Shown here one piece after another: positions 1 to 64,000 of a stretch of 64,000 bases of DNA. Below the pieces are notes generated by a model, which worked only from the letters and a program-made list of their open reading frames with translations, ran no database searches and was not told the origin of the DNA. The stretch comes from Caballeronia arationis (GTDB taxonomy: Bacteria > Pseudomonadota > Gammaproteobacteria > Burkholderiales > Burkholderiaceae), in contig NZ_FCOG02000006.1 in assembly GCF_001544975.2 (NCBI RefSeq), positions 1-64,000 of the forward strand. Reading direction: 5' to 3'. Positions within the stretch are counted from its first letter, which is position 1. Every line of letters starts with the position of its first letter. Made by a program: the position numbers and the translations under genes.

Positions 1-110
1 AACTGGGAGTTTCGCAACTGCTTATCTGCACCTATCCGCACGCTGCGCTTGGCTTCGCGCGATTCTGCAAGACCGACGATTTATTTGGAAGTTGAAATTC
101 CATGTATCGA

Positions 111-140
111 TAGACATTCACGCGGCGCGCAATATATAAA
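111..140 (+). promoter_or_regulatory. Likely sigma-70 promoter of the first gene
   Basis: A TAGACA hexamer (111-116) and a TATAAA hexamer (135-140) are separated by 18 bases, close to the sigma-70 consensus, about 60 bases upstream of the ATG at 202. The surrounding sequence is AT-rich compared with the rest of the window. Read by eye; no start-site data. Confidence 0.5.
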
Positions 141-201
141 TACCGCTCATTCAACGAGCCGGATACTTTTTAATGCGCGCCGTTTCAATGGAGAAAGCCG
201 A

Positions 202-792
202 ATGAATGCAAAATGGAATATGGCCTGGATTATCGCAATTGCGTCGATTGCCGCGCCCGTTTATGCGCAAGATACGTCGCTCGCCGACGCCGCGCAAAAA
301 GTCGTGAGCGCGGCGGAGCCGGTTCACAAGCAGGCGGAGATCATCGGTATCGACGCCGCCACGCGCACCCTGACGCTGCGCGGGCCTAAAGGCGCGACGA
401 CGACGGCGGTCGTGAGCGATCAGGTCAGGAATTTCGACCAGCTGAAAATCGGCGATAAGGTCGACGTGTTATATAAAAACGCGCTGCTCGTCACGGCCAG
501 TAAGGCGACGGGTGCGGACAAGGGCATTCGAAAGCGCGTCGATACTGCGGTTTATGCGCCGGCGTCCGGTGCGAACGGATTCGAATCCTCGCGGCAGGTG
601 GAAATTCTCGCGACGGTTGAAAGCATCACTCGCAAGAACGGAACGATTACGCTGCGCGGTCCGTGGCGCACGGATACCTTCGATATTCCGCACGACCTGG
701 ATACTAAAAACCTCAAACCCGGCGACACCATCCACGCGGTTTTCGTTTCAGCCGCAGCGGTGGAAGTCACACCGAAAAGCGTCGCGAAATAA
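202..792 (+). CDS. Exported protein of unknown function with an internal repeat
   Basis: I do not recognise a named family. The product is 196 residues. The start at 202 is chosen because a GAGAAAG ribosome site lies just upstream and the protein then begins with a classical signal peptide (basic start, hydrophobic core, cleavage after VYAQ around residue 24). The mature part has two related halves of about 60 residues. Each has a beta-rich pattern containing TLTLRGP or TITLRGP, then a segment ending in KIGDKVDV or KPGDTIHA. This suggests a duplicated small beta-barrel, possibly OB-like, acting in the periplasm. It stands alone, with its own promoter-like hexamers upstream and a strong shared terminator downstream. 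A role in binding ligand or envelope stress is only a guess. Confidence 0.75.
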   Translation: MNAKWNMAWIIAIASIAAPVYAQDTSLADAAQKVVSAAEPVHKQAEIIGIDAATRTLTLRGPKGATTTAVVSDQVRNFDQLKIGDKVDVLYKNALLVTASKATGADKGIRKRVDTAVYAPASGANGFESSRQVEILATVESITRKNGTITLRGPWRTDTFDIPHDLDTKNLKPGDTIHAVFVSAAAVEVTPKSVAK

Positions 793-797
793 CAAAA

Positions 798-825
798 AAG
801 CCTGGCGTGACGCCAGGCTTTTTTT
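798..825. terminator. Bidirectional intrinsic terminator
   Basis: A perfect stem, AAGCCTGGCG (798-807) paired with CGCCAGGCTT (811-820) around a TGA loop, is followed by a T run to 825 and preceded by an A run at 793-799. It can therefore end both the upstream plus-strand gene and the gabT-gabD minus-strand transcript converging on it. Confidence 0.85.
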
Positions 826-843
826 CACCGCTTCAACGGCAAA

Positions 844-2292
844 TCAAACCGCCATGCACAGATACTTGATCACGACATAGTCGTCGATGCCGTAATGCGA
901 GCCTTCTCGGCCCAGGCCCGATTGCTTCACACCGCCGAACGGCGCGACTTCGTTTGAAATCAGCCCGGTATTGATGCCGACCATGCCGTATTCCAGCGCT
1001 TCCGCGACGCGCCACACCCGCCCGATGTCGCGGCTGTAGAAATACGCAGCCAGCCCGAATTCGGTGTCGTTTGCCATGCGCACGACTTCTTCATCCGACG
1101 AAAACCGGAAAATCGGTGCGAGCGGACCGAACGTCTCTTCCTTCGCGACTTTCATGTCCGGCGTGACGCCGGTCAGCACGGTTGGCTCGAAAAAGCCGTG
1201 TCCGAGCGCGTGGCGCTTGCCGCCGGCCACGATCGATGCGCCTTTCGTCAGCGCGTCCTCGATGTGCGATTCGACCTTCAGCACCGCCGCCTCGTTGATC
1301 AGCGGCCCGAGCGCGACGCCGCTTTCCGTGCCGCGTCCGACCTTGAGCTTGCCGACCGCTTCGGCGAGCTTGGCGGCAAAGGCGTCGTAGACACGCTCGT
1401 GCACGTAGAAACGGTTCGTGCAAACACAAGTCTGCCCGCTGTTCCGATACTTCGACGCGATCGCGCCTTCCACGGCAGCGTCGACATCGGCGTCTTCGAA
1501 CACGACGAAGGGCGCGTTGCCGCCGAGTTCCAGCGAGACTTTCTTGATCGTCGGCGCGCTTTGCGCCGCGAGCAGCCGGCCGACCGCCGTCGAGCCGGTA
1601 AACGACAGCTTGCGGACGACCGGATTGCCCGTCATTTCGCCGCCGATCGCTTTCGGGTCGCCGGTCACGATGTTCAGCACGCCCTTCGGCACGCCCGCGC
1701 GCTCGGCGAGCACGGCCATCGCGAACGCGGAGAACGGCGTCGCTTCGGCCGGTTTCACGACGATCGGACAGCCCGCCGCGAGCGCCGGGCCGACCTTGCG
1801 CGTGATCATCGCGGCCGGGAAGTTCCACGGCGTGATCGCGGCGCACACGCCGATCGGCTCCTTCGTCACGACGATGCGCTTGTCGGCGGCGGGTGTGGCG
1901 AGCGTGTCGCCCGCGACTCGTTTGCCTTCTTCCGCGAACCATTCGATGAACGACGCCGCGTACATGATCTCGCCCTTCGCCTCGGCGAGCGGCTTGCCTT
2001 GCTCGGTCGTGAGAATGAGCGCGAGGTCGTCGGCGTTGGCGAGCGTCAGCTCGTACCAGCGGCGCATGATCGCGGCACGTTCCTTCGCCGTCTTCTTGCG
2101 CCATGCGGGCCACGCGGCGTTGGCCGCGGCGATCGCGCGGCGCGTCTCGGCCGCGCCCATCATCGGCACGCCGCCGAGCGACGCACCGTTCGACGGATCG
2201 ACGACTTCAAAGGTCGCGCCGCTGTCGGCGCCTTGCCATTCGCCGTCGATATAGGCTTCGTGACGCAGAAGTGTCGGATCTTTCAGATTCAT
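844..2292 (-). CDS. gabD: Succinate-semialdehyde dehydrogenase
   Basis: This aldehyde dehydrogenase (482 residues, cytoplasmic) should oxidise succinate semialdehyde to succinate with NAD(P)+, the second step of 4-aminobutyrate breakdown. It shows the family motifs PWNFPAAM (cofactor pocket), SFTGSTAVG (Rossmann turn), LELGGNAPF (general-base Glu) and SGQTCVC, with the catalytic cysteine at about residue 289 and a second Cys two residues on, as in GabD proteins subject to a redox disulfide. The start at 2292 has AGGAG eight bases upstream; the frame stays open 11 codons further but without a better site. It follows gabT on the same strand with a 16-base gap, so the two form an operon ending at the terminator at 798-825. 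A glutarate-semialdehyde preference cannot be excluded by sequence. Confidence 0.93.
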   Translation of the reverse strand: MNLKDPTLLRHEAYIDGEWQGADSGATFEVVDPSNGASLGGVPMMGAAETRRAIAAANAAWPAWRKKTAKERAAIMRRWYELTLANADDLALILTTEQGKPLAEAKGEIMYAASFIEWFAEEGKRVAGDTLATPAADKRIVVTKEPIGVCAAITPWNFPAAMITRKVGPALAAGCPIVVKPAEATPFSAFAMAVLAERAGVPKGVLNIVTGDPKAIGGEMTGNPVVRKLSFTGSTAVGRLLAAQSAPTIKKVSLELGGNAPFVVFEDADVDAAVEGAIASKYRNSGQTCVCTNRFYVHERVYDAFAAKLAEAVGKLKVGRGTESGVALGPLINEAAVLKVESHIEDALTKGASIVAGGKRHALGHGFFEPTVLTGVTPDMKVAKEETFGPLAPIFRFSSDEEVVRMANDTEFGLAAYFYSRDIGRVWRVAEALEYGMVGINTGLISNEVAPFGGVKQSGLGREGSHYGIDDYVVIKYLCMAV

Positions 2293-2308
2293 CAGCAATA
2301 CTCCTAGA

Positions 2309-3604
2309 TCAGGCCGTTGCGCCAATCGTTTCGGTCAGCACGTCTTCGAGGATGGCGAGTGCTTCGTCGAACACGGCGTCCTGAATGGTGAGCGGGAACA
2401 GGAAGCGCACGACGTTGCTGTACACGCCGCACACGAGCAGCAGCAAGCCGCGTTCGAGCGCGCGTGCCTGGACGCGTTTCGTGAATTCCTGATCGGGCTC
2501 GTCGGAGCCCGGCTGGCAGAATTCCACCGCAACCATCCCGCCGGGGCCGCGCACGTCGGCGATCTGGGGCACTTCTTTCTTCAGTGCGTTGAGCTTCGCC
2601 TTCAGCTTGTCGCCGAGGACCGTCGCGCGCTCGCACAGCTTTTCATCGTCGATGATGTCGAGCACCGCGTGCGCCGACGCCACCGCGAGCGGATTGCCCG
2701 CATACGTTCCGCCGAGGCCGCCGGGCGCCGGGGCATCCATGATCTCCGCGCGTCCGACGACGCCCGACAGCGGCATGCCGCCCGCGAGGCTCTTCGCCAT
2801 CGTCATGAGATCGGGGACGACGTCGTAGTGCTGCATCGCGAACAGCTTGCCGGTGCGCGCGAAGCCGGTCTGAACTTCGTCCGCGATCAGAAGAATGCCG
2901 TGCTCGTTACAGATTTTTCTCAACGCACGCACAAATTCGAGCGGCGCCTGATAGAAGCCGCCTTCGCCCTGAACCGGTTCGAAGATGATCGCCGCGACGC
3001 GTGTCGCTTCGATATCGGCCTTGAACAGGTGCTCGATCGCGCGCAGCGAATCAGCGACCGAGACGCCGTGCAACGGATTCGGGAACGGCGCGTGGAACAC
3101 GTCCGACGGGAACGGCCCGAAGCCGATCTTGTACGGCGCGACCTTGCCGGTCAGCGCCATGCCCATCAGCGTGCGGCCGTGGAAGCCGCCCGTGAAAGCG
3201 ATCACGCCCGGACGGCCGGTCGCGGCGCGCGCGATCTTGATCGCGTTTTCGACGGCTTCCGCGCCGGTCGTGAAGAACGCGGTCTTTTTCGGATGATCGC
3301 CGGGCGCGCGGGCGCTGATCTTCTCGGCGAGAGAAAGATAAGACTCGTACGGAACGATCTGATACGCGGTATGCGTGAAGCAGTCGAGCTGCGCGCGGAT
3401 CGCCTCGACGATCTTCGGATGGCGGTGGCCCGTGTTGCACACCGCGATGCCGGCCGCGAAGTCGATGAAACGGCGGCCTTCGACGTCCCACAGTTCGGCG
3501 TTCTCGGCGCGCGCCGCATAGAAATCGCACATCACGCCGACGCCGCGCGGGGTCGCGGCATTCTTGCGCGTTTGCAGGTCGGCGTTTTTCAGATTGTTGG
3601 TCAC
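2309..3604 (-). CDS. gabT: 4-aminobutyrate aminotransferase
   Basis: Class III PLP aminotransferase of 431 residues that should move the amino group of GABA to 2-oxoglutarate, giving succinate semialdehyde and glutamate; cytoplasmic. Visible motifs are GGFHGRT, the PLP-binding aspartate in ADEVQTGF and the Schiff-base lysine in MAKSLAGG at about residue 271. Length is typical of GabT. The start codon is GTG, with GGAG about nine bases upstream. It is the first gene of a gabT-gabD operon and is divergent from a MocR/GabR-type regulator; the 116 bases between hold inverted repeats that fit an operator. 5-Aminovalerate could be a second substrate. Confidence 0.93.
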   Translation of the reverse strand: MTNNLKNADLQTRKNAATPRGVGVMCDFYAARAENAELWDVEGRRFIDFAAGIAVCNTGHRHPKIVEAIRAQLDCFTHTAYQIVPYESYLSLAEKISARAPGDHPKKTAFFTTGAEAVENAIKIARAATGRPGVIAFTGGFHGRTLMGMALTGKVAPYKIGFGPFPSDVFHAPFPNPLHGVSVADSLRAIEHLFKADIEATRVAAIIFEPVQGEGGFYQAPLEFVRALRKICNEHGILLIADEVQTGFARTGKLFAMQHYDVVPDLMTMAKSLAGGMPLSGVVGRAEIMDAPAPGGLGGTYAGNPLAVASAHAVLDIIDDEKLCERATVLGDKLKAKLNALKKEVPQIADVRGPGGMVAVEFCQPGSDEPDQEFTKRVQARALERGLLLLVCGVYSNVVRFLFPLTIQDAVFDEALAILEDVLTETIGATA

Positions 3605-3670
3605 GGCAGGGATCTCCTTCGCGCGGGGCGCGGTTGGTCAGTCGAGTCGATGTGTCGACTATAGTAAGAT

Positions 3671-3716
3671 TTGGCTCTTAAGTTCAGAGCCATTTCAATA
3701 AATCTATAGGAGCCAA
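3671..3716. promoter_or_regulatory. Candidate operator of the GabR-type regulator
   Basis: In the 116-base divergent intergenic stretch, TTGGCTCT (3671-3678) is repeated inverted as AGAGCCA (3686-3692), and the same core recurs as GGAGCCAA (3709-3716) immediately before the regulator's ATG at 3721. Known MocR/GabR-family factors bind repeated half-sites between themselves and their target genes, so these three copies are the natural binding sites. The last copy would also overlap the regulator's ribosome site (AGGAG), allowing autoregulation. Functional assignment is inference. Confidence 0.55.
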
Positions 3717-3720
3717 TTCA

Positions 3721-5193
3721 ATGCGGGCGAGCGTGCTGTCCGACTGGCTGGCGCAGCGGCTCGACCGCGGAAACGGCCAGCCGATCTATCGGCAACTGCA
3801 TCGGCTGTTGCAGCAGGCGATCCTTTCGCGCGAATTGCCGGCCGGGACCAAAGTGCCTTCATCGCGGCTGCTCGCAGCCGAACTGGGCGTCGGGCGCAAT
3901 ACCGTCACGCAGGTGTACGAGCAACTGGCGCTGGAAGGGTATGTGTCGTCCGCGACGGGGCGCGGCACGTTCGTCGCGGACAGCGCGCCCGACGAGATCG
4001 TCTTCGATGAACGGCCGTCGCGCATCGAGGTCGCGCCGGCCGTGCTCTCGACGCGCGGCGAGCGGCTGATTGCGGGCGCGGGCGTCTCGAAGCGCCAGGG
4101 CGGCGCATTCATGCCGGGCGTGCCGGACGTGTCGCGTTTTCCGGCGCGCGTATGGAGCCGGCTGCATGCGAAATACTGGCGGCGCCCGCGCTCCGATCTG
4201 CTGACGTACGCTCCGGGCGGCGGGCTCGCGTCGCTGCGCCACGCGCTCGCGGACTATCTGCGCACCTCGCGCTCCGTGCAGTGCTCGCCGGAGCAGATCG
4301 TCGTGACGACCGGCATCCATCAGTCGATCGACCTCGCCGTGCGCCTCCTTTCCGATGCCGGCGACATGATCTGGACCGAGGACCCGTGCTATTGGGGCGT
4401 GAGAAGCGTCTTACAGGTATCGGGCCTCGATCTGAGGGCGATCCGCGTGGATTCGGAAGGCATCGATCCTTCGCCCGACGATCTTGCGAATCCGCCGAAG
4501 CTGATGCTCGTGACGCCGTCGCATCAGTATCCGCTCGGGATGGTGATGAGCCTCGCGCGGCGCCGGATGCTGCTCGAATACGCGCGCCAGCACCGCTGCT
4601 GGATCATCGAGGATGACTATGACAGCGAGTTCCGCTACGGCAGCCGGCCGCTCGCGTCGCTGCAGGGGCTCGACACGGCGGGGCAGGTGATCTATGTCGG
4701 CAGCTTCGGCAAGACGCTGTTTCCGGGCTTGCGGATCGGCTATATCGTCGTGCCCGAGGCGCTCGCGGCGAGTTTCGCGACCGCATCCGCCGAGTTGTAT
4801 CGCGAAGGGCAGTTGCTGCAGCAAGCGGTGCTCGCGGAATTTATCGCGGAAGGGCATTTCACCTCGCATATCCGGCGCATGCGCGCGCTGTACGGCCAGC
4901 GGCGCGAACTGATGCTCGCGACGATTGCGAAGCGTTACGGCGGGAAGCTCGACATCGTCGGCGGCGATGCGGGGCTGCATCTCGTGCTGCGGCTGCCCGA
5001 TCACGTCGACGACCGCGCGGTCGCGGCCCGGGCGCTGGCGGAGAACATCGTCGTGCGGCCGCTGTCGGGATATTTCGCGCGGCGCGCCGATGCGCATTCG
5101 GGGCTTCTGATCGGCTACGCGTGCGTGCCGGACGAGGAGATCGAGCCGGCGTTCGAAACGCTGGCGGGGGTGATCGACGGGTTTCTCGGCTGA
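3721..5193 (+). CDS. gabR: MocR/GabR-family transcriptional regulator (GntR HTH fused to aminotransferase fold)
   Basis: A 490-residue fusion of an N-terminal GntR winged helix (about residues 17-85, with PSSRLLAAELGVGRNTV) to a fold-type I aminotransferase domain (about 120-485). The PLP-lysine motif SFGKTLFPGLRIGY is intact, with the lysine at about residue 331, and the PLP-binding YDSEFRY segment is present. In Bacillus GabR the aminotransferase domain senses PLP plus GABA and switches on gabTD. The divergent position next to gabT-gabD makes the same role likely here. The ATG at 3721 is preceded by AGGAG. The gene symbol rests on context; sequence alone says MocR family. Confidence 0.85.
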   Translation: MRASVLSDWLAQRLDRGNGQPIYRQLHRLLQQAILSRELPAGTKVPSSRLLAAELGVGRNTVTQVYEQLALEGYVSSATGRGTFVADSAPDEIVFDERPSRIEVAPAVLSTRGERLIAGAGVSKRQGGAFMPGVPDVSRFPARVWSRLHAKYWRRPRSDLLTYAPGGGLASLRHALADYLRTSRSVQCSPEQIVVTTGIHQSIDLAVRLLSDAGDMIWTEDPCYWGVRSVLQVSGLDLRAIRVDSEGIDPSPDDLANPPKLMLVTPSHQYPLGMVMSLARRRMLLEYARQHRCWIIEDDYDSEFRYGSRPLASLQGLDTAGQVIYVGSFGKTLFPGLRIGYIVVPEALAASFATASAELYREGQLLQQAVLAEFIAEGHFTSHIRRMRALYGQRRELMLATIAKRYGGKLDIVGGDAGLHLVLRLPDHVDDRAVAARALAENIVVRPLSGYFARRADAHSGLLIGYACVPDEEIEPAFETLAGVIDGFLG

Positions 5194-5308
5194 CCGTTAC
5201 GACGCGATACGTAGCGCGCAAAACTGGCGCCGGACTTCCGTCTGTTGGATCATGTGCGCTTCGGCTGAAAAGCCGCCGCACCGACTCCGACAAATAAGGT
5301 TTCCCCCG

Positions 5309-6499
5309 ATGACTCTTGCTTCCCGCTACACCGAAGTCGCCGATCTCTCCGACGACATCCTCTCCCTGCGCGAAATCCGCCACCACATCCACCAGCACCC
5401 CGAACTCGCCTACGAGGAACTGCAAACCGCGGCGCTCGTCGCGGAGAAGCTTGCCGAATGGGGCTGGCAGGTGACGCGCGGTGTCGGCGAGACGGGTGTC
5501 GTCGGCACGCTGAAGGTGGGCGAGGGCACGCGCAGCATCGGCCTGCGCGCGGACATGGACGCGCTGCCGATCGTCGAGCAGACCGGCAAGCCCTACGCCA
5601 GCGCGACCCACGGCAAGATGCACGCATGCGGCCACGACGGTCACACAACGATGCTCCTCGGTGCCGCCCGCCATCTCGCACGCACGCGGCGTTTCAGCGG
5701 CACGGTGCATCTCTATTTCCAGCCGGCGGAAGAACACGGCGTGCCGAGCGGCGCGCAGAAGATGATCGCGGACGGCCTCTTCAAGCGCTTTCCCTGCGAC
5801 GCCGTGTTCGGCGTGCACAACCATCCGGGCATGCCGCCGGGCACGTTCCTGTTTCGCAAGGGCGCGTTCATGGCCGCGGGCGACAAGGTGACGATCACGA
5901 TCGAAGGCGTCGGCGGCCATGCGGCGCGGCCGCACCTGACGGTCGATCCGGTTGTGGTGGCGTCGAGCGTGGTGATGGCGCTGCAGACTATCGTCGCGCG
6001 CAACGTCGATCCTTCGCAGCCGGCCGTCGTCACGGTCGGATCGCTGCATGCGGGCACGGCGAACAATGTCATCTCGAATTCGGCGAAGCTGGAACTGAGC
6101 GTGCGCTCGTTCAGCGAGGAGGTGCGCGCGCTGCTCAAGCGCCGCATCGCGGAACTGGTGCAGGCGCAGGCCGCGAGCTACGGCGCGACGGCGGTGGTGG
6201 CCTACGAGGAGGGCTATCCGGTCGTCGTGGACACCGACGCGGAGACGGAGTTCGCCACGCAGGTGGCACGTGAACTGGTCGGGGAAGAGAACGTCGTCGC
6301 GAACGCGGACATCCTGATGGGCAGCGAAGACTTCGCGTTCATGCTGCACGAGCGCCCAGGCTCGTTCCTGCGCATCGGCAACGGCGCGGGCGAGGACGGA
6401 TCCATGGTCCACAACCCGCACTACGACTTCAACGATGCGAACCTGCCGGTTGGCGCGGCCTACTGGACGCGCCTCGTTGAAAAGTTTCTCGCGCAATAA
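5309..6499 (+). CDS. M20 family amidohydrolase (hippurate/N-acyl-amino-acid hydrolase type)
   Basis: Cytoplasmic zinc or manganese peptidase-like enzyme (396 residues) of the M20D group, which removes acyl or aryl groups from amino-acid amides such as hippurate or indole-acetyl amino acids. Metal-site motifs are visible: HQHPELAYEE near the start, ADMDALP, the HACGHDGHT box (Cys at about 107, His at 109 and 112), FQPAEEHG, and GSEDFAFM near the end. The ATG at 5309 was chosen because family members start just before the helix leading into REIRHHIHQ; AAGG lies upstream. It follows the gabR-type gene by about 115 bases on the same strand but need not be co-regulated. The true substrate cannot be read from sequence. 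Confidence 0.88.
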   Translation: MTLASRYTEVADLSDDILSLREIRHHIHQHPELAYEELQTAALVAEKLAEWGWQVTRGVGETGVVGTLKVGEGTRSIGLRADMDALPIVEQTGKPYASATHGKMHACGHDGHTTMLLGAARHLARTRRFSGTVHLYFQPAEEHGVPSGAQKMIADGLFKRFPCDAVFGVHNHPGMPPGTFLFRKGAFMAAGDKVTITIEGVGGHAARPHLTVDPVVVASSVVMALQTIVARNVDPSQPAVVTVGSLHAGTANNVISNSAKLELSVRSFSEEVRALLKRRIAELVQAQAASYGATAVVAYEEGYPVVVDTDAETEFATQVARELVGEENVVANADILMGSEDFAFMLHERPGSFLRIGNGAGEDGSMVHNPHYDFNDANLPVGAAYWTRLVEKFLAQ

Positions 6500-6560
6500 C
6501 TTTTATAAAACTTTATGCGCATAACGCTCGCGAGCGTCATGCGCTTCGTCGATTAGTCGG

Positions 6561-8111
6561 TCAGGCCGGCAGCGAGAAGCTTTCGATCGCTTCGCGCAGT
6601 ACGTCGACCTGATCCTTCAGCGAATGGGCGGCGGCCGCCGCTTCTTCGACGAGCGCGGCGTTCTGCTGCGTGACCTGATCCATCTCGACCACCGCGCGGT
6701 TCACCTGCTCGATACCGGCGCTCTGTTCGCGCGACGCGTGGCTGATCTCGTCGAGGATCTCGTTGACGCGGCGCACCGACTGCACGATTTCGCCCATCGT
6801 CGCGCCGGCGTTCGTCACGAGCGACGCGCCTTCCTCGACCGTCTGCGTCGACGTCTCGATCAGCGCCTTGATTTCCTTCGCCGCCGTCGCCGAGCGCTGC
6901 GCGAGGCTGCGCACTTCCGCCGCGACTACCGCGAAACCGCGTCCCTGTTCGCCGGCCCGCGCGGCTTCGACCGCGGCATTGAGCGCCAGGATGTTTGTCT
7001 GGAACGCAATGCCGTCGATTACGCCGATAATGTCGCCGATCTGACGCGAACTGTCGGTAATGCGCGTCATCGTGTGGATCACGTCGTCGACCACGCTGCT
7101 GCCGCGCGTCGCGACGTCCGCAGCCTGCTCGGCGAGGCGCGCGGCCTGCGTCGCGCTGTCGGCGTTCTGTTTCACGTTGGCCGTCATCTCGTCCATGCTC
7201 GACGCCGTCTCGACCAGCGCGGTAGCTTGTTGCTCCGTGCGCTGCGACAGGTCGGTGTTGCCCGCCGCGATCTCCGACGCGCCGACGTTGATGTTTTCCG
7301 TGCCGTTGCGAACGCGCGAAACCGTCTCGACCAGGCCACTTTGCATCGTCGAAAGCGCGTAGAGCAGGCTCGACGTGTCCTTTTCGTGGACATGGACGGG
7401 CGTCGTCAGGTCGCCGCGCGCGATGCGCTGCGCCGCGCTCACCGCGAGTTCCAGGTCGCCGCCGAGATTGCGCTTGACGCTCTTCAGCACCAGCAGCATC
7501 GCGACGGTCGCGAGCACGCCGAGCAGCGCCGTGATCGCGAGCCAGCGCAACGCGCTCGCGTAGAACGCGGACTGCACGTCGTCCATGTACATGCCTGTGA
7601 CGAGATACCAGTCCCACGGCGCGAAGCGCTGCGAATAGCTCATCTTCGCGACCGGCTTGTCGTGGCCCGGCTTCGGCCAGAGGTAGTTCACGAAGCCGCC
7701 TTTCTCGTGATTGCCCGCCTTGACGATCTCGACGAAGAGCTTCGTGCCTTGCGGATCAGCGAAATTCGAGACGTCCTGCCCGTTCATCGCGGACTTGATC
7801 GGGTGCATCACGATGGTCGGATGCGAGTCGTTGATCGAGATGTAGCCGTCGGTGCCGTAGCGCATCGAGGCGATCACTTCGAGGGTCTTCTTCTTCGCTT
7901 CGTCCTCGGTGATCGTGCGGTTGACCGCGAGGGTCTGGAAATGCGACGCCACGCTGTGCGCCTCGCCGATCAGCGTGGTCAACTGGTCGCGCCGGTCCTC
8001 GATCATCGACGCGCGGTTCTGCCACGCGCCGATGATCCCGATTGCGATGAGGCCGATCCACAGCACGGCGATCATCGAGCCGAGCTTTTGATTCAACGTC
8101 AGTTTGTTCAT
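6561..8111 (-). CDS. Methyl-accepting chemotaxis protein with a periplasmic Cache domain
   Basis: Inner-membrane chemoreceptor of 516 residues. Order: first membrane helix (about 10-30), a periplasmic single-Cache sensor (about 35-185, with [21 protein letters not shown]), second membrane helix (about 190-212), a HAMP segment, then a long signalling coiled coil whose hairpin tip carries the conserved [19 protein letters not shown]. The receptor should detect a small organic ligand and control CheA. No CheR-tethering pentapeptide is seen at the C-terminus (ESFSLPA). The start at 8111 places the first helix at a normal distance; the upstream ribosome site is weak. Monocistronic; no che genes nearby. 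Confidence 0.93.
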
Positions 8112-8264
8112 GTTCCGCGGGCCGCCTGTTATATGTCCAAGGCGCGGCAAAAGGCCGCGCATGAGGGCATTACGGCAAACGGCGGCGCGGATGTAGGGGC
8201 GGGGAAACCCCTAGCGGGAATATCTGCTGAAAATTTTCTTTTTAGTGACTTGCGCGATTCGTGT

Positions 8265-8417
8265 CTAGATCGGGTCCTTGTCAGGCGGGGCGTCGGGGTG
8301 CTGCGGCTCGTCCGGGCGATGGCCCGGCGAGGGCGGCGTGAGCGGGTCGGCTTCAGGGTCGCGGTTCGGATCGGCGATCGGGTCCGGAACGGGAGAAGTC
8401 TGCATCTCGAAAGTCAT
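8265..8417 (-). CDS. Small Asp-Pro-rich protein of unknown function
   Basis: A 50-residue frame, MTFEMQTSPVPDPIADPNRD at its start, in which Asp-Pro and Pro-Asp pairs recur to the end (DKDPI). It has no hydrophobic segment and is likely disordered, strongly acidic and proline-rich. It lies 39 bases after the GT9-like gene on the same strand and before the chemoreceptor. A GAG-rich stretch, not a strong ribosome site, precedes the ATG. Short Pro/Asp-rich proteins of this look occur in Burkholderia relatives, as far as I recall. Function unknown; it may be expressed with the gene upstream. Confidence 0.5.
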   Translation of the reverse strand: MTFEMQTSPVPDPIADPNRDPEADPLTPPSPGHRPDEPQHPDAPPDKDPI

Positions 8418-8456
8418 GGTCTCGCACTCATTGGGTAGGGAAGGCGCCGGCCTGCG

Positions 8457-9047
8457 CTATGCCGCGTCGTGCAGCGCCGGGGTGTGCAGCGTGAAGGGGT
8501 CGCCCGGGTGCGCGCTGTCCTCGCTCGCGAGCGCGGCGCGCGCTTCGATTGCGACGGCTTCACTCGTCGCGTCGCCGTGGTGTTCTTCCAGCGCGATCAG
8601 CGGCGTGCCGAGCGCGCGCGCCGCGGCCACTGGCGAAGGCGTTGCGGCGTCGTCGGAGAGGACGAGGCGCGCGTCGCCGATCAGCCGCATCAGCGTTTCC
8701 GGCGACATCGTGCCGGCCAGAAAGAGCGCCGCCGTCTGCATCGCGCCGAGCACGGCGCCGGTGCGCTCGGGTTCGAGCGCATCTCCGACGATCGCGATCT
8801 GCCAGCCGTCGGCGCCAAGCTGGTCCGCGACTTCCGCATAGCGCTCGACGGGCCACGCGGGCGTGGCGCCGTGGCTGCCCGGATGGATCAGCACGAGCCG
8901 CTCTCGCTCGATGCCGTGAAACACCACGAGTTCGTCGTAATCGGCATCGGGCCGTGCGGGCGAGGGCGCGCAGGCGCGGGGTGCGGCGGGGGCGTCAGGC
9001 ATCAGGGCGAGATTGTCGGACAGCGCGTTGAGGGAACGGGATCGCAT
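8457..9047 (-). CDS. Half-length GT9 (heptosyltransferase-like) domain protein
   Basis: 196 residues, starting at an ATG preceded by AGGAG. Residues about 45-165 resemble only the C-terminal, nucleotide-sugar-binding half of glycosyltransferase family 9 (ADP-heptose:LPS heptosyltransferases): LIHPGSHGATPAWPVERYAE matches the typical PG...K.WP.ERFA segment, and ALGTPLIAL matches the last strand. Normal GT9 enzymes are about 340 residues with two Rossmann domains; the acceptor-binding half is missing. The usual D-S/T-G-x-x-H motif before ALGTP reads SDDAATPSPVAAA, without its histidine. Transferase activity therefore looks unlikely; a binding or vestigial role is possible. It lies between the fdh-like oxidoreductase and the Asp-Pro-rich peptide, with no LPS genes nearby. 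Confidence 0.7.
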   Translation of the reverse strand: MRSRSLNALSDNLALMPDAPAAPRACAPSPARPDADYDELVVFHGIERERLVLIHPGSHGATPAWPVERYAEVADQLGADGWQIAIVGDALEPERTGAVLGAMQTAALFLAGTMSPETLMRLIGDARLVLSDDAATPSPVAAARALGTPLIALEEHHGDATSEAVAIEARAALASEDSAHPGDPFTLHTPALHDAA

Positions 9048-9169
9048 CGTGGCTCCTGCTCTGGAGTGACGGTTGGGACCGCCCGGGGACGTCGCGCGTC
9101 GCCTCGAGCAGCCGATTGCCTCAGCACGTGCCGTGCCCGCTGCCTGTTTTTTATCGCACGGTCCCTGGC

Positions 9170-11482
9170 TCACGATCCGGTCTGCGCGGCCCGCGCCATC
9201 CCCCGCACGGTCACCGGCACGGCCTTGGCCGCCGGCACCTTGCTGCGCTTCGCGTGATGCGCGAGCGGAATCAGCGGGTTGCATTCCGGGTAATAGCCCA
9301 TCGCGCAGCCGGCCGGGATGTCGAAGGCGTGAACCCGCAGGCCGTCGATCTTCCGTCCGACGCCGTCGCCCGAGACGGTTGCGACCGTCACCGCTTCGTC
9401 TTCCGTGAGGCCGAGCCGCGTCATGTCGTCGCGATTCATCAGCAACACCTGTCGGGTATTGAAGACACCGCGAAAGCGATCGTCAAGGGAATAAACCGTC
9501 GTATTGAACTGGCTGTCGCCGCGCGTGGTCATGAGGCGCAGTGTGCGATCGCCGTCGAACGACATGTCGGGGTCCTCGCCCATGTCCGGCGGCGTGATGA
9601 AATTCGCCTTGCCGGTCTTCGTCTTCCATTCGCGCTTCGCCGCCGCGAGCGGCCGGTGAAAGCCGCCCGGCTGCGACATGCGCTGGTTGAAGTCGTTGAA
9701 CTGGTCGGGATAGGTCTTCTCGATGGCATCGCGCACGAGCGAATAGTCGCCGACCCACGCGTCCCAGTCGACCGAGCCGCTTGCGGGCGTCAGCGTCGCC
9801 TTCGCGAGTCCCGCGACGATCGCCGGCTCCGACAGCAGATGATCGCTCGCGGGCGCGGCGAAACCGCGTGACGCGTGGATGCACGCGGTGCTGTCCTCGA
9901 CAGTGACGATCTGCGCGCCTCCCGCCTGCCGGTCGACTTCGATTCGTCCAAGACACGGCAGCAAATAAGCCGCCCGCCCGTGCAGCAGATGACTGCGGTT
10001 CAGGTGCGTCGCGATCTGCACGGTGAGCGGCAGCTTTTTCCACGCGGGTTCGAGCACGCCGTGATCGGGCGTCGCGCGCGCAAAATTGCCGCCAAGGCAG
10101 ATGAACGCATCGACAGTGCCGTCGCGCACGCCTTCGCAGGCATCGACCGTGGTCATGCCGACATCGCGCGGCGGGTCGAAGCGATACATCTCGGCGAGCT
10201 TGTCGAGCGGCACGAGCGACGGCTTTTCCGTGATGCCCACCGTGCGCTGTCCCTGCACGTTCGAGTGTCCGCGAATCGGGCAGATGCCTGCGCCCGGCTT
10301 GCCGATGTTGCCGCGAAGCAGCATCAGGTTGGTGAGCATCTGCACGGCGAGCACGCCTTCACGGTGCTGCGTGATGCCCATGCCGTACAGGATCATGACA
10401 GCTTCCGACTTCGCGTAGTCGGTGGCGGCGGCTTCGAGCGCCGAGCGCGTGAGCCCGCTTTCCACTTCGATGTCGCGCCAGTTCGCGGATCGCATCGCGC
10501 CCGCAAAAGTGTCGAAGCCGTGCGTGTGCTCGGCGATGAACGCGGTGTCCAGTACGCGCGGTGCGCCTTCTTTTTGCGCACGGTCGTCGGCTTCGATCAG
10601 CGCCTTGCAGATGCCGGTGACGGCCGCGATGTCGCCTCCGATTTTCACCTGATGGTATTGCGTGCTGATGCAGGTCTCGTCAGGCGTCAGCATTTGTCCG
10701 GGCGACTGCGGATTCGCGAACGAAACAAGCCCGCGTTCCTTGACCGGATTGAACGTGACGATGCGCGCGTGACGCTTCCTCGCTTCCTGCAGCGGATGCA
10801 GCATGCGCGGGGCGTTGGTGCCGGTGTTGTGGCCGAAGAAGAAAAAGCAGTCGGTGTGCTGGAAGTCGTCGAGCGTCACGGTGCCCACGGGAACGCCGAT
10901 CGTTTCCGGCAGCGCCACCGACGTGCTCTCGTGACACATGTTCGAGCTGTCCGGCAGGTTGTTGGTGCCGTACATGCGCGCGAAGAGCTGGTACATGTAC
11001 GACGTTTCGAGCGACGCGCGGCCCGACGCATAGAACACGACGCGCTTCGGATCGAAGCCGCGCAACTGCGCGCCGATTTCGTCGAAGGCCTGCTGCCAGG
11101 GGATTGGCAGATAGCGGTCGGTGACGGCGTCGTAGCGCATCGGTTCGGTCAGGCGCCCTTGCGATTCGAGTTCGAAGTCGGTCCAGGCTTCGAGCGCGGC
11201 GAGCGTGTGATGCTGGAAGAATTCGGGCGTCGCGCGCTTGCTCGTGACTTCCCAGGCGGTTGCCTTCGCGCCGTTCTCGCAGAACTCGAAGAGATGGGGA
11301 TCGGCGGGCTTGGCCCACGAGCAGCTGACGCACGCGAAGCCGTCGGGCTTGTTCTGATGCATCAGGATGCGCGAGCCGTTCACGGCGACGTGCTCCTTCA
11401 GCAGGATCGACGCGACCGCTTTCGCGGAGCCCCAGCCGCCGGCCGGATGACTGTATTTCTCGATGCGCGGGAGCTTGCTCAT
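9170..11482 (-). CDS. FdhF/YdeP-family molybdopterin oxidoreductase, alpha subunit
   Basis: A 770-residue cytoplasmic member of the DMSO-reductase superfamily, in the branch of E. coli YdeP and 'oxidoreductase alpha subunit' proteins. Near the N-terminus SCSWAKP marks the family entry segment; the usual four-cysteine cluster motif of formate dehydrogenases is not present. SSNMCHESTS is at the position where formate dehydrogenases place their Mo-ligand Cys or Sec, so the ligand would be cysteine. Further motifs are FFFGHNTGTNAPRM, GKPGAGICPIRGHSNVQG and the C-terminal molybdopterin-binding LMNRDDMTRLGL. It stands alone, without a beta subunit or FdhD gene in view. Some relatives are linked to acid resistance or formate oxidation; the substrate here is unknown. 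Confidence 0.88.
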   Translation of the reverse strand: MSKLPRIEKYSHPAGGWGSAKAVASILLKEHVAVNGSRILMHQNKPDGFACVSCSWAKPADPHLFEFCENGAKATAWEVTSKRATPEFFQHHTLAALEAWTDFELESQGRLTEPMRYDAVTDRYLPIPWQQAFDEIGAQLRGFDPKRVVFYASGRASLETSYMYQLFARMYGTNNLPDSSNMCHESTSVALPETIGVPVGTVTLDDFQHTDCFFFFGHNTGTNAPRMLHPLQEARKRHARIVTFNPVKERGLVSFANPQSPGQMLTPDETCISTQYHQVKIGGDIAAVTGICKALIEADDRAQKEGAPRVLDTAFIAEHTHGFDTFAGAMRSANWRDIEVESGLTRSALEAAATDYAKSEAVMILYGMGITQHREGVLAVQMLTNLMLLRGNIGKPGAGICPIRGHSNVQGQRTVGITEKPSLVPLDKLAEMYRFDPPRDVGMTTVDACEGVRDGTVDAFICLGGNFARATPDHGVLEPAWKKLPLTVQIATHLNRSHLLHGRAAYLLPCLGRIEVDRQAGGAQIVTVEDSTACIHASRGFAAPASDHLLSEPAIVAGLAKATLTPASGSVDWDAWVGDYSLVRDAIEKTYPDQFNDFNQRMSQPGGFHRPLAAAKREWKTKTGKANFITPPDMGEDPDMSFDGDRTLRLMTTRGDSQFNTTVYSLDDRFRGVFNTRQVLLMNRDDMTRLGLTEDEAVTVATVSGDGVGRKIDGLRVHAFDIPAGCAMGYYPECNPLIPLAHHAKRSKVPAAKAVPVTVRGMARAAQTGS

Positions 11483-11570
11483 TGCGGGTTTTCTCCACGT
11501 GGATGCAGGGTTATCCGTGGATCAGCAATAAACAGACTCGGCGCGCGGCGCGTGAGGCGGTCAGGAAAAC

Positions 11571-11608
11571 GAAAGCCGCCGGCCCGCAGGAGCGGGGCGG
11601 CGGCTTTC
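11571..11608 (-). terminator. Intrinsic terminator after the two-helix membrane protein gene
   Basis: GAAAGCCGCC (11571-11580) pairs with GGCGGCTTTC (11599-11608), with an inner CCCGC/GCGGG stem. Read on the minus strand it is followed by CGTTTTCC, so it would end the transcript of the gene whose stop is at 11641. Confidence 0.7.
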
Positions 11609-11640
11609 AGTGGGCGACGGGCAGGCGTCCCGTCTGTTGC

Positions 11641-12135
11641 TCAGGTTTCCGTATTCCCCTCATCCACCGGCAACATCTTCGGCACGAAGGCTTCGGCGCG
11701 TTCGCGGATCGCGTCGATTTCGCCGGTCACGAAGGTCCGGTTGTCGGCGGCGAGGGCGCTCTGGTACGACGCGCCTTCCGGCACGCGATGCAACAGCGCG
11801 CGCAATTCGCCTTGCGTCGTCTGCTCGACGGGTTCGAAGTTGTAGAGCCTGAGCATCAGTTCCGCGCGCTCGTGGAGCACGAACAGACACCCGGCGAACA
11901 CCGCGACGCCCAGCACTTCCTGCGCGCCGAAGCGGAATTCGCCTGGCACCGGCGAGAACGGCAGCCACAGGATCACGGCGAGGCCGGCGAGCGCCAGCGC
12001 GATGGTCGCGTTGAGCAGGAGGCCGGTGCGCGCGACGATCCGGTCGCGTTCCGCGCGGAGCTGTCCTGCCGATTTCGGCACGAGAGCGGCGAGGGGTTTC
12101 TGTTGACGGAGTGCAGAGAACGGAAGGGCGGCCAT
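11641..12135 (-). CDS. Two-helix inner-membrane protein of unknown function
   Basis: A 164-residue protein that I do not recognise. A basic N-terminal segment is followed by two membrane helices (about 37-57 and 70-88) separated by a short loop, then a soluble C-terminal tail of about 75 residues rich in Glu and Arg. A GAGG-type ribosome site precedes the ATG at 12135. It is 108 bases downstream of the UdgX-family gene on the same strand, so it could share that gene's SOS-type promoter, and it ends at a clear terminator. No domain points to a function. Confidence 0.72.
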   Translation of the reverse strand: MAALPFSALRQQKPLAALVPKSAGQLRAERDRIVARTGLLLNATIALALAGLAVILWLPFSPVPGEFRFGAQEVLGVAVFAGCLFVLHERAELMLRLYNFEPVEQTTQGELRALLHRVPEGASYQSALAADNRTFVTGEIDAIRERAEAFVPKMLPVDEGNTET

Positions 12136-12243
12136 GTGAGCGGTATGCCTCGGGTAGCGGACGGTAACGATCGTATTAACGCCTCGCTTACAGGAACGTT
12201 GACGCGGGTTACGTCCTGTTGCACCTGAATCATCCGGAAAAAC

Positions 12244-13713
12244 TCACGCCTTGAACGGCGTCCTCACGCTGGCGGTGCCTTCGGCGATCTGGCTCGCGAA
12301 CACGAGCGCCTCGACGATCGTCCCGATCACTTCGTCGCGCACCTTCGGGTCCATCACGCGCAGCGCATACGTCGGATGATAGGTCGGCACGATGAGCCGT
12401 CCGCGATGCTCGATCGTCTTGCCGAGGTACTCCGAGAGCGCCGTGCGATGGCCCGTCAGCGACTTGAGCGCCGTCGCCCCGAGCGCGACGACGACTTTCG
12501 GCGCGATCCGCGTCAGTTCTTCGTCGAGCCAGTAGCGGCAGGCTTCGCGCTCGCGCTGCGCGGGCTGCTGCGGCAGGCGCTCCTTGCCTTGCGCTTCCCA
12601 TTTGAAGTGCTTGAGCGCGTTCGTCAGATAAAGCGACTCACGGGCAAGCCCCGCTTCCTCGATCGCCTGATCGAGCAGCTTGCCCGCCGGCCCGACGAAC
12701 GGCCGGCCCGCCAGGTCCTCCTGATCGCCCGGCTGCTCGCCGACCAGCATGATGCGCGCATCGGCGGGACCCGCGCCCGGAACGGGCTGCGTCGCGTTGC
12801 GCCAGAGCGCGCAGCGCTTGCAGCCGTCGAGCGAGACGGGCTTCGTCTTCAGCGACGGGCCGTCGAGCGGCTCCATGTCGATCGCGACTTCCATCTCCGG
12901 CGGCACATTGCGCGCGCGGCGGTCGCGGCGGGCGGCGGGATCGGCGCGGGCGATCAGCGTGGGATCGCTCTTCGCGTCCGGGCGGCTCTTCCAGTAGCGC
13001 ACCGGCATGTGCGACGCCATTTCCTTCGCGTGGGCGACGGCCGGCGCGAACGTGCTCTCGTAGTACGCGAGCCAGAGCGCTTCGATCGCGTCGCCGCTGA
13101 CCGCCTCGCCCGGCGACGCCAGTTCGGTCGGCTTCGGCTCCGGCTCGCTCGTGCGGTCGACGCGCAAGAGGGCGCCGTCCCAGAACGCCGCGCCGTGCGG
13201 GGTCGCGATCATCCAGGTGGCGCTGCCCATGCGCGTCGCGAAGCCGAGCGCGGCGTGCTCCAGCAAGTCGTGCACCGGCTCGAACCAGCTGATGAACTCG
13301 GGCGGCCCGAGCGACGGATCGCGATGCCGGAAACGCAGGAACTTCTGCATGCGCTCTTCTTCGGCGCGCACGTCGTCGATCATCCGGTTGAAGCGCTGGC
13401 CGTCGGGATCGCCGGCGGAAACGACCGCGCGATCGCCCTGCGTCCAGCGCCAGAGCACCTTGTAGAGGAACGGCCAGCGGTCGCGCACGCGACAGCACGC
13501 GGCCGTCTCCAGAAGCTCCAGAAAGCCGCGCGCGATCTTCACGGGTGGCGGCGCGCCCGGTTCGGCAGGCTCGGCGTCGAGCGTGCCGAACACCGTCGCG
13601 GATTCCGATGCCTCCCGCCACAGCAGCCCCTCGGGCGACACGCCGCGCGCGAGCAGATCGCGCGCGGCGCTGCGCCAGGAGGCAAATGAAGGTTCGATGA
13701 CGACGCTATTCAT
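12244..13713 (-). CDS. UdgX-family uracil-DNA glycosylase fused to an N-terminal DUF4130 domain
   Basis: 489 residues. Residues about 80-250 match DUF4130 (RFNRMIDDVRAEEERMQKFL and following). Residues about 290-475 are a family-4-like uracil-DNA glycosylase: Fe-S cysteines including KRCALWRNATQ, the active-site GEQPGDQEDLAGRPFVGPAG (Gly325 onward), LTNALKHFKW and the C-terminal PTYHPTYALR. In UdgX the KRRIH loop carries the histidine that bonds covalently to uracil; aligned here the loop reads KERLP, placing proline (about residue 381) where that histidine should be. It may thus act as an ordinary glycosylase or a non-covalent binder. A perfect LexA box lies 34 bases upstream, so it should be DNA-damage induced. 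The radical-SAM partner often found with DUF4130 is absent from this window. Confidence 0.88.
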   Translation of the reverse strand: MNSVVIEPSFASWRSAARDLLARGVSPEGLLWREASESATVFGTLDAEPAEPGAPPPVKIARGFLELLETAACCRVRDRWPFLYKVLWRWTQGDRAVVSAGDPDGQRFNRMIDDVRAEEERMQKFLRFRHRDPSLGPPEFISWFEPVHDLLEHAALGFATRMGSATWMIATPHGAAFWDGALLRVDRTSEPEPKPTELASPGEAVSGDAIEALWLAYYESTFAPAVAHAKEMASHMPVRYWKSRPDAKSDPTLIARADPAARRDRRARNVPPEMEVAIDMEPLDGPSLKTKPVSLDGCKRCALWRNATQPVPGAGPADARIMLVGEQPGDQEDLAGRPFVGPAGKLLDQAIEEAGLARESLYLTNALKHFKWEAQGKERLPQQPAQREREACRYWLDEELTRIAPKVVVALGATALKSLTGHRTALSEYLGKTIEHRGRLIVPTYHPTYALRVMDPKVRDEVIGTIVEALVFASQIAEGTASVRTPFKA

Positions 13714-13747
13714 CGGCTGGCGGGAGGTGAGTTGTTGGCTCGAAATA

Positions 13748-13763
13748 CTGTATATGCATACAG
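13748..13763. promoter_or_regulatory. LexA (SOS) box
   Basis: CTGTATATGCATACAG is a perfect 16-base palindrome that matches the LexA consensus CTGT-N8-ACAG exactly. It lies 34 bases before the start of the UdgX-family gene on the minus strand and 182 bases from the plus-strand glycosyltransferase start, so the DNA-repair gene is the natural target. No second box was noticed in the window. Confidence 0.85.
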
Positions 13764-13945
13764 TGATTCTAGCGATGCCAGCACCGTCGCCGCAACTTTT
13801 TTGGGATGATCCGGCCCCGTTGGAGTTTTTGTCCGCGCGCCGTCGCGATTATTTTGCGACAAGAAACGGTGGGAATGGCCATTGCTGTAAGCCGTGCATC
13901 GCGGCCGCCGGGGCGGCTCGCCGGACCATACGAACGGAGTCAACA

Positions 13946-14653
13946 ATGCTCGGCATCATCATTCCCGCCCATGACGAGGCGGCGCACATCGGGGAATGCG
14001 TGACAAGCGCATGGCGGGCCGCGAACCACCATCAGTTGCTAGGCGAGGAAGTGCGCGTGATCGTCGTGCTCGATACCTGCACCGACGACACCGGGGTAAT
14101 CGCCCGGTCGCTCGGCGCGGACGTGACGCACATCGATGCGCGCAACGTCGGCATCGCGCGTGCGCACGGCGCCGAACGGGCGCTCGCACTCGGCGCGCGC
14201 TGGCTCTCGTTCACCGACGCCGACACCGCCGTCGCGGACGACTGGCTCGTGCAGCAACTCGATTGCTGCGCTGATGCGGTGTGCGGCGTGGTCGGCGTGC
14301 GCGACTGGTCGCCACATATCGCCGCGGTGCGAGAGCATTTCGGCAATACCTATACCGACGCGGACGGGCATCGGCATATTCACGGCGCGAACCTCGGCGT
14401 GTCGGCGCATGCGTACCTGCGCGCGGGCGGTTTTCCGCCACTGGAATCGAGCGAGGATGTCGCGCTGGTGGAGGCGCTGATCGCGAGCGGGGCGTGCATC
14501 GAGTGGAGCGCGGCGCCGCGCGTGGTCACGAGCGCGCGCACGGATTTCCGCGCAAAGAAGGGGTTCGGTGCGACGCTGGCGGAAGTGGGCAGGCGATATT
14601 TCGGTGCGGTGCCCGCGCCAGTTGGGGCGGAACCGGCGGTGCTCGCGGCTTAG
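13946..14653 (+). CDS. Family 2 glycosyltransferase
   Basis: A 235-residue GT2-type enzyme with a nucleotide-sugar-binding GT-A fold: IIIPAHDEAAHIGEC at the N-terminus, VVLDTCTDDT, then the metal-binding DxD in SFTDADTAV, and the acceptor-side HGANLGVSAHAYLRAGGF. No membrane segment is seen, so it is probably cytoplasmic or peripheral. The ATG at 13946 is preceded by CGGAGT; the frame is open further upstream but runs through the LexA-box region and lacks family similarity. It is a single gene converging on mocA. Sugar donor and acceptor are unknown. Confidence 0.82.
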   Translation: MLGIIIPAHDEAAHIGECVTSAWRAANHHQLLGEEVRVIVVLDTCTDDTGVIARSLGADVTHIDARNVGIARAHGAERALALGARWLSFTDADTAVADDWLVQQLDCCADAVCGVVGVRDWSPHIAAVREHFGNTYTDADGHRHIHGANLGVSAHAYLRAGGFPPLESSEDVALVEALIASGACIEWSAAPRVVTSARTDFRAKKGFGATLAEVGRRYFGAVPAPVGAEPAVLAA

Positions 14654-14683
14654 GCCGTTCGCCGGTCGCATGGCCGTAGCGGC

Positions 14684-15271
14684 CTATCGTCCCGACAAAT
14701 CCGCCGGGAAATCCACGTCCCGCAGGATATTCGGATCGTCGACATCGATCCGCCGCACCGGATTGAGCGCGAGAAGCGAGCGCGCGCCCGCGTCGCCGTC
14801 GAGCGTGCCGAGCGCCTCGCGGTGTGCGCGGCCGAAGCCGACCGGATGCCCGCGCTCGCCGCGATAATACGGCGCGACGAGCGATGTCCCGCCGTCGAGC
14901 GCGCGCGCCACTGCTTCGATCGTCTGCGCTTCGATCCACGGCATGTCGCCAAGCGCGACGAGCCAGCCTTCCGCGTCGGACCTCGCCCGTACGCCGGCCG
15001 CGAGCGTCGCGCCCATGCCGCGCTCGGCATCGATCACGAAGATCACGTCGCAGCCGGCTTCGTTCAGCACGTCGGCGAGTTTTTCGGCGCCGGGCCTGAC
15101 CACCGCGACCACCTGTTCGACCACCGACAGCAGCCGCCGCGCCGACTGGAACACGACCGGCGTGCCATTAGGGAGAGGCGCAAGCAGCTTGTTATGGATA
15201 CCGGACGGATCGAAGCGAGTGCCGAGACCGGCGGCGAGCAGGATGCCGGTCGCGTTCGATGAATAGGTCAT
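14684..15271 (-). CDS. mocA: Molybdenum cofactor cytidylyltransferase
   Basis: A 195-residue nucleotidyltransferase of the MobA/MocA fold. It has the NTP-binding LLAAGLGTRFD loop, NKLLAPL, the metal-binding GDMPWI and a GHPVGF segment, as in MocA. MocA adds CMP to molybdopterin to make the cytosine-dinucleotide form of the cofactor used by xanthine-oxidase-family enzymes. It lies 89 bases after paoC on the same strand, so an operon paoA-paoB-paoC-mocA is likely and explains its role. A separate XdhC/PaoD-type insertion chaperone is not seen here. The start at 15271 begins right before the nucleotide-binding loop, as in the family. Confidence 0.88.
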   Translation of the reverse strand: MTYSSNATGILLAAGLGTRFDPSGIHNKLLAPLPNGTPVVFQSARRLLSVVEQVVAVVRPGAEKLADVLNEAGCDVIFVIDAERGMGATLAAGVRARSDAEGWLVALGDMPWIEAQTIEAVARALDGGTSLVAPYYRGERGHPVGFGRAHREALGTLDGDAGARSLLALNPVRRIDVDDPNILRDVDFPADLSGR

Positions 15272-15360
15272 GGCCGGTCGTCCACGTTGAGGGATGCGTC
15301 GATTGTGCAGTGCGTCGAAGAGGGTCGCAAGGGAGCGCCCGCATGCGCGCCCCTTCGAGG

Positions 15361-17583
15361 TCATACCATCGGCTTTGGCAAGACTTCGTCGAGCGTCACT
15401 GGCAGATCGCGCACGCGCACGCCGGTTGCGTGATACACCGCGTTCGCGATCGCCCCCGACACGCCCGTGATCCCGATCTCGCCGATTCCCCGCGCGCCGA
15501 GCGGATTGATGTGCGGATCGGGCGGACCGACGAACGAAATGTCGAGTTCGCCGATGTCGGCATTCACCGGCACGTGATACTCGGCGAGATTCGCGTTCGT
15601 ATAGCGGCCGTAGCGCGCGTCGAGATCGCTTTTCTCCAGCAGCGCCGAGCCGATGCCCCACACGATGCCGCCCATCAGCTGGCTGTGCGCGGTCTTCGCG
15701 TTCAGCAGCGTGCCGACGTCGTACACGCCGACGATGCGTGCCACCCGGATCGTGCCGAGATCTTCATCGACGTGCACTTCCGCGAACACCGCGCCGAACG
15801 AGTGAAACGAGTACTGCTGCTTCTCGTTGCCCGGCTTGACGGTCGCCGTCGCTTCGATCGGCCGGCCGCCGTTGCGCGCGATGATCGCCGCCGCCGGATC
15901 GCGCTTCGCAGGCGTCGTGCGGCTGACGACCCAGCCGTTGTCGACCGTCACGTCGTCGCGCGACATGCCGGCGAGCGGCGAGCCCGCATCCGCGAGCGCC
16001 ATCGCGATCAGCTGGTCGCGGGCCTGCATCGCCGCCGCCTGCACCGCCGGCGACACGCTCGCGGCCGACTGCGATCCGCCCGACACCGGCGCTTTCGGCA
16101 ACGACGAATCGCCGAGCGCGAAGCGCACGTTCTCGGGCGCGAAGCCGAGCGTGTCGGCGGCGACCTGCGTCATCACCGTGTAGGTGCCGGTGCCGAGATC
16201 CTGCGTGCCCGAGGCGACCATCGCGGTGCCGTCGGGCAGGATGCGCGCGATCGCGGAGGCCTCGCTGCGGTTCGCCGGGTAGGTCGCGGTGGCGACGCCC
16301 ATGCCGATCAGCGTGTGACCGTCGCGCATCGAACGCGGCTTCGGGTTGCGCCGCGCCCAGCCGAATTTCTCGGCGCCGGACTGGTAGCACTCCCGCAGCG
16401 CCTTGCTCGACCACGGCTTCTTTTCCTGCGGCTCGTTTTCCGCGTAGTTCTTCAGGCGAAACGCGAGCGGGTCCATGCGCAACTGATACGCCATCTCGTC
16501 CATCGCGGATTCGAGCGCGAACGAGCCGCTCGTCTCGCCGGGCGCACGCGTGAAGGTCGGCGTGCCGATGTCGAGCTTGACGAGCCGGTGCGACGTCGAC
16601 TGGTTCGGCACCGCGTACATCATCCGCGAGACGATCGCGGAGGTTTCGGTCCAGTCCTCGAAGGTCGAGGTGGTCGAGATCGAGTCGTGGCGCATGCCGG
16701 TGAGCGTGCCGTCCTCGCGCGCGGCCACCTGGATGCGCTGCTCGGTGAACGGCCGGTTGCCGATGATGCCCCACATCTGCGGACGTTCGAGCACGAGCCG
16801 CACGGGGCGCCCGGTCTGCTTCGCGGCCATCGCGGCGAGCACGACGTGCGACCACACCGAGCCCTTGCAGCCGAAGCCGCCGCCGACGAACGGGCAGATC
16901 ACCCGCACGTTCGCTTCCGGAATCCCGAGGATCTTCGACACCGCGCTCTTCGCGCCTGACACGCCTTGCGTGGCGTCGTAGAGCGTGAGATTCGGGCCGT
17001 CCCAGCGCGCGAGCGTCGCGTGCGGCTCCATCGGATTGTGATGCTCGTAAGGCGTCGTGTAGACGGCATCGAGCCGCGTCGGACCCTGGCTCAGACCGGC
17101 ATCGGCGTCGCCGCGCGAGGTGTTCACCGGGCGGTTGTTCATCTTCTGCGGCGAGTAGGCGGAAGCCTTCGCGCGCTCGAAGTCCGCGTTCGGCGCGGCG
17201 GCTTCGTAGCGCACCTGCACGTGGCGTGCGGCATCGACGGCGCGTTCCCGCGTATCCGCGACCACGACGGCCACCGGCTCGCCGCTGTAGCGCACGTCGC
17301 TGGTCTGCAGGAGCGTGAGCTTGCGCACGGCGGGCGGCTGCGCGTCGGGGTTGCCGCCGTTCGGCAGCCGCATCGCCGTCTGGTAAGTCATGACGAGCAG
17401 CACGCCCGGCATTGCCTGTGCGCCGGATATCTCGATCGACGCGATCCGGCCTTTCGCAATCGTGCTCGTCACGATGACTGCGTGCGCGAGCATCGACTCG
17501 GGGTTGTCGGCCGAATAGCGGGCCTGGCCGGTGACTTTGAGCACGCCGTCGGTGCGGTCGAGCGGTTTTCCGATGACGCTCAT
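15361..17583 (-). CDS. paoC: Periplasmic aldehyde oxidoreductase, molybdenum-binding subunit
   Basis: A 740-residue xanthine-oxidase-family large subunit, close to E. coli PaoC. It carries the aldehyde-oxidase a/b hammerhead domain (about 15-125) and the two molybdopterin-binding domains, with [24 protein letters not shown] and the C-terminal [16 protein letters not shown] that supplies the catalytic glutamate. It should oxidise aldehydes, probably aromatic ones, to acids in the periplasm. It has no signal peptide itself, as expected if it travels through the Tat system folded together with PaoA. Its ATG overlaps the stop of paoB (ATGA), which indicates translational coupling. Confidence 0.92.
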
Positions 17584-18581
17584 GCTGCACCTCCTGCCTG
17601 CGCTCCGGCTTGTTCGACCGCGCGCACGATCGCCCGCTGCGCGAGTTCGACCTTGAACGCGTTGTCGCGATACGGCTTCGCACCGCGCACCGCGAGCGCG
17701 GCCGCGCTTTGCAGCGTCGCGCGGGAGAGCGGCTTGCCGGCGAGCATCTGTTCCGCCTCGCTCGCGCGCCACGGCTTGTGCGCGACGCCGCCGAGCGCGA
17801 TGCGCGCTGTCTTTACGGTGTCGCCGTCCATTTCCAGCGCGGCCGCGACCGAAACCAGCGCGAACGCGTAGCTCGCGCGGTCGCGCACTTTCAGGTATTT
17901 CGCGTGCTGCGCGAAGCGCGACGGCGGCAGATCGACGGCCGTGATGAGTTCGCCCGGCTGCAGCGTCGTGTCGAGTTCGGGCCGCTCGCCCGGCAGGCGA
18001 TGGAATTCAGCGATCGGAATCGCGCGCTCGCCTCTCGGGCCGGACACGCGCACGACGGCTTCGAGCGCCGCCAGCGCGACGCTCATGTCGGACGGATTGG
18101 TCGCGATGCACTGCGCGCTTGCGCCGAGGATCGCGTGGATGCGGTTGTTGCCTTCCAGCGCGGCGCAGCCGCTGCCGGGCGTGCGCTTGTTGCACTGGGG
18201 AAAACCGGTGTCGTAGAAGTAATAGCAGCGCGTGCGCTGCATCAGGTTGCCGCCGACGGTCGCCATGTTGCGCAGTTGCGCCGACGCGCCCGCCAGAAAC
18301 GCCTGCGACAGCAGCGGGTAGCGCTCCCGCACCCATGCGTGATTGGCTGCGTCGCTGTTGCGGGCGAGCGCGCCGATGCGCAGTCCGCCGTCGGGCAGGG
18401 GCGTGATCCGGTCCATGCCGTCGATATGCGTGATGTCGACGAGCTTCACCGGCCGCGCGACGCCGCCCTTCATCAGGTCGAGCAGGTTGGTGCCGCCGCC
18501 GATGAACACCACGCCCGGCTGGCTAGCCGAGCGGATTGCCGCGGCCGCGTCGGGCGCGCGTTCGTAGGAGATCGCATCCAT
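17580..18581 (-). CDS. paoB: Periplasmic aldehyde oxidoreductase, FAD-binding subunit
   Basis: 333 residues. The N-terminal half has the FAD-binding [14 protein letters not shown] and [13 protein letters not shown]; the C-terminal CO-dehydrogenase flavoprotein domain follows. Between them lies a cysteine-bearing insertion ([11 protein letters not shown], with nearby RC and AQC) that in E. coli PaoB binds an extra [4Fe-4S] cluster; all candidate ligands are present here. The ATG at 18581 has AGGAG upstream. The gene starts 8 bases after paoA ends and overlaps paoC, so the three subunits are made together. Confidence 0.92.
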
Positions 18582-18589
18582 GTCGTCTC

Positions 18590-19282
18590 CTAGGACTGGT
18601 TCGACGCCACGGCCGACACTGCCGCGACGATGTTGGTGTACGCGCCGCAGCGGCAGATGTTGCCGCTCATGCGCTCGCGGATTTCGTCGGCGGAGAGTTG
18701 CGGCGGACGCGCGCGGACGTTCGCCGTGACGGCGCTCGCGTTGCCGGCGCGGTATTCGTCGAGGAGGGCGGTCGCCGAACACAGCTGCCCGGGCGTACAG
18801 AAGCCGCACTGGAAGGCGTCGTGTTCGATGAATGCGCGCTGTATCGGGCTCAGGTTCTCGCCGGATGCGAGGCCTTCCACTGTCGTCACCGATTCGCAGC
18901 TGTGCATCACCGCCAGCGTGAGGCACGAGTTGATCCGCTTGCCGTTTGCGATCACCGTGCACGCGCCGCACTGGCCGCGGTCGCAGCCTTTCTTCGTGCC
19001 GGTGAGGCCCGCGTATTCGCGCAGGGCGTCGAGGAGCGTCGTGCGCGCTTCGAGTTGCAGTTCGTAGGGACGCCCGTTGATCGTCAGATGCACCGGCATC
19101 AGCGGCGCGGCGGCGGGCGGCGGCGCGACCGCCGGCGTGACGGCAGCCGGCTGCTGGGCTCGCGCGAGCGGCGCGGCGCTGACGGCTACCGTGGCGGCCG
19201 CGGATTGCAGAAAGCGCCTGCGGGACGGCTTCTGCGCCTGCTCTTCGTTGTGTGGGGGATTTTTCGCTTTGATATCGGACAT
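18590..19282 (-). CDS. paoA: Periplasmic aldehyde oxidoreductase, 2Fe-2S subunit with Tat signal
   Basis: 230 residues. The N-terminus carries the twin-arginine signal SRRRFLQ (about 20-26) followed by an Ala-rich hydrophobic stretch ending at ARAQ. After a proline-rich linker come a plant-type ferredoxin domain ([12 protein letters not shown]) and the helical second-cluster domain ([13 protein letters not shown]), giving two 2Fe-2S clusters. It passes electrons from the molybdenum centre to FAD and carries the whole PaoABC complex through the Tat pore. The ATG at 19282 has GAGGAG upstream; the open frame beyond it is low-complexity. First gene of the pao operon. Confidence 0.92.
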
Positions 19283-19632
19283 GGCGATACGACGCTCCTC
19301 GCTCGTTCGAATGGGCGCTGCGCTGGCTGGCTCGTCGGGCGCGGATGCGGAGCGTGCGTCGGGCGCGCTGGCTGATGGCGGCGCTGATGCGGAGCGCCGG
19401 ATAATGGGCGCGCCGCGACTTACGGCTGCGAGCAAGTCCGGTGCCACGCGCGCGCATGCAGCGTCCGCATCGACGACGATTATTTGTTCGCAGGTAAATG
19501 CTGCATCGAGCGGTAAATTTGCACAACGGGCGAAGGATTCGCATGACAGCCGCGAAAGTGGCGCGACCGGCTGTTGTTGGTCTGTTGCCGGGCGGCCGTT
19601 TGCTGCGCGTCAGGTTCGCGTCATCTGACCGG
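19283..19632. other. Intergenic region upstream of paoA
   Basis: 350 bases between the start of paoA and the stop of the DUF4148 gene, both on the minus strand. It holds a GC-rich part with two copies of GATGCGGAGCG (about 19343 and 19390) and, from about 19470, an AT-richer part likely to contain the pao promoter. I see no convincing coding frame. Confidence 0.4.
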
Positions 19633-19929
19633 TTAGTTCATCTGATGGGACGCAGGCGCGCCGCGCGCCATGCGGGCCGGCCCGTAGGGATCGGGATTGC
19701 CGTAGCGCGGAATGGTGCCGTCGGAACGGGCACGCGCGAGGTCGGCGCGCACCTGCGCGCGCGTGACCGGAGTGTTTGCGGCCATCATGCCACCGGCCGC
19801 CGGTGTCCCGACCATGTCCTCGTACGTGTTCATCTGGGCGTATTGCTTCGGGTCCTGGCTCGACTGCGCAGCCGCAGCCGTCGAGCCCGCGGCGAGCGCG
19901 CAGACCGCGAGCCATGTCGTCAACTTCAT
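19633..19929 (-). CDS. DUF4148 domain exported small protein
   Basis: A 98-residue protein with a clear signal peptide ([20 protein letters not shown], cleaved around AAAQ). It shows the DUF4148 pattern typical of Burkholderia and relatives: [16 protein letters not shown] in the middle and a short Gly/Pro/Asn tail. Function unknown; probably periplasmic. A perfect GGAGG ribosome site lies before the ATG at 19929. It is monocistronic and members of this family are present in many copies per genome. Confidence 0.88.
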
Positions 19930-20236
19930 GATCGTCCTCCTTCGATGGCGGCGAGGGTCGTCGCTCCTTCGTTATACGCGCCTGCACCGAAAACGGATGC
20001 CGTTGAAATTGCAACTAACGGTCATGTCTCCGACTATCCGCGAATTGGCGGCGATGCAGAGCGCAGGGGAATTGATCAGTTGAGCAGGAGGGTGAGGCGC
20101 TCAAAAGAGCCAGGAAGGACAGGACGAAGCCGAGAGGGTTGGAACTCGCGCGGCGGGCAGCCGGTTCGACCGGCCGGCGTCTGCGGAAAACGGGGCGAAC
20201 TTCGCCCCGCACAGGATGTTTCTGCGCCAGCAGAAC
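19930..20236. other. Intergenic region with a terminator hairpin
   Basis: 307 bases between the DUF4148 gene start and the stop of the solute-binding protein gene. It contains the hairpin CGGGGCGAA/TTCGCCCCG (20191-20209), annotated separately, and otherwise nothing I can assign; the open frames here have no protein-like character. Confidence 0.4.
20187..20209 (-). terminator. Intrinsic terminator after the solute-binding protein gene
   Basis: CGGGGCGAA (20191-20199) pairs with TTCGCCCCG (20201-20209). Read on the minus strand the stem is followed by TTTT (complement of 20187-20190), so it would end the transcript of the gene whose stop lies at 20237. Confidence 0.65.
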
Positions 20237-21037
20237 TCAAAGATCCGCCGGATACGGCGCCTTCAGCCACTTCATCGAGAGCGTGTTCAGCGTGCCGTCC
20301 TTCTTCGCCTGGGCGATGGCTGCATCAACTTCCTTCAGCAGACGCGGTTCGTTCTTGTTCAGGCCGACGTGATCCGGCGAGCTGAACAGTTCGAACTTCT
20401 GTTCCGGCTGGATCGGCGGATTGCGCGCGATGATCGTCGCTCCGACGTCGTTGCCGACCACCATCAGTTGCGCCTGGCCCGATAGGAACGCGGAAATCGC
20501 GCCGTTCGGGTCGTCGAAGCGCTTGATCGTTGCGCTCGGCGGTGCGACCTTGCTCACGCTCAGGTCCTCCAGCGTGCCGCGCGCGACCGCGATCGTCTTG
20601 CCCGCGAGATCGGCCGTGCTTTTGACCGGCAGCGACTTCGGCCCGAATACCGCGAGGTAGTAGGGCGCGTAGGGCCGCGAGAAATCGAGGATCTTCTCGC
20701 GCTCGGGCGTCTGGCCGACGGAGAGCAGCATGTCGGCCTTGTGCGTCGCGAGATACGCCATGCGGTTTTCGCCCGTAATCGCCACCAGTTCGACCTTCGC
20801 CTTCAGCGCGCGGCCGAGGTAGTCGGCCATTTCGATGTCATAGCCCTGCGGCTTCATGTCCGGTCCGATCGATCCGAACGGCGGATAGTCCATGAACACG
20901 CCGATGCGCACGACGCCGTTCTTCTGGATGGTATCGAGCGCATCGGCGTGAGCGGACGACGTGAACGCGGCGAACGAGGCGACAAGGGCGAGCGTCGCAC
21001 ACAACTGCGCGGCGAGGCGGGAAACGCGTTTCGTCAT
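20237..21037 (-). CDS. Family 3 extracellular solute-binding protein (amino-acid ABC transporter type)
   Basis: A 266-residue periplasmic binding protein. Signal peptide about residues 1-32 (ending SSAHA), then the SBP_bac_3 fold: VRIGVFMDYPPFGSIG, GYDIEMADYLGRALK, LSVGQTPEREKILDFSRPY and a closing AIAQAKKDGTLNTLSMKWL. It should bind a polar amino acid or related compound. The ATG at 21037 gives a normal signal peptide. There are no permease or ATPase genes beside it, so it must use components coded elsewhere or act as a sensor partner. It ends at a clear hairpin. Confidence 0.85.
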   Translation of the reverse strand: MTKRVSRLAAQLCATLALVASFAAFTSSAHADALDTIQKNGVVRIGVFMDYPPFGSIGPDMKPQGYDIEMADYLGRALKAKVELVAITGENRMAYLATHKADMLLSVGQTPEREKILDFSRPYAPYYLAVFGPKSLPVKSTADLAGKTIAVARGTLEDLSVSKVAPPSATIKRFDDPNGAISAFLSGQAQLMVVGNDVGATIIARNPPIQPEQKFELFSSPDHVGLNKNEPRLLKEVDAAIAQAKKDGTLNTLSMKWLKAPYPADL

Positions 21038-21148
21038 GGTGAGGACCTGAAGGGTGAGCAAGTAGGAAGGGTCGATGCACTCTAGGCACGCAAAAATCGC
21101 GTCACAATCGAAATGTGCGCATGCCAGCCATGCGCCTCGCGCATGGCT

Positions 21149-21696
21149 TCACTTGATCAGCTTGAGCGCCTCGCGGAACTCTGGACGCCGGCAGGTGCCG
21201 AGCCAGTTGAAGATCGCCGTTTCGGTCGTCGTCAGGCGCGCGCCTTCCTGTGCCGCGCGCGTAAGCGCGATCGCGCGGTTGGCCGGATCGCGCGAGCCGA
21301 CGGCATCCGCGACGAGCCGACGGCATCCGCGACGAGCTCCACGCGATAGCCGAGCCGCAGCAGGCCGAGCGTCGTGAGCAGCACGCAGACGTGCGCCTCC
21401 GCGCCCGCGACGACGAGTACGCCGTCATCCGGCGGCGCCAGCGCGGCGACGAAGGCATCGTCGAGCGTGGCATCGAAGGTATGTTTTTCGATCACGCGCT
21501 GATCGGACACAAGCAGACCGTCGACGGTCGCGCCGAGCCCGCGCGGATTCTGCTCGGTTGCGAGCACCGGCACGCCGAGCAGGCCGGCGGCGCGCACGAG
21601 CGTCTTGCAGTGGCGCAGCAGCGTCTCGCCGCCGTCGATATGCGGCAGCAGGCGCTGCTGCATGTCGATCACCAGAAGCATCGCTTCAGGTTTCAC
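21149..21696 (-). pseudogene. Isochorismatase-like hydrolase gene, frameshifted by a 20-bp tandem duplication
   Basis: The frame from 21696 codes an isochorismatase-family cysteine hydrolase: VIDMQQRLLPH with the catalytic Asp, the Lys in EKHTFDA, and AEAHVCV with the nucleophile Cys. After ELVADAVGS the frame changes to an Arg-rich tail ending at 21232. The cause is a 20-base unit present twice (21294-21333). Removing one copy restores a normal ending (RDPANRAIALTRAAQEGARL... to EALKLIK) with the stop at 21149; the span of 548 bases minus 20 gives 176 codons exactly. The present product is 154 residues. All three catalytic residues survive, but the last helices are lost, so it is probably inactive. 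It overlaps the upstream gene by 11 bases. Confidence 0.85.
21294..21337. repeat. 20-bp tandem duplication inside the isochorismatase-like gene
   Basis: The unit GAGCCGACGGCATCCGCGAC occurs at 21294-21313 and again, identical, at 21314-21333, followed by a further GAGC. Twenty is not a multiple of three, so the second copy shifts the reading frame of the minus-strand gene. Perfect identity suggests a recent slippage event or possibly an assembly or culture artefact. Confidence 0.95.
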
Positions 21697-22975
21697 TTTC
21701 CATGATCCGGTCGATGAGCCGCGCGTTTTCGCCTGCCGAGCCGATGCCCGCGTGCTTCGCCATCGGCACGAAGAAGTGCATCGCGACCGGCAGCTTCGAG
21801 CGTTCGAGCCACGCCGTCAGGTGCGCGTTCAGCCGATGCGCCGGTGCCTTCAGTTCCTCGCGCAGCACGGCGGGCAGCTTCTCGAAGTGCTTCATCTCGG
21901 TCTGATACGGCTCGGGCGCAACGCAGAGCGCATTCGGCCGGCCGTCGACATCGACGGGCAGGCGCTCCAGCGCCTGATGCAGTAACGCGACGCCGAGCCC
22001 TTCGCCGCGCCACGGCTTTCTCACTTCCCACATGCTGATATAGACCACCCGATGCTCGTTGAACACCCGGCACAGGTCCGGCCCGAGCGCCTCGGTGGCG
22101 GCGAGCGCGAGCGAGAGCATCTCGCCGGAATAGGTGTCGAGCACGTAGACGAGGTCCGCGCTGCTGTGTATCGGCGGCACCTTCACGAGTTTCAGTTCGA
22201 CCGCCGCCGCGACGATGTCCGTGCCCGCCTCGTGGAACACGGCAAACGCGGTGCCGAGCCGTTCGTCGTCGACTTGCGGATATTCGTGGCGGTAAGTCAT
22301 CGTGAAGAGAAAGGGGCCGATCTTCTCCCGGTAAGCGAGCGGCCGGTCGACGTCGTAGTCGCTCGTGCCTTCGAGGCCGTAGGGATCGTAGTCGCGCTTC
22401 TCGCGATTCTCGCCGGGTTCGCCCGACTTCAGCGCGACGAGCGGCCGCCGCGATTCGGGGACGAAGTCTTCCGGCAGGCCTTCCCACGCGAGGCGCAGGA
22501 ACTCGCGGCCGCCGCGATAATGCGTTTCGAAGAGCGCGATGACCTGATGGGCCGCAACCGGATCGACAATTTTCTGCACGCAGTCGAGCGCGCGGTCGAT
22601 TAGCTGGTCGGCTTCTTCCGGATCGGGTGCGGGATGCGGCTCGCCGGGCCCGGGCATCGCCGGCAGTCCTTGCGCCGCACGCGCCCGGCGCGTGAGGTCG
22701 AGCCATTTGTCGGCGGCGCGCTCGGCGAGAAAACCCGCCGCGATGCGGTAGCCGGAGAGCACGATCGACTGGCCGGTGTCGCCGAGGGGGAACACGTACT
22801 CGTCGGACAAGGCCTCGTCCACGGTGGTCGCGCGGAACGTCTCGCGCGGCGAAACCGCGTTCGCCGCGGAATCGAAGCGGGTGTGCGACAGCACATGCGC
22901 GACGAGATCGGACGCCGTCGGACCGAAATCGGACTCTACGCCGGGAAGCAGCTTCAGCAAGGACAGGTTGCTCAT
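21686..22975 (-). CDS. Uncharacterised protein with a GNAT-like C-terminal segment
   Basis: A 429-residue cytoplasmic protein of unknown family. The N-terminal 250 residues are acidic and lack known motifs. Around residues 310-350 there is a segment resembling the acetyl-CoA-binding motif A of GNAT acetyltransferases (VYISMWEVRKPWRGEGLGVA, where WRGEGLG fits the R/Q-x-x-G-x-G loop), so an acetyltransferase-like role is possible. The start at 22975 is chosen because GGAG is nine bases upstream; two further in-frame starts lie just before it. Its stop overlaps the start of the isochorismatase-like gene by 11 bases, so the two were an operon. Confidence 0.75.
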   Translation of the reverse strand: MSNLSLLKLLPGVESDFGPTASDLVAHVLSHTRFDSAANAVSPRETFRATTVDEALSDEYVFPLGDTGQSIVLSGYRIAAGFLAERAADKWLDLTRRARAAQGLPAMPGPGEPHPAPDPEEADQLIDRALDCVQKIVDPVAAHQVIALFETHYRGGREFLRLAWEGLPEDFVPESRRPLVALKSGEPGENREKRDYDPYGLEGTSDYDVDRPLAYREKIGPFLFTMTYRHEYPQVDDERLGTAFAVFHEAGTDIVAAAVELKLVKVPPIHSSADLVYVLDTYSGEMLSLALAATEALGPDLCRVFNEHRVVYISMWEVRKPWRGEGLGVALLHQALERLPVDVDGRPNALCVAPEPYQTEMKHFEKLPAVLREELKAPAHRLNAHLTAWLERSKLPVAMHFFVPMAKHAGIGSAGENARLIDRIMESET

Positions 22976-23123
22976 GTAGGCCATCTCCGTGACGTGGGTG
23001 TACATCGTAACAAACCGTCAGGCGGACCGTCGCGCAACGTTCGGCCGCGTTCAGGCGCTTTGGACCTGGGTCGCGGCGCGCGGGTTGCTACCTGAACAGT
23101 CGATCCTGCATGGGGGACGAGGC

Positions 23124-23516
23124 ATGACTACGGTTAAGGAAGGAGGCTGCGCCTGCGGCGCGGTACGGTTTCGCGTCGGCGGGGCGCCGCGGCGCGTCGG
23201 CATGTGCCACTGCATGACCTGCCGACGGATTCACGGCTCGGCGTTTGGAGTCTATGCGGTTTTCGCGCGCGGCGACGTGGAGTTTTTCGGCCGGACCGAG
23301 GCCTGGCGCAGTTCCGACGAGGCACGGCGGCATTTTTGTCCCGTCTGCGGATCGGTGGCGTACATGGAGTACCTGGCTACGCCGGAAATCGACTTGCCGC
23401 TCGGCGCCTTCGATGAAACCGGGATCTACGAGCCGGGCTATGAACTCTGGTGCCGTCGCCGCGAGCCGTGGCTGCCGCGTGGCGTGCGCACGGAGTACGA
23501 AGAAGACCGTCCGTGA
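23124..23516 (+). CDS. GFA (CENP-V/GFA domain) family protein
   Basis: A 130-residue zinc protein of the glutathione-dependent formaldehyde-activating (Gfa) fold. It has the cysteine pairs of the two zinc sites: GGCACGAVRF, CHCMTCRRIHG and FCPVCGS. Gfa of Paracoccus was reported to speed addition of glutathione to formaldehyde, but most relatives have no proven function. The ATG at 23124 follows a GGGGGACGAGG ribosome site. Single gene, divergent from the GNAT-like gene. Confidence 0.88.
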   Translation: MTTVKEGGCACGAVRFRVGGAPRRVGMCHCMTCRRIHGSAFGVYAVFARGDVEFFGRTEAWRSSDEARRHFCPVCGSVAYMEYLATPEIDLPLGAFDETGIYEPGYELWCRRREPWLPRGVRTEYEEDRP

Positions 23517-23886
23517 GGGTGCCGCGCGGGCGCCCGACGAATTCGTGCGTGAGGCTACTTGGGACCAGAGTAAGGCGCATGGGACCCGAGTAAGCGCTAA
23601 AGCGCTAACTCGGGTCGACAGAACCCGCACCGTGATCCGCCTCCACCAGCCACGTCCGCGCTGCTCGGCCGGCTCGAACACGCGTAACACCTCGTCACGA
23701 ACCCGCGGCCGAAGAGCAGGAACCGGCCTCGCCGTGAAGAGTCCGAAGAATTGCATTCGGCGCCGGAAAATACGACGATACATCCGCGCGGTCGCTGAGC
23801 GCGTTGCCTTCGCGGGCAACCTGAATGCATGGCATGGCAACTCGGGCAGCCTTTGAACTTCAGTACGAGCGAGGAGCATCGATACT
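23517..23886. other. Gene-free stretch with a long inverted repeat
   Basis: 370 bases between the GFA gene and the sedolisin gene. It holds the 34-base inverted repeat at 23583-23616 and, just before it, an imperfect direct copy of its left arm (GGGACCAGAGTAAGGCGC against GGGACCCGAGTAAGCGC). No convincing gene was found in the rest. Possibly the remnant of a small mobile or REP-like element, but I cannot name one. Confidence 0.4.
23583..23616. repeat. 34-base inverted repeat
   Basis: Arms GACCCGAGTAAGCGCT (23583-23598) and AGCGCTAACTCGGGTC (23601-23616) pair over 16 bases with one mismatch around a 2-base centre. There is no T run, so it is not a typical terminator; it may be an operator, a REP-like element or the end of a lost insertion. 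Confidence 0.8.
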
Positions 23887-25446
23887 ATGGCGAAGCAACC
23901 GGTGAGCGGCAGCGACAAGAACCATCCCGAAGGCGCGACCTGCGTGGGCGCGTGCAATCCGGCGGAAGAAATCGAAGTGGTCGTGATGCTGCGGCGTCAG
24001 GACGAAAGCGGCTTCAAACAGCTGATGGCGAAGATCGATACGGGCGAGGCCGAGCCCGTAGCGCGCGACGAGTTCGAAAAACGCTTCGGCGCATCGAAGG
24101 AAGACGTCGAGAAGGTCGAGAAATTCGCCGCGCAGTACAGCCTGAAAGTGGCGCGCTCCGATCCGGGCTCGCGCAGCGTCGTGCTCAAGGGGACCATCGA
24201 GCAGTTCCAGAAGGCGTTCGACGTGAAACTCGAACGCTTCGAGCATCACAACATCGGCGAATATCGCGGCCGAACGGGGCCCGTCAACGTGCCCGACGAG
24301 ATGCACGACGCCGTCACCGCGGTACTCGGTCTCGATAGCCGTCCGCAGGCGCGTCCGCACTTTCGCTTCCGGCCGCCGTTCAGGCCGGCGCGCGGTCTCG
24401 CGCCCGCGTCGTTCACGCCGGTCGACCTCGCGCGCCTCTACGACTTCCCCGATGGCGACGGCGCCGGCCAGTGCATCGCAATCATCGAGCTCGGCGGCGG
24501 CTACCGCACGAGCGATCTCACCGCGTATTTCTCCAAGCTCGGCGTAAAGGCGCCGAAGGTCGTCGCGGTCAGCGTCGACGAGGCGAAGAACGCGCCCACC
24601 GGCAATCCGAACGGGCCGGACAGCGAAGTGACGCTTGACATCGAGATCGCCGGGGCGGTCGCGCCGGGCGCCGTGATCGCCGTCTACTTCGCGCCGAACA
24701 GCGACTCCGGGTTCGTCGACGCCGTGAATCGCGCGATCCACGACGCGACTCACAAGCCCTCGGTCGTCTCGATCAGCTGGGGCGGCCCGGAGTCGATGTG
24801 GACTTCGCAATCGCTCAACGCGTTCAACGACGTCCTGCAAACGGCCGCCGCGCTTGGTGTGACCGTGTGCGCCGCATCGGGCGACAGCGGTTCGAGCGAC
24901 GGCGTCGGCGACGGCACCGATCACGTCGATTTCCCGGCTTCGAGCCCGTACACGCTCGCGTGCGGCGGGACGAGCCTGTCCGCTTCGGCCAACGGCATCC
25001 AGCAGGAAGTCGTCTGGAACGACGGCGATCAGGGCGGCGCGGGCGGCGGCGGCGTGAGCGGCGCGTTCGCACTGCCGGTCTGGCAAAAGGGGCTCACGGT
25101 CGCGCGCACGGGCGGCGGCCACACGGCGCTCGCCAAACGCGGCGTGCCCGATGTCTGCGGCGACGCCTCGCCGCAGACCGGCTACGAAGTGCTGATCGGC
25201 GGCAACGAGACGGTGGTCGGCGGCACCAGCGCCGTGGCACCTCTGTGGGCGGCGCTCCTCGCGCGCATCAACGCGATCAACGGGAAGCCGGCCGGCTTCG
25301 TCAATCCGAAGCTGTATCGCTCGAAGACGGCCTGTCGCGACATCACGGAGGGCAATAACGGCAGTTTCGCGGCGGCGGCCGGCTGGGATGCCTGCACGGG
25401 ACTCGGCAGCCCGGACGGGGCGAAAGTGGCGGCCGCGCTGAAATGA
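23887..25446 (+). CDS. Sedolisin (S53 serine-carboxyl peptidase), kumamolisin type
   Basis: A 519-residue acid-acting endopeptidase. The N-terminal region (about 25-150) matches the pro-kumamolisin activation domain; the catalytic subtilisin-like domain follows from about 175. Catalytic residues can be read: Glu247 and Asp251 in SEVTLDIEIAG, the oxyanion Asp333 in AASGDSGSSDG, and Ser448 in VGGTSAVAPLWAAL. The calcium-site region DITEGNNGSF is near the end. No standard signal peptide is seen, yet pro-domain peptidases of this type normally work outside the cytoplasm. It is first in a row with an S10 carboxypeptidase (80-base gap) and a large catalase. Confidence 0.92.
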   Translation: MAKQPVSGSDKNHPEGATCVGACNPAEEIEVVVMLRRQDESGFKQLMAKIDTGEAEPVARDEFEKRFGASKEDVEKVEKFAAQYSLKVARSDPGSRSVVLKGTIEQFQKAFDVKLERFEHHNIGEYRGRTGPVNVPDEMHDAVTAVLGLDSRPQARPHFRFRPPFRPARGLAPASFTPVDLARLYDFPDGDGAGQCIAIIELGGGYRTSDLTAYFSKLGVKAPKVVAVSVDEAKNAPTGNPNGPDSEVTLDIEIAGAVAPGAVIAVYFAPNSDSGFVDAVNRAIHDATHKPSVVSISWGGPESMWTSQSLNAFNDVLQTAAALGVTVCAASGDSGSSDGVGDGTDHVDFPASSPYTLACGGTSLSASANGIQQEVVWNDGDQGGAGGGGVSGAFALPVWQKGLTVARTGGGHTALAKRGVPDVCGDASPQTGYEVLIGGNETVVGGTSAVAPLWAALLARINAINGKPAGFVNPKLYRSKTACRDITEGNNGSFAAAAGWDACTGLGSPDGAKVAAALK

Positions 25447-25526
25447 CCGCACTGCAATAAAGACAGCGCAACGAGCACGACTTCAACCACGGCAATAACA
25501 ACGACGACGAACCAGGAGCGACGACG

Positions 25527-27239
25527 ATGAACTCCGATCCAGCAGTAGAGAACCCCGCCGACGGGGCGCAGGAAACGGCCGCGAAGGCACCCGCGACGCC
25601 GGCGCCTGCCGCGAAGACGCCGAAAAAGACTGCGAAGCCAGCGAAGAAGACGACGACCGCGAAGCGCGACCAGCCGTACTTCGATCCGATCGCGTACGGC
25701 AACGGTCCCGACGATTCGGTCGCCGCGACCGAAGCCGACGAGAACGCCGCCGTCACGCATCACACGGTTACGGTGGGCGGCGCGAAGATCGCCTATACGG
25801 CGACGGTCGGGCATCTCGTGACCGTCGATCCGAGCAGCTCGAAGCCGGATGCAAAGATGTTCTACGTCGCGTTCACGAAGGACGCGCAGAAGGAGGAAGA
25901 GCGCCCGCTCACGTTCTTCTATAACGGCGGACCGGGGTCGTCGTCGGTGTTTGTGCTGCTCGGCTCGTTCGCGCCGCGGCGCATCAAGACCGCAATGCCG
26001 AGCTTCACGCCCCCAGCGCCGTACGAGATGGAGGACAACCCGGACAGCCTGCTCGACAAAAGCGACCTGATCTTCATCAATCCGGTCGGCACGGGCTATT
26101 CGGCGGCGATCGCGCCGAACAAGAACCGTGATTTCTGGGGCGTCGATCAGGACGCGGATTCCATCAAACAGTTCATCAAGCGCTATCTGACGAAGAACAA
26201 TCGCTGGAATTCGCCGAAATTCCTGTTCGGCGAGTCGTACGGCACGGCGCGCAGCTGCGTGCTCGCTTACAAGCTGCACGAGGATGGCGTCGACCTGAAC
26301 GGCATCACGCTGCAATCGTCGATTCTCGACTACCGGCAGGCCGGCAATCCGGTGGGCGCGCTGCCGACCGCCGCCGCCGATGCCTGGTATCACAAGAAGC
26401 TCGGCGTGCATCCGACGCCGACCAATCTGGAGGCGTTCGCCGAGGAAGTCGCGGAATTCGCGCGCACGGATTACCTGAACGCGCTGCGCAAGTTCCCGCA
26501 GACCGACGACGAAGTCGTGCAGAAGCTCGCCGACTTCACCGGCATCGACAAGGCGACGCTGCTCGCGTGGAGCCTCGACATCGCCGCCTACGACAGCCGC
26601 GGCAATTCACTCTTTCTCACGACGCTTTTGAAGTCGAAGGGGCAGTCGCTCGGTTCGTACGACGGGCGCGTGACGGGCGTGTCGAGCGGTATCGCAGGCA
26701 AGATCGATCCGAATTCCGGCGGCAACGACCCGACGATGACGGCGGTGAGCGGCGTCTACACGTCGATGTGGAACAGCTACCTCAACGAGCAGTTGAAATT
26801 TACCTCAACGTCTTCGTTCACCGATCTCAACGACCAGGCGTTCCTGAACTGGGATTTCAAGCATACGGACCCGACCGGCGCGCAGAAGGGGATCGATTCG
26901 AAGGGCAACATCATCCTGTACACGGCGGGCGACCTGGCGGCGGTGATGGCGCTGAACGTCGATCTGAAGGTGCTTTCCGCGAACGGCATGTACGATTTTG
27001 TCACGCCGTTCTACCAGACCGTGATCGATCTCCAGCAGATGCCGCTCATCGACAAAACCGTGCGCCAGAATCTCTCGGCGACGTTCTATCCGTCGGGACA
27101 CATGGTCTATCTCGACGGCGGTTCGCGCACGCAGTTGAAAAAAGATCTGGCGACGATGTACGACGCCGCGACGTCGAACCATGTTGCGATGAGCCGGATC
27201 ATCGCGTTGCAGCGGACGACGGCGGCCAAGATCGCCTAG
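25527..27239 (+). CDS. S10 family serine carboxypeptidase
   Basis: 570 residues. The S10 motifs are plain: [12 protein letters not shown] (substrate-binding), GESYGTARS with Ser237, NGMYDFVTP with Asp490, and PSGHMVYLD with His525, completing the triad. These exopeptidases remove C-terminal residues at acid pH. The first 50 residues are unusual: Ala/Pro/Lys-rich, with [17 protein letters not shown] resembling a histone-H1 tail, and no signal peptide. The ATG at 25527 follows an AGGAGCGACGACG ribosome site. Its place after the sedolisin suggests endo- plus exopeptidase action on the same proteins. Confidence 0.92.
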
Positions 27240-27271
27240 CTTCATCCGGGAACACCGTTTGCGCCTTGAAA

Positions 27272-27299
27272 GGCCTGGCGCTATCGAAAGCGCCAGGCC
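27272..27299 (+). terminator. Hairpin between the carboxypeptidase and catalase genes
   Basis: GGCCTGGCGCT (27272-27282) pairs perfectly with AGCGCCAGGCC (27289-27299) around ATCGAA. There is only a weak T/A-rich tail (AATTGTC), so it may act as an attenuator or an mRNA stabiliser more than as a full terminator. Confidence 0.5.
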
Positions 27300-27322
27300 A
27301 ATTGTCAAACGGAGTCCTCCCA

Positions 27323-29446
27323 ATGCCGACCCAGAAGAAGACGGCCAGCGCCGTCGCTCGTACCCCGTCGCAGAGCAATACGAACCAGAAGGTCGAGAGC
27401 CTGGAAACATTCCGCTCCGACGCAACCGATCAGGCCCTGACCACCAACCAGGGCGTCAAGGTCGCCGACAACCAGAACACGCTGAGCGCCGGCCCGCGCG
27501 GCCCGTCGCTGCTCGAAGATTTCATCATGCGTGAAAAAATCACGCATTTCGACCACGAGCGCATCCCGGAGCGGATCGTGCACGCGCGCGGGTCCGCCGC
27601 GCATGGCGTGTTCAAGGTCTACGAATCGCAGGCCGCGCTCACCAAGGCCGCCTTCCTGCAGGACCCGAAGAAGGAAACGCCGGTGTACGTGCGCTTCTCG
27701 ACGGTTCAGGGTTCGCGCGGTTCCGCCGACACCGTGCGCGACGTGCGCGGCTTCGCCGTCAAGTTCTACACCGAGGAAGGGAATTTCGACCTGGTCGGCA
27801 ACAACATGCCGGTTTTCTTCATACAGGACGCGATCAAGTTCCCCGACTTCGTCCACGCCGTGAAGCCCGAGCCGCACAACGAGATGCCGCAGGGCGGTTC
27901 GGCGCACGACACCTTCTGGGACTTCGTCTCGCTCGTGCCCGAATCGGCGCACATGGTGCTCTGGACCATGTCCGACCGCGCGATCCCGAAAAGCCTGCGG
28001 ACGATGGAAGGCTTCGGCATCCACACGTTCCGTTTCGTCAACGCCGAGGGCAAGGGGCGCTTCGTCAAGTTTCACTGGCGTCCGACGATCGGCTCCGCGT
28101 CGCTCCTGTGGGACGAGGCGCAGAAGCTCGCGGGCAAGGATTGCGACTTCCATCGCCGCGACCTGTGGGACGCGATCGACATGGGCGACTATCCGGAATG
28201 GGAACTGGGCGTGCAGATCGTCGAGGAAGAAGACGAGCACAAGTTCCCGTTCGACCTGCTCGATCCGACCAAGATCATCCCCGAGGAACTCGTGCCGCTG
28301 AAGATGATCGGCAAGCTCACGCTCAATCGCAATCCGGACAACTTCTTCGCGGAAACCGAGCAGGTCGCGTTCTGCCCGGGCCATATCGTGCCGGGCCTCG
28401 ATTTCACGAACGATCCGCTCCTGCAGGGACGGCTCTTTTCCTACACCGACACGCAGATCAGCCGGCTCGGCGGCCCGAACTTCCACGAGATTCCGATCAA
28501 CCGGCCGCTTGCGCCGATGCACAACGGCCAGCGCGACGCGATGCATCGCCAGACGATCGACAAGGGGCAGGCGTCCTACGAGCCGAATTCGATCGACGGC
28601 GGTTGGCCGAAGGAAACGCCGCCAGCCGCGGCGGGCGGCGGGTTCGAGAGCTATACGGAGCGCGTCGAGGGCTCGAAGATCCGCGTGCGCAGTCCGTCGT
28701 TCATCGACCACTACTCGCAGGCGACGCTCTTCTGGAACAGCATGACGCCGCCTGAAAAGGATCACATCGTCGGCGCGTATTCGTTCGAACTGAGCAAGGT
28801 CGAGCGCAAACCCATCCGCGAACGGCAACTCGGCATTCTCGCGAACATCGACGGCGAACTGGCCTCGCGCGTCGCCGCGAATCTCGGCTTGCCGGTGCCG
28901 AAGCAGAGCGCGAGCGCTGAGGAACTGGGCAAGCCGTCGGTGAACGAATCGCCGGCGCTGTCGATCGTCGCGAAGACGCCGCCTTCGGTCAAGACGCGCA
29001 AGGTCGCGATTCTCGCCGCGAAGGGCGCGGATGCGGCGAGCATCAAGGCCGTCAAGGACGCGCTCGCCGCCGAGGGTGCGCACGCGAAGGTAATCGCGCC
29101 GGTGCTGGGAACGCTCGACGGCGGCATCGAAGTCGACGCGACGATCCTCGCGATGCCTTCCATCATGTTCGATGGCGTCGTGGTCGCGGGCGGCAAGGAG
29201 AGCGCGAAGGCGCTCTCGGAGTCGGGCGACGCGCGGCACTTCGTGCTGGAGTCGTTCAAGCACCTGAAGGCGATCGGCGCGATCGGCGACGGCGAGGACG
29301 TGCTTGCGGCCGCCCATCTGCCGACGGGGAACGATGGCGTGTCAGTCGGCGGCGATGCGAAGGCGGTGATGAAGGCGTTCATTGAGGCGCTCGGCAATCA
29401 TCGCGTCTGGGCGAGGGCGCAGAAGGCGGAAAGTGTGCCGGCTTGA
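27323..29446 (+). CDS. katE: Large-subunit (clade 2) catalase, HPII type
   Basis: A 707-residue haem catalase that turns hydrogen peroxide into water and oxygen. The core has His87 ([12 protein letters not shown]), Asn160 ([11 protein letters not shown]) and the haem-ligand Tyr374 ([14 protein letters not shown]); the spacings match E. coli HPII. From about residue 555 the C-terminal flavodoxin/DJ-1-like domain of large catalases follows ([31 protein letters not shown]). The start at 27323 has GGAG upstream. It is the last gene after the two peptidases and ends at a strong terminator. KatE is normally a stationary-phase enzyme. Confidence 0.95.
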
Positions 29447-29470
29447 TTTTCCGGCGCGGCGAAGCGAGAA

Positions 29471-29500
29471 AATCCCCCGACTTGGTTGGGGGATTTTTTT
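29471..29500 (+). terminator. Intrinsic terminator after katE
   Basis: AATCCCCC (29471-29478) pairs with GGGGGATT (29488-29495) and runs into a stretch of seven T to 29500. The rest of the 303-base gap to the next gene holds no gene I can see. Confidence 0.85.
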
Positions 29501-29749
29501 GCAGCGGGGCGTCCGCCAATCCCTCGGAGTGGTCGTTCTTAAGATAAAACTGCGTTGACTTCGCGCTGCAGCGCATCGAAGCTGCGTTTCGTGCGTTCAT
29601 CTGCGCCAACGCCCGGGCGACGTGCGTCGCCTGACAAACGCGCTTCGCCTTCGATCGATGCAATTCTTCACGCGATTGCGTCAAAAACCGGCATTTCTCA
29701 TCCCCTACATTTTTGAGACACTGGCCGGAGCCAATATGCGGCCTAGAGC

Positions 29750-32700
29750 GTGTCACCTACACCGATCAATTTGTGGCGTAGCGCGCGGCTGATCGTCTGC
29801 GCGCTGTCGCTGTCTACCTGCGCTTGCGCTGCCCTGGCGGGCGAGCGCGACGCGTTCGTCGTCGGCGCGGTTCCCGGCGCGATCCTGCCGCTCGAATTCG
29901 CCGCGCCGTCGACGGTGCCTGGCCCCTCTGGCCCCTCTGGCGCCGCAGGAGCCTCGGAAGCCGCGCCCGCCGTGCAGGGCATCTCGGCCGACTATGCCAG
30001 GGAAGTCGCGCTCAGGCTGAGCCGCCCGCTCGAATGGCGCGTCTATCCCGACCGGTCCGCGATGATGGAGGCGCTCGCGCACAGCGAGATCGATGCCGCC
30101 ACGGCGGCCACAGGCAACGACACCGACCTGCCGGTCGTACTCAGCCATCCTTATCTGCCGACGCAGCAGATTTTCATCGAAGCGCGGACGAAACACGCGC
30201 CGACCGGCCGCGTAGCCTACGTCGAGGCGCAGACCTCGCCCACGCGGCTGCAGTCGGCGTACCCGCACTTGCATCCGGTGAGCTACCGGAGCGTGAGCAG
30301 CGCGCTCCTCGCCGTGGCGATCGGCGATGCGGACGCATTCGTCGGTGATCTCGTCGCCGCGTCCTACACGATGGACCACTTCGATCTGACCGGTCTCAGG
30401 GTCAGCGGCTTCGCCCCATTCGACGAAGGCGGCTACATCTTCGCGTTCGCCGCCGGCAAGCCGGGCGTGACGGAACTCGTGGAGCAGGTGAACGCCGCGC
30501 TCGCCCGGCTGCCTGCGCGCTTCCAGCTTGAAGCGCACTCGCGCTGGGGCGTGACGACCGCCGCGGTCGATGCCAACGGCCCGCTCGACCTGACCGATGC
30601 CGAACGTGCCTGGATCGCCGCGCATCCGGTCGTGACGTACGCGATGCTCGACCGTGCGGCGCCGCTCGGCTTCCGGGACGCGCGCGGAAATCCCGCCGGT
30701 TTCGCCGTCGACATGCTTGAAGCGATCGAGCGTCTCACCGGCTTGCATTTCGTACCGCGCGTGGACTTTTCCATCGAGGACATCGAGCGCGACCTGAGCG
30801 ACGGAACCGCGCTCCTGACGCCGGTGCCGCTGCCGCCCGTCGAGGGTGTCCGATTGCTGAGCAGCCGCCCGTTCGGGGAGGGCCTCTTCGTGATCGTTAC
30901 CCGCACGGGTTCCACTCCGCGCCGCAATCCCGACGCGCTCAAGGGCGTGCGGGTAGCGGTGCCGGCCAGCAGCCTCGTCGGCGCGGAGGTGCAGCGGCGG
31001 GTACCGTCGGTGCAGCTTGTCGAGACGACGGGCCACCACGCCATATTCGACGCGCTCGCCAGCGGCCGGGCTGACGCCGCCGTCTCCGAGATGGGATTCG
31101 CGAACTACGCGGCGTCGAACCCATATCGGGACAAACTGGAGATAACGGGTGTCTTCTCCAGCGAGCCGGAGCAATACAGGTTTTCGGTTGTGGAGCGCGA
31201 GCCGGTGCTCGCCGGCATCCTCGACCGCGCGCTCGGCCGTCTGCATGGTGCGCAGCTCGACGCAATCCGCAGCCGCTGGTCGCTCGGCGAGCATCCGGAA
31301 ACGCTCTGGGAGCGGCGGCGCCCGCTGGTGCAGTTCACGGCGGCGATTGGCGCGGGCATCGTCGTGCTGCTGTGCGCGTGGGCCATGTCGCTGCGCACGC
31401 AGATCACGCGCCGCGCCGCCGCCGAGGCGGCGCTGCGTGCGGCAAAGGAGGAGGCAGAGACCGCGAACCGCGCCAAATCCACCTTCCTCGCAACCATGAG
31501 CCACGAAATCCGCACGCCGATGAGCGCCGTCCTCGGCTTGCTGGAACTGGAACTGCGCGGTCCGGGGGACCGCGCATCGACGGAGCGCTCGCTCGCGACG
31601 GCGCAGCAGGCCGCGCGCGAGCTGCTCAGCCTGATCGACGACATTCTCGACGTCGCGAAGATCGAAGCGGAGCGGCTCGACCTCGCGCCCGCGCCGCTCG
31701 AACTGGATGCGTGGGTGGAGAGCGTGGCCGCGATCTACGGGCAGGCCGCGCGCGGCAAGGATATCCGGCTGACGGTGGAAAAGCGCGGCAGCGCAGGCCC
31801 GGCCTGGGTCACCGCCGATGCGCTGCGGTTGCGGCAGGTGGTAGGCAACCTGCTTTCGAACGCGATCAAGTTCACGTCGAAGGGCGGCGTGACGCTGGCG
31901 TATCGCGTCGGTGAAATGGCGAACGGAGTGAGGGAAGTGGTGTTCGATATTTCGGATACCGGGATCGGCATGACGCGCGAGCAGCAGTCGGCGCTCTTCG
32001 CGCCGTTCGTGCAGGTGCACGACAACCGCAGCGGGCATTTTGGCGGGACGGGCCTCGGGCTGTCGATATGCCGCCGCCTCACGACGATGATGGGCGGTTC
32101 CGTGGCCGTGGAAAGCGAGCCGGGCTGCGGCAGCCGGTTCACGGTGCGGCTCGCGCTGCCCGCGGCGCAGCCGGTGGCCGGCCCGGCGGCAATCGAGGCG
32201 GACGAACGCACGAAGGCGGCGTCCGAACTCGCGGCGCTCGCGGGGTTGCATGCGCTCGTGATCGACGACCACCTGGCGAACCGCATCGTGGTGAGCGGCC
32301 AGCTCGTGGAACTCGGCTGCACGGCGGACACGGCGTCCGACGGCGCCGAGGGACTGGCACGCTGGGTGTCGGACCCGGCGGCGTTCGATTTGATGATGGT
32401 CGACTGCTCGATGCCGGTGATGCGCGGCGAGGAGGTCGCGCGGCGGGTGCGGGCACGCGAGGCGAGCGCGACGGTCCCGGCGGGCCCGGCGGGTTCGGCC
32501 CGCGGGCCGGTGCCGATCGTCGGCATGACTGCGGATGCGCAACCCGAAGCCGCAGCGCGAGCCGTCGAGGCGGGGATGAACGTGTGTCTCGTGAAGCCGG
32601 TGGCAATCGACGACTTGCGACGGGTGCTCGCTGCGGTGCTGGCCGGGGCGCCGGCGTCGCTGCGAGCGCATGCGCAGTCCGCCTCCCTGATCGATCCGCA

Positions 32701-33388
32701 GCCGGCGCATCCCAGCGAAGCGGAGCGGGTGCCTGTAGGGAATGCGCAGCCAGCGTCCCAGCCGCTGCCGTCTTCCAAACACGACGGCCGGCCGGCACAT
32801 CGGCCGCCGACTTTTTCCGGCAAGGCCGTCGCGCGCGCCAGATCGCAGCGGCGCCCGCTTTTCGACTTCGGTACGAAGCTGCATCCGGAGTCACGGGCGG
32901 ACGCGCCTCTGCGGTCCGGACGATCCAGTGAGGATCGCCCGGCGCAGGCTGCGCCGTCCCCGGCCGTCTCCGACGCCACCTTCGACCGCGCGCTCGTCGA
33001 CGCTTTCGGCGCGCAGGCCGATGGACTGATCGACGCGCTGAGAACCGCGAACGCGGAGGACTTCGACAAGGCCCGCGCCGCCATGACCGCGCGCGACTAC
33101 GCGTACCTTCACGACACGGCGCATCGCATGAAGGGCGCGGCCGTCGTTATCGGGGCGGCGCCGTTCGTCGCCGCGTGCGCGGCGCTGCAGCTTGCCTGTC
33201 GCGCCGCATTCAACCCAGACCCAGGCAGCGCGACGCACAACGACGACCACACTGCCACGCCGCCCGACACGCGGGTCGTTGCCGCCTTTCGCGCGTTCGT
33301 CGACGAAGGTGCGGCGCTCGAGAACGCGCTCTCGAACCACACGCCATCGCCGTCCGTCGAGCCGTTTCCGAAGCAGCGTGTGTTTTAA
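29750..33388 (+). CDS. BvgS-like hybrid sensor histidine kinase
   Basis: 1212 residues in the inner membrane. Order: signal segment (about 10-30), two tandem periplasmic family-3 binding domains (about 35-280 and 285-520), one membrane helix (529-549), HisKA with His585 in MSHEIRTPMS, HATPase (Asn704 in NAIKFTSKGG, then DTGIGM and GTGLGLSI), a receiver with Asp885 (MMVDCSMPVM) and Lys in CLVKPVA, a Pro/Ser/Arg-rich linker of about 115 residues, and an Hpt domain with His1125 (AHRMKGAAVV). This is the phosphorelay of BvgS/EvgS, which answers to chemical signals through Venus-flytrap domains. No response regulator gene lies beside it. The start is a GTG with a poor ribosome site; a TTG seven codons later is possible. 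Confidence 0.92.
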   Translation: MSPTPINLWRSARLIVCALSLSTCACAALAGERDAFVVGAVPGAILPLEFAAPSTVPGPSGPSGAAGASEAAPAVQGISADYAREVALRLSRPLEWRVYPDRSAMMEALAHSEIDAATAATGNDTDLPVVLSHPYLPTQQIFIEARTKHAPTGRVAYVEAQTSPTRLQSAYPHLHPVSYRSVSSALLAVAIGDADAFVGDLVAASYTMDHFDLTGLRVSGFAPFDEGGYIFAFAAGKPGVTELVEQVNAALARLPARFQLEAHSRWGVTTAAVDANGPLDLTDAERAWIAAHPVVTYAMLDRAAPLGFRDARGNPAGFAVDMLEAIERLTGLHFVPRVDFSIEDIERDLSDGTALLTPVPLPPVEGVRLLSSRPFGEGLFVIVTRTGSTPRRNPDALKGVRVAVPASSLVGAEVQRRVPSVQLVETTGHHAIFDALASGRADAAVSEMGFANYAASNPYRDKLEITGVFSSEPEQYRFSVVEREPVLAGILDRALGRLHGAQLDAIRSRWSLGEHPETLWERRRPLVQFTAAIGAGIVVLLCAWAMSLRTQITRRAAAEAALRAAKEEAETANRAKSTFLATMSHEIRTPMSAVLGLLELELRGPGDRASTERSLATAQQAARELLSLIDDILDVAKIEAERLDLAPAPLELDAWVESVAAIYGQAARGKDIRLTVEKRGSAGPAWVTADALRLRQVVGNLLSNAIKFTSKGGVTLAYRVGEMANGVREVVFDISDTGIGMTREQQSALFAPFVQVHDNRSGHFGGTGLGLSICRRLTTMMGGSVAVESEPGCGSRFTVRLALPAAQPVAGPAAIEADERTKAASELAALAGLHALVIDDHLANRIVVSGQLVELGCTADTASDGAEGLARWVSDPAAFDLMMVDCSMPVMRGEEVARRVRAREASATVPAGPAGSARGPVPIVGMTADAQPEAAARAVEAGMNVCLVKPVAIDDLRRVLAAVLAGAPASLRAHAQSASLIDPQPAHPSEAERVPVGNAQPASQPLPSSKHDGRPAHRPPTFSGKAVARARSQRRPLFDFGTKLHPESRADAPLRSGRSSEDRPAQAAPSPAVSDATFDRALVDAFGAQADGLIDALRTANAEDFDKARAAMTARDYAYLHDTAHRMKGAAVVIGAAPFVAACAALQLACRAAFNPDPGSATHNDDHTATPPDTRVVAAFRAFVDEGAALENALSNHTPSPSVEPFPKQRVF

Positions 33389-33457
33389 TGGACCTTTCCC
33401 TTGTCTTGAAATCAGACCCCGGCGCCCGCTGCGCGTCGCGCAGGAGGCATCCGACGC

Positions 33458-33928
33458 ATGAACCGAAGACCCATCCTGGTCGCGCTTGCCGCGGCGGCGT
33501 TCGCCGCCGCGCCGTCCTTCGCGCAGCGCGCCGAGTGGCTCGATCCGCACGTCACGCAGGCGACCATCGTCGAAACGATTTGCGTGCCGGGCTATGCCGA
33601 CCGGGTGTCGCCATCGTTCGACGTCCAGATGCGCCAGAAGCAGCGTCTGCTGAAACAGCGCGGCATCGACGAGGCCTTCGCGTCCGAATACGCGCTCGAT
33701 CACCGGATTCCCGTGCTGCTCGGCGGCCTCGCGAGCGCGCCGGCGAATCTCGATCTGCGGCCTTGGGAAGGCCGCAGCGGCCAGCGCCGCAAGGAGCGGC
33801 TCGCGGTGTTCCTGAAGCGCTGCGTCTGCACCGGCGACATCACGCTCGCCGTGGCGCAAGCGGCCATCGCAGGAGACTGGGCAAATCGCTACCCGAATCT
33901 GTCGAGCCTGACGTGTACGGGCTCATGA
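33458..33928 (+). CDS. Exported HNH-like small protein
   Basis: A 156-residue protein with a signal peptide (to about SFAQ, residue 23). The mature part contains EYALDHRIPVLLGG followed by NLDLRPWEG and KERLAVFLKRCVC. The DH...P...GG...NL...K pattern resembles the beta-beta-alpha core of HNH nucleases, so a periplasmic or secreted nuclease is possible, but the second catalytic histidine is not clear. AGGAGG lies before the ATG. It follows the hybrid kinase by 69 bases and precedes another exported protein by 29. Confidence 0.75.
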   Translation: MNRRPILVALAAAAFAAAPSFAQRAEWLDPHVTQATIVETICVPGYADRVSPSFDVQMRQKQRLLKQRGIDEAFASEYALDHRIPVLLGGLASAPANLDLRPWEGRSGQRRKERLAVFLKRCVCTGDITLAVAQAAIAGDWANRYPNLSSLTCTGS

Positions 33929-33957
33929 ACGAAACCACCGAACTCCGGAGAAATTTC

Positions 33958-34365
33958 ATGCAGGCAATTCTCGATCACGCACGCAGGCGCATCGCGGCTG
34001 CCCGGTTCACGCTGGCCGCGCTCGGCGTGGCGGCGCTCGCCGTCGCGAGCCAGGGCGCGGCGGCGCAGCCCGCGGGCAAGCACGGCAAACCGTCGGCCGA
34101 TTGCGGAAAAGGGCAGGCGATGACGATCGTCGGCGATACGCCCGGCGCGATCAGCTTCGACGTCTACCGGCAGTTGCATCCGGTCACGGCGCAACATCTT
34201 GCGCTGTTCGCCGACAGCGGGCAGGTCAGGATGCTGCATGACGGACTGCGCGTGTGCACGGTCCACGACGACGGCGTCGACGATCCGAGCGCCGTTCTCG
34301 TGCGCCCGCCGAGCGACAGGATGAGCTACTGGGTCGGTGCCGGCGACCTCGCCAAAGCGCGCTGA
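33958..34365 (+). CDS. Exported protein of unknown function
   Basis: 135 residues. The start at 33958 is preferred because GGAG is eight bases upstream and it yields a signal peptide (TLAALGVAALAVASQGAAAQ); an earlier in-frame ATG at 33925 lacks this. The mature protein is soluble, with one Cys pair (DCGKG and RVCTVHDDG) that may form a disulfide. No family recognised. It is 29 bases after the HNH-like gene and is probably in the same transcript. Confidence 0.7.
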   Translation: MQAILDHARRRIAAARFTLAALGVAALAVASQGAAAQPAGKHGKPSADCGKGQAMTIVGDTPGAISFDVYRQLHPVTAQHLALFADSGQVRMLHDGLRVCTVHDDGVDDPSAVLVRPPSDRMSYWVGAGDLAKAR

Positions 34366-34560
34366 ACGCAGCCGTCCATATCCTGAAAATAGCGGTGACG
34401 GCCACGCGGAGGCTTGCGGTGCGATCCAACTCGTAGCGGCCGATCTCCGCCGGACGGGGTTTGCGGATCACGACGACACAAAAAGTCAAAATGTCGCAGG
34501 GCAACACACGTCCGGGTGACTAACATGTATTTGTCTTGAAATTAGCTTCGTGGAGCCGCG

Positions 34561-34686
34561 ATGATCGTCCTGTACTTCTCTGTCCTGCTTGCTGGCGCGA
34601 GCCTCGTCCATACCTTGATGAATCGCCGCGAGCGGCTGCAGCCGGCGCGCGTCGAGCGGCGTTCTGATGCGTATCGCGAGCGGTGA
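34561..34686 (+). CDS. Very small membrane protein (41 residues)
   Basis: MIVLYFSVLLAGASLVHTLM forms one likely membrane helix, followed by an Arg/Glu-rich cytoplasmic tail (NRRERLQPARVERR). A GGAG ribosome site lies at the right distance before the ATG. Its TGA stop overlaps the GTG start of the next gene by four bases (GTGA), which strongly argues that it is translated. Function unknown. Confidence 0.65.
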   Translation: MIVLYFSVLLAGASLVHTLMNRRERLQPARVERRSDAYRER

Positions 34687-34958
34687 GCACCATGCATCTA
34701 TTGATCTGGAACCTGCCGCGGCGGTGCGCCGCGTCCGAGGTCCGGCGCTTTCTGGAGCATGAGCTGGGCAAGTACGTGTCGGCGATCGAGGTCTACGGCG
34801 CAGGCACGCCCGACGCTTACGCCGACGCCACGCTCACCACCGACCTGCCCTATATCGGCGAAGTGATTGCACAGCGACTGTCCCAGCGGCGCCTGCACGA
34901 CACGCCGCTGCGCGCGCGGGCGTCGGTCTCCGGCGACGCATCGACGTGGCTGCATTAG
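34683..34958 (+). CDS. RRM-like small RNA-binding protein
   Basis: A 91-residue protein that resembles one RNA-recognition-motif fold: LLIWNLPRRCAASEVRRFLE would be strand 1 (RNP2-like) and helix 1, AIEVYGAG strand 2, DAYADATLTT strand 3 and PYIGEVIAQRLSQRRL helix 2. The usual aromatic RNP1 is not well kept. The start may be the GTG at 34683, overlapping the 41-residue gene, or the ATG at 34692. Translational coupling favours the first. A strong terminator follows about 110 bases later. Confidence 0.72.
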   Translation: MSTMHLLIWNLPRRCAASEVRRFLEHELGKYVSAIEVYGAGTPDAYADATLTTDLPYIGEVIAQRLSQRRLHDTPLRARASVSGDASTWLH

Positions 34959-35066
34959 ACGGGCGTCATCAGGCCGGGCCGCCTCGCGTTGAACTTTGCG
35001 GGACAGAACGCGACGAACCGGATGTGCGGTGCGTCGAACCACTCCGATTCTTCGATTTTTTCAAGG

Positions 35067-35098
35067 AAACCGGTGCAGTCGAATGCACCGGTTTTTTT
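35067..35098 (+). terminator. Strong intrinsic terminator
   Basis: AAACCGGTGCA (35067-35077) pairs perfectly with TGCACCGGTTT (35084-35094), loop GTCGAA, followed by a T run to 35098. It ends the transcript of the RRM-like gene and insulates the L,D-transpeptidase gene. Confidence 0.88.
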
Positions 35099-35164
35099 GC
35101 GACCGCGCGGCGCGCGTGACAAGGCGCGGCAGGTCGACCGCAACGGAAGGCACCCAGGAGTTCG

Positions 35165-36334
35165 ATGCTTCAGGCAGGTTCGAAGGACACAAAGCGCGGG
35201 GCGGTCTGCCTTGCGATTATCGCCATAGTTGTCACGGCCACGCCCGCGTTCGGTCAGAGCGCTCAGAACGCAGCGGGCGCGGTGTCGTCGGGCTCAGTGG
35301 GGAAGCCACAGCGTGAAATGCCGCCCTTGCTCCCGACGCCCGGCGCGCCGCCGCCGGTGACCGGCGGCCCGGTGCAATTTCCGCAACCAGGCGAAGAGAG
35401 CCGGCCGCTGCCCGCGATGCCCGTGCCGCCCTCGCCAGGATCCGGTGTTTCGTCCTCGCCCGCGAGCGGTGCGGAGGTGCCGCCGCAGGAGACCGGCGCG
35501 TCGGAGGTCGAAGCCGAGATTCCGCCGCCGCCCGCGCCGAACGTCGCACAGCAGTCCGGGCTCGACTCCGCCGGCGCGTTCGCGCTGCGGCAGATCTTCG
35601 CGAATGAGGTGAAGCGCCGGCTCGCCGTGCCCGCCGCCGATCAGCAGGCTTACGGGCGCCTCTTGCAACAGACGCTTGCCGCGAACGGGCACGGCGATCT
35701 GGCGAACGAATACGTCGTGCTCGTCGATCGCAGCCAGAACGCGCAGGCGCTCTTCATCTACTTCCGCGCGAAACCGGGCGACGCCTGGTCGATGATCGGC
35801 GCGACGCCGGTTTCGACCGGCCGCCCGGGCACCTACGACCACTTCCTGACGCCGCTCGGCGTCTTCGCTCACACGCCGCTCAACATGGACTATCGCGCGG
35901 AGGGCACGGAGAACGAGTTCGGCATCTGCGGCTACGGCGCGCGCGACATGCGCATCTACGATTTCGGCTGGGCCGATGGCGAGCGCGGCTGGGGCAAGGG
36001 CGGCATCTCGCAAATGCGCTTCCAGATGCACGCGACCGATCCCGACAAGCTCGAACCGGTGCTCGGCATCCGCCATTCGAAAGGCTGCGTGCGGATTCCT
36101 GCGGCGCTGAACGTGTTTCTCGACCATCGCGGCATCCTCGACGCCGATTACGAAGCGCGCGCGGCCGAAGGCGAATCGCTCTGGATCCTGAAGAACAAGC
36201 GCGAGGCGACGCCGTGGGCGGGGCGCTATCTGGTCGTCGTCGATACCGCGCGCAAGGTGCGGCCGGCGTGGTCGCCCGCACCGGGCGGCGCAGTCCGGGC
36301 GAAAGTCCCGGCCAACGCGGATACGGCGGACTGA
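35165..36334 (+). CDS. L,D-transpeptidase (YkuD) family protein
   Basis: 389 residues. A signal peptide covers about 1-31, then a Pro/Gly/Ser-rich disordered segment (about 35-125), a helical part, and a YkuD-type catalytic domain in the C-terminal half. The signature HSKGCVRIP gives His304 and the nucleophile Cys308. Such enzymes make 3-3 cross-links in peptidoglycan or attach proteins to it in the periplasm. An AGGAG site precedes the ATG. It is monocistronic between terminators or convergent genes. Confidence 0.88.
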   Translation: MLQAGSKDTKRGAVCLAIIAIVVTATPAFGQSAQNAAGAVSSGSVGKPQREMPPLLPTPGAPPPVTGGPVQFPQPGEESRPLPAMPVPPSPGSGVSSSPASGAEVPPQETGASEVEAEIPPPPAPNVAQQSGLDSAGAFALRQIFANEVKRRLAVPAADQQAYGRLLQQTLAANGHGDLANEYVVLVDRSQNAQALFIYFRAKPGDAWSMIGATPVSTGRPGTYDHFLTPLGVFAHTPLNMDYRAEGTENEFGICGYGARDMRIYDFGWADGERGWGKGGISQMRFQMHATDPDKLEPVLGIRHSKGCVRIPAALNVFLDHRGILDADYEARAAEGESLWILKNKREATPWAGRYLVVVDTARKVRPAWSPAPGGAVRAKVPANADTAD

Positions 36335-36365
36335 CGGGCCGGGTGCTCTGACGCCGTCGCGCGCG

Positions 36366-36551
36366 TCACTCGATGGAGAACGTGTCGAGCGGCTGGTTCG
36401 CACGCGCGTCGCCGGCGAAGCGCGCGGCGAGCTGTTCGTGGAGCCTGCGCGCCTCGTCGAGCGTCAGGTCGATCCAGTACGGGTCGCCGGCTGCGTCGTT
36501 CAGGCGCTCGGGCGGAAACTGGATCTCGATGACGACGCCTTTTTTATACAT
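36366..36551 (-). CDS. Small conserved-looking cytoplasmic protein
   Basis: 61 residues starting MYKKGVVIEIQFPPERLNDA, with two beta strands, a PYWIDLTLDEARRLHEQL helix and a polar tail. AGAAGG lies upstream of the ATG. No family name comes to mind; the amino-acid make-up is protein-like and not that of a chance frame. It converges with the L,D-transpeptidase gene and is divergent from phnS. Confidence 0.6.
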   Translation of the reverse strand: MYKKGVVIEIQFPPERLNDAAGDPYWIDLTLDEARRLHEQLAARFAGDARANQPLDTFSIE

Positions 36552-36775
36552 CTGAAAGCCTTCTCTGGAAGCGGAACGTTAGGCACCCAGTCTAGCAACC
36601 GAACGCGCGCCGATTGGCCACGCTCGGGAAAGAATGCGTTGAACGCGCGCGGGTTGACGCGGCGTTCCGATGAACGTCACGGCGATGTCACGAAGTTCGG
36701 CGATGCTTCCGTCGATCGGCACCCGGCGCAACGCCGGTGCCCGTTTTCATCGACCCCGCTTCGACCAGAGAGACC

Positions 36776-37849
36776 ATGACCCGGACCCAATCCTTCGCGC
36801 GCGGCCTGCTGCCGGCGCTCGCCGTCACTGCGCTGTCGGCAGCCGCCATGCCCGTTCAAGCCGCAGACGCCGTCGTCCTTTATACCGCCGACGGCCTGGA
36901 GAACCTCTACAAGGACGTGCTGCCCGCGTTCGAGAAGAAGGAGGGCGTGAAGGTCAACATCGTCACGGCGGGCAGCGGGGAAGTCGTGAACCGCGCAACC
37001 GTCGAAAAGGATTCGCCGAAAGCCGACGTGATCGTCACGCTGCCGCCGTTCATCCAGCAGGCGTCGCAGTCGGGCCTCTTGGAGCCGTACCAGAGCGTGA
37101 ACTACAAGAACGTGCCCGCGATCGCGAAGGCGCCCGACGGCGCGTGGGCAACCTTCGTCAACAACTATTTCTCGTTTGCGATCAATCCCGAAGTCACGAA
37201 GACCGCGCCGAAGACCTTCGCCGACCTGCTGCATCGCGACTACAGCGGCAAGGTCGCGTATTCGAACCCGGCGACGGCCGGCGACGGCATGGCCGTGATC
37301 ATCCTGACCTCGGCGCTGATGGGCGAGGACAACGCGTTCGACTACCTGAAGAGGCTGGAGCAGAGCGCGAAGTTCCATACGAAGGGCACGGGCTACCTCG
37401 ACGTGCTGCTCTCGCGCAACGAGATCGCGTTTGCGAACGGCGACCTGCAGATGGACCTCGACGACGCCGCCAACGGCGGTCTGTCGATCAAGCCGCTGTT
37501 TCTCTCGCACAAGGCGGGCGAAGCGCCGACCACGTTCCAGTTGCCGTACGGCATCGGCCTCATCAAGAACGGGCCGAACCAGCCGGCGGGCAAGAAGCTG
37601 ATCGACTATCTGATGTCGACGGACGTGCAGTCGAAGGTGCCGGACATCTACGGCATCCCGGCCCGCACCGACGTGCCGCTTGCCGGCAAGAACGGCGAGA
37701 CCGTCAAGCACGCGATCGCGGGCGTCAGGCTGATTCCGGTCGACTGGAACCAGGTCATGGAGAAGAAAGCGGGCTGGACCGCGCGCTGGAAGAACGAGGT
37801 GATCGGCAATTCCGGCAAACAGGTCGAAGTCGTCAAGCCGAAGTCGTGA
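36776..37849 (+). CDS. phnS: 2-Aminoethylphosphonate ABC transporter, periplasmic binding protein
   Basis: A 357-residue binding protein with a signal peptide (cleaved near VQAAD, about residue 29). It belongs to the iron/thiamine/phosphonate-type SBP group: VVLYTADGLENLYKDVLPAF, VTAGSGEVVNRA, KADVIVTLPPF and GKVAYSNPATAGDGMA are typical of PhnS for 2-aminoethylphosphonate. The start at 36776 gives the signal peptide directly. It is the first gene of phnSTUV, with its stop overlapping the phnT start. No Pho box was found by eye upstream. Confidence 0.87.
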   Translation: MTRTQSFARGLLPALAVTALSAAAMPVQAADAVVLYTADGLENLYKDVLPAFEKKEGVKVNIVTAGSGEVVNRATVEKDSPKADVIVTLPPFIQQASQSGLLEPYQSVNYKNVPAIAKAPDGAWATFVNNYFSFAINPEVTKTAPKTFADLLHRDYSGKVAYSNPATAGDGMAVIILTSALMGEDNAFDYLKRLEQSAKFHTKGTGYLDVLLSRNEIAFANGDLQMDLDDAANGGLSIKPLFLSHKAGEAPTTFQLPYGIGLIKNGPNQPAGKKLIDYLMSTDVQSKVPDIYGIPARTDVPLAGKNGETVKHAIAGVRLIPVDWNQVMEKKAGWTARWKNEVIGNSGKQVEVVKPKS

Positions 37850-38931
37850 ATACGCTCGCTCTTGCGCCCGCCGCCCGCGAGGACGGCGCGGCCAGCCGCA
37901 CGCACGGTGCTCTGGGCGTGCACATCGACCGGCTGACGGTGCGCTTCGGCACGCGCACCGTGCTCGACGACCTGTCCCTCACGATCCAGCGCGGCGAACT
38001 GCTGACCGTGCTCGGCAAGAGCGGCTGCGGCAAGACCACGCTCCTGCGCTTCATCGCCGGCTTCGTCGCCGCCGACGGCCTCGCGGGCACGCTGACCGTC
38101 GCGGGCCGCGATCTCACGCACGTCGCGCCGCATCAGCGCAATCTGGGCCTGCTGTTCCAGAGCTACGCGCTTTTTCCGCATCTGTCCGTGTTCGAGAACG
38201 TCGCGTTCGGGCTGCGCGCGCGGCGCCTGAAGGCGGGCCAGATCGCGCGGCGCGTCGCCGATGCGCTCAAGCTCGTGCAGCTCGGCGACGCCGGCCACGT
38301 GATGCCGGCGCAACTGTCGGGCGGCATGCAGCAGCGCGTGGCGCTGGCGCGCGCGCTCGTGATCGAGCCGGACGTGCTCCTGCTCGACGAGCCGCTCTCC
38401 GCGCTCGATGCGAACCTGCGCGCGTCGGTGCGCTCGGAACTGAAGGCACTGCACGAGCGCCTGCCGAACCTGACGATCGTCTGCGTGACACACGATCAGG
38501 ACGACGCGCTCGTCCTCTCCGACCGCACGCTCCTGATGCGCGATGGCCGCATCGCGCAACTGGGCACGCCGCGCGAACTGTACGACGCGCCCGTCGATGG
38601 TTTCGTTGCGCGCTATCTTGGTGCGGCGAATCTGCTGCCGCCGCGCGTGGTGTTCCCGGTCGGGGACGCGCGTCATGCCGAACGCGAGCGCGTCGCGTGC
38701 TTGCGGCCCGAGCGGCTCGCGATCGTCCCGCTGGGCGCGGGGCAACTGCACGGCACAATCGCGTCGGTCGAGTGGTACGGCGCGGTGCTGTCGGTATCCG
38801 TCGCGCTCGATGCATATCCCGAAGAGCATGTTCTCGTCACGATGCAGCGCAATCACGCCGCGATGCCCGAAAAGGGCGCGCGGGTTTCCCTTCGCTACGA
38901 GGCAGCCGATGTCGTCCTTGTTCGTCCCTGA
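37846..38931 (+). CDS. phnT: 2-Aminoethylphosphonate ABC transporter, ATP-binding protein
   Basis: 361 residues. An ABC ATPase domain (Walker A GKSGCGKTT, Q-loop LLFQSYALFPHL, signature LSGGMQQRVALARAL, Walker B VLLLDEPLSALD, H-loop CVTHDQDD) is followed by a TOBE-like regulatory domain from about 260. It starts at a GTG that overlaps the phnS stop (GTGA), so translation is coupled. It energises the PhnUV permease at the inner membrane. Confidence 0.88.
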   Translation: MNTLALAPAAREDGAASRTHGALGVHIDRLTVRFGTRTVLDDLSLTIQRGELLTVLGKSGCGKTTLLRFIAGFVAADGLAGTLTVAGRDLTHVAPHQRNLGLLFQSYALFPHLSVFENVAFGLRARRLKAGQIARRVADALKLVQLGDAGHVMPAQLSGGMQQRVALARALVIEPDVLLLDEPLSALDANLRASVRSELKALHERLPNLTIVCVTHDQDDALVLSDRTLLMRDGRIAQLGTPRELYDAPVDGFVARYLGAANLLPPRVVFPVGDARHAERERVACLRPERLAIVPLGAGQLHGTIASVEWYGAVLSVSVALDAYPEEHVLVTMQRNHAAMPEKGARVSLRYEAADVVLVRP

Positions 38932-39829
38932 CGACGTTGCAGCCGATCCGCGTCTGGCAGCGCAGTTCGCCGCGCACGCGTCCGTAGTCCGGCGCCGCGA
39001 GCGCTACGCGCAGTGGCAGTTGCTCTTCATCCTGGTCGTGATTCTCGGGCCGCTCGTCGCGTATCCGCTCGCGCGGCTGGTGATCCTGAGCGTGAGCGCG
39101 CCCGGCGGCTTCAGCCTGCACGCGTACACAGCGTTCTTCGCGAATCCGGAGACGCGCGGCGTGATCGGCACGACGCTCGGCATCTTGTTCGCGAGCGCGG
39201 GTCTTGCGTCGCTGCTGGGCGTCGCACTCGCGTCGATGCTGTTCTTCCGCCCGTTTCCCGGCACGAAGCTGCTGACGCGCTTTCTCGAACTGTTCGTGGC
39301 GTTCCCGTCGATTCTGGTCGCGTTCACGCTGATCTTTCTGTACGGATCGCAGGGATCGGTGAGCATCGGCCTGCAGCGGATCTTTCATCTCGACGCTCCG
39401 CCGCTCGACTTCCTGTTCGGCATCGGCGGGGTGGTTCTCGCGGAAGTCGTGTTCTACGCCCCGTTCGTTGTCCGGCCGACGCTCGCGTCGTACGCGACGC
39501 TCGACATGCGGCTCGTCGAGGCCGCGAAAAGCCTCGGCGCGAACGGCTGGCAGGTCGCGTTCAAGGTGGTGCTGCCGCTTGCGTGGCCGGGCATCGCGGC
39601 GGGCACGATCCTCTGCTTCCTGCTGACCCTCAACGAATTCGGCATCCTGCTCGTGCTCGGCAGCGCGCATCTGATCACGCTGCCGATCGCGATCTACAGC
39701 GCCGCCACCGTCGATCTCGACCTCGCGACGGCCGCAGCCGGCTCGGTCGTGATGCTCGCGATGTCGCTGTCGCTGTACGCGCTGTATCGGCGGGTGAATC
39801 GCCGCACGGGAGGCCGCGATGGCCGCTAG
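38909..39829 (+). CDS. phnU: 2-Aminoethylphosphonate ABC transporter, permease
   Basis: 306 residues, six or so membrane helices, with the ABC permease EAA loop at about residue 210 (EAAKSLGANGWQVAFKVVLP). The ATG at 38909 lies 23 bases before the phnT stop, preceded by GAGG, so the genes overlap. It pairs with PhnV to form the channel. Confidence 0.87.
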   Translation: MSSLFVPDDVAADPRLAAQFAAHASVVRRRERYAQWQLLFILVVILGPLVAYPLARLVILSVSAPGGFSLHAYTAFFANPETRGVIGTTLGILFASAGLASLLGVALASMLFFRPFPGTKLLTRFLELFVAFPSILVAFTLIFLYGSQGSVSIGLQRIFHLDAPPLDFLFGIGGVVLAEVVFYAPFVVRPTLASYATLDMRLVEAAKSLGANGWQVAFKVVLPLAWPGIAAGTILCFLLTLNEFGILLVLGSAHLITLPIAIYSAATVDLDLATAAAGSVVMLAMSLSLYALYRRVNRRTGGRDGR

Positions 39830-40649
39830 TCCACAGCCGCTCGCGCTCGCCGCCTCGAAGCCGCGCAAATTGCTCGGCGCCGTGTTCACGGGGTTCGTCG
39901 CGCTGCTGTGCTTCTGGCTCTTCGTGTTGCCGGTGCTCGTGGTGGCGGCGTCGAGCGTGGCGTCGCACTGGTCGGGCACGATCCTGCCGGACGGCGTGTC
40001 CATGCGCTGGTTCGAGCGCCTCGGATCGAGCGACTTCGATGCGCTCACGACGAGCCTTCAAATCGGTTTCGGCGTATCGGTGCTTGGCACGTTGCTCGGG
40101 CTGTGGCTCGCGCTCGCGCTGGAAGGCCGCGACCGGCGCGGCCTCGGCGCGCTCGTCGACGCCGTCGCGATGATGCCCAACGGCGTGCCGAGCGTCGTGC
40201 TCGGCTTGTCGGTGCTGATCGCGTATCACAAGAAGCCGGTCGATCTGTCGGGATCGGCGGCGATAGTCGTGCTGGTGCAACTGGCGCTCGTGCTGCCGTT
40301 CTGCTACCGGAGCGCGGCCGCCGCGCTGCGCCCCGAGCTGACCGTGCTGCGCGAAGCCGCTGCGAGCCTTGGCGCACCGCCGCGCATGGTGCTCGCGAGC
40401 GTCGTGCTGCCGCAACTGGTGCCGGCGATCCGAGCGAGCCTTGCGCTCGGCTTCGCGCTGTCGCTCGGCGAACTCGGCGCGACGCTGACCGTCTATCCCC
40501 CGGGTTTCGCGACCGTGCCGATCGTCGTGGTCGGGCAGGTGAATCGCGGCTACTACCTGCCGGCGTCGGCGCTGGCGCTGATTCTGCTGGCCGTCTCGCT
40601 TGCCGCGCTGCTGCTGATCGCCGCGCGCGTGCCGCGCCGGCGCGGCTGA
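39819..40649 (+). CDS. phnV: 2-Aminoethylphosphonate ABC transporter, permease
   Basis: 276 residues with about six membrane helices and its own EAA loop (EAAASLGAPPRMVLASVVLP). The ATG at 39819 overlaps phnU by 11 bases. It is the last gene of the operon; the catabolic genes that often follow (phnW, phnX or a regulator) are not in the window, so degradation of the substrate must be coded elsewhere. Confidence 0.87.
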   Translation: MAASPQPLALAASKPRKLLGAVFTGFVALLCFWLFVLPVLVVAASSVASHWSGTILPDGVSMRWFERLGSSDFDALTTSLQIGFGVSVLGTLLGLWLALALEGRDRRGLGALVDAVAMMPNGVPSVVLGLSVLIAYHKKPVDLSGSAAIVVLVQLALVLPFCYRSAAAALRPELTVLREAAASLGAPPRMVLASVVLPQLVPAIRASLALGFALSLGELGATLTVYPPGFATVPIVVVGQVNRGYYLPASALALILLAVSLAALLLIAARVPRRRG

Positions 40650-40972
40650 CTGCATCGTGGGTTGTCGTTGCGCGCCTGCACGCAAGCGCAGAAGATATGC
40701 CTCTTTCGGGTGCAAACATCAGGATCACGAAGCAGTTCGACGCAGCCTCCGCCGCTCGCCCTACGTTGAAAATGTTACAGAATCAAGCACGTTTCGCGTG
40801 AGCTGTGTCGAAAAATCATCCATCGTGCGGTCATACCAAAAAAAATAGAAATAGCGTAACCTGCACCTTCACCCATGCCACGGGCGCCTGGCGTGGACCG
40901 CCGCCTTCCGTTCGGGAATGCGCGGCACGCGCCTTGCCCCGTTGCATACGCTGCAAAAAACCGGAGGCTTCG
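40650..40972. other. Intergenic region upstream of glycogen phosphorylase
   Basis: 323 bases between phnV and glgP on the same strand. AT-rich for the window, with an A-run (about 40840-40849) and TTGAAAATGTTACAG near 40764. It probably holds the glgP promoter, but I cannot place one with certainty; no gene is seen. Confidence 0.4.
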
Positions 40973-43426
40973 ATGACATCCGTCGACCTGGAATTCGACC
41001 AGCTCAACAGTACTGTCGACGCGCTGCGGCGCTCCATTTCAAACCGCCTGATGTACGGCGTCGGCAAGGATGCAGTGACCGCGCAGCCGCGCGACTGGCT
41101 GCATGCGGTCGAACTGGCGGTGCGCGACCGGCTCGTCGCGCGCTGGATGCGCACCACGCGCCAGCAATACGAACAGGACGTCAAGCGCGTCTATTATCTG
41201 TCGATGGAGTTCCTGATCGGCAGAACCTTCACTAACGCGCTGCTTGCGCTCGGCATCCACGACGAGGTGCGCGACGCGCTCTCGGGCCTGGGCGTCGACA
41301 TCAACGCGCTGGAGGATCTCGAACCGGACGCGGCGCTCGGCAACGGCGGGCTCGGGCGGCTGGCGGCGTGTTTCCTCGATTCGATGGCGACAGTCGGCAT
41401 TCCGGGCTTCGGCTACGGAATCCGTTACGAATACGGCATGTTCCGGCAGACCATCGTCGACGGCAATCAGGTCGAGACGCCCGATTACTGGCTGCGCGCA
41501 GGCAATCCGTGGGAGTTCCCGCGTCCCGAAGTGGTCTATCTGGTTCATTTCGGCGGCCGCACGGTGCAGTACGACGACCGCACCGAGTGGATCGAGACCG
41601 AGCACGTGAACGCGATGGCGTACGACACCGTCATCCCCGGCTTCGCGACCACCGCGACCAACACGCTGCGGCTCTGGTCCGCGCGCGCAACCGACGAATT
41701 CGATCTCTCCGCGTTCAACCAGGGCGACTACCGGCGCGCGGTGGAGGCGAAGAACACGTCGGAACACGTGTCGCGCCTGCTCTATCCGGACGACTCCACG
41801 CAGGCGGGCCGCGAGCTGCGACTGCGCCAGGAATATTTCTTCGTCTCGGCGACCATGCAGGACCTGATCCGCCGCTACCAGCGCACGCATTCGCACTTCG
41901 GGCGCCTCGCGGAAAAAGTCGCCGTGCACCTGAACGATACGCATCCGGTGCTCGCGATCCCCGAACTGATGCGGCTTCTGGTCGACAAACATCGCGTGCC
42001 GTGGGACAAGGCGTGGAAGCTCGTGCAACAGATGTTTTCGTACACGAATCACACGCTGATGCCCGAGGCGCTCGAAACGTGGGACGTCGAGATGCTCGCG
42101 CGCCTCTTGCCGCGCCATCTGGAAATCATCTTCGATATCAACGCGCAGTTTCTCAAGCAGGTCACCGAGAAATTCGGCCGCGACGTCGATCTGATCCGCC
42201 GCATCTCGCTCGTCGACGAATACGGCCAGCGCCGTGTGCGCATGGCGCATCTCGCGATTGTCGCGAGCCATAAGGTGAACGGCGTGTCGAAGCTCCACTC
42301 GCAGTTGATGACGCAGAACATCTTCTCCGACTTCGCGCGCATGTATCCGGAGCGCTTCACCAACGTGACGAACGGCATCACGCCGCGCCGCTGGCTCGCG
42401 CAGGCGAGTCCGTCGCTGTCGTCGCTGATCGACGAGCGGCTTGGGCCGCGCTGGCGCACCGATCTGTTCGAGCTCGGACGCCTGCGCGAGTGGCGCGACG
42501 ATCCCGATTTCCGCAAAGCCTTCCACGAAGCGAAGTTCGCGAACAAGCTGCGACTCGTCGAGCGAGCGAAGCGCGAGACCGGCTCGATCATCGACCCGAA
42601 CGCGCTTTTCGATTTGCAGGTCAAGCGCATCCACGAATACAAGCGGCAGTTGCTCAACATCCTGCATGTGATCGTGCGCTACAACCGCATCCGCGAGGAG
42701 CCGGAGCGCGACTGGACGCCGCGCGTCGTCATGTTCGCGGGCAAGGCGGCGTCCGCATACAAGATGGCGAAGAACATCATCAAGCTCATCAACGACGTCG
42801 CGAAGAAGATCAACGCGGACCCGCTAATCGGCGACCGGCTGAAGGTGGGCTTCATTCCGAACTACGGCGTGAGCGTGGCGGAACTCATCATTCCCGCAGC
42901 CGATCTGTCGCAGCAGATCTCGATGGCCGGCACGGAAGCGTCTGGCACCGGCAACATGAAGCTCGCGCTGAACGGGGCGCTGACCATCGGCACGCTGGAT
43001 GGCGCGAACATCGAAATCTGCGATGCTGTCGGCCGCGAGAACATGTTCGTGTTCGGCCATTCGACCGACGAGATCGAGTCGTTGCGTGCGGCGGGTTATC
43101 GGCCGCGGCAGATCTACGAGAGCAATCCGGAATTGAAGGTTGCGCTCGACCAGATCCGGCTCGGACATTTTTCGCCTGACGAGCCGCATCGCTTCTACGA
43201 CATCTTCCACACGCTCGTGGACTGGGGCGACCACTATATGGTGCTCGCCGATTTCGACAGCTTCGACAAAACGCAGGCCGAAGTCGACGCGAAGTTCCTC
43301 GACAAGGAAGCGTGGACGAGAAGCGCGATCGAGAACGTTGCGGGGATGGGCATTTTCTCGTCGGACCGGACGATCGGGGAGTACGCGAAGGAAATCTGGC
43401 ACGTAGAGCCGCTCGACCTCGGCTGA
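40973..43426 (+). CDS. glgP: Glycogen/starch/alpha-glucan phosphorylase
   Basis: An 817-residue PLP enzyme that releases glucose-1-phosphate from the ends of glycogen or maltodextrin. Family motifs are intact: [38 protein letters not shown], and the PLP lysine at about residue 663 in [19 protein letters not shown], followed by TLDGANIEI. Length fits bacterial phosphorylases. The ATG at 40973 has GGAGG upstream; the frame is open before it but non-family. It stands alone, without other glg genes here. Confidence 0.95.
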
Positions 43427-43565
43427 CGACTGACGGCGCGAGCCGCCCGGACTTTGGGCGGGAACGTGAGGGCGAAGGCGACCGCTTCGGTCACTTCGCT
43501 TGCATGATATCGAGACGCGGCTGAACGGCTCGCCCGGGTTCACGGCGCTCGAAGCAACCTTCGCG

Positions 43566-43973
43566 TCAGCTCGCTGACGGAGCCGCGTTCTGTGCGTGCT
43601 TCTCGATCGCTTGATGCACGAGCCCGGCGACGCGGTCGGCGAATTCCTGGTCCTTCGTGATGAGCACTTCGCGCTCGCCGTCGGGCGTCGTCACGAGCAA
43701 CTGATAGATGACGTCCTGCGTGATCCACGACAGATAACCGACCACGGCAATCATCACACCAAGCACGAGCGCGGGCCCCGAGCCCGTGATCGCGCCCGCG
43801 ACGAGCGTCGCGAATCCGATCGCCGCCATGATGATCGGCAGAGGCTTCTTGCGTGCAATGCGCACGACGCGCGCCGAACGCAGATCGCGCAGTGGAAACA
43901 TCTGACCGGCCGCGGAGAGGCCGGCGCGCGACAGCGTGACGCCACGTTCGTTGAATGGAGGTTCCGTTTGCAT
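43566..43973 (-). CDS. DUF6232-like two-helix membrane protein
   Basis: 135 residues. A short N-terminal beta part ([26 protein letters not shown]), then two membrane helices (about 47-63 and 68-86), then a beta strand/helix tail ([20 protein letters not shown]). This PH-like plus two-helix build matches DUF6232 proteins of unknown function. It converges with glgP and is divergent from the YCII gene. Confidence 0.75.
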
Positions 43974-44150
43974 CGAATGGGAAAAAGCGGCTGAAAGAAG
44001 CGCGCAGATTACCAGACGCGGCGCCGCTTTTGTATTGCGCCGGTGCCACAGGCGGACGGTCGAACGTGAAAGCCGAAATTTTTTCGCGCGGCGTGTCGAT
44101 TCGCGCGCTCCTCAAACGACGATCCATTGAGCCCATTCCTGGAGACGTCG

Positions 44151-44519
44151 ATGAAATACCTTTGTCTGATCTATTACGACGAACGCAAGCTCGACGCGCT
44201 GTCGCCGCCGGAATTCGATGCGCTCGTCAGCGAGTCGGTCGCCTACGACGAAACGATGCGCGAAAGCGGCCATTACGTCACCTCGAATGCGCTGCAGCCG
44301 GCTCAGACCGCGAAGTCGCTGCGCCCCCGGGACGGCCGTGTTTCCGTGACGGATGGCCCGTTTGCCGAGACCAAGGAGCAGCTTGGCGGTTTCATACTGA
44401 TCGAGGCGAAGGATCTGGACGACGCGATTCGCGTGGCATCGAACATTCCGCCGGCGCGCCTCGGCTGCGTGGAAGTGCGGCCGGTCAGGGATCTGAGCGG
44501 CTGGGGCGGCCCGGCTTGA
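44151..44519 (+). CDS. YCII/DGPF-domain protein
   Basis: 122 residues with the domain's name motif [14 protein letters not shown] and the start [11 protein letters not shown]. Such small alpha/beta-barrel-like proteins are often called PhnB or sigma-factor-associated; function is unproven, possibly a small-molecule enzyme. The ATG at 44151 has GGAG upstream. Followed after 50 bases by a VOC-family gene, probably in one transcript. Confidence 0.88.
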
Positions 44520-44569
44520 GCGCGGAATTGCGCCTTCGTGGGGGAAACTTTTTTTGCAGGAGAGAAACG

Positions 44570-44962
44570 ATGCAACACGACCTTCTTAAAACCAGCCGCG
44601 CCTTCAGCGGCTATTCGGTGAACGACATCGCGAAGGCACAGGCCTTCTACGGCGAGACGCTCGGGCTGGCGGTTTCCGAATCGAACGGACTGCTGACGCT
44701 GCGCCTCGCGGGCGGCAACAATGTGCTGCTTTACCCGAAGCCGAACCACACGCCGGCGACGTTCACGGTGCTCAATTTCCCTGTGGAGAGTGTCGACGAT
44801 GCCGTCGATACGCTCACGAAACGCGGCGTGGCATTCGAACACTACGACGAGCCCTCGCTGAAAACCGACGCCAGAGGCATTTGCCGCGCGAGCGGCGGAC
44901 CGGTGATCGCGTGGTTCAAGGATCCGGCGGGTAATGTGCTTTCGGTGCTGGAAGCGGATTGA
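44570..44962 (+). CDS. VOC-family (glyoxalase/bleomycin-resistance fold) protein
   Basis: 130 residues with paired beta-alpha-beta-beta-beta modules: [20 protein letters not shown] at the start and [15 protein letters not shown] at the end, where Glu may be a metal ligand. Members bind metal and handle many substrates; the reaction here is not known. AGGAGAG precedes the ATG. Paired with the YCII gene upstream. Confidence 0.88.
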
Positions 44963-45028
44963 TGGAGCGGGGCGGCGAGCCAGGATGCGTCACCTTGGCA
45001 ACAGAGGCGGCGCATCACTGCATGTGCA

Positions 45029-45349
45029 TCAAAGGCCGAACTTCTTGAGAAAGCCGGGAAGCAGTTGCGCGATGAAAACAGCGGAAACGACCCAGACGAT
45101 GACCGAGTTCTTGGCTTCCAGCACGTCTGCCTTGGTGGCGTAGTTGGACTTTACGACGGCCATGTCGACCTTCAAGTCGGCCACATCGGTCTTCAAGATG
45201 GATACATCTGTTTTCAAGACAGACACATCGATCTTCAAAACTGATACGTCTGCCTTCAAGACCGATACGTCGGTCTTCAAGACGGCCACATCGGTTTTCA
45301 CTGTCGTGAGATCCGACTCGAGATGCGATACGCGTTCTATCAGTTCCAT
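45029..45349 (-). CDS. Heptad-repeat coiled-coil protein with C-terminal membrane anchor
   Basis: 106 residues. The start at 45349 is chosen for the AGGAG site nine bases before it. Residues 12-67 are eight consecutive seven-residue units, mostly of the form TDVSVLK, in which hydrophobic residues fall at coiled-coil a/d positions. Then comes a linker (SNYATKADVLEAKN) and one membrane helix (about 83-101) ending in KKFGL. It looks like a small tail-anchored coiled coil, as in DUF1640-type proteins. The units are 21 bases in DNA, so copy number could change without frameshift. Confidence 0.78.
   Translation of the reverse strand: MELIERVSHLESDLTTVKTDVAVLKTDVSVLKADVSVLKIDVSVLKTDVSILKTDVADLKVDMAVVKSNYATKADVLEAKNSVIVWVVSAVFIAQLLPGFLKKFGL
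45149..45316 (-). repeat. Eight 21-bp in-frame tandem repeats
   Basis: The 168 bases coding residues 12-67 of the coiled-coil protein divide into eight 21-base units. On the plus strand each carries a form of TCGGTCTTCAAGAC. The units differ by a few bases, the first being the most divergent. Confidence 0.85.
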
Positions 45350-45860
45350 ATTCGATTGCTCCTGCCCTGATCGTCGAACGAGGCGCCCCCGGCGCGAGGG
45401 ATAATCCTGAGGAGCGTTCCCATTCCCGTTCTCCGATTCAACACTCCTCATCTTATCAAAGTTGCGAAAAAAAACGATCTGATCATCGTGCTGTTCGGGT
45501 CTCGTTTTCATCGATCGAGCGGCGTTCCAGGTCATGCGATTCGGTGCGATATTCGTTCGGACTGCTGCGCCTTTTCAGCGCCTGAATTCATCTTCATACA
45601 ACTCTGTCTTGTGTCCCGACGGGGTCTTGGTCGTGACCCGCGAGATTCGGAAAAGCGCCCCAAAATGCACCCAGGTCTGCGACAAATCCGTTGGCTCTTT
45701 ATACCTGCGACAAGCGTCCCGGCGAAACTCTGCCAAACGGCCATCACGCGACCGAAGTCCGGGAATACCCTTGCTGAGAATAGTGCCAAATCTTGCATAT
45801 CGGAGTTTATCGATATATAGTTCGACTCAAGACGATTCTTAAAGCCCCATCGGCAATCAC
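45350..45860. other. Gene-free divergent region
   Basis: 511 bases between the coiled-coil gene and the ArsR-type gene. Clearly less GC-rich than the surroundings. The frames found here are short, cysteine-rich and without a ribosome site, so I see no gene. It should hold promoters for both flanking genes and includes the palindrome near 45797-45816. Confidence 0.45.
45797..45816. promoter_or_regulatory. Candidate operator of the ArsR-type regulator
   Basis: ATATCG (45797-45802) and CGATAT (45811-45816) form an inverted repeat with an 8-base centre, 45 bases before the regulator's ATG. Imperfect palindromes of this AT-rich type are usual ArsR-family binding sites. Inference from position and symmetry only. 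Confidence 0.5.
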
Positions 45861-46157
45861 ATGGACATCGACGCGATTCACAAAGCCCTGGCCAATCCGG
45901 TCCGGCGGGAGATTCTCGCCTGGCTGAAGGAGCCGGAGGTGTATTTCAGCCGGCAGGAACTGCCGCTGGCGAATGGCGTGTGCGCGGGTCAGATCGACGA
46001 GCGCTGTGCAATGTCCCAATCGACCGTTTCAGCGCATCTCGCCACGCTGCACAAGGCGGGGCTCGTGACCTCGAAGCGGATCGGCCAGTGGGTCTTTTTC
46101 AAACGCGACGAGGCCGTGATCCAGGCGTTCCTCGATCACATCAACAAGGGTCTGTAG
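45861..46157 (+). CDS. ArsR-family winged-helix regulator
   Basis: 98 residues. The fold starts with IHKALANPVRREILAWLKEP and has the recognition helix in SQSTVSAHLATLHKAGLV and the wing KRIGQWVFFKRD. Two cysteines (Cys41 in NGVCAGQ, Cys49 in DERCAMS) sit just before the recognition helix, where they could sense electrophiles or oxidants. Typical arsenic-site CxC is absent. It precedes an Old Yellow Enzyme gene by 71 bases on the same strand and likely controls it. Confidence 0.88.
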   Translation: MDIDAIHKALANPVRREILAWLKEPEVYFSRQELPLANGVCAGQIDERCAMSQSTVSAHLATLHKAGLVTSKRIGQWVFFKRDEAVIQAFLDHINKGL

Positions 46158-46228
46158 GAAGTTCGTGCAGGCGCTGAAAGTCGTCGAAGCCTTCCGAGTC
46201 CTTTCAAATTCATTAAGGATCACTATTC

Positions 46229-47290
46229 ATGCCAACTCTTTTTGACCCGCTCAAAGTAGGCGCGCTTACGCTGCGCAACCGCATCATCATGGCTCCGCTC
46301 ACGCGTCAGCGCGCGGGCGTCGAACGCGTGCCGAACGCGCTGATGGCCAAGTATTACGCCGACCGCGCCGCGGCCGGCCTGATCCTGAGCGAAGCGACGT
46401 CGGTCACGCCGCAGGGCGTCGGATACGCGGATACGCCGGGCATCTGGTCCGACGAGCAGGTCGAAGGCTGGAAGCTCGTGACGAAGGCCGTGCACGAAGC
46501 GGGCGGCAAGATCTTCATGCAGTTGTGGCACGTCGGCCGCGTTTCGGACCCGGTCTTTCTCGACGGCGAACTGCCGGTGGCGCCTAGCGCCATCGCTGCG
46601 GGCGGTCATGTGAGCCTCGTGCGTCCGAAGCGCGAGTACGTGACGCCGCGCGCACTCGAACTCGACGAAATCCCCGGCATCGTCGCGGCCTATCGCAAGG
46701 GTGCGGAAAACGCGAAGCGCGCCGGCTTCGACGGCGTCGAAGTGCATGGCGCAAATGGCTATCTGCTCGACCAGTTCCTGCAGGACAGCACGAACAAGCG
46801 TACCGACATCTACGGCGGCTCGATCGAAAATCGTGCGCGCCTGCTGCTCGAAGTGACGGACGCGTGTATCGACGTGTGGGGTGCGGACCGTGTAGGCGTG
46901 CATCTCGCGCCGCGCGCGGATTCGCACACGATGGGCGACAGCGACCGTGCGGCGACCTTCGGCTACGTAGCGCGCGAGCTGGGCAAGCGCAAGATCGCGT
47001 TTATCGCGGCGCGGGAGCATGAAGCCGCGGATAGCCTCGGACCGCAACTGAAGAAGGCATTCGGCGGCGTGTACATCGCGAACGAGAAGTTCACGAAGGA
47101 AAGCGCGCAGGCCGTCATCGAGCGCGGCGACGCCGATGCAGTCGCCTGGGGCCAGCCGTTCATCGCGAATCCGGACCTCGTGCGCCGCTTCGAAGTGGAC
47201 GCGTCGCTTAACGCGCCGGACGCGTCGACGTTCTACGCGCCGGGCCCGGAAGGCTATACCGACTATCCGATGCTGGAAACGGCGGAATAA
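46229..47290 (+). CDS. nemA: Old Yellow Enzyme family alkene reductase
   Basis: A 353-residue FMN enzyme that reduces activated C=C bonds (and often nitro groups or N-ethylmaleimide) with NAD(P)H. It shows LRNRIIMAPLTRQRA, FMQLWHVGRVS, GFDGVEVHGANGYLLDQFLQ, TDIYGGSIENRARLLLEV and AWGQPFIANPDLVRRF. Length is typical of NemA/XenB. AAGGA precedes the ATG. Together with the ArsR-type regulator it is an electrophile-detoxification pair; a strong terminator follows. Confidence 0.9.
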   Translation: MPTLFDPLKVGALTLRNRIIMAPLTRQRAGVERVPNALMAKYYADRAAAGLILSEATSVTPQGVGYADTPGIWSDEQVEGWKLVTKAVHEAGGKIFMQLWHVGRVSDPVFLDGELPVAPSAIAAGGHVSLVRPKREYVTPRALELDEIPGIVAAYRKGAENAKRAGFDGVEVHGANGYLLDQFLQDSTNKRTDIYGGSIENRARLLLEVTDACIDVWGADRVGVHLAPRADSHTMGDSDRAATFGYVARELGKRKIAFIAAREHEAADSLGPQLKKAFGGVYIANEKFTKESAQAVIERGDADAVAWGQPFIANPDLVRRFEVDASLNAPDASTFYAPGPEGYTDYPMLETAE

Positions 47291-47303
47291 GCGGGTTGAG
47301 AGA

Positions 47304-47329
47304 AAACAGCGGCTTCGGCCGCTGTTTTT
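47304..47329. terminator. Bidirectional intrinsic terminator
   Basis: AAACAGCGGC (47304-47313) and GCCGCTGTTT (47318-47327) form a perfect stem with a TTCG loop; T runs flank it in both directions. It ends nemA on the plus strand and the UvrA paralog on the minus strand. Confidence 0.88.
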
Positions 47330-47333
47330 GCGT

Positions 47334-49976
47334 TTACAGACGCTCTTTCAAATACTTCGCCGTGAGGCTCGCTGCGACCTTCGCGACTTCGCGCGGCGTG
47401 CCGCAAGCCACCATCGTGCCGCCTTCGTCGCCGGCGCCGGGGCCGATGTCGAGCACCCAGTCGCTGTTCGCCGCGACGCGCATGTCGTGTTCCACCACGA
47501 TCACCGTGTTGCCAGCATTGACCAGTCCCTGCAGTTGCGTCATCAGCCGGTCGACGTCGGCGGGATGCAGGCCTGTGGTCGGCTCGTCGAGGATATAGAG
47601 CGAATCGCCGCGTTGCGCGCGCTGCAGCTCGGTTGCGAGCTTGATGCGCTGCGCCTCGCCGCCGGAGAGTTCCGTCGCGGGCTGGCCGAGCCGCAAATAA
47701 CCGAGCCCGATGTCCTGGAGTACCTTCAGCGCGCGCATCACCTGCGGTTCGGCGACGAAGAATTCGCAGGCAGTATCGACCGTCATCCCGAGCACTTGCG
47801 CGATATTCCTGCCGCCCCATTCGATTTCGAGCGTCTCTGCGTTGTAGCGCGTGCCGTGGCAGGTCGAGCAAGGCGCGTACACCATCGGCAGGAACAGCAG
47901 TTCGACGCTGACGAAGCCTTCGCCCTCGCAGGTCGGGCAGCGCCCCTTCGCGACGTTGAACGAGAAACGGCCCGCGTCGTAGCGGCGCTTGCGCGCGGCA
48001 GGCGTGTCGGCGAACAGCTTGCGCACGTGGTCGAAAAGGCCGGTGTAGGTCGCGAGGTTCGACCGCGGCGTGCGGCCGATCGGCTTCTGGTCGACCCGCA
48101 CGAGCCGCCGGATCGACGTCATGCCTTCGACGATGTCGCCGTCTGTCGGCTGCGTCTCGCCGGCGAGGAGCGGGTCGAGTTCGTCGTCGGGATCCGGTGC
48201 GATGGCGCGCCCGAGATGACCCGCGACGAGTTCCGGCAGCGCCTGGCTCACGAGGCTCGACTTGCCCGAACCCGAGACGCCCGTCACGGTCGTGAAGCAG
48301 CCGAGCGGAAACGCGGCGTCGAGTTCGTGCAGGTTGTTGCGCGTGATCTTCGAGAGCCGCAGCCAGCCGGAAGGCTCGCGCGGCGCATGCGTCCCGCGCT
48401 TGTGCGTAGCGAAGAGATGCTTGCGCGTCTCCGACGCCTCCACCTTCGCAAGCCCCGGCGGCGGCCCGCTGTAGACGACGTGTCCGCCGTGCTCGCCCGC
48501 GGCCGGCCCGACGTCGACGAGCCAGTCGGCGCGCCGCATCATGTTGAGATCGTGCTCGACGACGAAGAGCGAATTGCCCGCCGCCTTCAGGCGTTCCAGC
48601 GCCGCGAACAGCGCTTCGCCGTCAGCGGGATGCAGGCCGGCGGATGGCTCGTCGAGCACGTACACGACGCCGAACAGTTGCGACGACAGTTGCGTCGCGA
48701 GCCGCAGGCGCTGCAGTTCGCCCGACGAAAGCGTCGGCGTCGCGCGATCGAGCGCGAGATAGCCGAGGCCGAGATCGGTGAGCGTCGTGAGGCGTTCGAG
48801 CAGTTCCTCCGCGATGCGCTGAGCCGCGACGCGCTTCTCGTCGGACATGTTCGGCGTGCGCCGCACATCGGGCGAGGCCTTGTGCGCCGAGCCGCCCGCC
48901 GCGACGCGACGCTCGGTCGCCTCGCGCATCGCGTGGCGGCTGAGGATCGCGTCATCGTTCGCGACGGCGTGCGCGGGCACTTCGCCGCGCGCGATCGGCG
49001 CGAGCAGCTCGGCGACGCGCGCGAGCGGCATCTGCGAGAATTCGGCGATGTCGAGCCCCGCGAACGTCACCGACAACGCCTCGCGCTTTAACCGCTTGCC
49101 GTCGCACGTCGGGCAAACGCTGCCGACCATGTATTGCGACACGCGCTTTTTCATCAGCGCGCTCTGCGTGTTCGCGAACGTGTGCAGCACGTAGCGGCGC
49201 GCGCCGGTGAACGTGCCCTGATAGCTCGGCTCCAGCTTGCGTTTCAGCGCGACGCGCGTTTCCCCGGGCGTGAGCCCGGCGTAGACCGGAACCGTCGGCG
49301 TTTCGTCGGTGAAGAGAATCCAGTCGCGATCCTTCTTCGGCAGGTCGCGCCACGGTGTGTCGACGTCGTAGCCGAGCGTCACCAGGATGTCGCGCAGGTT
49401 CTGGCCATGCCACGCGGGCGGCCACGCGGCGATCGCCCGCTCGCGGATGGTCAGCGAATCGTCGGGCACCATCGATTTCTCGGTGACCTCGTAGATGCGC
49501 CCGAGCCCGTGGCAGGTCGGGCAGGCGCCCTGAACCGTGTTCGGCGAAAAGTCCTCGGCGTAGAGCATCGGCTGCTTCGGCGGATAGTGGCCGGTGCGCG
49601 AATAGAGCATGCGCACGAGGCTGGAAAGCGTCGTTACGCTGCCGACCGAGGAGCGCGTGCTCGGCGTGCCGCGCTGCTGCTGAAGCGCGACGGCGGGCGG
49701 CAGCCCTTCGATCGCATCGACCTCGGGCACGCCGACCTGCTCGATCAGCCGCCGCGCGTAAGGCGCGACCGACTCGAAATAGCGCCGCTGCGCCTCCGCG
49801 TAGAGCGTGCCGAACGCGAGCGACGACTTCCCCGAGCCGGACACGCCGGTAAACACGACGAGCGCGTCGCGCGGAATATCGACATCGACGTTCTTGAGGT
49901 TGTGTTCTCGCGCGCCTCGTACGCGCACGAAGCCGCGCAGGCTTTCCGCAGTTTTTTCGACGGGCAGGGTGTTCAT
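47334..49976 (-). CDS. UvrA paralog (UvrA2-type ABC ATPase)
   Basis: 880 residues, about 60 shorter than housekeeping UvrA. Two ABC ATPase modules are present, each with GVSGSGKSS as Walker A, and signatures [12 protein letters not shown] and [12 protein letters not shown]. Zinc-finger cysteines include [19 protein letters not shown] and CPTCEGEGF. The region that in UvrA binds UvrB (after the first zinc module) looks reduced, as in UvrA2 proteins, which have been linked to resistance to DNA-damaging compounds. The start at 49976 is the first ATG in the frame; a GTG at 50003 is an alternative. It lies 42 bases after the ABM gene on the same strand. Confidence 0.87.
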
Positions 49977-50018
49977 GCGTTGCGACGCCAGCAAGTCTCG
50001 CACCCGAACCCGACGCGG

Positions 50019-50321
50019 CTACGACGGCAGCTTCGCCGCGAGTACATCGATGTTCATGATTTCCGGCGGTTTGGCGAAGAGATCGGGCGCCTTCGCCATC
50101 AGCGCCTCGGCTACTTTGCCCGAGAGATGCTCCTGGCGTCCGGCGTCGTCGGGGAACGCATCGAAGATGCCGTACACCGACGGCGCGATTTTCAGCCCGA
50201 ACCACGCGACCGTCGCGGGTTCCTGCTCGACGAGCGGCAATCCGCCCATCAGGAAGCTTTCGACTTCCTGCTCCTTGCCCGGCTTCGCTTCGAGCCGGAC
50301 GAACAACGCGGTCTTGACCAT
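50019..50321 (-). CDS. Antibiotic biosynthesis monooxygenase (ABM) domain protein
   Basis: 100 residues, a dimeric ferredoxin-like barrel: [20 protein letters not shown] at the start, then [20 protein letters not shown] and a terminal helix. Such proteins oxidise quinone-like or haem compounds, or only bind them. AAGGAGG is in front of the ATG. It is the first gene before the UvrA paralog; the short gap suggests joint expression. Confidence 0.88.
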
Positions 50322-50464
50322 GCCTGCCTCCTTGTTGATGCCGTTTGCGGGTATCGACGGGAACCCCCTATGATCTCTTCACGCATGCATGGCGCGTGCC
50401 CAAACCGTCGCCGATGGTGTATTGATTGGAAGTACCGTCGCACCAGCATATAGCGAGGAGCCTC

Positions 50465-51127
50465 ATGATAGGCAGTCTGATCTCCGACATCCTGTTCGGC
50501 TTCACCGGATTGATCAGCATCATCAACCCGCTCGGGGTTGCATTCGTGTTTCTCGACCGCACGGAGGGGCTCGCGGGCGACGAGCGCGACGCGCTCGCGA
50601 AGAAGGTGGCGGTCAATTCGGCGTGCGTGCTGCTCGTCGCGTTCTTTCTCGGCACGCCGATCCTGCATCTGTTCGGCATTTCGCTGGAGGCGCTGCGCAT
50701 CGGCGGCGGGCTCGCGGTCGCGGTGAGCGGCTGGCAGATGCTCAACGCGCCCGACGTGCGCACCAAGGAGGCGACAGCGCGCAACGTCGACGCCGACAAC
50801 GCGATGTCGAAGGCATTCTTTCCGCTGACCATTCCGCTCACGACCGGGCCGGGTTCCATCGCGACCGCCATCGCGCTCAACGCGAACCGGACGCACAAGC
50901 TCTCGGAGTTTCTGGTGTCGGCGGTGGCGTCGATCGCAATATCGGCGCTGATCGCGCTCGCGGTCTATATGACGCTCAGCCACTCGGCGCGGTTTGCGCG
51001 CTATCTCGGCATCGAAGGCACCAAGGTGGCGATGCGGATTTCGTCGTTCCTGCTCCTGTGCGTCGGCGTGCAGATCATGCTGACCGGCATCTCCGAATTC
51101 CTGATCCCGATCGCGAACCTGCATTAG
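50465..51127 (+). CDS. marC: MarC-family integral membrane protein
   Basis: 220 residues with six predicted membrane helices and the family's FTGLISIINPLG...F and FPLTIPLTTGPGSIATAIAL motifs. Despite the name, MarC has no proven part in multidrug resistance and its transport role is unknown. The start at 50465 has GAGGAG upstream. Divergent from the ABM gene; convergent with the porin gene. Confidence 0.88.
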   Translation: MIGSLISDILFGFTGLISIINPLGVAFVFLDRTEGLAGDERDALAKKVAVNSACVLLVAFFLGTPILHLFGISLEALRIGGGLAVAVSGWQMLNAPDVRTKEATARNVDADNAMSKAFFPLTIPLTTGPGSIATAIALNANRTHKLSEFLVSAVASIAISALIALAVYMTLSHSARFARYLGIEGTKVAMRISSFLLLCVGVQIMLTGISEFLIPIANLH

Positions 51128-51134
51128 CGCACAA

Positions 51135-51164
51135 AAAAGACGGGCCGCACGATACCGTGCGGCC
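51135..51164 (-). terminator. Intrinsic terminator after the porin gene
   Basis: GGGCCGCACG (51141-51150) pairs with CGTGCGGCCC (51155-51164). On the minus strand the stem is followed by GTCTTTTTTG, ending the porin transcript; on the plus strand it lacks T's but may still slow marC transcription. Confidence 0.82.
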
Positions 51165-51189
51165 CGCTTCGGAGGCGACAGCGCGCGCC

Positions 51190-52362
51190 TTAGAACTTGT
51201 GGCGCATGCCGATCCGCACGGCAACCTGGTTGTTCGAACCGGTGCCCGAGGTGCCGAAGTAGCTGGTGCTCGAACCGATCTGCGCCTGGACGTCGACGCC
51301 ATTGTTCGAACCCGACGCATGCTGGTAGATGCCGAGCAGATAGACATCGGTGCGCTTGCTGAGCGCGTAGTCGACGCTCGCATCGACCTGCTGCCACTTG
51401 CCGTCGGCTGCGTCCGTCAGCTTCATGTACGTGTAGCCGAGGCCGCCCGTCAGCGCCGGCGTGAACGCGTACTTGCCGCCTGCTTCATACGCATTCAGCT
51501 TGGACGTCGCGCCCGTGGTCGATTCGAAGCGCGTGTTGGTCCAGAGGCCGAACACCGTCGCGCCGCCGAACGCATAGTTCGCGCCGATGCCGAACGTGCT
51601 CAGGTCCTTGTTGCCGCCCGTCGCGACGTTCGCCATCGCCGTGCTGAACGCCGGCGTGGAGGAGCCGGGGAAGCGGATGTCGGTGTAGGCTGCGCCGATG
51701 CCGAACGAGCCGAGCTTGTAGTTCAGGCCGAAGCTGTAAGCACGCGACGAACCCTGCGTCGTCACGCCGCCGGTCGTCGTGGTCGGCGAGCCGGCGAACG
51801 CGCCCGCCTGGTTCGAGAAGCCGTACATGCCGCCGAACGTCACGCCGTAGAAACTCGCGCTGCTGAACTTCACCGCGTTGTTGATGCGGCTCGACGTGAG
51901 CTGGTCGACGTCGTTAATGTGGTATGCGTAGTTGCCGGCAACGGTCTGCCCGCCAATCGAGTAGTTCGCGCCGAGATAGTCGGTCGAGAACGAATACTGG
52001 CGGCCGAACGTGAGCGACCCCGCGTCATTCTTCGCGAGACCCACATACGCCTGGCGCCCGAACATCGCGCCGCCCTGGCCGAGCGTGCCGTTGCCGCTGT
52101 TGAAGCCGTTCTCCAGGACGAAGATCGCCTTCAGGCCGCCGCCCAGGTCTTCCGTGCCGCGCAGGCCCCAGCGGCTGCCTTGCGCAACGCCGTCGTCGTA
52201 CTTGAAGAGATGGTCGCTGCCGGTGCGCGTCGCGCTGTTGTTCACGTAGCTGATACCCGCGTCGATGATGCCGTACAGCGTCACGTTGCTTTGCGCGTGC
52301 GCGGTCGATGCGAAGGCGGCGAAGGAGGCGAGCGCGGCGGTCGCCAGCAAATTCTTGTTCAA
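51190..52362 (-). CDS. Gram-negative (Burkholderia-type) trimeric porin
   Basis: 390 residues. The signal peptide (ATAALASFAAFASTAHAQ) is followed by SNVTLYGIIDAGISYV, the eyelet-loop region, LKAIFVLENGFNSGNG, MFGRQAYVGL and a last strand VAVRIGMRHKF with terminal Phe, the outer-membrane assembly signal. This is the 16-strand OmpC-like diffusion porin of beta-proteobacteria. No ATG fits: the start is read as TTG at 52362 with GGAG six bases upstream, since it begins exactly at the signal peptide. Monocistronic. Confidence 0.93.
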   Translation of the reverse strand: MNKNLLATAALASFAAFASTAHAQSNVTLYGIIDAGISYVNNSATRTGSDHLFKYDDGVAQGSRWGLRGTEDLGGGLKAIFVLENGFNSGNGTLGQGGAMFGRQAYVGLAKNDAGSLTFGRQYSFSTDYLGANYSIGGQTVAGNYAYHINDVDQLTSSRINNAVKFSSASFYGVTFGGMYGFSNQAGAFAGSPTTTTGGVTTQGSSRAYSFGLNYKLGSFGIGAAYTDIRFPGSSTPAFSTAMANVATGGNKDLSTFGIGANYAFGGATVFGLWTNTRFESTTGATSKLNAYEAGGKYAFTPALTGGLGYTYMKLTDAADGKWQQVDASVDYALSKRTDVYLLGIYQHASGSNNGVDVQAQIGSSTSYFGTSGTGSNNQVAVRIGMRHKF

Positions 52363-52586
52363 AACTTTCTCCGATGAGCGATGGTTCGCAATGTGGTTGA
52401 TGTCGTCGGCGGCGCGTCGGACTCTTTGGCCCGTGGCGGCGACGGGCGGAATGTAGCGGACGCTCAAGAAAGGAATGTGACAACGCTTTCGACGCGCTTG
52501 CATGTCTCGCGGATGCGACAGCGGGCTTGCGAACGGGCTTCGGGTTATCCTCGCGGCTCGAACGTTTGCAAGGACAGGGGACAAAG

Positions 52587-52955
52587 ATGGACGAAAACGG
52601 AATCCGCGAACTGGAAGGGCGCCTGCAGAAGGCGATGCTGTCCTCCGATGCCGACGCACTCGACGCGCTGCTCGCCGACGACCTGAGCTTCGTCGATGCA
52701 ACGGGCAAGGTGTGGACCAAGACCGACGACCTGAACGGCCATCGCTACGGACTTCAGCGTATCGAGCAACTGGATGTGGAAGAGCAGACGGTTCGCGTCT
52801 ACGAGAAGTGCGCGGTGACGGTCACGCGCGTGGCGTTGCGCGGGTCGTTCGGCGGCGCGCCGTTCGCCGGCAGCCTGCGTTATACGCGCACGTGGTGCGA
52901 GACGGGCGGCGCATGGCGCGTCGTGGCGGCGCACTGCGGGCTCGTGCCGTTCTGA
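52587..52955 (+). CDS. NTF2-like (DUF4440/SnoaL-type) protein
   Basis: 122 residues. The N-terminal helices (ELEGRLQKAMLSSDADALDA) followed by LLADDLSFVDATGKVWTK and long curved strands ending TWCETGGAWRVVAAHCGLVP are typical of the cone-shaped NTF2 fold, used for small-molecule binding, isomerisation or none. The ATG at 52587 follows AGGGGACAAAG. Divergent from the porin, convergent with the flavoprotein gene. Confidence 0.83.
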   Translation: MDENGIRELEGRLQKAMLSSDADALDALLADDLSFVDATGKVWTKTDDLNGHRYGLQRIEQLDVEEQTVRVYEKCAVTVTRVALRGSFGGAPFAGSLRYTRTWCETGGAWRVVAAHCGLVPF

Positions 52956-52964
52956 GCGGCGCTT

Positions 52965-54188
52965 TTATCGGCCTTGATCCGCGTCTTCGGCGAGAAAACG
53001 CCGGCGCGCGGCCTCGTCGCTCGGCGATTCGGGACCGAGGCCCTGGAGGTCCGGCGCGCGCGTCGGGTCGGCGGCGAGGCGCGGGAAGACGCGGGCCCGG
53101 CGCGCATCGGCGGCCGGGCCGGTTTCGTACATCAGCTGCGTCATCCAGCCGTGCAGGCGGTGCAGCGCGCCGTAGTACGCATCGTGCTCGCTTGCGTAGG
53201 CGTGGGCGGCCGCGTCCCAGTCGGCGGATAGCAGGAGGCGATCGCGCAGCACGCGCGTATCGCGCAGCGTGAGCGCGAGGCCGCAGCCCCACGCGGGATT
53301 GCTGGCCGCGGCGGCATCGCCGATCAGCACGACGCCTTCGCGATACGGATGGTCGACCCACATATCCGCGCCCGGATACGCCGCGAGCGGCCCGATGGCT
53401 TCGGCTTCTTCGAACCACTCGGGCGGCGCGCCCGCTTCGATGCACGACGTCACGAAGTCGCCGGCATGACCGTTGCCGCTCATCGTGCGCGGCGCATTCG
53501 CCGACGAATACACGAAGTAGGACCGAAAGCGCCCCTGGCCGAGCGGAAAGACGAGCGCCGCGCGCGCCTCGGAAGGCTTCTGCACGTAGTGCACGGTGTC
53601 GTCCGGCACCTGCACGCCTTCGTGCAGCACGCCCGCGATCATCAGCGCGTGTTCGTCGCGGCGCACCGTGAATCCCGCCGTGCTGCGCACCTTCGAACTT
53701 CGTCCATCGGCGCCGACGACGAGCCGCGCCTTCACGCGCTCGTCGCCGTGGGCGGTGTGAATCCGGATGAACGGGGGACTGCCGGACTCGATCGCCGTGA
53801 CCTCGACGCCGCGCCGTACGTGCGCGCCAGCCGACTCGGCTGCGTCCAGCAGTGCGCGCTGCATGTCGGGATGATAGAAGTCGAGACAGCCTTGGCGGCC
53901 CGGCGTGGTCGCGACCAGATCGCGGCAGTCGCGCGGCGCGCCGCCCAGATAGCGTTTCCAGTAGCGCACTTCGATCGCACCGGCGCTGTCGAGCAGCGGC
54001 TCGATGCCGAGCTTTGCGGCCTCGACGCGGCCCCACGGCAACAGGCCTTCGCCGCGCACGCGATCCTTGAAAGCGTGCGCGCGCTCGACGACGAGCGTGC
54101 GCATGCCGCTGCCGGCGAGCGAACGCGCAAGCGTCGCTCCGGCCAGTCCGCCACCGACGATGGCGACGTCATAGTCGGACGGTGTCAA
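52965..54188 (-). CDS. FAD-dependent oxidoreductase, PHBH/geranylgeranyl-reductase-like fold
   Basis: 407 residues. DYDVAIVGGGLAGATLARSL is the FAD Rossmann loop; VVGADGRSSKVR is the DG motif; VVLIGDAAAASNPAWGCGLA is the GD motif with the substrate-facing Trp. It may hydroxylate or reduce an aromatic or lipid compound in the cytoplasm. The start is read as TTG at 54188 because AGGAG lies seven bases before it; an upstream in-frame GTG at 54209 is not supported by a ribosome site. The gene ends 9 bases from the NTF2-like gene. Confidence 0.82.
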   Translation of the reverse strand: MTPSDYDVAIVGGGLAGATLARSLAGSGMRTLVVERAHAFKDRVRGEGLLPWGRVEAAKLGIEPLLDSAGAIEVRYWKRYLGGAPRDCRDLVATTPGRQGCLDFYHPDMQRALLDAAESAGAHVRRGVEVTAIESGSPPFIRIHTAHGDERVKARLVVGADGRSSKVRSTAGFTVRRDEHALMIAGVLHEGVQVPDDTVHYVQKPSEARAALVFPLGQGRFRSYFVYSSANAPRTMSGNGHAGDFVTSCIEAGAPPEWFEEAEAIGPLAAYPGADMWVDHPYREGVVLIGDAAAASNPAWGCGLALTLRDTRVLRDRLLLSADWDAAAHAYASEHDAYYGALHRLHGWMTQLMYETGPAADARRARVFPRLAADPTRAPDLQGLGPESPSDEAARRRFLAEDADQGR

Positions 54189-54270
54189 TCGGACGCTCCT
54201 TTGCGGCACACATGGCTCGGGCCATGCTATGCCGGGGCGTCTTCGCTATGCAATTACCGCGTAGACGCGC

Positions 54271-55386
54271 TCACGCCGACAGCAGCGAGCCCGTGCGGAA
54301 CGCCTTCGGCCCCGCGATGCGCGCGATTTCGAGGCCAGCGGTCGCAAAACGCGTGATGTGTCGCGCGTACATTACGCCGGACGTCGTGCAGTTGAGCGTG
54401 GTGACGGTATCGGTGAGCGGATCGACGACGTCCGCGATCGCTTCGCCCGCTTCGATGAAAGCGCCGACCTTCGCGCGGAACACGATGATGCCCGACACGG
54501 GAGCCACGATCGGTTCGGCGCCCGCGAGCGGCGTCGCCGGAAAGGCTAGCGGTGGCATGGGCGCGGCCGGCGCGTCGATCACGCCGCGATGAATCAGGAA
54601 ATTGACGATGCCCTGCGCGTCGGCGTTGGCGAAGTCGTACGAGACATCGTGCTGGCTGCGCAATTCGACGGTCACGGAAATGCCGCCATTCGGAATCGGA
54701 TGGCGTTCGCCGAAGCGCGTGCGCAAGTCGGACCAGCAGAAGCTGTGGATTTCGTCGAACGGATTGCCGACCGAATTCAGCGCGAGCAGTTGCGCCTTCG
54801 AATCGAGGTAGCGCGCGAGCGGCTCGACTTCTTCCCAGATGTCCGGATTCGTGTAGAGATGCAGCGCGGCGTCGAGATCGCAGTGCAGGTCGAGCACGAC
54901 GTCGGCGTCGAAGGAGAGTTTTTGCAGCGCGAGGCGTTGCGATTCGAGTTCGGTGGCGGGCGTCTGCTCGTCGAGCGCTTCACGCATCGCGGCACGCACG
55001 GCACGCTTGTTCGCGTCGATGTCGCCGGTCAGGCGCGCTTCGATACGCGGCGCGACGAGCGCAGCGAGATCGTGGAAATTGCGGTTGAAGTTGTGGCCGC
55101 TATTCGCCTCGAAGCGGCCGAGCAGTTGCCCGTGCAGCAACTGGTTCAGTCCGATCGGGTTCGGCACCGGCACGATGACCACTTCGCCGCGCAGCTTGCC
55201 CGCGGCTTCGAATTCGGCAAGCTGACGGCGCAGCCGCCACGCGACGAGCATGCCGGGCAGTTCGTCCGCGTGCAGCGACGACTGGATGTAGATTTTCTGA
55301 CCGTCGCCGGGACCGTAGTGGAAGCTCGTGATGGAGCGGGCAGTGCCGAGCGTCGGCGAAATCAGCTGATGGGTTCTGGTCTGCAT
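54271..55386 (-). CDS. Succinylglutamate desuccinylase/aspartoacylase-family zinc hydrolase
   Basis: 371 residues of the M14-like AstE/ASPA group, which splits N-acyl amino acids. Zinc-binding SSLHADELPG gives His and Glu, with VLDLHCD further on supplying another His; GHNFNRNFHD has the substrate-binding Arg and Asn. The C-terminal 80 residues form a biotinyl-like barrel (APVSGIIVFRAKVGAFIEAG). The ATG at 55386 gives a family-like start. It follows the amino-acid-binding protein gene, past a terminator, and probably acts on a related compound. Exact substrate unknown. Confidence 0.85.
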   Translation of the reverse strand: MQTRTHQLISPTLGTARSITSFHYGPGDGQKIYIQSSLHADELPGMLVAWRLRRQLAEFEAAGKLRGEVVIVPVPNPIGLNQLLHGQLLGRFEANSGHNFNRNFHDLAALVAPRIEARLTGDIDANKRAVRAAMREALDEQTPATELESQRLALQKLSFDADVVLDLHCDLDAALHLYTNPDIWEEVEPLARYLDSKAQLLALNSVGNPFDEIHSFCWSDLRTRFGERHPIPNGGISVTVELRSQHDVSYDFANADAQGIVNFLIHRGVIDAPAAPMPPLAFPATPLAGAEPIVAPVSGIIVFRAKVGAFIEAGEAIADVVDPLTDTVTTLNCTTSGVMYARHITRFATAGLEIARIAGPKAFRTGSLLSA

Positions 55387-55541
55387 GGTTTTCTGCGCGC
55401 GACGCATGCACGGTCGCGCTTTGGATGGTTGCAAGGTGTGGAAGGCGCATTGCGCCGGTGTCTCGGGCCGGCCGCGCGCTTCAGCCGTTCGATCTTAGCT
55501 GAAAAAGCCGCGGACAAGCCCGAAAGGCGCCGCGCCCCAAG

Positions 55542-55573
55542 CAAAACGGGCTCCGCGCGAAGCGCGGAGCCCG
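55542..55573 (-). terminator. Intrinsic terminator after the amino-acid-binding protein gene
   Basis: CGGGCTCCGCGC (55547-55558) pairs with GCGCGGAGCCCG (55562-55573) around GAA. On the minus strand the stem is followed by TTTTGC, placing it between this gene and the AstE-like gene downstream. Confidence 0.75.
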
Positions 55574-55611
55574 TTCCAGTGAAGCTTCAGCCGCCTTGGG
55601 CGGCGTCGGCT

Positions 55612-56406
55612 TTAGCCGCCGTACACGTCGAAGTCGAAGTACTTCTTCTCGATCTTCTTGTACGTGCCGTCCTTGATGATGTCGGCGATCGCCTTGTCGA
55701 TGCTCTTCTTCAGGTCGGTGTCTTCCTTGCGCAGGCCGATGCCGGCGCCGTTGCCGAGCGTCTTCGGATCGTCGATGTTCGCGCCTGCGAAGTCGAAACC
55801 CGCGCCGCGCGGCGTCTTCAGGAAGCCGATTTCGGCCTGCACCGCGTCCTGCAGCGCTGCGTCGAGGCGGCCAGCGATCAGGTCGGCGTAGACCTGGTCC
55901 TGGTTCTGGTACGGCGTGACCGTCACGCCCTTCGCGGCCCAGTAGGTCTTCGCGTAGGTTTCCTGGATCGTGCCCTGCTCGACGCCCACCGTCTTGCCGG
56001 CGAGGCTTTCAGGCGTCGGCTTGATGTTGCTGCCCTTCTTCGCGACGAGGCGCGTCGGGGTGTTGAAGAGCTTGCTGGAGAACGCGATCTGTTCGGCGCG
56101 TTGCGGGGTCATCGACATCGACGAGAGCACGCCGTCGAACTTCTTCGCCTTCAGTGCCGGGATCATGCCGTCGAAGTCGTTCTCGACCCACACGCACTTC
56201 GCCTTCAGGCGGGCGCAGATTTCGTTGCCGAGATCGATGTCGAAGCCGACCAGCTTGCCGTCCGGACCCTTCGATTCGAACGGGGGATAACTTGCGTCGA
56301 CGCCGAAGCGGATCGTCGAATAATCCTTGGCTTGTGCGGCGGTGACGGCGGTAAGCGACGTGACTGCGATGAGGGACATCGTCAGGGCGGCAAGCAGTTT
56401 TTTCAC
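55612..56406 (-). CDS. Amino-acid ABC transporter binding protein, lysine/arginine/ornithine or histidine type
   Basis: 264 residues. The start is a GTG at 56406, with GGAG nine bases upstream, giving VKKLLAALTMSLIAV... as signal peptide (to about VTAAQA). The mature protein has IRFGVDASYPPFESKGPDGK, GFDIDLGNEICARLK, the EQGTIQETYAK lobe and IADIIKDGTYKKIEKKYFDF, all typical of ArgT/HisJ. No permease or ATPase genes follow; a terminator comes instead, so this is an orphan binding protein relying on others. It is 244 bases downstream of the uxuB-like gene. Confidence 0.88.
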   Translation of the reverse strand: MKKLLAALTMSLIAVTSLTAVTAAQAKDYSTIRFGVDASYPPFESKGPDGKLVGFDIDLGNEICARLKAKCVWVENDFDGMIPALKAKKFDGVLSSMSMTPQRAEQIAFSSKLFNTPTRLVAKKGSNIKPTPESLAGKTVGVEQGTIQETYAKTYWAAKGVTVTPYQNQDQVYADLIAGRLDAALQDAVQAEIGFLKTPRGAGFDFAGANIDDPKTLGNGAGIGLRKEDTDLKKSIDKAIADIIKDGTYKKIEKKYFDFDVYGG

Positions 56407-56650
56407 TGTTTTAAACTCCAGAGGGTGGTCGTTACATCCCGGCAGGTCTCGTTTCCGGGTCGGCGGCGCGAGTTGCACCGCACGGTTGCTATTCCGAGGA
56501 TCGTGTCCTGTCAGAATCCGCAGCAGATTAACATCCCAAAATAGTTGCGGAGTTAGTGAAAGCCCCGATGGCGCAGGTTTAGAGGCAATCCTCGAGCGAC
56601 GTTCGCAGCACGCGGCGTTTTGACGCCGGGTTGCGACGCGCCTGCGCTCG

Positions 56651-58126
56651 TCATGCAAGCGCGGCGTAATGTTCGATCGCCGCGCGCGCGCCGCCTTGCA
56701 AGCGGACGATTGCCGCGTGAAGCGGACGCCGGAAATCGTCGCGGCGGGCGAGTTCGGGCGGAAAGACTTCCTTGATCGCGAGCATAGTTTCGACCAGTTG
56801 CTCCGGCTCGTCGGGGACGTTCGCCGTCAGGCGCGCGGCCATAGGATCGCTGATTTCGTAGCGCGTGCCGTCGTCGGCGTGGCCGCGCAGGAACACGAGC
56901 CACGCGGCGACCGCCAACGCGAGGCGTTCGATCGATTGACCCGCGTTCAGGCGCGCTTCGATCGTCGCGAGCAGGCGCGGCGGAATCTTCTGGCTGCCGT
57001 CCATCGCGATCTGCGCCGTGCGGTGCTTGAGCGCCGCGTTGGCATAGCGCGCGAGCAGGGCGTCGCGGTACGCGAGGACATCGAAGGAAGGCGGCACGTC
57101 GAGCGTCGGCGCGATTTCCTGCGTCATCATCGCGTGGATCAGCTTCTTCAACGGCGCATGCGCGATCGCCTCATCGATGGTGGCGAAACCCGCGAGCATC
57201 GAGAGATACGCGAGCGTCGAATGCGTGCCGTTGAGCATGCGCAGCTTGGCGATTTCGAACGGCATCACGTCGTCGACGAGTTGCGCGCCCGCCTTTTCCC
57301 ACGCGGGGCGGCCTGCCGGAAAGCGATCTTCGATCACCCACTGGCGAAACGGTTCGCAAGGACCCGGCGCGGCGTCTTCCATATTCAATGCGTGCGACGC
57401 GGCTTCGCGGTCGGCATCGGTGGTCGAGGGCACGATGCGGTCGACCATCGTCGATGGAAACGCGACTTGCGTGTCGATCCAGTCGGCGAGCGCGGCGTCG
57501 CGGGCCCGCGCGAACGATACGACCGCCTGCTTCAAAGCTGCGCCGTTGTGCGAGAGGTTGTCGCAGGAAAGCACGGTGAACGGCGGCGTGCCCGCCTCGC
57601 GCCTGAGTGCCAGCGCTGCGCTCAGGATGCCCGGAACCGTCGACGGCTCTTGCGGATGCGTCAGATCGTGCGCGATTCCCGGATGATCGCGGTCCACGTC
57701 GCCGGTCTTCGTATCGCGGCAATAGCCCTTCTCGGTGACCGTCAGCGAGACGATGCGCACGTTCTCGTCGGCGAGGAGCGCGAAGAGGCGCGTGCGGTCG
57801 TACGGCATCGCGAGCACTTCCTTCAGCGCGCGAACCACCGTCACGCGCACGCCGTCCGGCCCGCGTTCGATCACGCTATACAAACCGTCCTGCGCCATCA
57901 GCGCGTCGCGCTTGGCGACATCGCCTTGCAGCGTCACGCCGCAGATGCCCCAGTCGCCGCCAGCCGCCAGCATCGCCTCTTCCGTATAGACCGCTTCGTG
58001 CGCGCGATGAAAGTTGCCGATCCCCAGATGCACGATCCCGACGCGCGGTTCACGCCATTCGGGCGAAAGCAGATGCGGCTCGATGGAAGCGAGCGTCTCA
58101 CGGCAAAGCGTTGATTTTGCGTTCAT
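56651..58126 (-). CDS. uxuB: Mannitol-dehydrogenase-family oxidoreductase (D-mannonate oxidoreductase/fructuronate reductase type)
   Basis: 491 residues, polyol-specific long-chain dehydrogenase. IVHLGIGNFHRAHEAVYTEE is the NAD loop, SLTVTEKGY and SCDNLSHNG are typical, and KLRMLNGTHSTLAYL carries the catalytic Lys and His. It should interconvert D-fructuronate and D-mannonate with NADH. The start at 58126 is chosen for family length; its ribosome site is weak. It is divergent from manD with 95 bases between, which supports a shared regulator. D-mannitol or D-arabinitol activity remains possible. Confidence 0.85.
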   Translation of the reverse strand: MNAKSTLCRETLASIEPHLLSPEWREPRVGIVHLGIGNFHRAHEAVYTEEAMLAAGGDWGICGVTLQGDVAKRDALMAQDGLYSVIERGPDGVRVTVVRALKEVLAMPYDRTRLFALLADENVRIVSLTVTEKGYCRDTKTGDVDRDHPGIAHDLTHPQEPSTVPGILSAALALRREAGTPPFTVLSCDNLSHNGAALKQAVVSFARARDAALADWIDTQVAFPSTMVDRIVPSTTDADREAASHALNMEDAAPGPCEPFRQWVIEDRFPAGRPAWEKAGAQLVDDVMPFEIAKLRMLNGTHSTLAYLSMLAGFATIDEAIAHAPLKKLIHAMMTQEIAPTLDVPPSFDVLAYRDALLARYANAALKHRTAQIAMDGSQKIPPRLLATIEARLNAGQSIERLALAVAAWLVFLRGHADDGTRYEISDPMAARLTANVPDEPEQLVETMLAIKEVFPPELARRDDFRRPLHAAIVRLQGGARAAIEHYAALA

Positions 58127-58221
58127 TTGTCTGTCCGAGGGGCGGGAAAACCCGCTGTTGACGATTGAATATACTTGTATGGTAGCATCGGTTCCAACGA
58201 ATGCCACTCAAGGAAATCCCC

Positions 58222-59430
58222 ATGAAAATCGTCCGCGCCGATGTGATCGTCACCTGTCCCGGCCGCAACTTCGTCACACTCAAAGTGGTGACGGACGAGG
58301 GCGTCTACGGTATCGGCGACGCCACGCTCAACGGCCGCGAACTCGCGGTCGCTTCGTACCTGAAGGATCACGTGTGTCCGCTGTTGATCGGGCGCGATCC
58401 GGGACGCATCGAGGACATCTGGCAGTTTCTCTACAAGGGCGCGTACTGGCGCCGCGGCCCGGTGACGATGACCGCCATCGCCGCCGTTGACATGGCGCTC
58501 TGGGACATTCTCGGCAAGGTGGCGAACCTGCCGCTGTACCGGCTGCTCGGCGGGGCGTCGCGCGAAGGCGTGATGGTCTACGGACACGCGACGGGCCGCG
58601 ACATCCCCGAAGCGCTCGACCGCTACGAAGAGCACCTCGAACAAGGCTACAAGGCGATCCGCATCCAGTGCGGCGTGCCGAACATGCGCTCGGTGTACGG
58701 CGTCTCGAAGGGCAGCGGCATGTACGAGCCGGCGACGAAAGGCGCGGTGGAAGAGCAGAGCTGGTCGTCGGAGAAGTATCTCGACTTCGTGCCGAAGCTC
58801 TTCGAAGCCGTGCGTGACAAATTCGGTTTCGATTCGCATCTGCTGCACGACGTTCACCACCGCCTGACGCCGATCGAAGCGGCGCGGCTCGGCAAATCGG
58901 TCGAGCCGTATCGCCTCTTCTGGATGGAAGACCCGACGCCCGCCGAAAATCAGGCCGGCTTCCGCCTGATCCGCGAGCACACAGTGACGCCGATCGCAGT
59001 CGGCGAAGTGTTCAACAGCATATGGGACTGCAAGCAGCTGATCGAAGAGCAGTTGATCGACTACATCCGCGCGACGCTCACGCATGCGGGCGGCATCACG
59101 CACCTGAAACGCATCGCGGATTTCGCTTCGCTCTATCAGGTGCGCACGGGGTGTCACGGGCCTTCGGACCTGTCGCCGGTGTGCATGGGCGCGGCGCTGC
59201 ACTTCGACCTGTGGGTGCCGAACTTCGGCGTGCAGGAATACATGGGCTTTCCGAAAGAAGCGCTCGACGTCTTCCCGCATGCGTGGACGTTCGATCGCGG
59301 CATGATGCATCCGGGCGAGGCGCCGGGCCATGGCGTCGATATCGACGAGGAAGCCGCCGCGCGCTATCCGTACGACCCGGCGTATCTGCCGGTCGCGCGG
59401 CTGGAAGACGGCACGCTGTGGAACTGGTAA
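58222..59430 (+). CDS. manD: Enolase-superfamily D-mannonate dehydratase (ManD/RspA type)
   Basis: 402 residues. It shows the ManD hallmarks [57 protein letters not shown] and [20 protein letters not shown]; Mg-binding Glu/Asp residues are kept. It should dehydrate D-mannonate to 2-keto-3-deoxy-D-gluconate. The ATG at 58222 has AAGGAAA upstream. Followed after 31 bases by an idnD-like dehydrogenase, the same order as rspA-rspB in E. coli. First gene of a four-gene operon. Confidence 0.92.
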
Positions 59431-59461
59431 GCCCAACGCATATAAGGAAAGGAGCATCACG

Positions 59462-60499
59462 ATGTTTGCAGCCGTACTTCACGAACCCAAAAAACTCCTC
59501 ATCGACGAACTCGATGCGCCTCAACCGCAGCCGGGCCAGGTGCAGATTCGCGTACGCGCGGGCGGCATCTGCGGGTCGGACCTGTCGTACTACTTCAAGG
59601 GCAAGAGCGGTGACTTCGCCGTGCGCGAGCCGTTCGTGCTCGGTCACGAGGTCGCGGGCGAAGTCGCCGCGCTCGGCGAAGGCGTAAGCGGTCTTGCAGT
59701 CGGACAGCGCGTCGCGGTGAATCCGGGGCTCAACTGCGGCGTGTGCCGTTATTGCGTCAAAGGCATGCCGAACCACTGCCTGAACATGCGCTTCATGGGC
59801 AGCGCGTCGACGTTTCCGCACATGCAGGGCATGTTCCGCCAGTACATCGCAGTGAGCGCGCACCAGTGCGTACCGGTGCCGGACGGCCTCGACTTCGCGC
59901 AGGCATCGATGGCCGAGCCGCTCGCCGTCGCCTTGCACGCGTTGCGGCAGGCCGGCACGCTCGTCGGCGCGAAGGTGCTGCTGGTCGGCTGCGGTCCGAT
60001 CGGCTGCATCTTGCTGGCCGTTGCGAAGCGGGCGGGCGCGCATCGCATCGTCGCGCTCGATCTCGCGGAGAAGGCGCTGCAAATGGCGACGACGCTAGGC
60101 GCCGACGAAACCGTGCTCGCTAACGACCAGGCGCGCATCGAACAGTGGGCGCAGCAGCGCGGGACGTTCGATGTCGTGCTCGAAGCGTCAGGAAGCCCCG
60201 CAGGGCTTGACACTGCATTGCGCGCCGCACGCGCGGGCGGCACGGTGATTCAGGTCGGCAACCTGCCGGCGGGGCAGTCGCCGGTGGCGGCGAATCTCGT
60301 GATGTCGAAGGAGCTGTGTTATCGCGGCTCGTTCCGTTTCACCGACGAATACGCGGTCGCCGCCGAGGAACTCGGTGCGCACAAGATCGACCTGCGTCCG
60401 CTGATGACGCACGCGTTCCCGCTCGAAGAAGCGAATCGCGCATTCGAAGTCGCACACGACCGCACGCAGTCGATGAAAGTCCATCTGCATTTCGATTAA
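59462..60499 (+). CDS. Zinc-dependent L-idonate/L-gulonate 5-dehydrogenase-like alcohol dehydrogenase
   Basis: 345 residues of the medium-chain dehydrogenase family. Catalytic zinc: Cys37 in GGICGSDL, then GHEVAGEV; structural zinc: four Cys in CGVCRYCVKGMPNHC. The NAD(P) loop is LVGCGPIGCILLAVAKRAGA. Closest to IdnD and RspB. With manD and uxuB it would oxidise L-gulonate (or L-idonate) at C5. AGGAG precedes the ATG. Between manD and the MFS gene. Confidence 0.88.
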   Translation: MFAAVLHEPKKLLIDELDAPQPQPGQVQIRVRAGGICGSDLSYYFKGKSGDFAVREPFVLGHEVAGEVAALGEGVSGLAVGQRVAVNPGLNCGVCRYCVKGMPNHCLNMRFMGSASTFPHMQGMFRQYIAVSAHQCVPVPDGLDFAQASMAEPLAVALHALRQAGTLVGAKVLLVGCGPIGCILLAVAKRAGAHRIVALDLAEKALQMATTLGADETVLANDQARIEQWAQQRGTFDVVLEASGSPAGLDTALRAARAGGTVIQVGNLPAGQSPVAANLVMSKELCYRGSFRFTDEYAVAAEELGAHKIDLRPLMTHAFPLEEANRAFEVAHDRTQSMKVHLHFD

Positions 60500-60549
60500 C
60501 TATCTTGCACGAACCGCCCGGAAAGAGGCGGCGCAACCGGAGACTCACC

Positions 60550-61848
60550 ATGATCAAGAGCCAGCGATGGTTCGTCGTCGGCCTGCTGTTTTTGGCGGGC
60601 ATCATCAATTACCTCGACCGCGCCGCGCTTTCGATTGCCGCGCCGCTCATCCAGAAAGACCTGAACTTTTCGCATGCGCAGATGGGCATCGTGTTCAGCA
60701 GCTTCTTTGTCGGCTACGCGCTGTTCAACTTCATCGGCGGCGTGGCGTCGGACAAATATGGCGCGAAGAAAGTGTTCGGCGGCGCAATGGGCATCTGGTC
60801 GATCTTCTGCGGCGCGACTGCGCTCGCCGGCGGCCTCGTCTCGCTGATCGTGCTGCGCGTGCTGTTCGGCATGGGCGAAGGGCCGTTCAGTTCGTCGAAC
60901 AGCAAGATGGTGAACAACTGGTTCCCGCGCCGCGAGGTGGCGAGCGCGATCGGCGTCATCAGTTCGGGTACGCCGCTCGGCGGGGCGCTCGCGGGGCCGG
61001 TCGTCGGCTATATGGCGATCCAGTTCGGCTGGCGCTGGGCGTTCGTCGTCATCATGCTGTTCGGGCTCGCGTGGCTCGTGCTGTGGACGCTCACGACCAC
61101 CGAACACCCGCAGCAGAACAAGCGCGTGAAGGCCGCGGAACTCGACCTGATTGTCGAAGGACAGCAGCAGGCTTCGTCGATGGAACACGCGCCCGCTGGT
61201 CAGAAAGCGGGTCTCGGCTTCTACCTGAAGCAGCCGATCATCCTCGCCACGGCATTCGCGTTCTTCGCGTACAACTACGTGCTGTTCTTCTTCCTGTCGT
61301 GGTTCCCGACCTACCTGATCGAGGCGCACCACATGTCGTTGCGCGACATGAGCATCGCGACGGTCATTCCGTGGGTGCTCGGCAGCATCGGGCTGGCTGC
61401 GGGCGGCTTCATCACCGACTTGATCCTGCGTCTCACCGGCAAGCCGCTGCTCTCGCGACGCATCGTGCTCTCCGTGTGCCTCGGCGCGGCGGCGGTGTGC
61501 GTCGGCTTTGCGGGGCGTGTTGCGAGCATGCAGGGCGCGGTCGCGCTGATGTCGGTGTCGATCTTCTTCCTGTATGTGACTGGCTCCGTCTACTGGGCCG
61601 TGATCCAGGACACGGTGCGGCGCGAGAACGTCGGCGGCGTCGGCGGCTTCGTGCACCTGCTCGCGAACCTCGCGGGCATCATCGGACCGGCGGTGACGGG
61701 CTTCATCGTGCAGGCGACGAACGGTCACTACGGCAGCGCGTTCGTGCTGGCGGGAGCGATCGCGGTGCTCGGTGCGTTGTGTGCTCTGGTGTTCATTCGC
61801 GAGCCGCGCACGCTGAAAACCGCAGCAGGGCGCGTGATAGTATCGTGA
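60550..61848 (+). CDS. MFS sugar-acid transporter (anion:cation symporter family)
   Basis: 432 residues with twelve membrane helices. NYLDRAALSIAAPLI in helix 1 and GGVASDKYGAKKVFGG between helices 2 and 3 are typical of the hexuronate/galactonate symporters. It should import the sugar acid used by the neighbouring enzymes. GGAG lies seven bases before the ATG; 51 bases after the dehydrogenase and 24 before the GntR gene. Confidence 0.9.
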   Translation: MIKSQRWFVVGLLFLAGIINYLDRAALSIAAPLIQKDLNFSHAQMGIVFSSFFVGYALFNFIGGVASDKYGAKKVFGGAMGIWSIFCGATALAGGLVSLIVLRVLFGMGEGPFSSSNSKMVNNWFPRREVASAIGVISSGTPLGGALAGPVVGYMAIQFGWRWAFVVIMLFGLAWLVLWTLTTTEHPQQNKRVKAAELDLIVEGQQQASSMEHAPAGQKAGLGFYLKQPIILATAFAFFAYNYVLFFFLSWFPTYLIEAHHMSLRDMSIATVIPWVLGSIGLAAGGFITDLILRLTGKPLLSRRIVLSVCLGAAAVCVGFAGRVASMQGAVALMSVSIFFLYVTGSVYWAVIQDTVRRENVGGVGGFVHLLANLAGIIGPAVTGFIVQATNGHYGSAFVLAGAIAVLGALCALVFIREPRTLKTAAGRVIVS

Positions 61849-61872
61849 AGACAGCGTATTGAAAGACTGCCC

Positions 61873-62709
61873 ATGACAAGCATTTCCGCAACCACTCCGC
61901 TCGACAGTGTGGACCCGCCCGACACCGCCGCCCCGATGAAGCGCGGACGCGCTCGCCGCGCGCTCGCGTCGCAACCGAAGACGCCGCTTCCCGATCTCAC
62001 GGAGAAAGTGTCGTTCGATTCGCACGAGCCTATCGGCAAGCAGATTTTCCGCGCATTGCGCCAGGCGATTTTCGCGGGCGAGATGGCGCCGGGCACGCCG
62101 CTTTCGGAAAAGGAAGTGTCGGAGATGTTCAACGTCTCGCGGCAGCCGGTGCGCGAGGCGTTCATCAAGCTGGTCGAGGCGGGGGTGCTGCAGGTGCTGC
62201 CGCAGCGCGGCACTTTCGTGAAGAAGATCTCGCCGCGTCAGGTGCGAGAAGGGCGCTTCATCCGCGAGGCGATCGAGACAGCGGTGGCGCGCAAGGCCGC
62301 CGCCGCGATCACGGAAGCGCAGCTCGACGAACTCGCCGCGAACCTGCGCGAGCAGAAGGCGGCGGCGAAGGCAAACGACATCGCGGCGTTCCTCGCGCTC
62401 GACGAGCAGTTTCACTTCCTGATCGCGCAGTCGATCGATTGCGTGGCGGCCTGGAACACGATTCAGGACATCAAGGCACAAATGGATCGCGTGCGTTATC
62501 TGAGCCTTCCCGATGTTTCGCCGCTCGACCTGCTGATCCGGCAGCATGCGCGGATCGTCAGCGCGCTGAAGGCGCACGATCCGTCGCTCGCCGAAGAGGC
62601 GATGCGCGCGCATCTGCGCGAGATCCTGATCTCCCTGCATCCGATCGCCGAGCGCAATCCCGACTGGTTCGAAGCCGACGAACCGGAGCGCGTGCCGCTC
62701 GCCACCTGA
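61873..62709 (+). CDS. GntR-family (FCD-domain) transcriptional regulator
   Basis: 278 residues. After a basic tail of about 45 residues, the winged helix (KQIFRALRQAIFAGEMAPGT, LSEKEVSEMFNVSRQPVREAF) is followed by the all-helical FCD effector domain with likely metal ligands (ALDEQFHF, RQHARIVSAL). It probably represses the sugar-acid genes until the ligand binds. Last gene of the manD operon; the ribosome site is poor. Ends at a strong terminator. Confidence 0.9.
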   Translation: MTSISATTPLDSVDPPDTAAPMKRGRARRALASQPKTPLPDLTEKVSFDSHEPIGKQIFRALRQAIFAGEMAPGTPLSEKEVSEMFNVSRQPVREAFIKLVEAGVLQVLPQRGTFVKKISPRQVREGRFIREAIETAVARKAAAAITEAQLDELAANLREQKAAAKANDIAAFLALDEQFHFLIAQSIDCVAAWNTIQDIKAQMDRVRYLSLPDVSPLDLLIRQHARIVSALKAHDPSLAEEAMRAHLREILISLHPIAERNPDWFEADEPERVPLAT

Positions 62710-62737
62710 ACGCTCATCCACATTGAGCTTTGCCTCA

Positions 62738-62768
62738 CGCCTTGCGGCTCGCGCCGCAAGGCGTTTTT
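62738..62768 (+). terminator. Intrinsic terminator after the GntR gene
   Basis: CGCCTTGCGGC (62738-62748) pairs perfectly with GCCGCAAGGCG (62753-62763), loop TCGC, then five T. It ends the manD operon. Confidence 0.88.
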
Positions 62769-62892
62769 GCTTTGCGTAGGCCATTCGGCCGAATTGTTCC
62801 GCTTCTGCTGCCGGGAGATGCTCGAACTGGCGCCGTGACTTGGCATTCCTGATGTTTTTCGTGGCGCGCTCAGGAGTCGCCAGAAAAGCGGC

Positions 62893-62921
62893 TTGCATTT
62901 CAATACCAGTTCGAGTATAAA
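62893..62921 (+). promoter_or_regulatory. Promoter and candidate operator of the toxin-antitoxin pair
   Basis: TTGCAT (62893-62898), a 17-base spacer and TATAAA (62916-62921) make a near-consensus sigma-70 promoter. The inverted repeat ATAC/GTAT (62903-62906 and 62915-62918) lies across the spacer and -10 box, where the antitoxin could bind. The toxin ATG is only three bases after the -10 box, so its transcript would be leaderless or the true start lies further on. Confidence 0.6.
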
Positions 62922-62924
62922 TAC

Positions 62925-63302
62925 ATGCAGTCAGATGAAAGGCCGCTCATCTGGGTCGGCAGCAGCAAAAAGGATTTGTGCGCGCTTCCTGTGGAAGTGC
63001 GGCAGTTTTTCGGTCACGCGCTCGACGTCGCCCAGCGGGGCGGGCGTCACCAGTCGGCAAAGACAATGCGCGGCTTCAGCGGCGCGGGCGTGCTGGAACT
63101 TGTGGAAGACGATGCTGGCGGAACGTATCGCGCGGTTTATACCGTGCGTTATCGCGAGGCCGTGTTCGTGCTGCATTGTTTCCAGAAGAAGAGCAAGTGC
63201 GGCATTGCCACGCCTGTCGAAGAGATGGACATCGTCCGTGCGCGGCTGAAACTGGCGGAACACCTGGCGAAGGAGCTAAGAAGTGGGAAAACGTATTATT
63301 GA
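62925..63302 (+). CDS. higB: HigB-like toxin of the RelE/ParE superfamily (phage Gp49-like)
   Basis: 125 residues. LIWVGSSKKDLCALPVEVRQ at the N-terminus, RAVYTVRYREAVFVLHCFQKKSK with the basic cleft and the terminal helices (DIVRARLKLAEHLAKEL) match the Gp49/HigB group, whose members cut mRNA on the ribosome. Toxin precedes antitoxin, as is typical of higBA. The ATG at 62925 is so near the -10 box that a later start is possible. The genes overlap by 20 bases. Confidence 0.85.
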   Translation: MQSDERPLIWVGSSKKDLCALPVEVRQFFGHALDVAQRGGRHQSAKTMRGFSGAGVLELVEDDAGGTYRAVYTVRYREAVFVLHCFQKKSKCGIATPVEEMDIVRARLKLAEHLAKELRSGKTYY

Positions 63303-63618
63303 AGGCGTCGAGTTCGAAGTCGGGTCGGGCAACGTGTTTGCCGACCTCGGATTGCCCGACGCGGAAAAACTCAAGATCAAGTCCGGGCTCGTGTTCGAGA
63401 TCGCCAAGGCGATCCGGCGTCTCGAACTCACCCAGGAACAGGCTGCGCGCCGCATGGGTATCGCGCAGCCGAAGGTGTCGGGCCTGCTGCGCGGCGATTT
63501 CGCCAATTTCTCCGAGCGCAAGCTGATGGATTGCCTCACGCGTCTTGGCTACGACATCGAGATCTCGGTCAAACCGGCCGCCGCCGAAACCGGTCACCTC
63601 GTGCTTGCGGTGGCCTGA
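63283..63618 (+). CDS. higA: HigA-like XRE antitoxin
   Basis: 111 residues starting at a GTG. The Cro/CI helix-turn-helix is at about 45-95 (LTQEQAARRMGIAQPKVSGLLRGDF); the N-terminus carries DVFADLG-like sequence (NVFADLGLPDAEKL) seen in this antitoxin group. It should bind the toxin and repress the shared promoter. It starts inside the toxin gene. Confidence 0.87.
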   Translation: MGKRIIEGVEFEVGSGNVFADLGLPDAEKLKIKSGLVFEIAKAIRRLELTQEQAARRMGIAQPKVSGLLRGDFANFSERKLMDCLTRLGYDIEISVKPAAAETGHLVLAVA

Positions 63619-63642
63619 GCGCGGCGCGGCGGGTCATCGGGT

Positions 63643-63870
63643 TCAGGGATGGCCGTAGAGCGCCTTGTCCGATTGCGAGGTGTGGTGGTGATGCTGGCTC
63701 GAGTGCTTCTTCCCGGCGTGTGCGCTTTGAGCCTTCGTATGAGCGCCTGAATGTGCGGCCGCCATCGACGATTGGCCTTCCGCGAAGCGATACGTTTCGG
63801 CCTGCGCGAGCGTCGAGAACGACACCAGCGCATAGCATGCCGGGACGATCAGCCATTTACTCAATTGCAT
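63643..63870 (-). CDS. Small exported His-rich protein
   Basis: 75 residues. The start at 63870 has AGGAG upstream and gives a signal peptide (WLIVPACYALVSFSTLAQA). The mature 52 residues are polar, with a His/Ser/Lys-rich end (KKHSSQHHHHTSQSDKALYG). It could bind metal in the periplasm, but the function is unknown. It is next to the tail of a transporter gene on the same strand. Confidence 0.68.
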   Translation of the reverse strand: MQLSKWLIVPACYALVSFSTLAQAETYRFAEGQSSMAAAHSGAHTKAQSAHAGKKHSSQHHHHTSQSDKALYGHP

Positions 63871-63938
63871 GAAGCTTTCTCCTGAATTCGGGAGCGCAAG
63901 CATACACCGGCGCGCCGAAGGAGAGTCGCACGCTGGCG

Positions 63939-64000
63939 TCAACGCTTGCGCAGCGGCTGATCCTTCAGGAACCACGAGAGTACGAACGCGATCAGGACGA
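63939..64000 (-). CDS. C-terminus of a probable MFS transporter (cut by the window edge)
   Basis: Reading inward from the edge, the last 19 residues are VLIAFVLSWFLKDQPLRKR followed by a stop at 63939. A hydrophobic helix ending in FLKDQPLR is usual at the C-terminus of DHA-type MFS drug transporters. Only this tail is visible, so the call is tentative. Confidence 0.5.
   Translation of the reverse strand, partial: VLIAFVLSWFLKDQPLRKR

Follow-up and report, generated by a model that had tools for sequence, protein, structure and literature searches.

The reverse-strand gene at positions 12,244 to 13,713 encodes a DUF4130-UdgX fusion protein that has proline where UdgX carries the histidine that bonds covalently to DNA. 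The window denotes the whole 64,000-nucleotide stretch of DNA from the soil bacterium Caballeronia arationis that was analysed, and the gene and its product are termed the window gene and the window protein. A His-linked covalent adduct of the known type is excluded for the window protein, as far as its residues tell. The explanation that we hold with modest confidence, as judged from sequence, is that the gene represents an SOS-controlled, DUF4130-fused UdgX paralogue that gave up the covalent capture of uracil sites. Because the H109 signature of UdgX failed in this protein, it is provisionally filed as a UdgX-derived paralogue and not as a functional UdgX, and it would work at most like an H109 mutant.

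Domain layout of the window gene

The window protein scored 231.5 bits against TIGR03914 (UdgX; NCBI curated cut-off 189.95) and 142.3 bits against TIGR03915 (DUF4130; curated cut-off 112.25). The UDG and DUF4130 families of Pfam were both matched as well (DUF4130 with 82.1 against a cut-off of 27). The score against TIGR00758 was 130.8 bits, barely over the cut-off of 125.3, and reflects kinship with the family 4 UDG. Family 4 (UDGa; L001 in the host genome) is the nearest conventional family and consists of turnover glycosylases. Its members have GE(A/G)PG and no R-loop whereas the window protein has GEQPG and an R-loop, so it falls outside that family. The UdgX-type identity is retained from the original prediction, with the TIGR03914 score over the curated cut-off, GEQPG with Q53, and the R107 equivalent. 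The features of the locus are as follows.

11641..12135, reverse strand: small putative membrane protein, next gene downstream (by eye)
12244..13713, reverse strand: DUF4130-UdgX fusion gene of the paralogue termed group A, 489 aa (open reading frame, NCBIfam, Pfam)
12307..12861, reverse strand: UdgX-type uracil-DNA glycosylase domain, residues 285-469 (NCBIfam, HMMER)
12358..12378, reverse strand: motif B HPTYALR, residues 446-452, equivalents of H178 and R184 (alignment)
12538..12540, reverse strand: Cys392, one of three aligned cysteines (alignment)
12571..12585, reverse strand: R-loop KERLP, residues 377-381, where R379 is the R107 equivalent and P381 the H109 equivalent (translation, alignment)
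12571-12573, reverse strand: codon CCG of P381 (translation)
12610..12624, reverse strand: TNALK, residues 364-368, equivalents of N91 and K94 (alignment)
12715..12741, reverse strand: motif A GEQPGDQED, residues 325-333, equivalents of E52, Q53, D56, and D59 (alignment)
12820-12822 and 12811-12813, reverse strand: C298 and C301, the remaining two aligned cysteines (alignment)
12985..13698, reverse strand: DUF4130 / TIGR03915 domain, residues 6-243 (NCBIfam, Pfam)
13748..13763: palindromic LexA/SOS-type box CTGTATATGCATACAG, an exact CTGTN8ACAG, 34 bp before the start codon
14684..15253, reverse strand: MocA/MobA-like nucleotidyltransferase, start approximate, conserved neighbour (NCBIfam matches below curated cut-offs)

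The NCBIfam search with the small putative membrane protein gave zero matches. Positions 14684-17772 of the window, upstream on the same strand, hold the MocA-like nucleotidyltransferase and a PaoC/XdhA-like molybdenum oxidoreductase, the latter also below NCBIfam cut-offs.

The missing histidine

The HMMER alignment of the window protein to the crystal sequences of Mycobacterium smegmatis UdgX (MsmUdgX) pairs R379 with R107 and P381 with position 109. The alignment is gapless at this site, and a two-residue gap lies upstream only. The whole stretch between the KHFKW motif and QREREAC was read and contains no histidine, so no realignment can put one in the loop. The window protein also has the equivalents of D56, D59, F65, N91, K94, R107, H178, and R184 together with the three aligned cysteines. 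The original prediction had described KERLP with proline at about residue 381 in the place of the histidine, and the other active-site motifs and Fe-S cysteines as intact; both statements hold for the loop at 12571-12585 and for the catalytic residues and cysteines that were scored.

The solved relatives that are best by sequence are the MsmUdgX structures (PDB 6AIL, 6IO9, and 8IIE). Like MsmUdgX, the window protein has GEQPG, R107, D56/D59, N91, K94, H178, and R184. Unlike MsmUdgX, it lacks H109, has E at R106, is fused to DUF4130, and has no known adduct. The MsmUdgX H109 mutants (8IIO, 8IIP, and others) are the laboratory counterpart of this natural protein in that the R-loop is kept, the histidine is replaced, and E52 is kept, but they are engineered and their loop is otherwise KRRI.

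The host genome is a 9.38-Mb draft in 629 contigs, which is the one point that speaks for P381 being a sequencing or assembly error. This explanation has next to no probability and is refuted by C. telluris LMG 22936 (L039), which carries the identical KERLP loop with the same CCG codon, and Q or L is found in six more genomes. This strain is also the nearest of the nine named relatives that were found, all of which are Caballeronia, with 97% identity over the protein.

The AlphaFold2 model of the full protein from 10 alignment rows has a mean pLDDT of 50.5 with the R-loop below 50, and such unreliable loop geometry would leave room for covalent capture through another residue. This persistence of capture is nevertheless very improbable. 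The segment LPQQPA around position 109 is without His, Lys, or Cys, and substitution of H109 abolishes the adduct in MsmUdgX in the text available of PMC10776899 and PMC10359453. All 221 intact domains have H369 of the KHFKW motif, and because this residue co-occurs with H109 in 213 of them, it is no stand-in for the missing one.

Residue 109 among the group A orthologues

Group A comprises the full-length copies that are 72-100% identical to the window protein. Of the 58 genomes of the genus that were searched, 35 have such a copy, and 57 have any match. Residue 109 is H in 27 of these 35 proteins, Q in four, P in two, and L in two. It is H in all 186 other unique UdgX domains that were sampled. 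Those domains were drawn from the genus, a family sample (249 genomes), and a phylum sample (299 genomes), and the domains read are the best matches and chosen regions of those samples. One family-4 UDG, four broken pieces, and four loci without a UdgX-like domain were left out of the count. The absence of the histidine in 8/35 against 0/186 gives a Fisher p of 1.9e-7, which is only descriptive because the rows are related.

The residues E52, Q53, D56, D59, F65, N91, K94, R107, H178, and R184 are kept in 35/35 group A proteins, and the three aligned cysteines are kept by the eight non-His and the 27 other members. Seven of the eight non-His genomes have one or more further UdgX proteins with a His loop; in the eighth, G014, only a broken paralogue B (described below) was found as another UdgX. 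The group A protein of G014 (L053), which has Q at 109, also shows HT for HP in motif B. The radical SAM match of this genome is in pieces.

The neighbourhood of group A was compared over 39 loci from 30 genomes and nine named records, eight of which repeat genomes by coordinates. The gene for the small putative membrane protein adjoins the group A gene in 39/39 loci. Of the 39 loci, 32 have a glycosyltransferase gene nearby and 30 have the MocA-like gene, which are counts limited by flank length. A functional tie between the UdgX gene and the MocA-like and molybdenum oxidoreductase genes is possible. One scan of viral contigs found no relative, and the plasmid search gave 435 records with a match, whose loops stand outside this tally.

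Repeated loss of the histidine

For the protein tree, the columns of the loop were taken out and paralogue B was included. On this tree, three changes of the non-His label are required, which are forced by its starred branches, and on the bootstrap trees three to four. A single clade for all eight non-His proteins is rejected (AU p 6.4e-5), and four residue changes are required when paralogue B is set as H. Most simply, the histidine would have been lost three separate times within group A. The mapping of one KERLP subfamily, as had been proposed, does not fit this pattern: the loss is recurrent (P, Q, and L) within one paralogue, and KERLP as one fixed subfamily is rejected on the tree.

Two of the losses are nested in His-bearing clades, namely G006 with G012 (L) and G014 (Q). 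The third non-His set is basal in group A and consists of the window protein and those of telluris, terrestris, humi, and glathei (P and Q). The basal P/Q state is counted as a loss because paralogue B and the sister lineage have the histidine, and support for the unity of this set is weak (88/68 in the tree that retains the loop). The codon at 109 in this group is CAG in 3/3 members with Q and CCG in 2/2 members with P, one transversion away from CAG. Q before P is therefore the simplest path, and Q may have preceded P at this residue.

Remodelling of the R-loop and selection on the UDG domain

The original prediction located the difference in the change from histidine to proline. P381 is present, but the change in the loop is wider. 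Residue 106 is E in 35/35 group A proteins and in 0/186 others, 169 of which have R. K is absent at residue 110 throughout group A, whereas 142/186 others have it. The net charge of the nine loop residues has a mean of -0.74 in group A versus +3.82 in the other UdgX proteins; it is about +1 in the P members, the window protein included, and in three other group A members. L018 (G006) and L034 (G012) have 12 residues before R107, where six are usual, together with the change from His to Leu. Since the loop is altered across the whole of group A, we infer that the paralogue left the KRRxH loop before the histidine was lost.

In a two-ratio codon model of the UDG domain (166 codons), omega is 0.084 on the non-His branches and 0.091 on the rest (2dlnL 0.29). 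For DUF4130, omega is 0.099 on the non-His branches and 0.099 on the rest. The model is self-written, with 10 foreground branches and branch lengths fixed at the one-ratio estimates; in its rooted nucleotide tree the P/Q group did not come out as a single clade, and the stem of G000 and G051 was counted as background. Because omega is no higher on the non-His branches than on the rest, the UDG domain looks constrained after the loss, and no relaxed selection is seen. The NG86 pairwise values for the UDG domain are low, where those of non-His pairs (0.02-0.33) lie slightly above the others (0.07-0.23).

These values bear on the explanation that the UDG domain is decaying while selection acts on DUF4130 alone. 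The loop taken by itself has dN/dS above 1 in two pairs, G006-G012 (1.31) and G056-G014 (2.21), over 19 and 13 codons, and broken copies exist in G002, G004, and G018, both of which would fit decay. It is an improbable explanation all the same, as the UDG domain has an omega no higher than DUF4130 and shows no rise on the non-His branches, and the remaining scored catalytic residues are invariant in group A. The three broken copies, L055 (G002), L054 (G004), and L056 (G018), come from small genomes (3.5-4.2 Mb) and were excluded from the counts. Two of the three retain the exact LexA-type box.

The LexA-type box

The box at 13748-13763 is the sole exact CTGTN8ACAG in the 64-kb window, where matches with one mismatch occur at chance level. 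CTGTN8ACAG is the operator form printed for beta/gamma-proteobacteria in the available text of PMC4151985. An exact box precedes 35/35 group A genes, all eight non-His genes included, and 30 group A loci with a total of 134 kb hold 30 exact boxes. It also precedes 9/9 genes of the sister lineage described below, at 12-146 bp from the aligned start. LexA would thus control the window gene via this putative box. An exact box also stands directly before the operon of the radical SAM gene and paralogue B in the host genome, and none was found in the paralogue C, family-4, and Ung-like loci examined.

Other UDG genes of the host genome

Seven further PF03167 matches are found in the host genome. 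Paralogue B is a second DUF4130-UdgX fusion with the loop KRRLH, and paralogue C is a standalone UdgX with the loop KRRMH; both have the histidine. Two more matches read as a family-4 type UDG (L001) and an Ung-like protein. Paralogue B (G000 C584) has the same domain order as the window protein, with 48% identity to it, and shares with the window gene the exact LexA-type box. It differs in its complete KRRLH loop and in that it adjoins a TIGR03916 radical SAM gene. That gene is the only TIGR03916 match of the host genome and lies on another contig than the window gene, so the window locus has no adjacent TIGR03916 gene of the kind that defines the rSAM-DUF4130-UDG operon.

Of the 35 group A genomes, 31 have a radical SAM gene that scores over the cut-off; the gene is split and below the cut-off in G014 and G056, and was not found in G010 and G024. 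Dependence of group A on a radical SAM partner is unsupported, as group A is present in the latter two.

The sister lineage

Group A, represented by 10 of the 101 rows, forms one clade (100/98) in the UDG-domain tree. This clade joins (98/91) DUF4130-UdgX proteins from a further two genera of the family, which have the codes g20 and g13. Nine such sister proteins came from an additional search of 249 genomes, namely L280-L284 and L309 (g20) and L285-L287 (g13). Six sister loci were compared over 11-kb stretches. The MocA-like gene is near in all six and the molybdenum oxidoreductase gene in four, and the radical SAM gene is absent from all six stretches. It is present at the more distant loci L275-L277. 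In some of the sister loci, L268 among them, the MocA-like gene is directly followed by the UdgX gene.

The sister proteins keep H109 in 9/9, have E at D56 in 9/9, and have N, A, or E at D59 in 9/9. N91 is Tyr in 6/6 members of g20, together with D59N. The three members of g13 have D59A or D59E, and one has R107H and one F65L. In the text available of PMC10776899, activity is undetected for MsmUdgX N91A, D59A, and R107A, where D59A and R107A fold poorly. The dN/dS of the UDG domain is 0.09-0.16 in five of six sister pairs and 0.27 in the sixth. With changes at N91 and D59 in the sister genera and at H109 and R106 in Caballeronia, the chemistry of UdgX has been altered piecewise by genus in one MocA-linked gene. 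The N91Y proteins possibly have a different base specificity.

In the wider collection, L242, L245, L246, and L247 have complete RRIH/RRLH loops and lack the three aligned cysteines, with HYRWW where others have AC. They are perhaps UdgX proteins without a 4Fe-4S cluster.

Proposed excision without capture and the competing explanation

In UdgX, N91 and H178 pull the uracil, and H109, once activated by E52, forms the bond with the sugar at C1', according to the text available of PMC10359453 and PMC10776899. As printed in the former, MsmUdgX with H109A, H109S, H109G, H109Q, H109C, or H109K loses the adduct and gains conventional UDG activity, which bears out the statement of the original prediction on the mycobacterial histidine mutant. 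There, kcat/Km of H109Q is 0.123e-3 per min per nM and is called poor, and H109K is almost inactive, so activity depends on the residue at 109. The six substitutions given there include neither Pro nor Leu. Four of the eight non-His orthologues carry Q, the same residue as in the H109Q mutant. Since the H109 mutants, Q included, are slow conventional UDGs, the window protein is expected to excise or bind uracil but not to form the His-linked adduct. The evidence separates poorly between the two expected outcomes, excision with no capture and binding with little excision. The suggestion of a normal glycosylase or a new variant thus has a precedent in the H109 mutants, and a normal glycosylase is one of two live readings.

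In the excision reading, the change of the loop would have come first and the loss of the histidine later. The UDG domain would still flip out and excise uracil, with E326 (E52) activating water in place of the histidine. Turnover would be slow, and an abasic site would be released instead of an irreversible protein-DNA adduct. LexA would govern the gene, and DUF4130 would act on the same damaged DNA or deliver the protein there. In favour of this reading are P381 at position 109, the conserved catalytic residues, the UDG activity of the H109 mutants together with Q in four orthologues, the omega that is not raised on the non-His branches, the three changes on the tree, and the exact box before all 35 genes.

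A family-4 UDG and an Ung-like gene are already in the genome, so the need for one more slow UDG is not evident. HT in motif B of the G014 orthologue and the slightly higher NG86 values of the non-His pairs in the UDG domain also count against the excision reading. Moreover, N91 is Tyr in sister proteins and N91A kills MsmUdgX, which suggests, against this reading, that uracil excision may not be the task of the orthologous family. The UDG domain may instead have taken on a new role, as a non-covalent reader or with another base as its target, in which it would bind uracil, an abasic site, or other damage without useful excision and DUF4130 would do the work. We regard this as a weaker candidate, though a serious one. 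The MocA-linked branches lose different essentials of UdgX (R106E/H109; N91Y with D59N; D59A/E, R107H, and F65L) under the low dN/dS of the sister pairs (0.09-0.16, and 0.27 in the sixth), and group A persists in G010 and G024, the two genomes in which the search gave no radical SAM gene. Against it, the scored residues of the uracil pocket are intact in 35/35 Caballeronia proteins and the histidine is still present in 27/35.

A broader and tentative reading is that an SOS-induced UDG branch in Burkholderiaceae, the MocA-linked DUF4130-UdgX proteins, derived from a cross-linking UdgX and swapped suicide capture for another DNA transaction. It is equally tentative that the genera of this distinct branch altered separate pieces of the covalent machinery, H109/R106 (Caballeronia), N91/D59 (g20), and D59/R107 (g13), and that the substrate of the N91Y proteins is possibly not uracil.

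Significance for the UdgX family

R107 and H109 are the UdgX signature in the available text of PMC10359453, where the UdgX set was filtered on both, so proteins like the window protein would be dropped. No natural UdgX without H109 is described in the available text of PMC10359453 and PMC10776899, the papers on UdgX enzymology found in the open literature. The NCBI model names the window protein UdgX, which implies a suicide capture of uracil that it cannot perform in the known way. The physiological role of UdgX is called largely unknown in PMC10359453. The natural P, Q, and L variants and their His orthologues at the same locus are a comparative set on the purpose of the covalent step, and the LexA-type box suggests DNA damage as a testable condition for the UdgX family.
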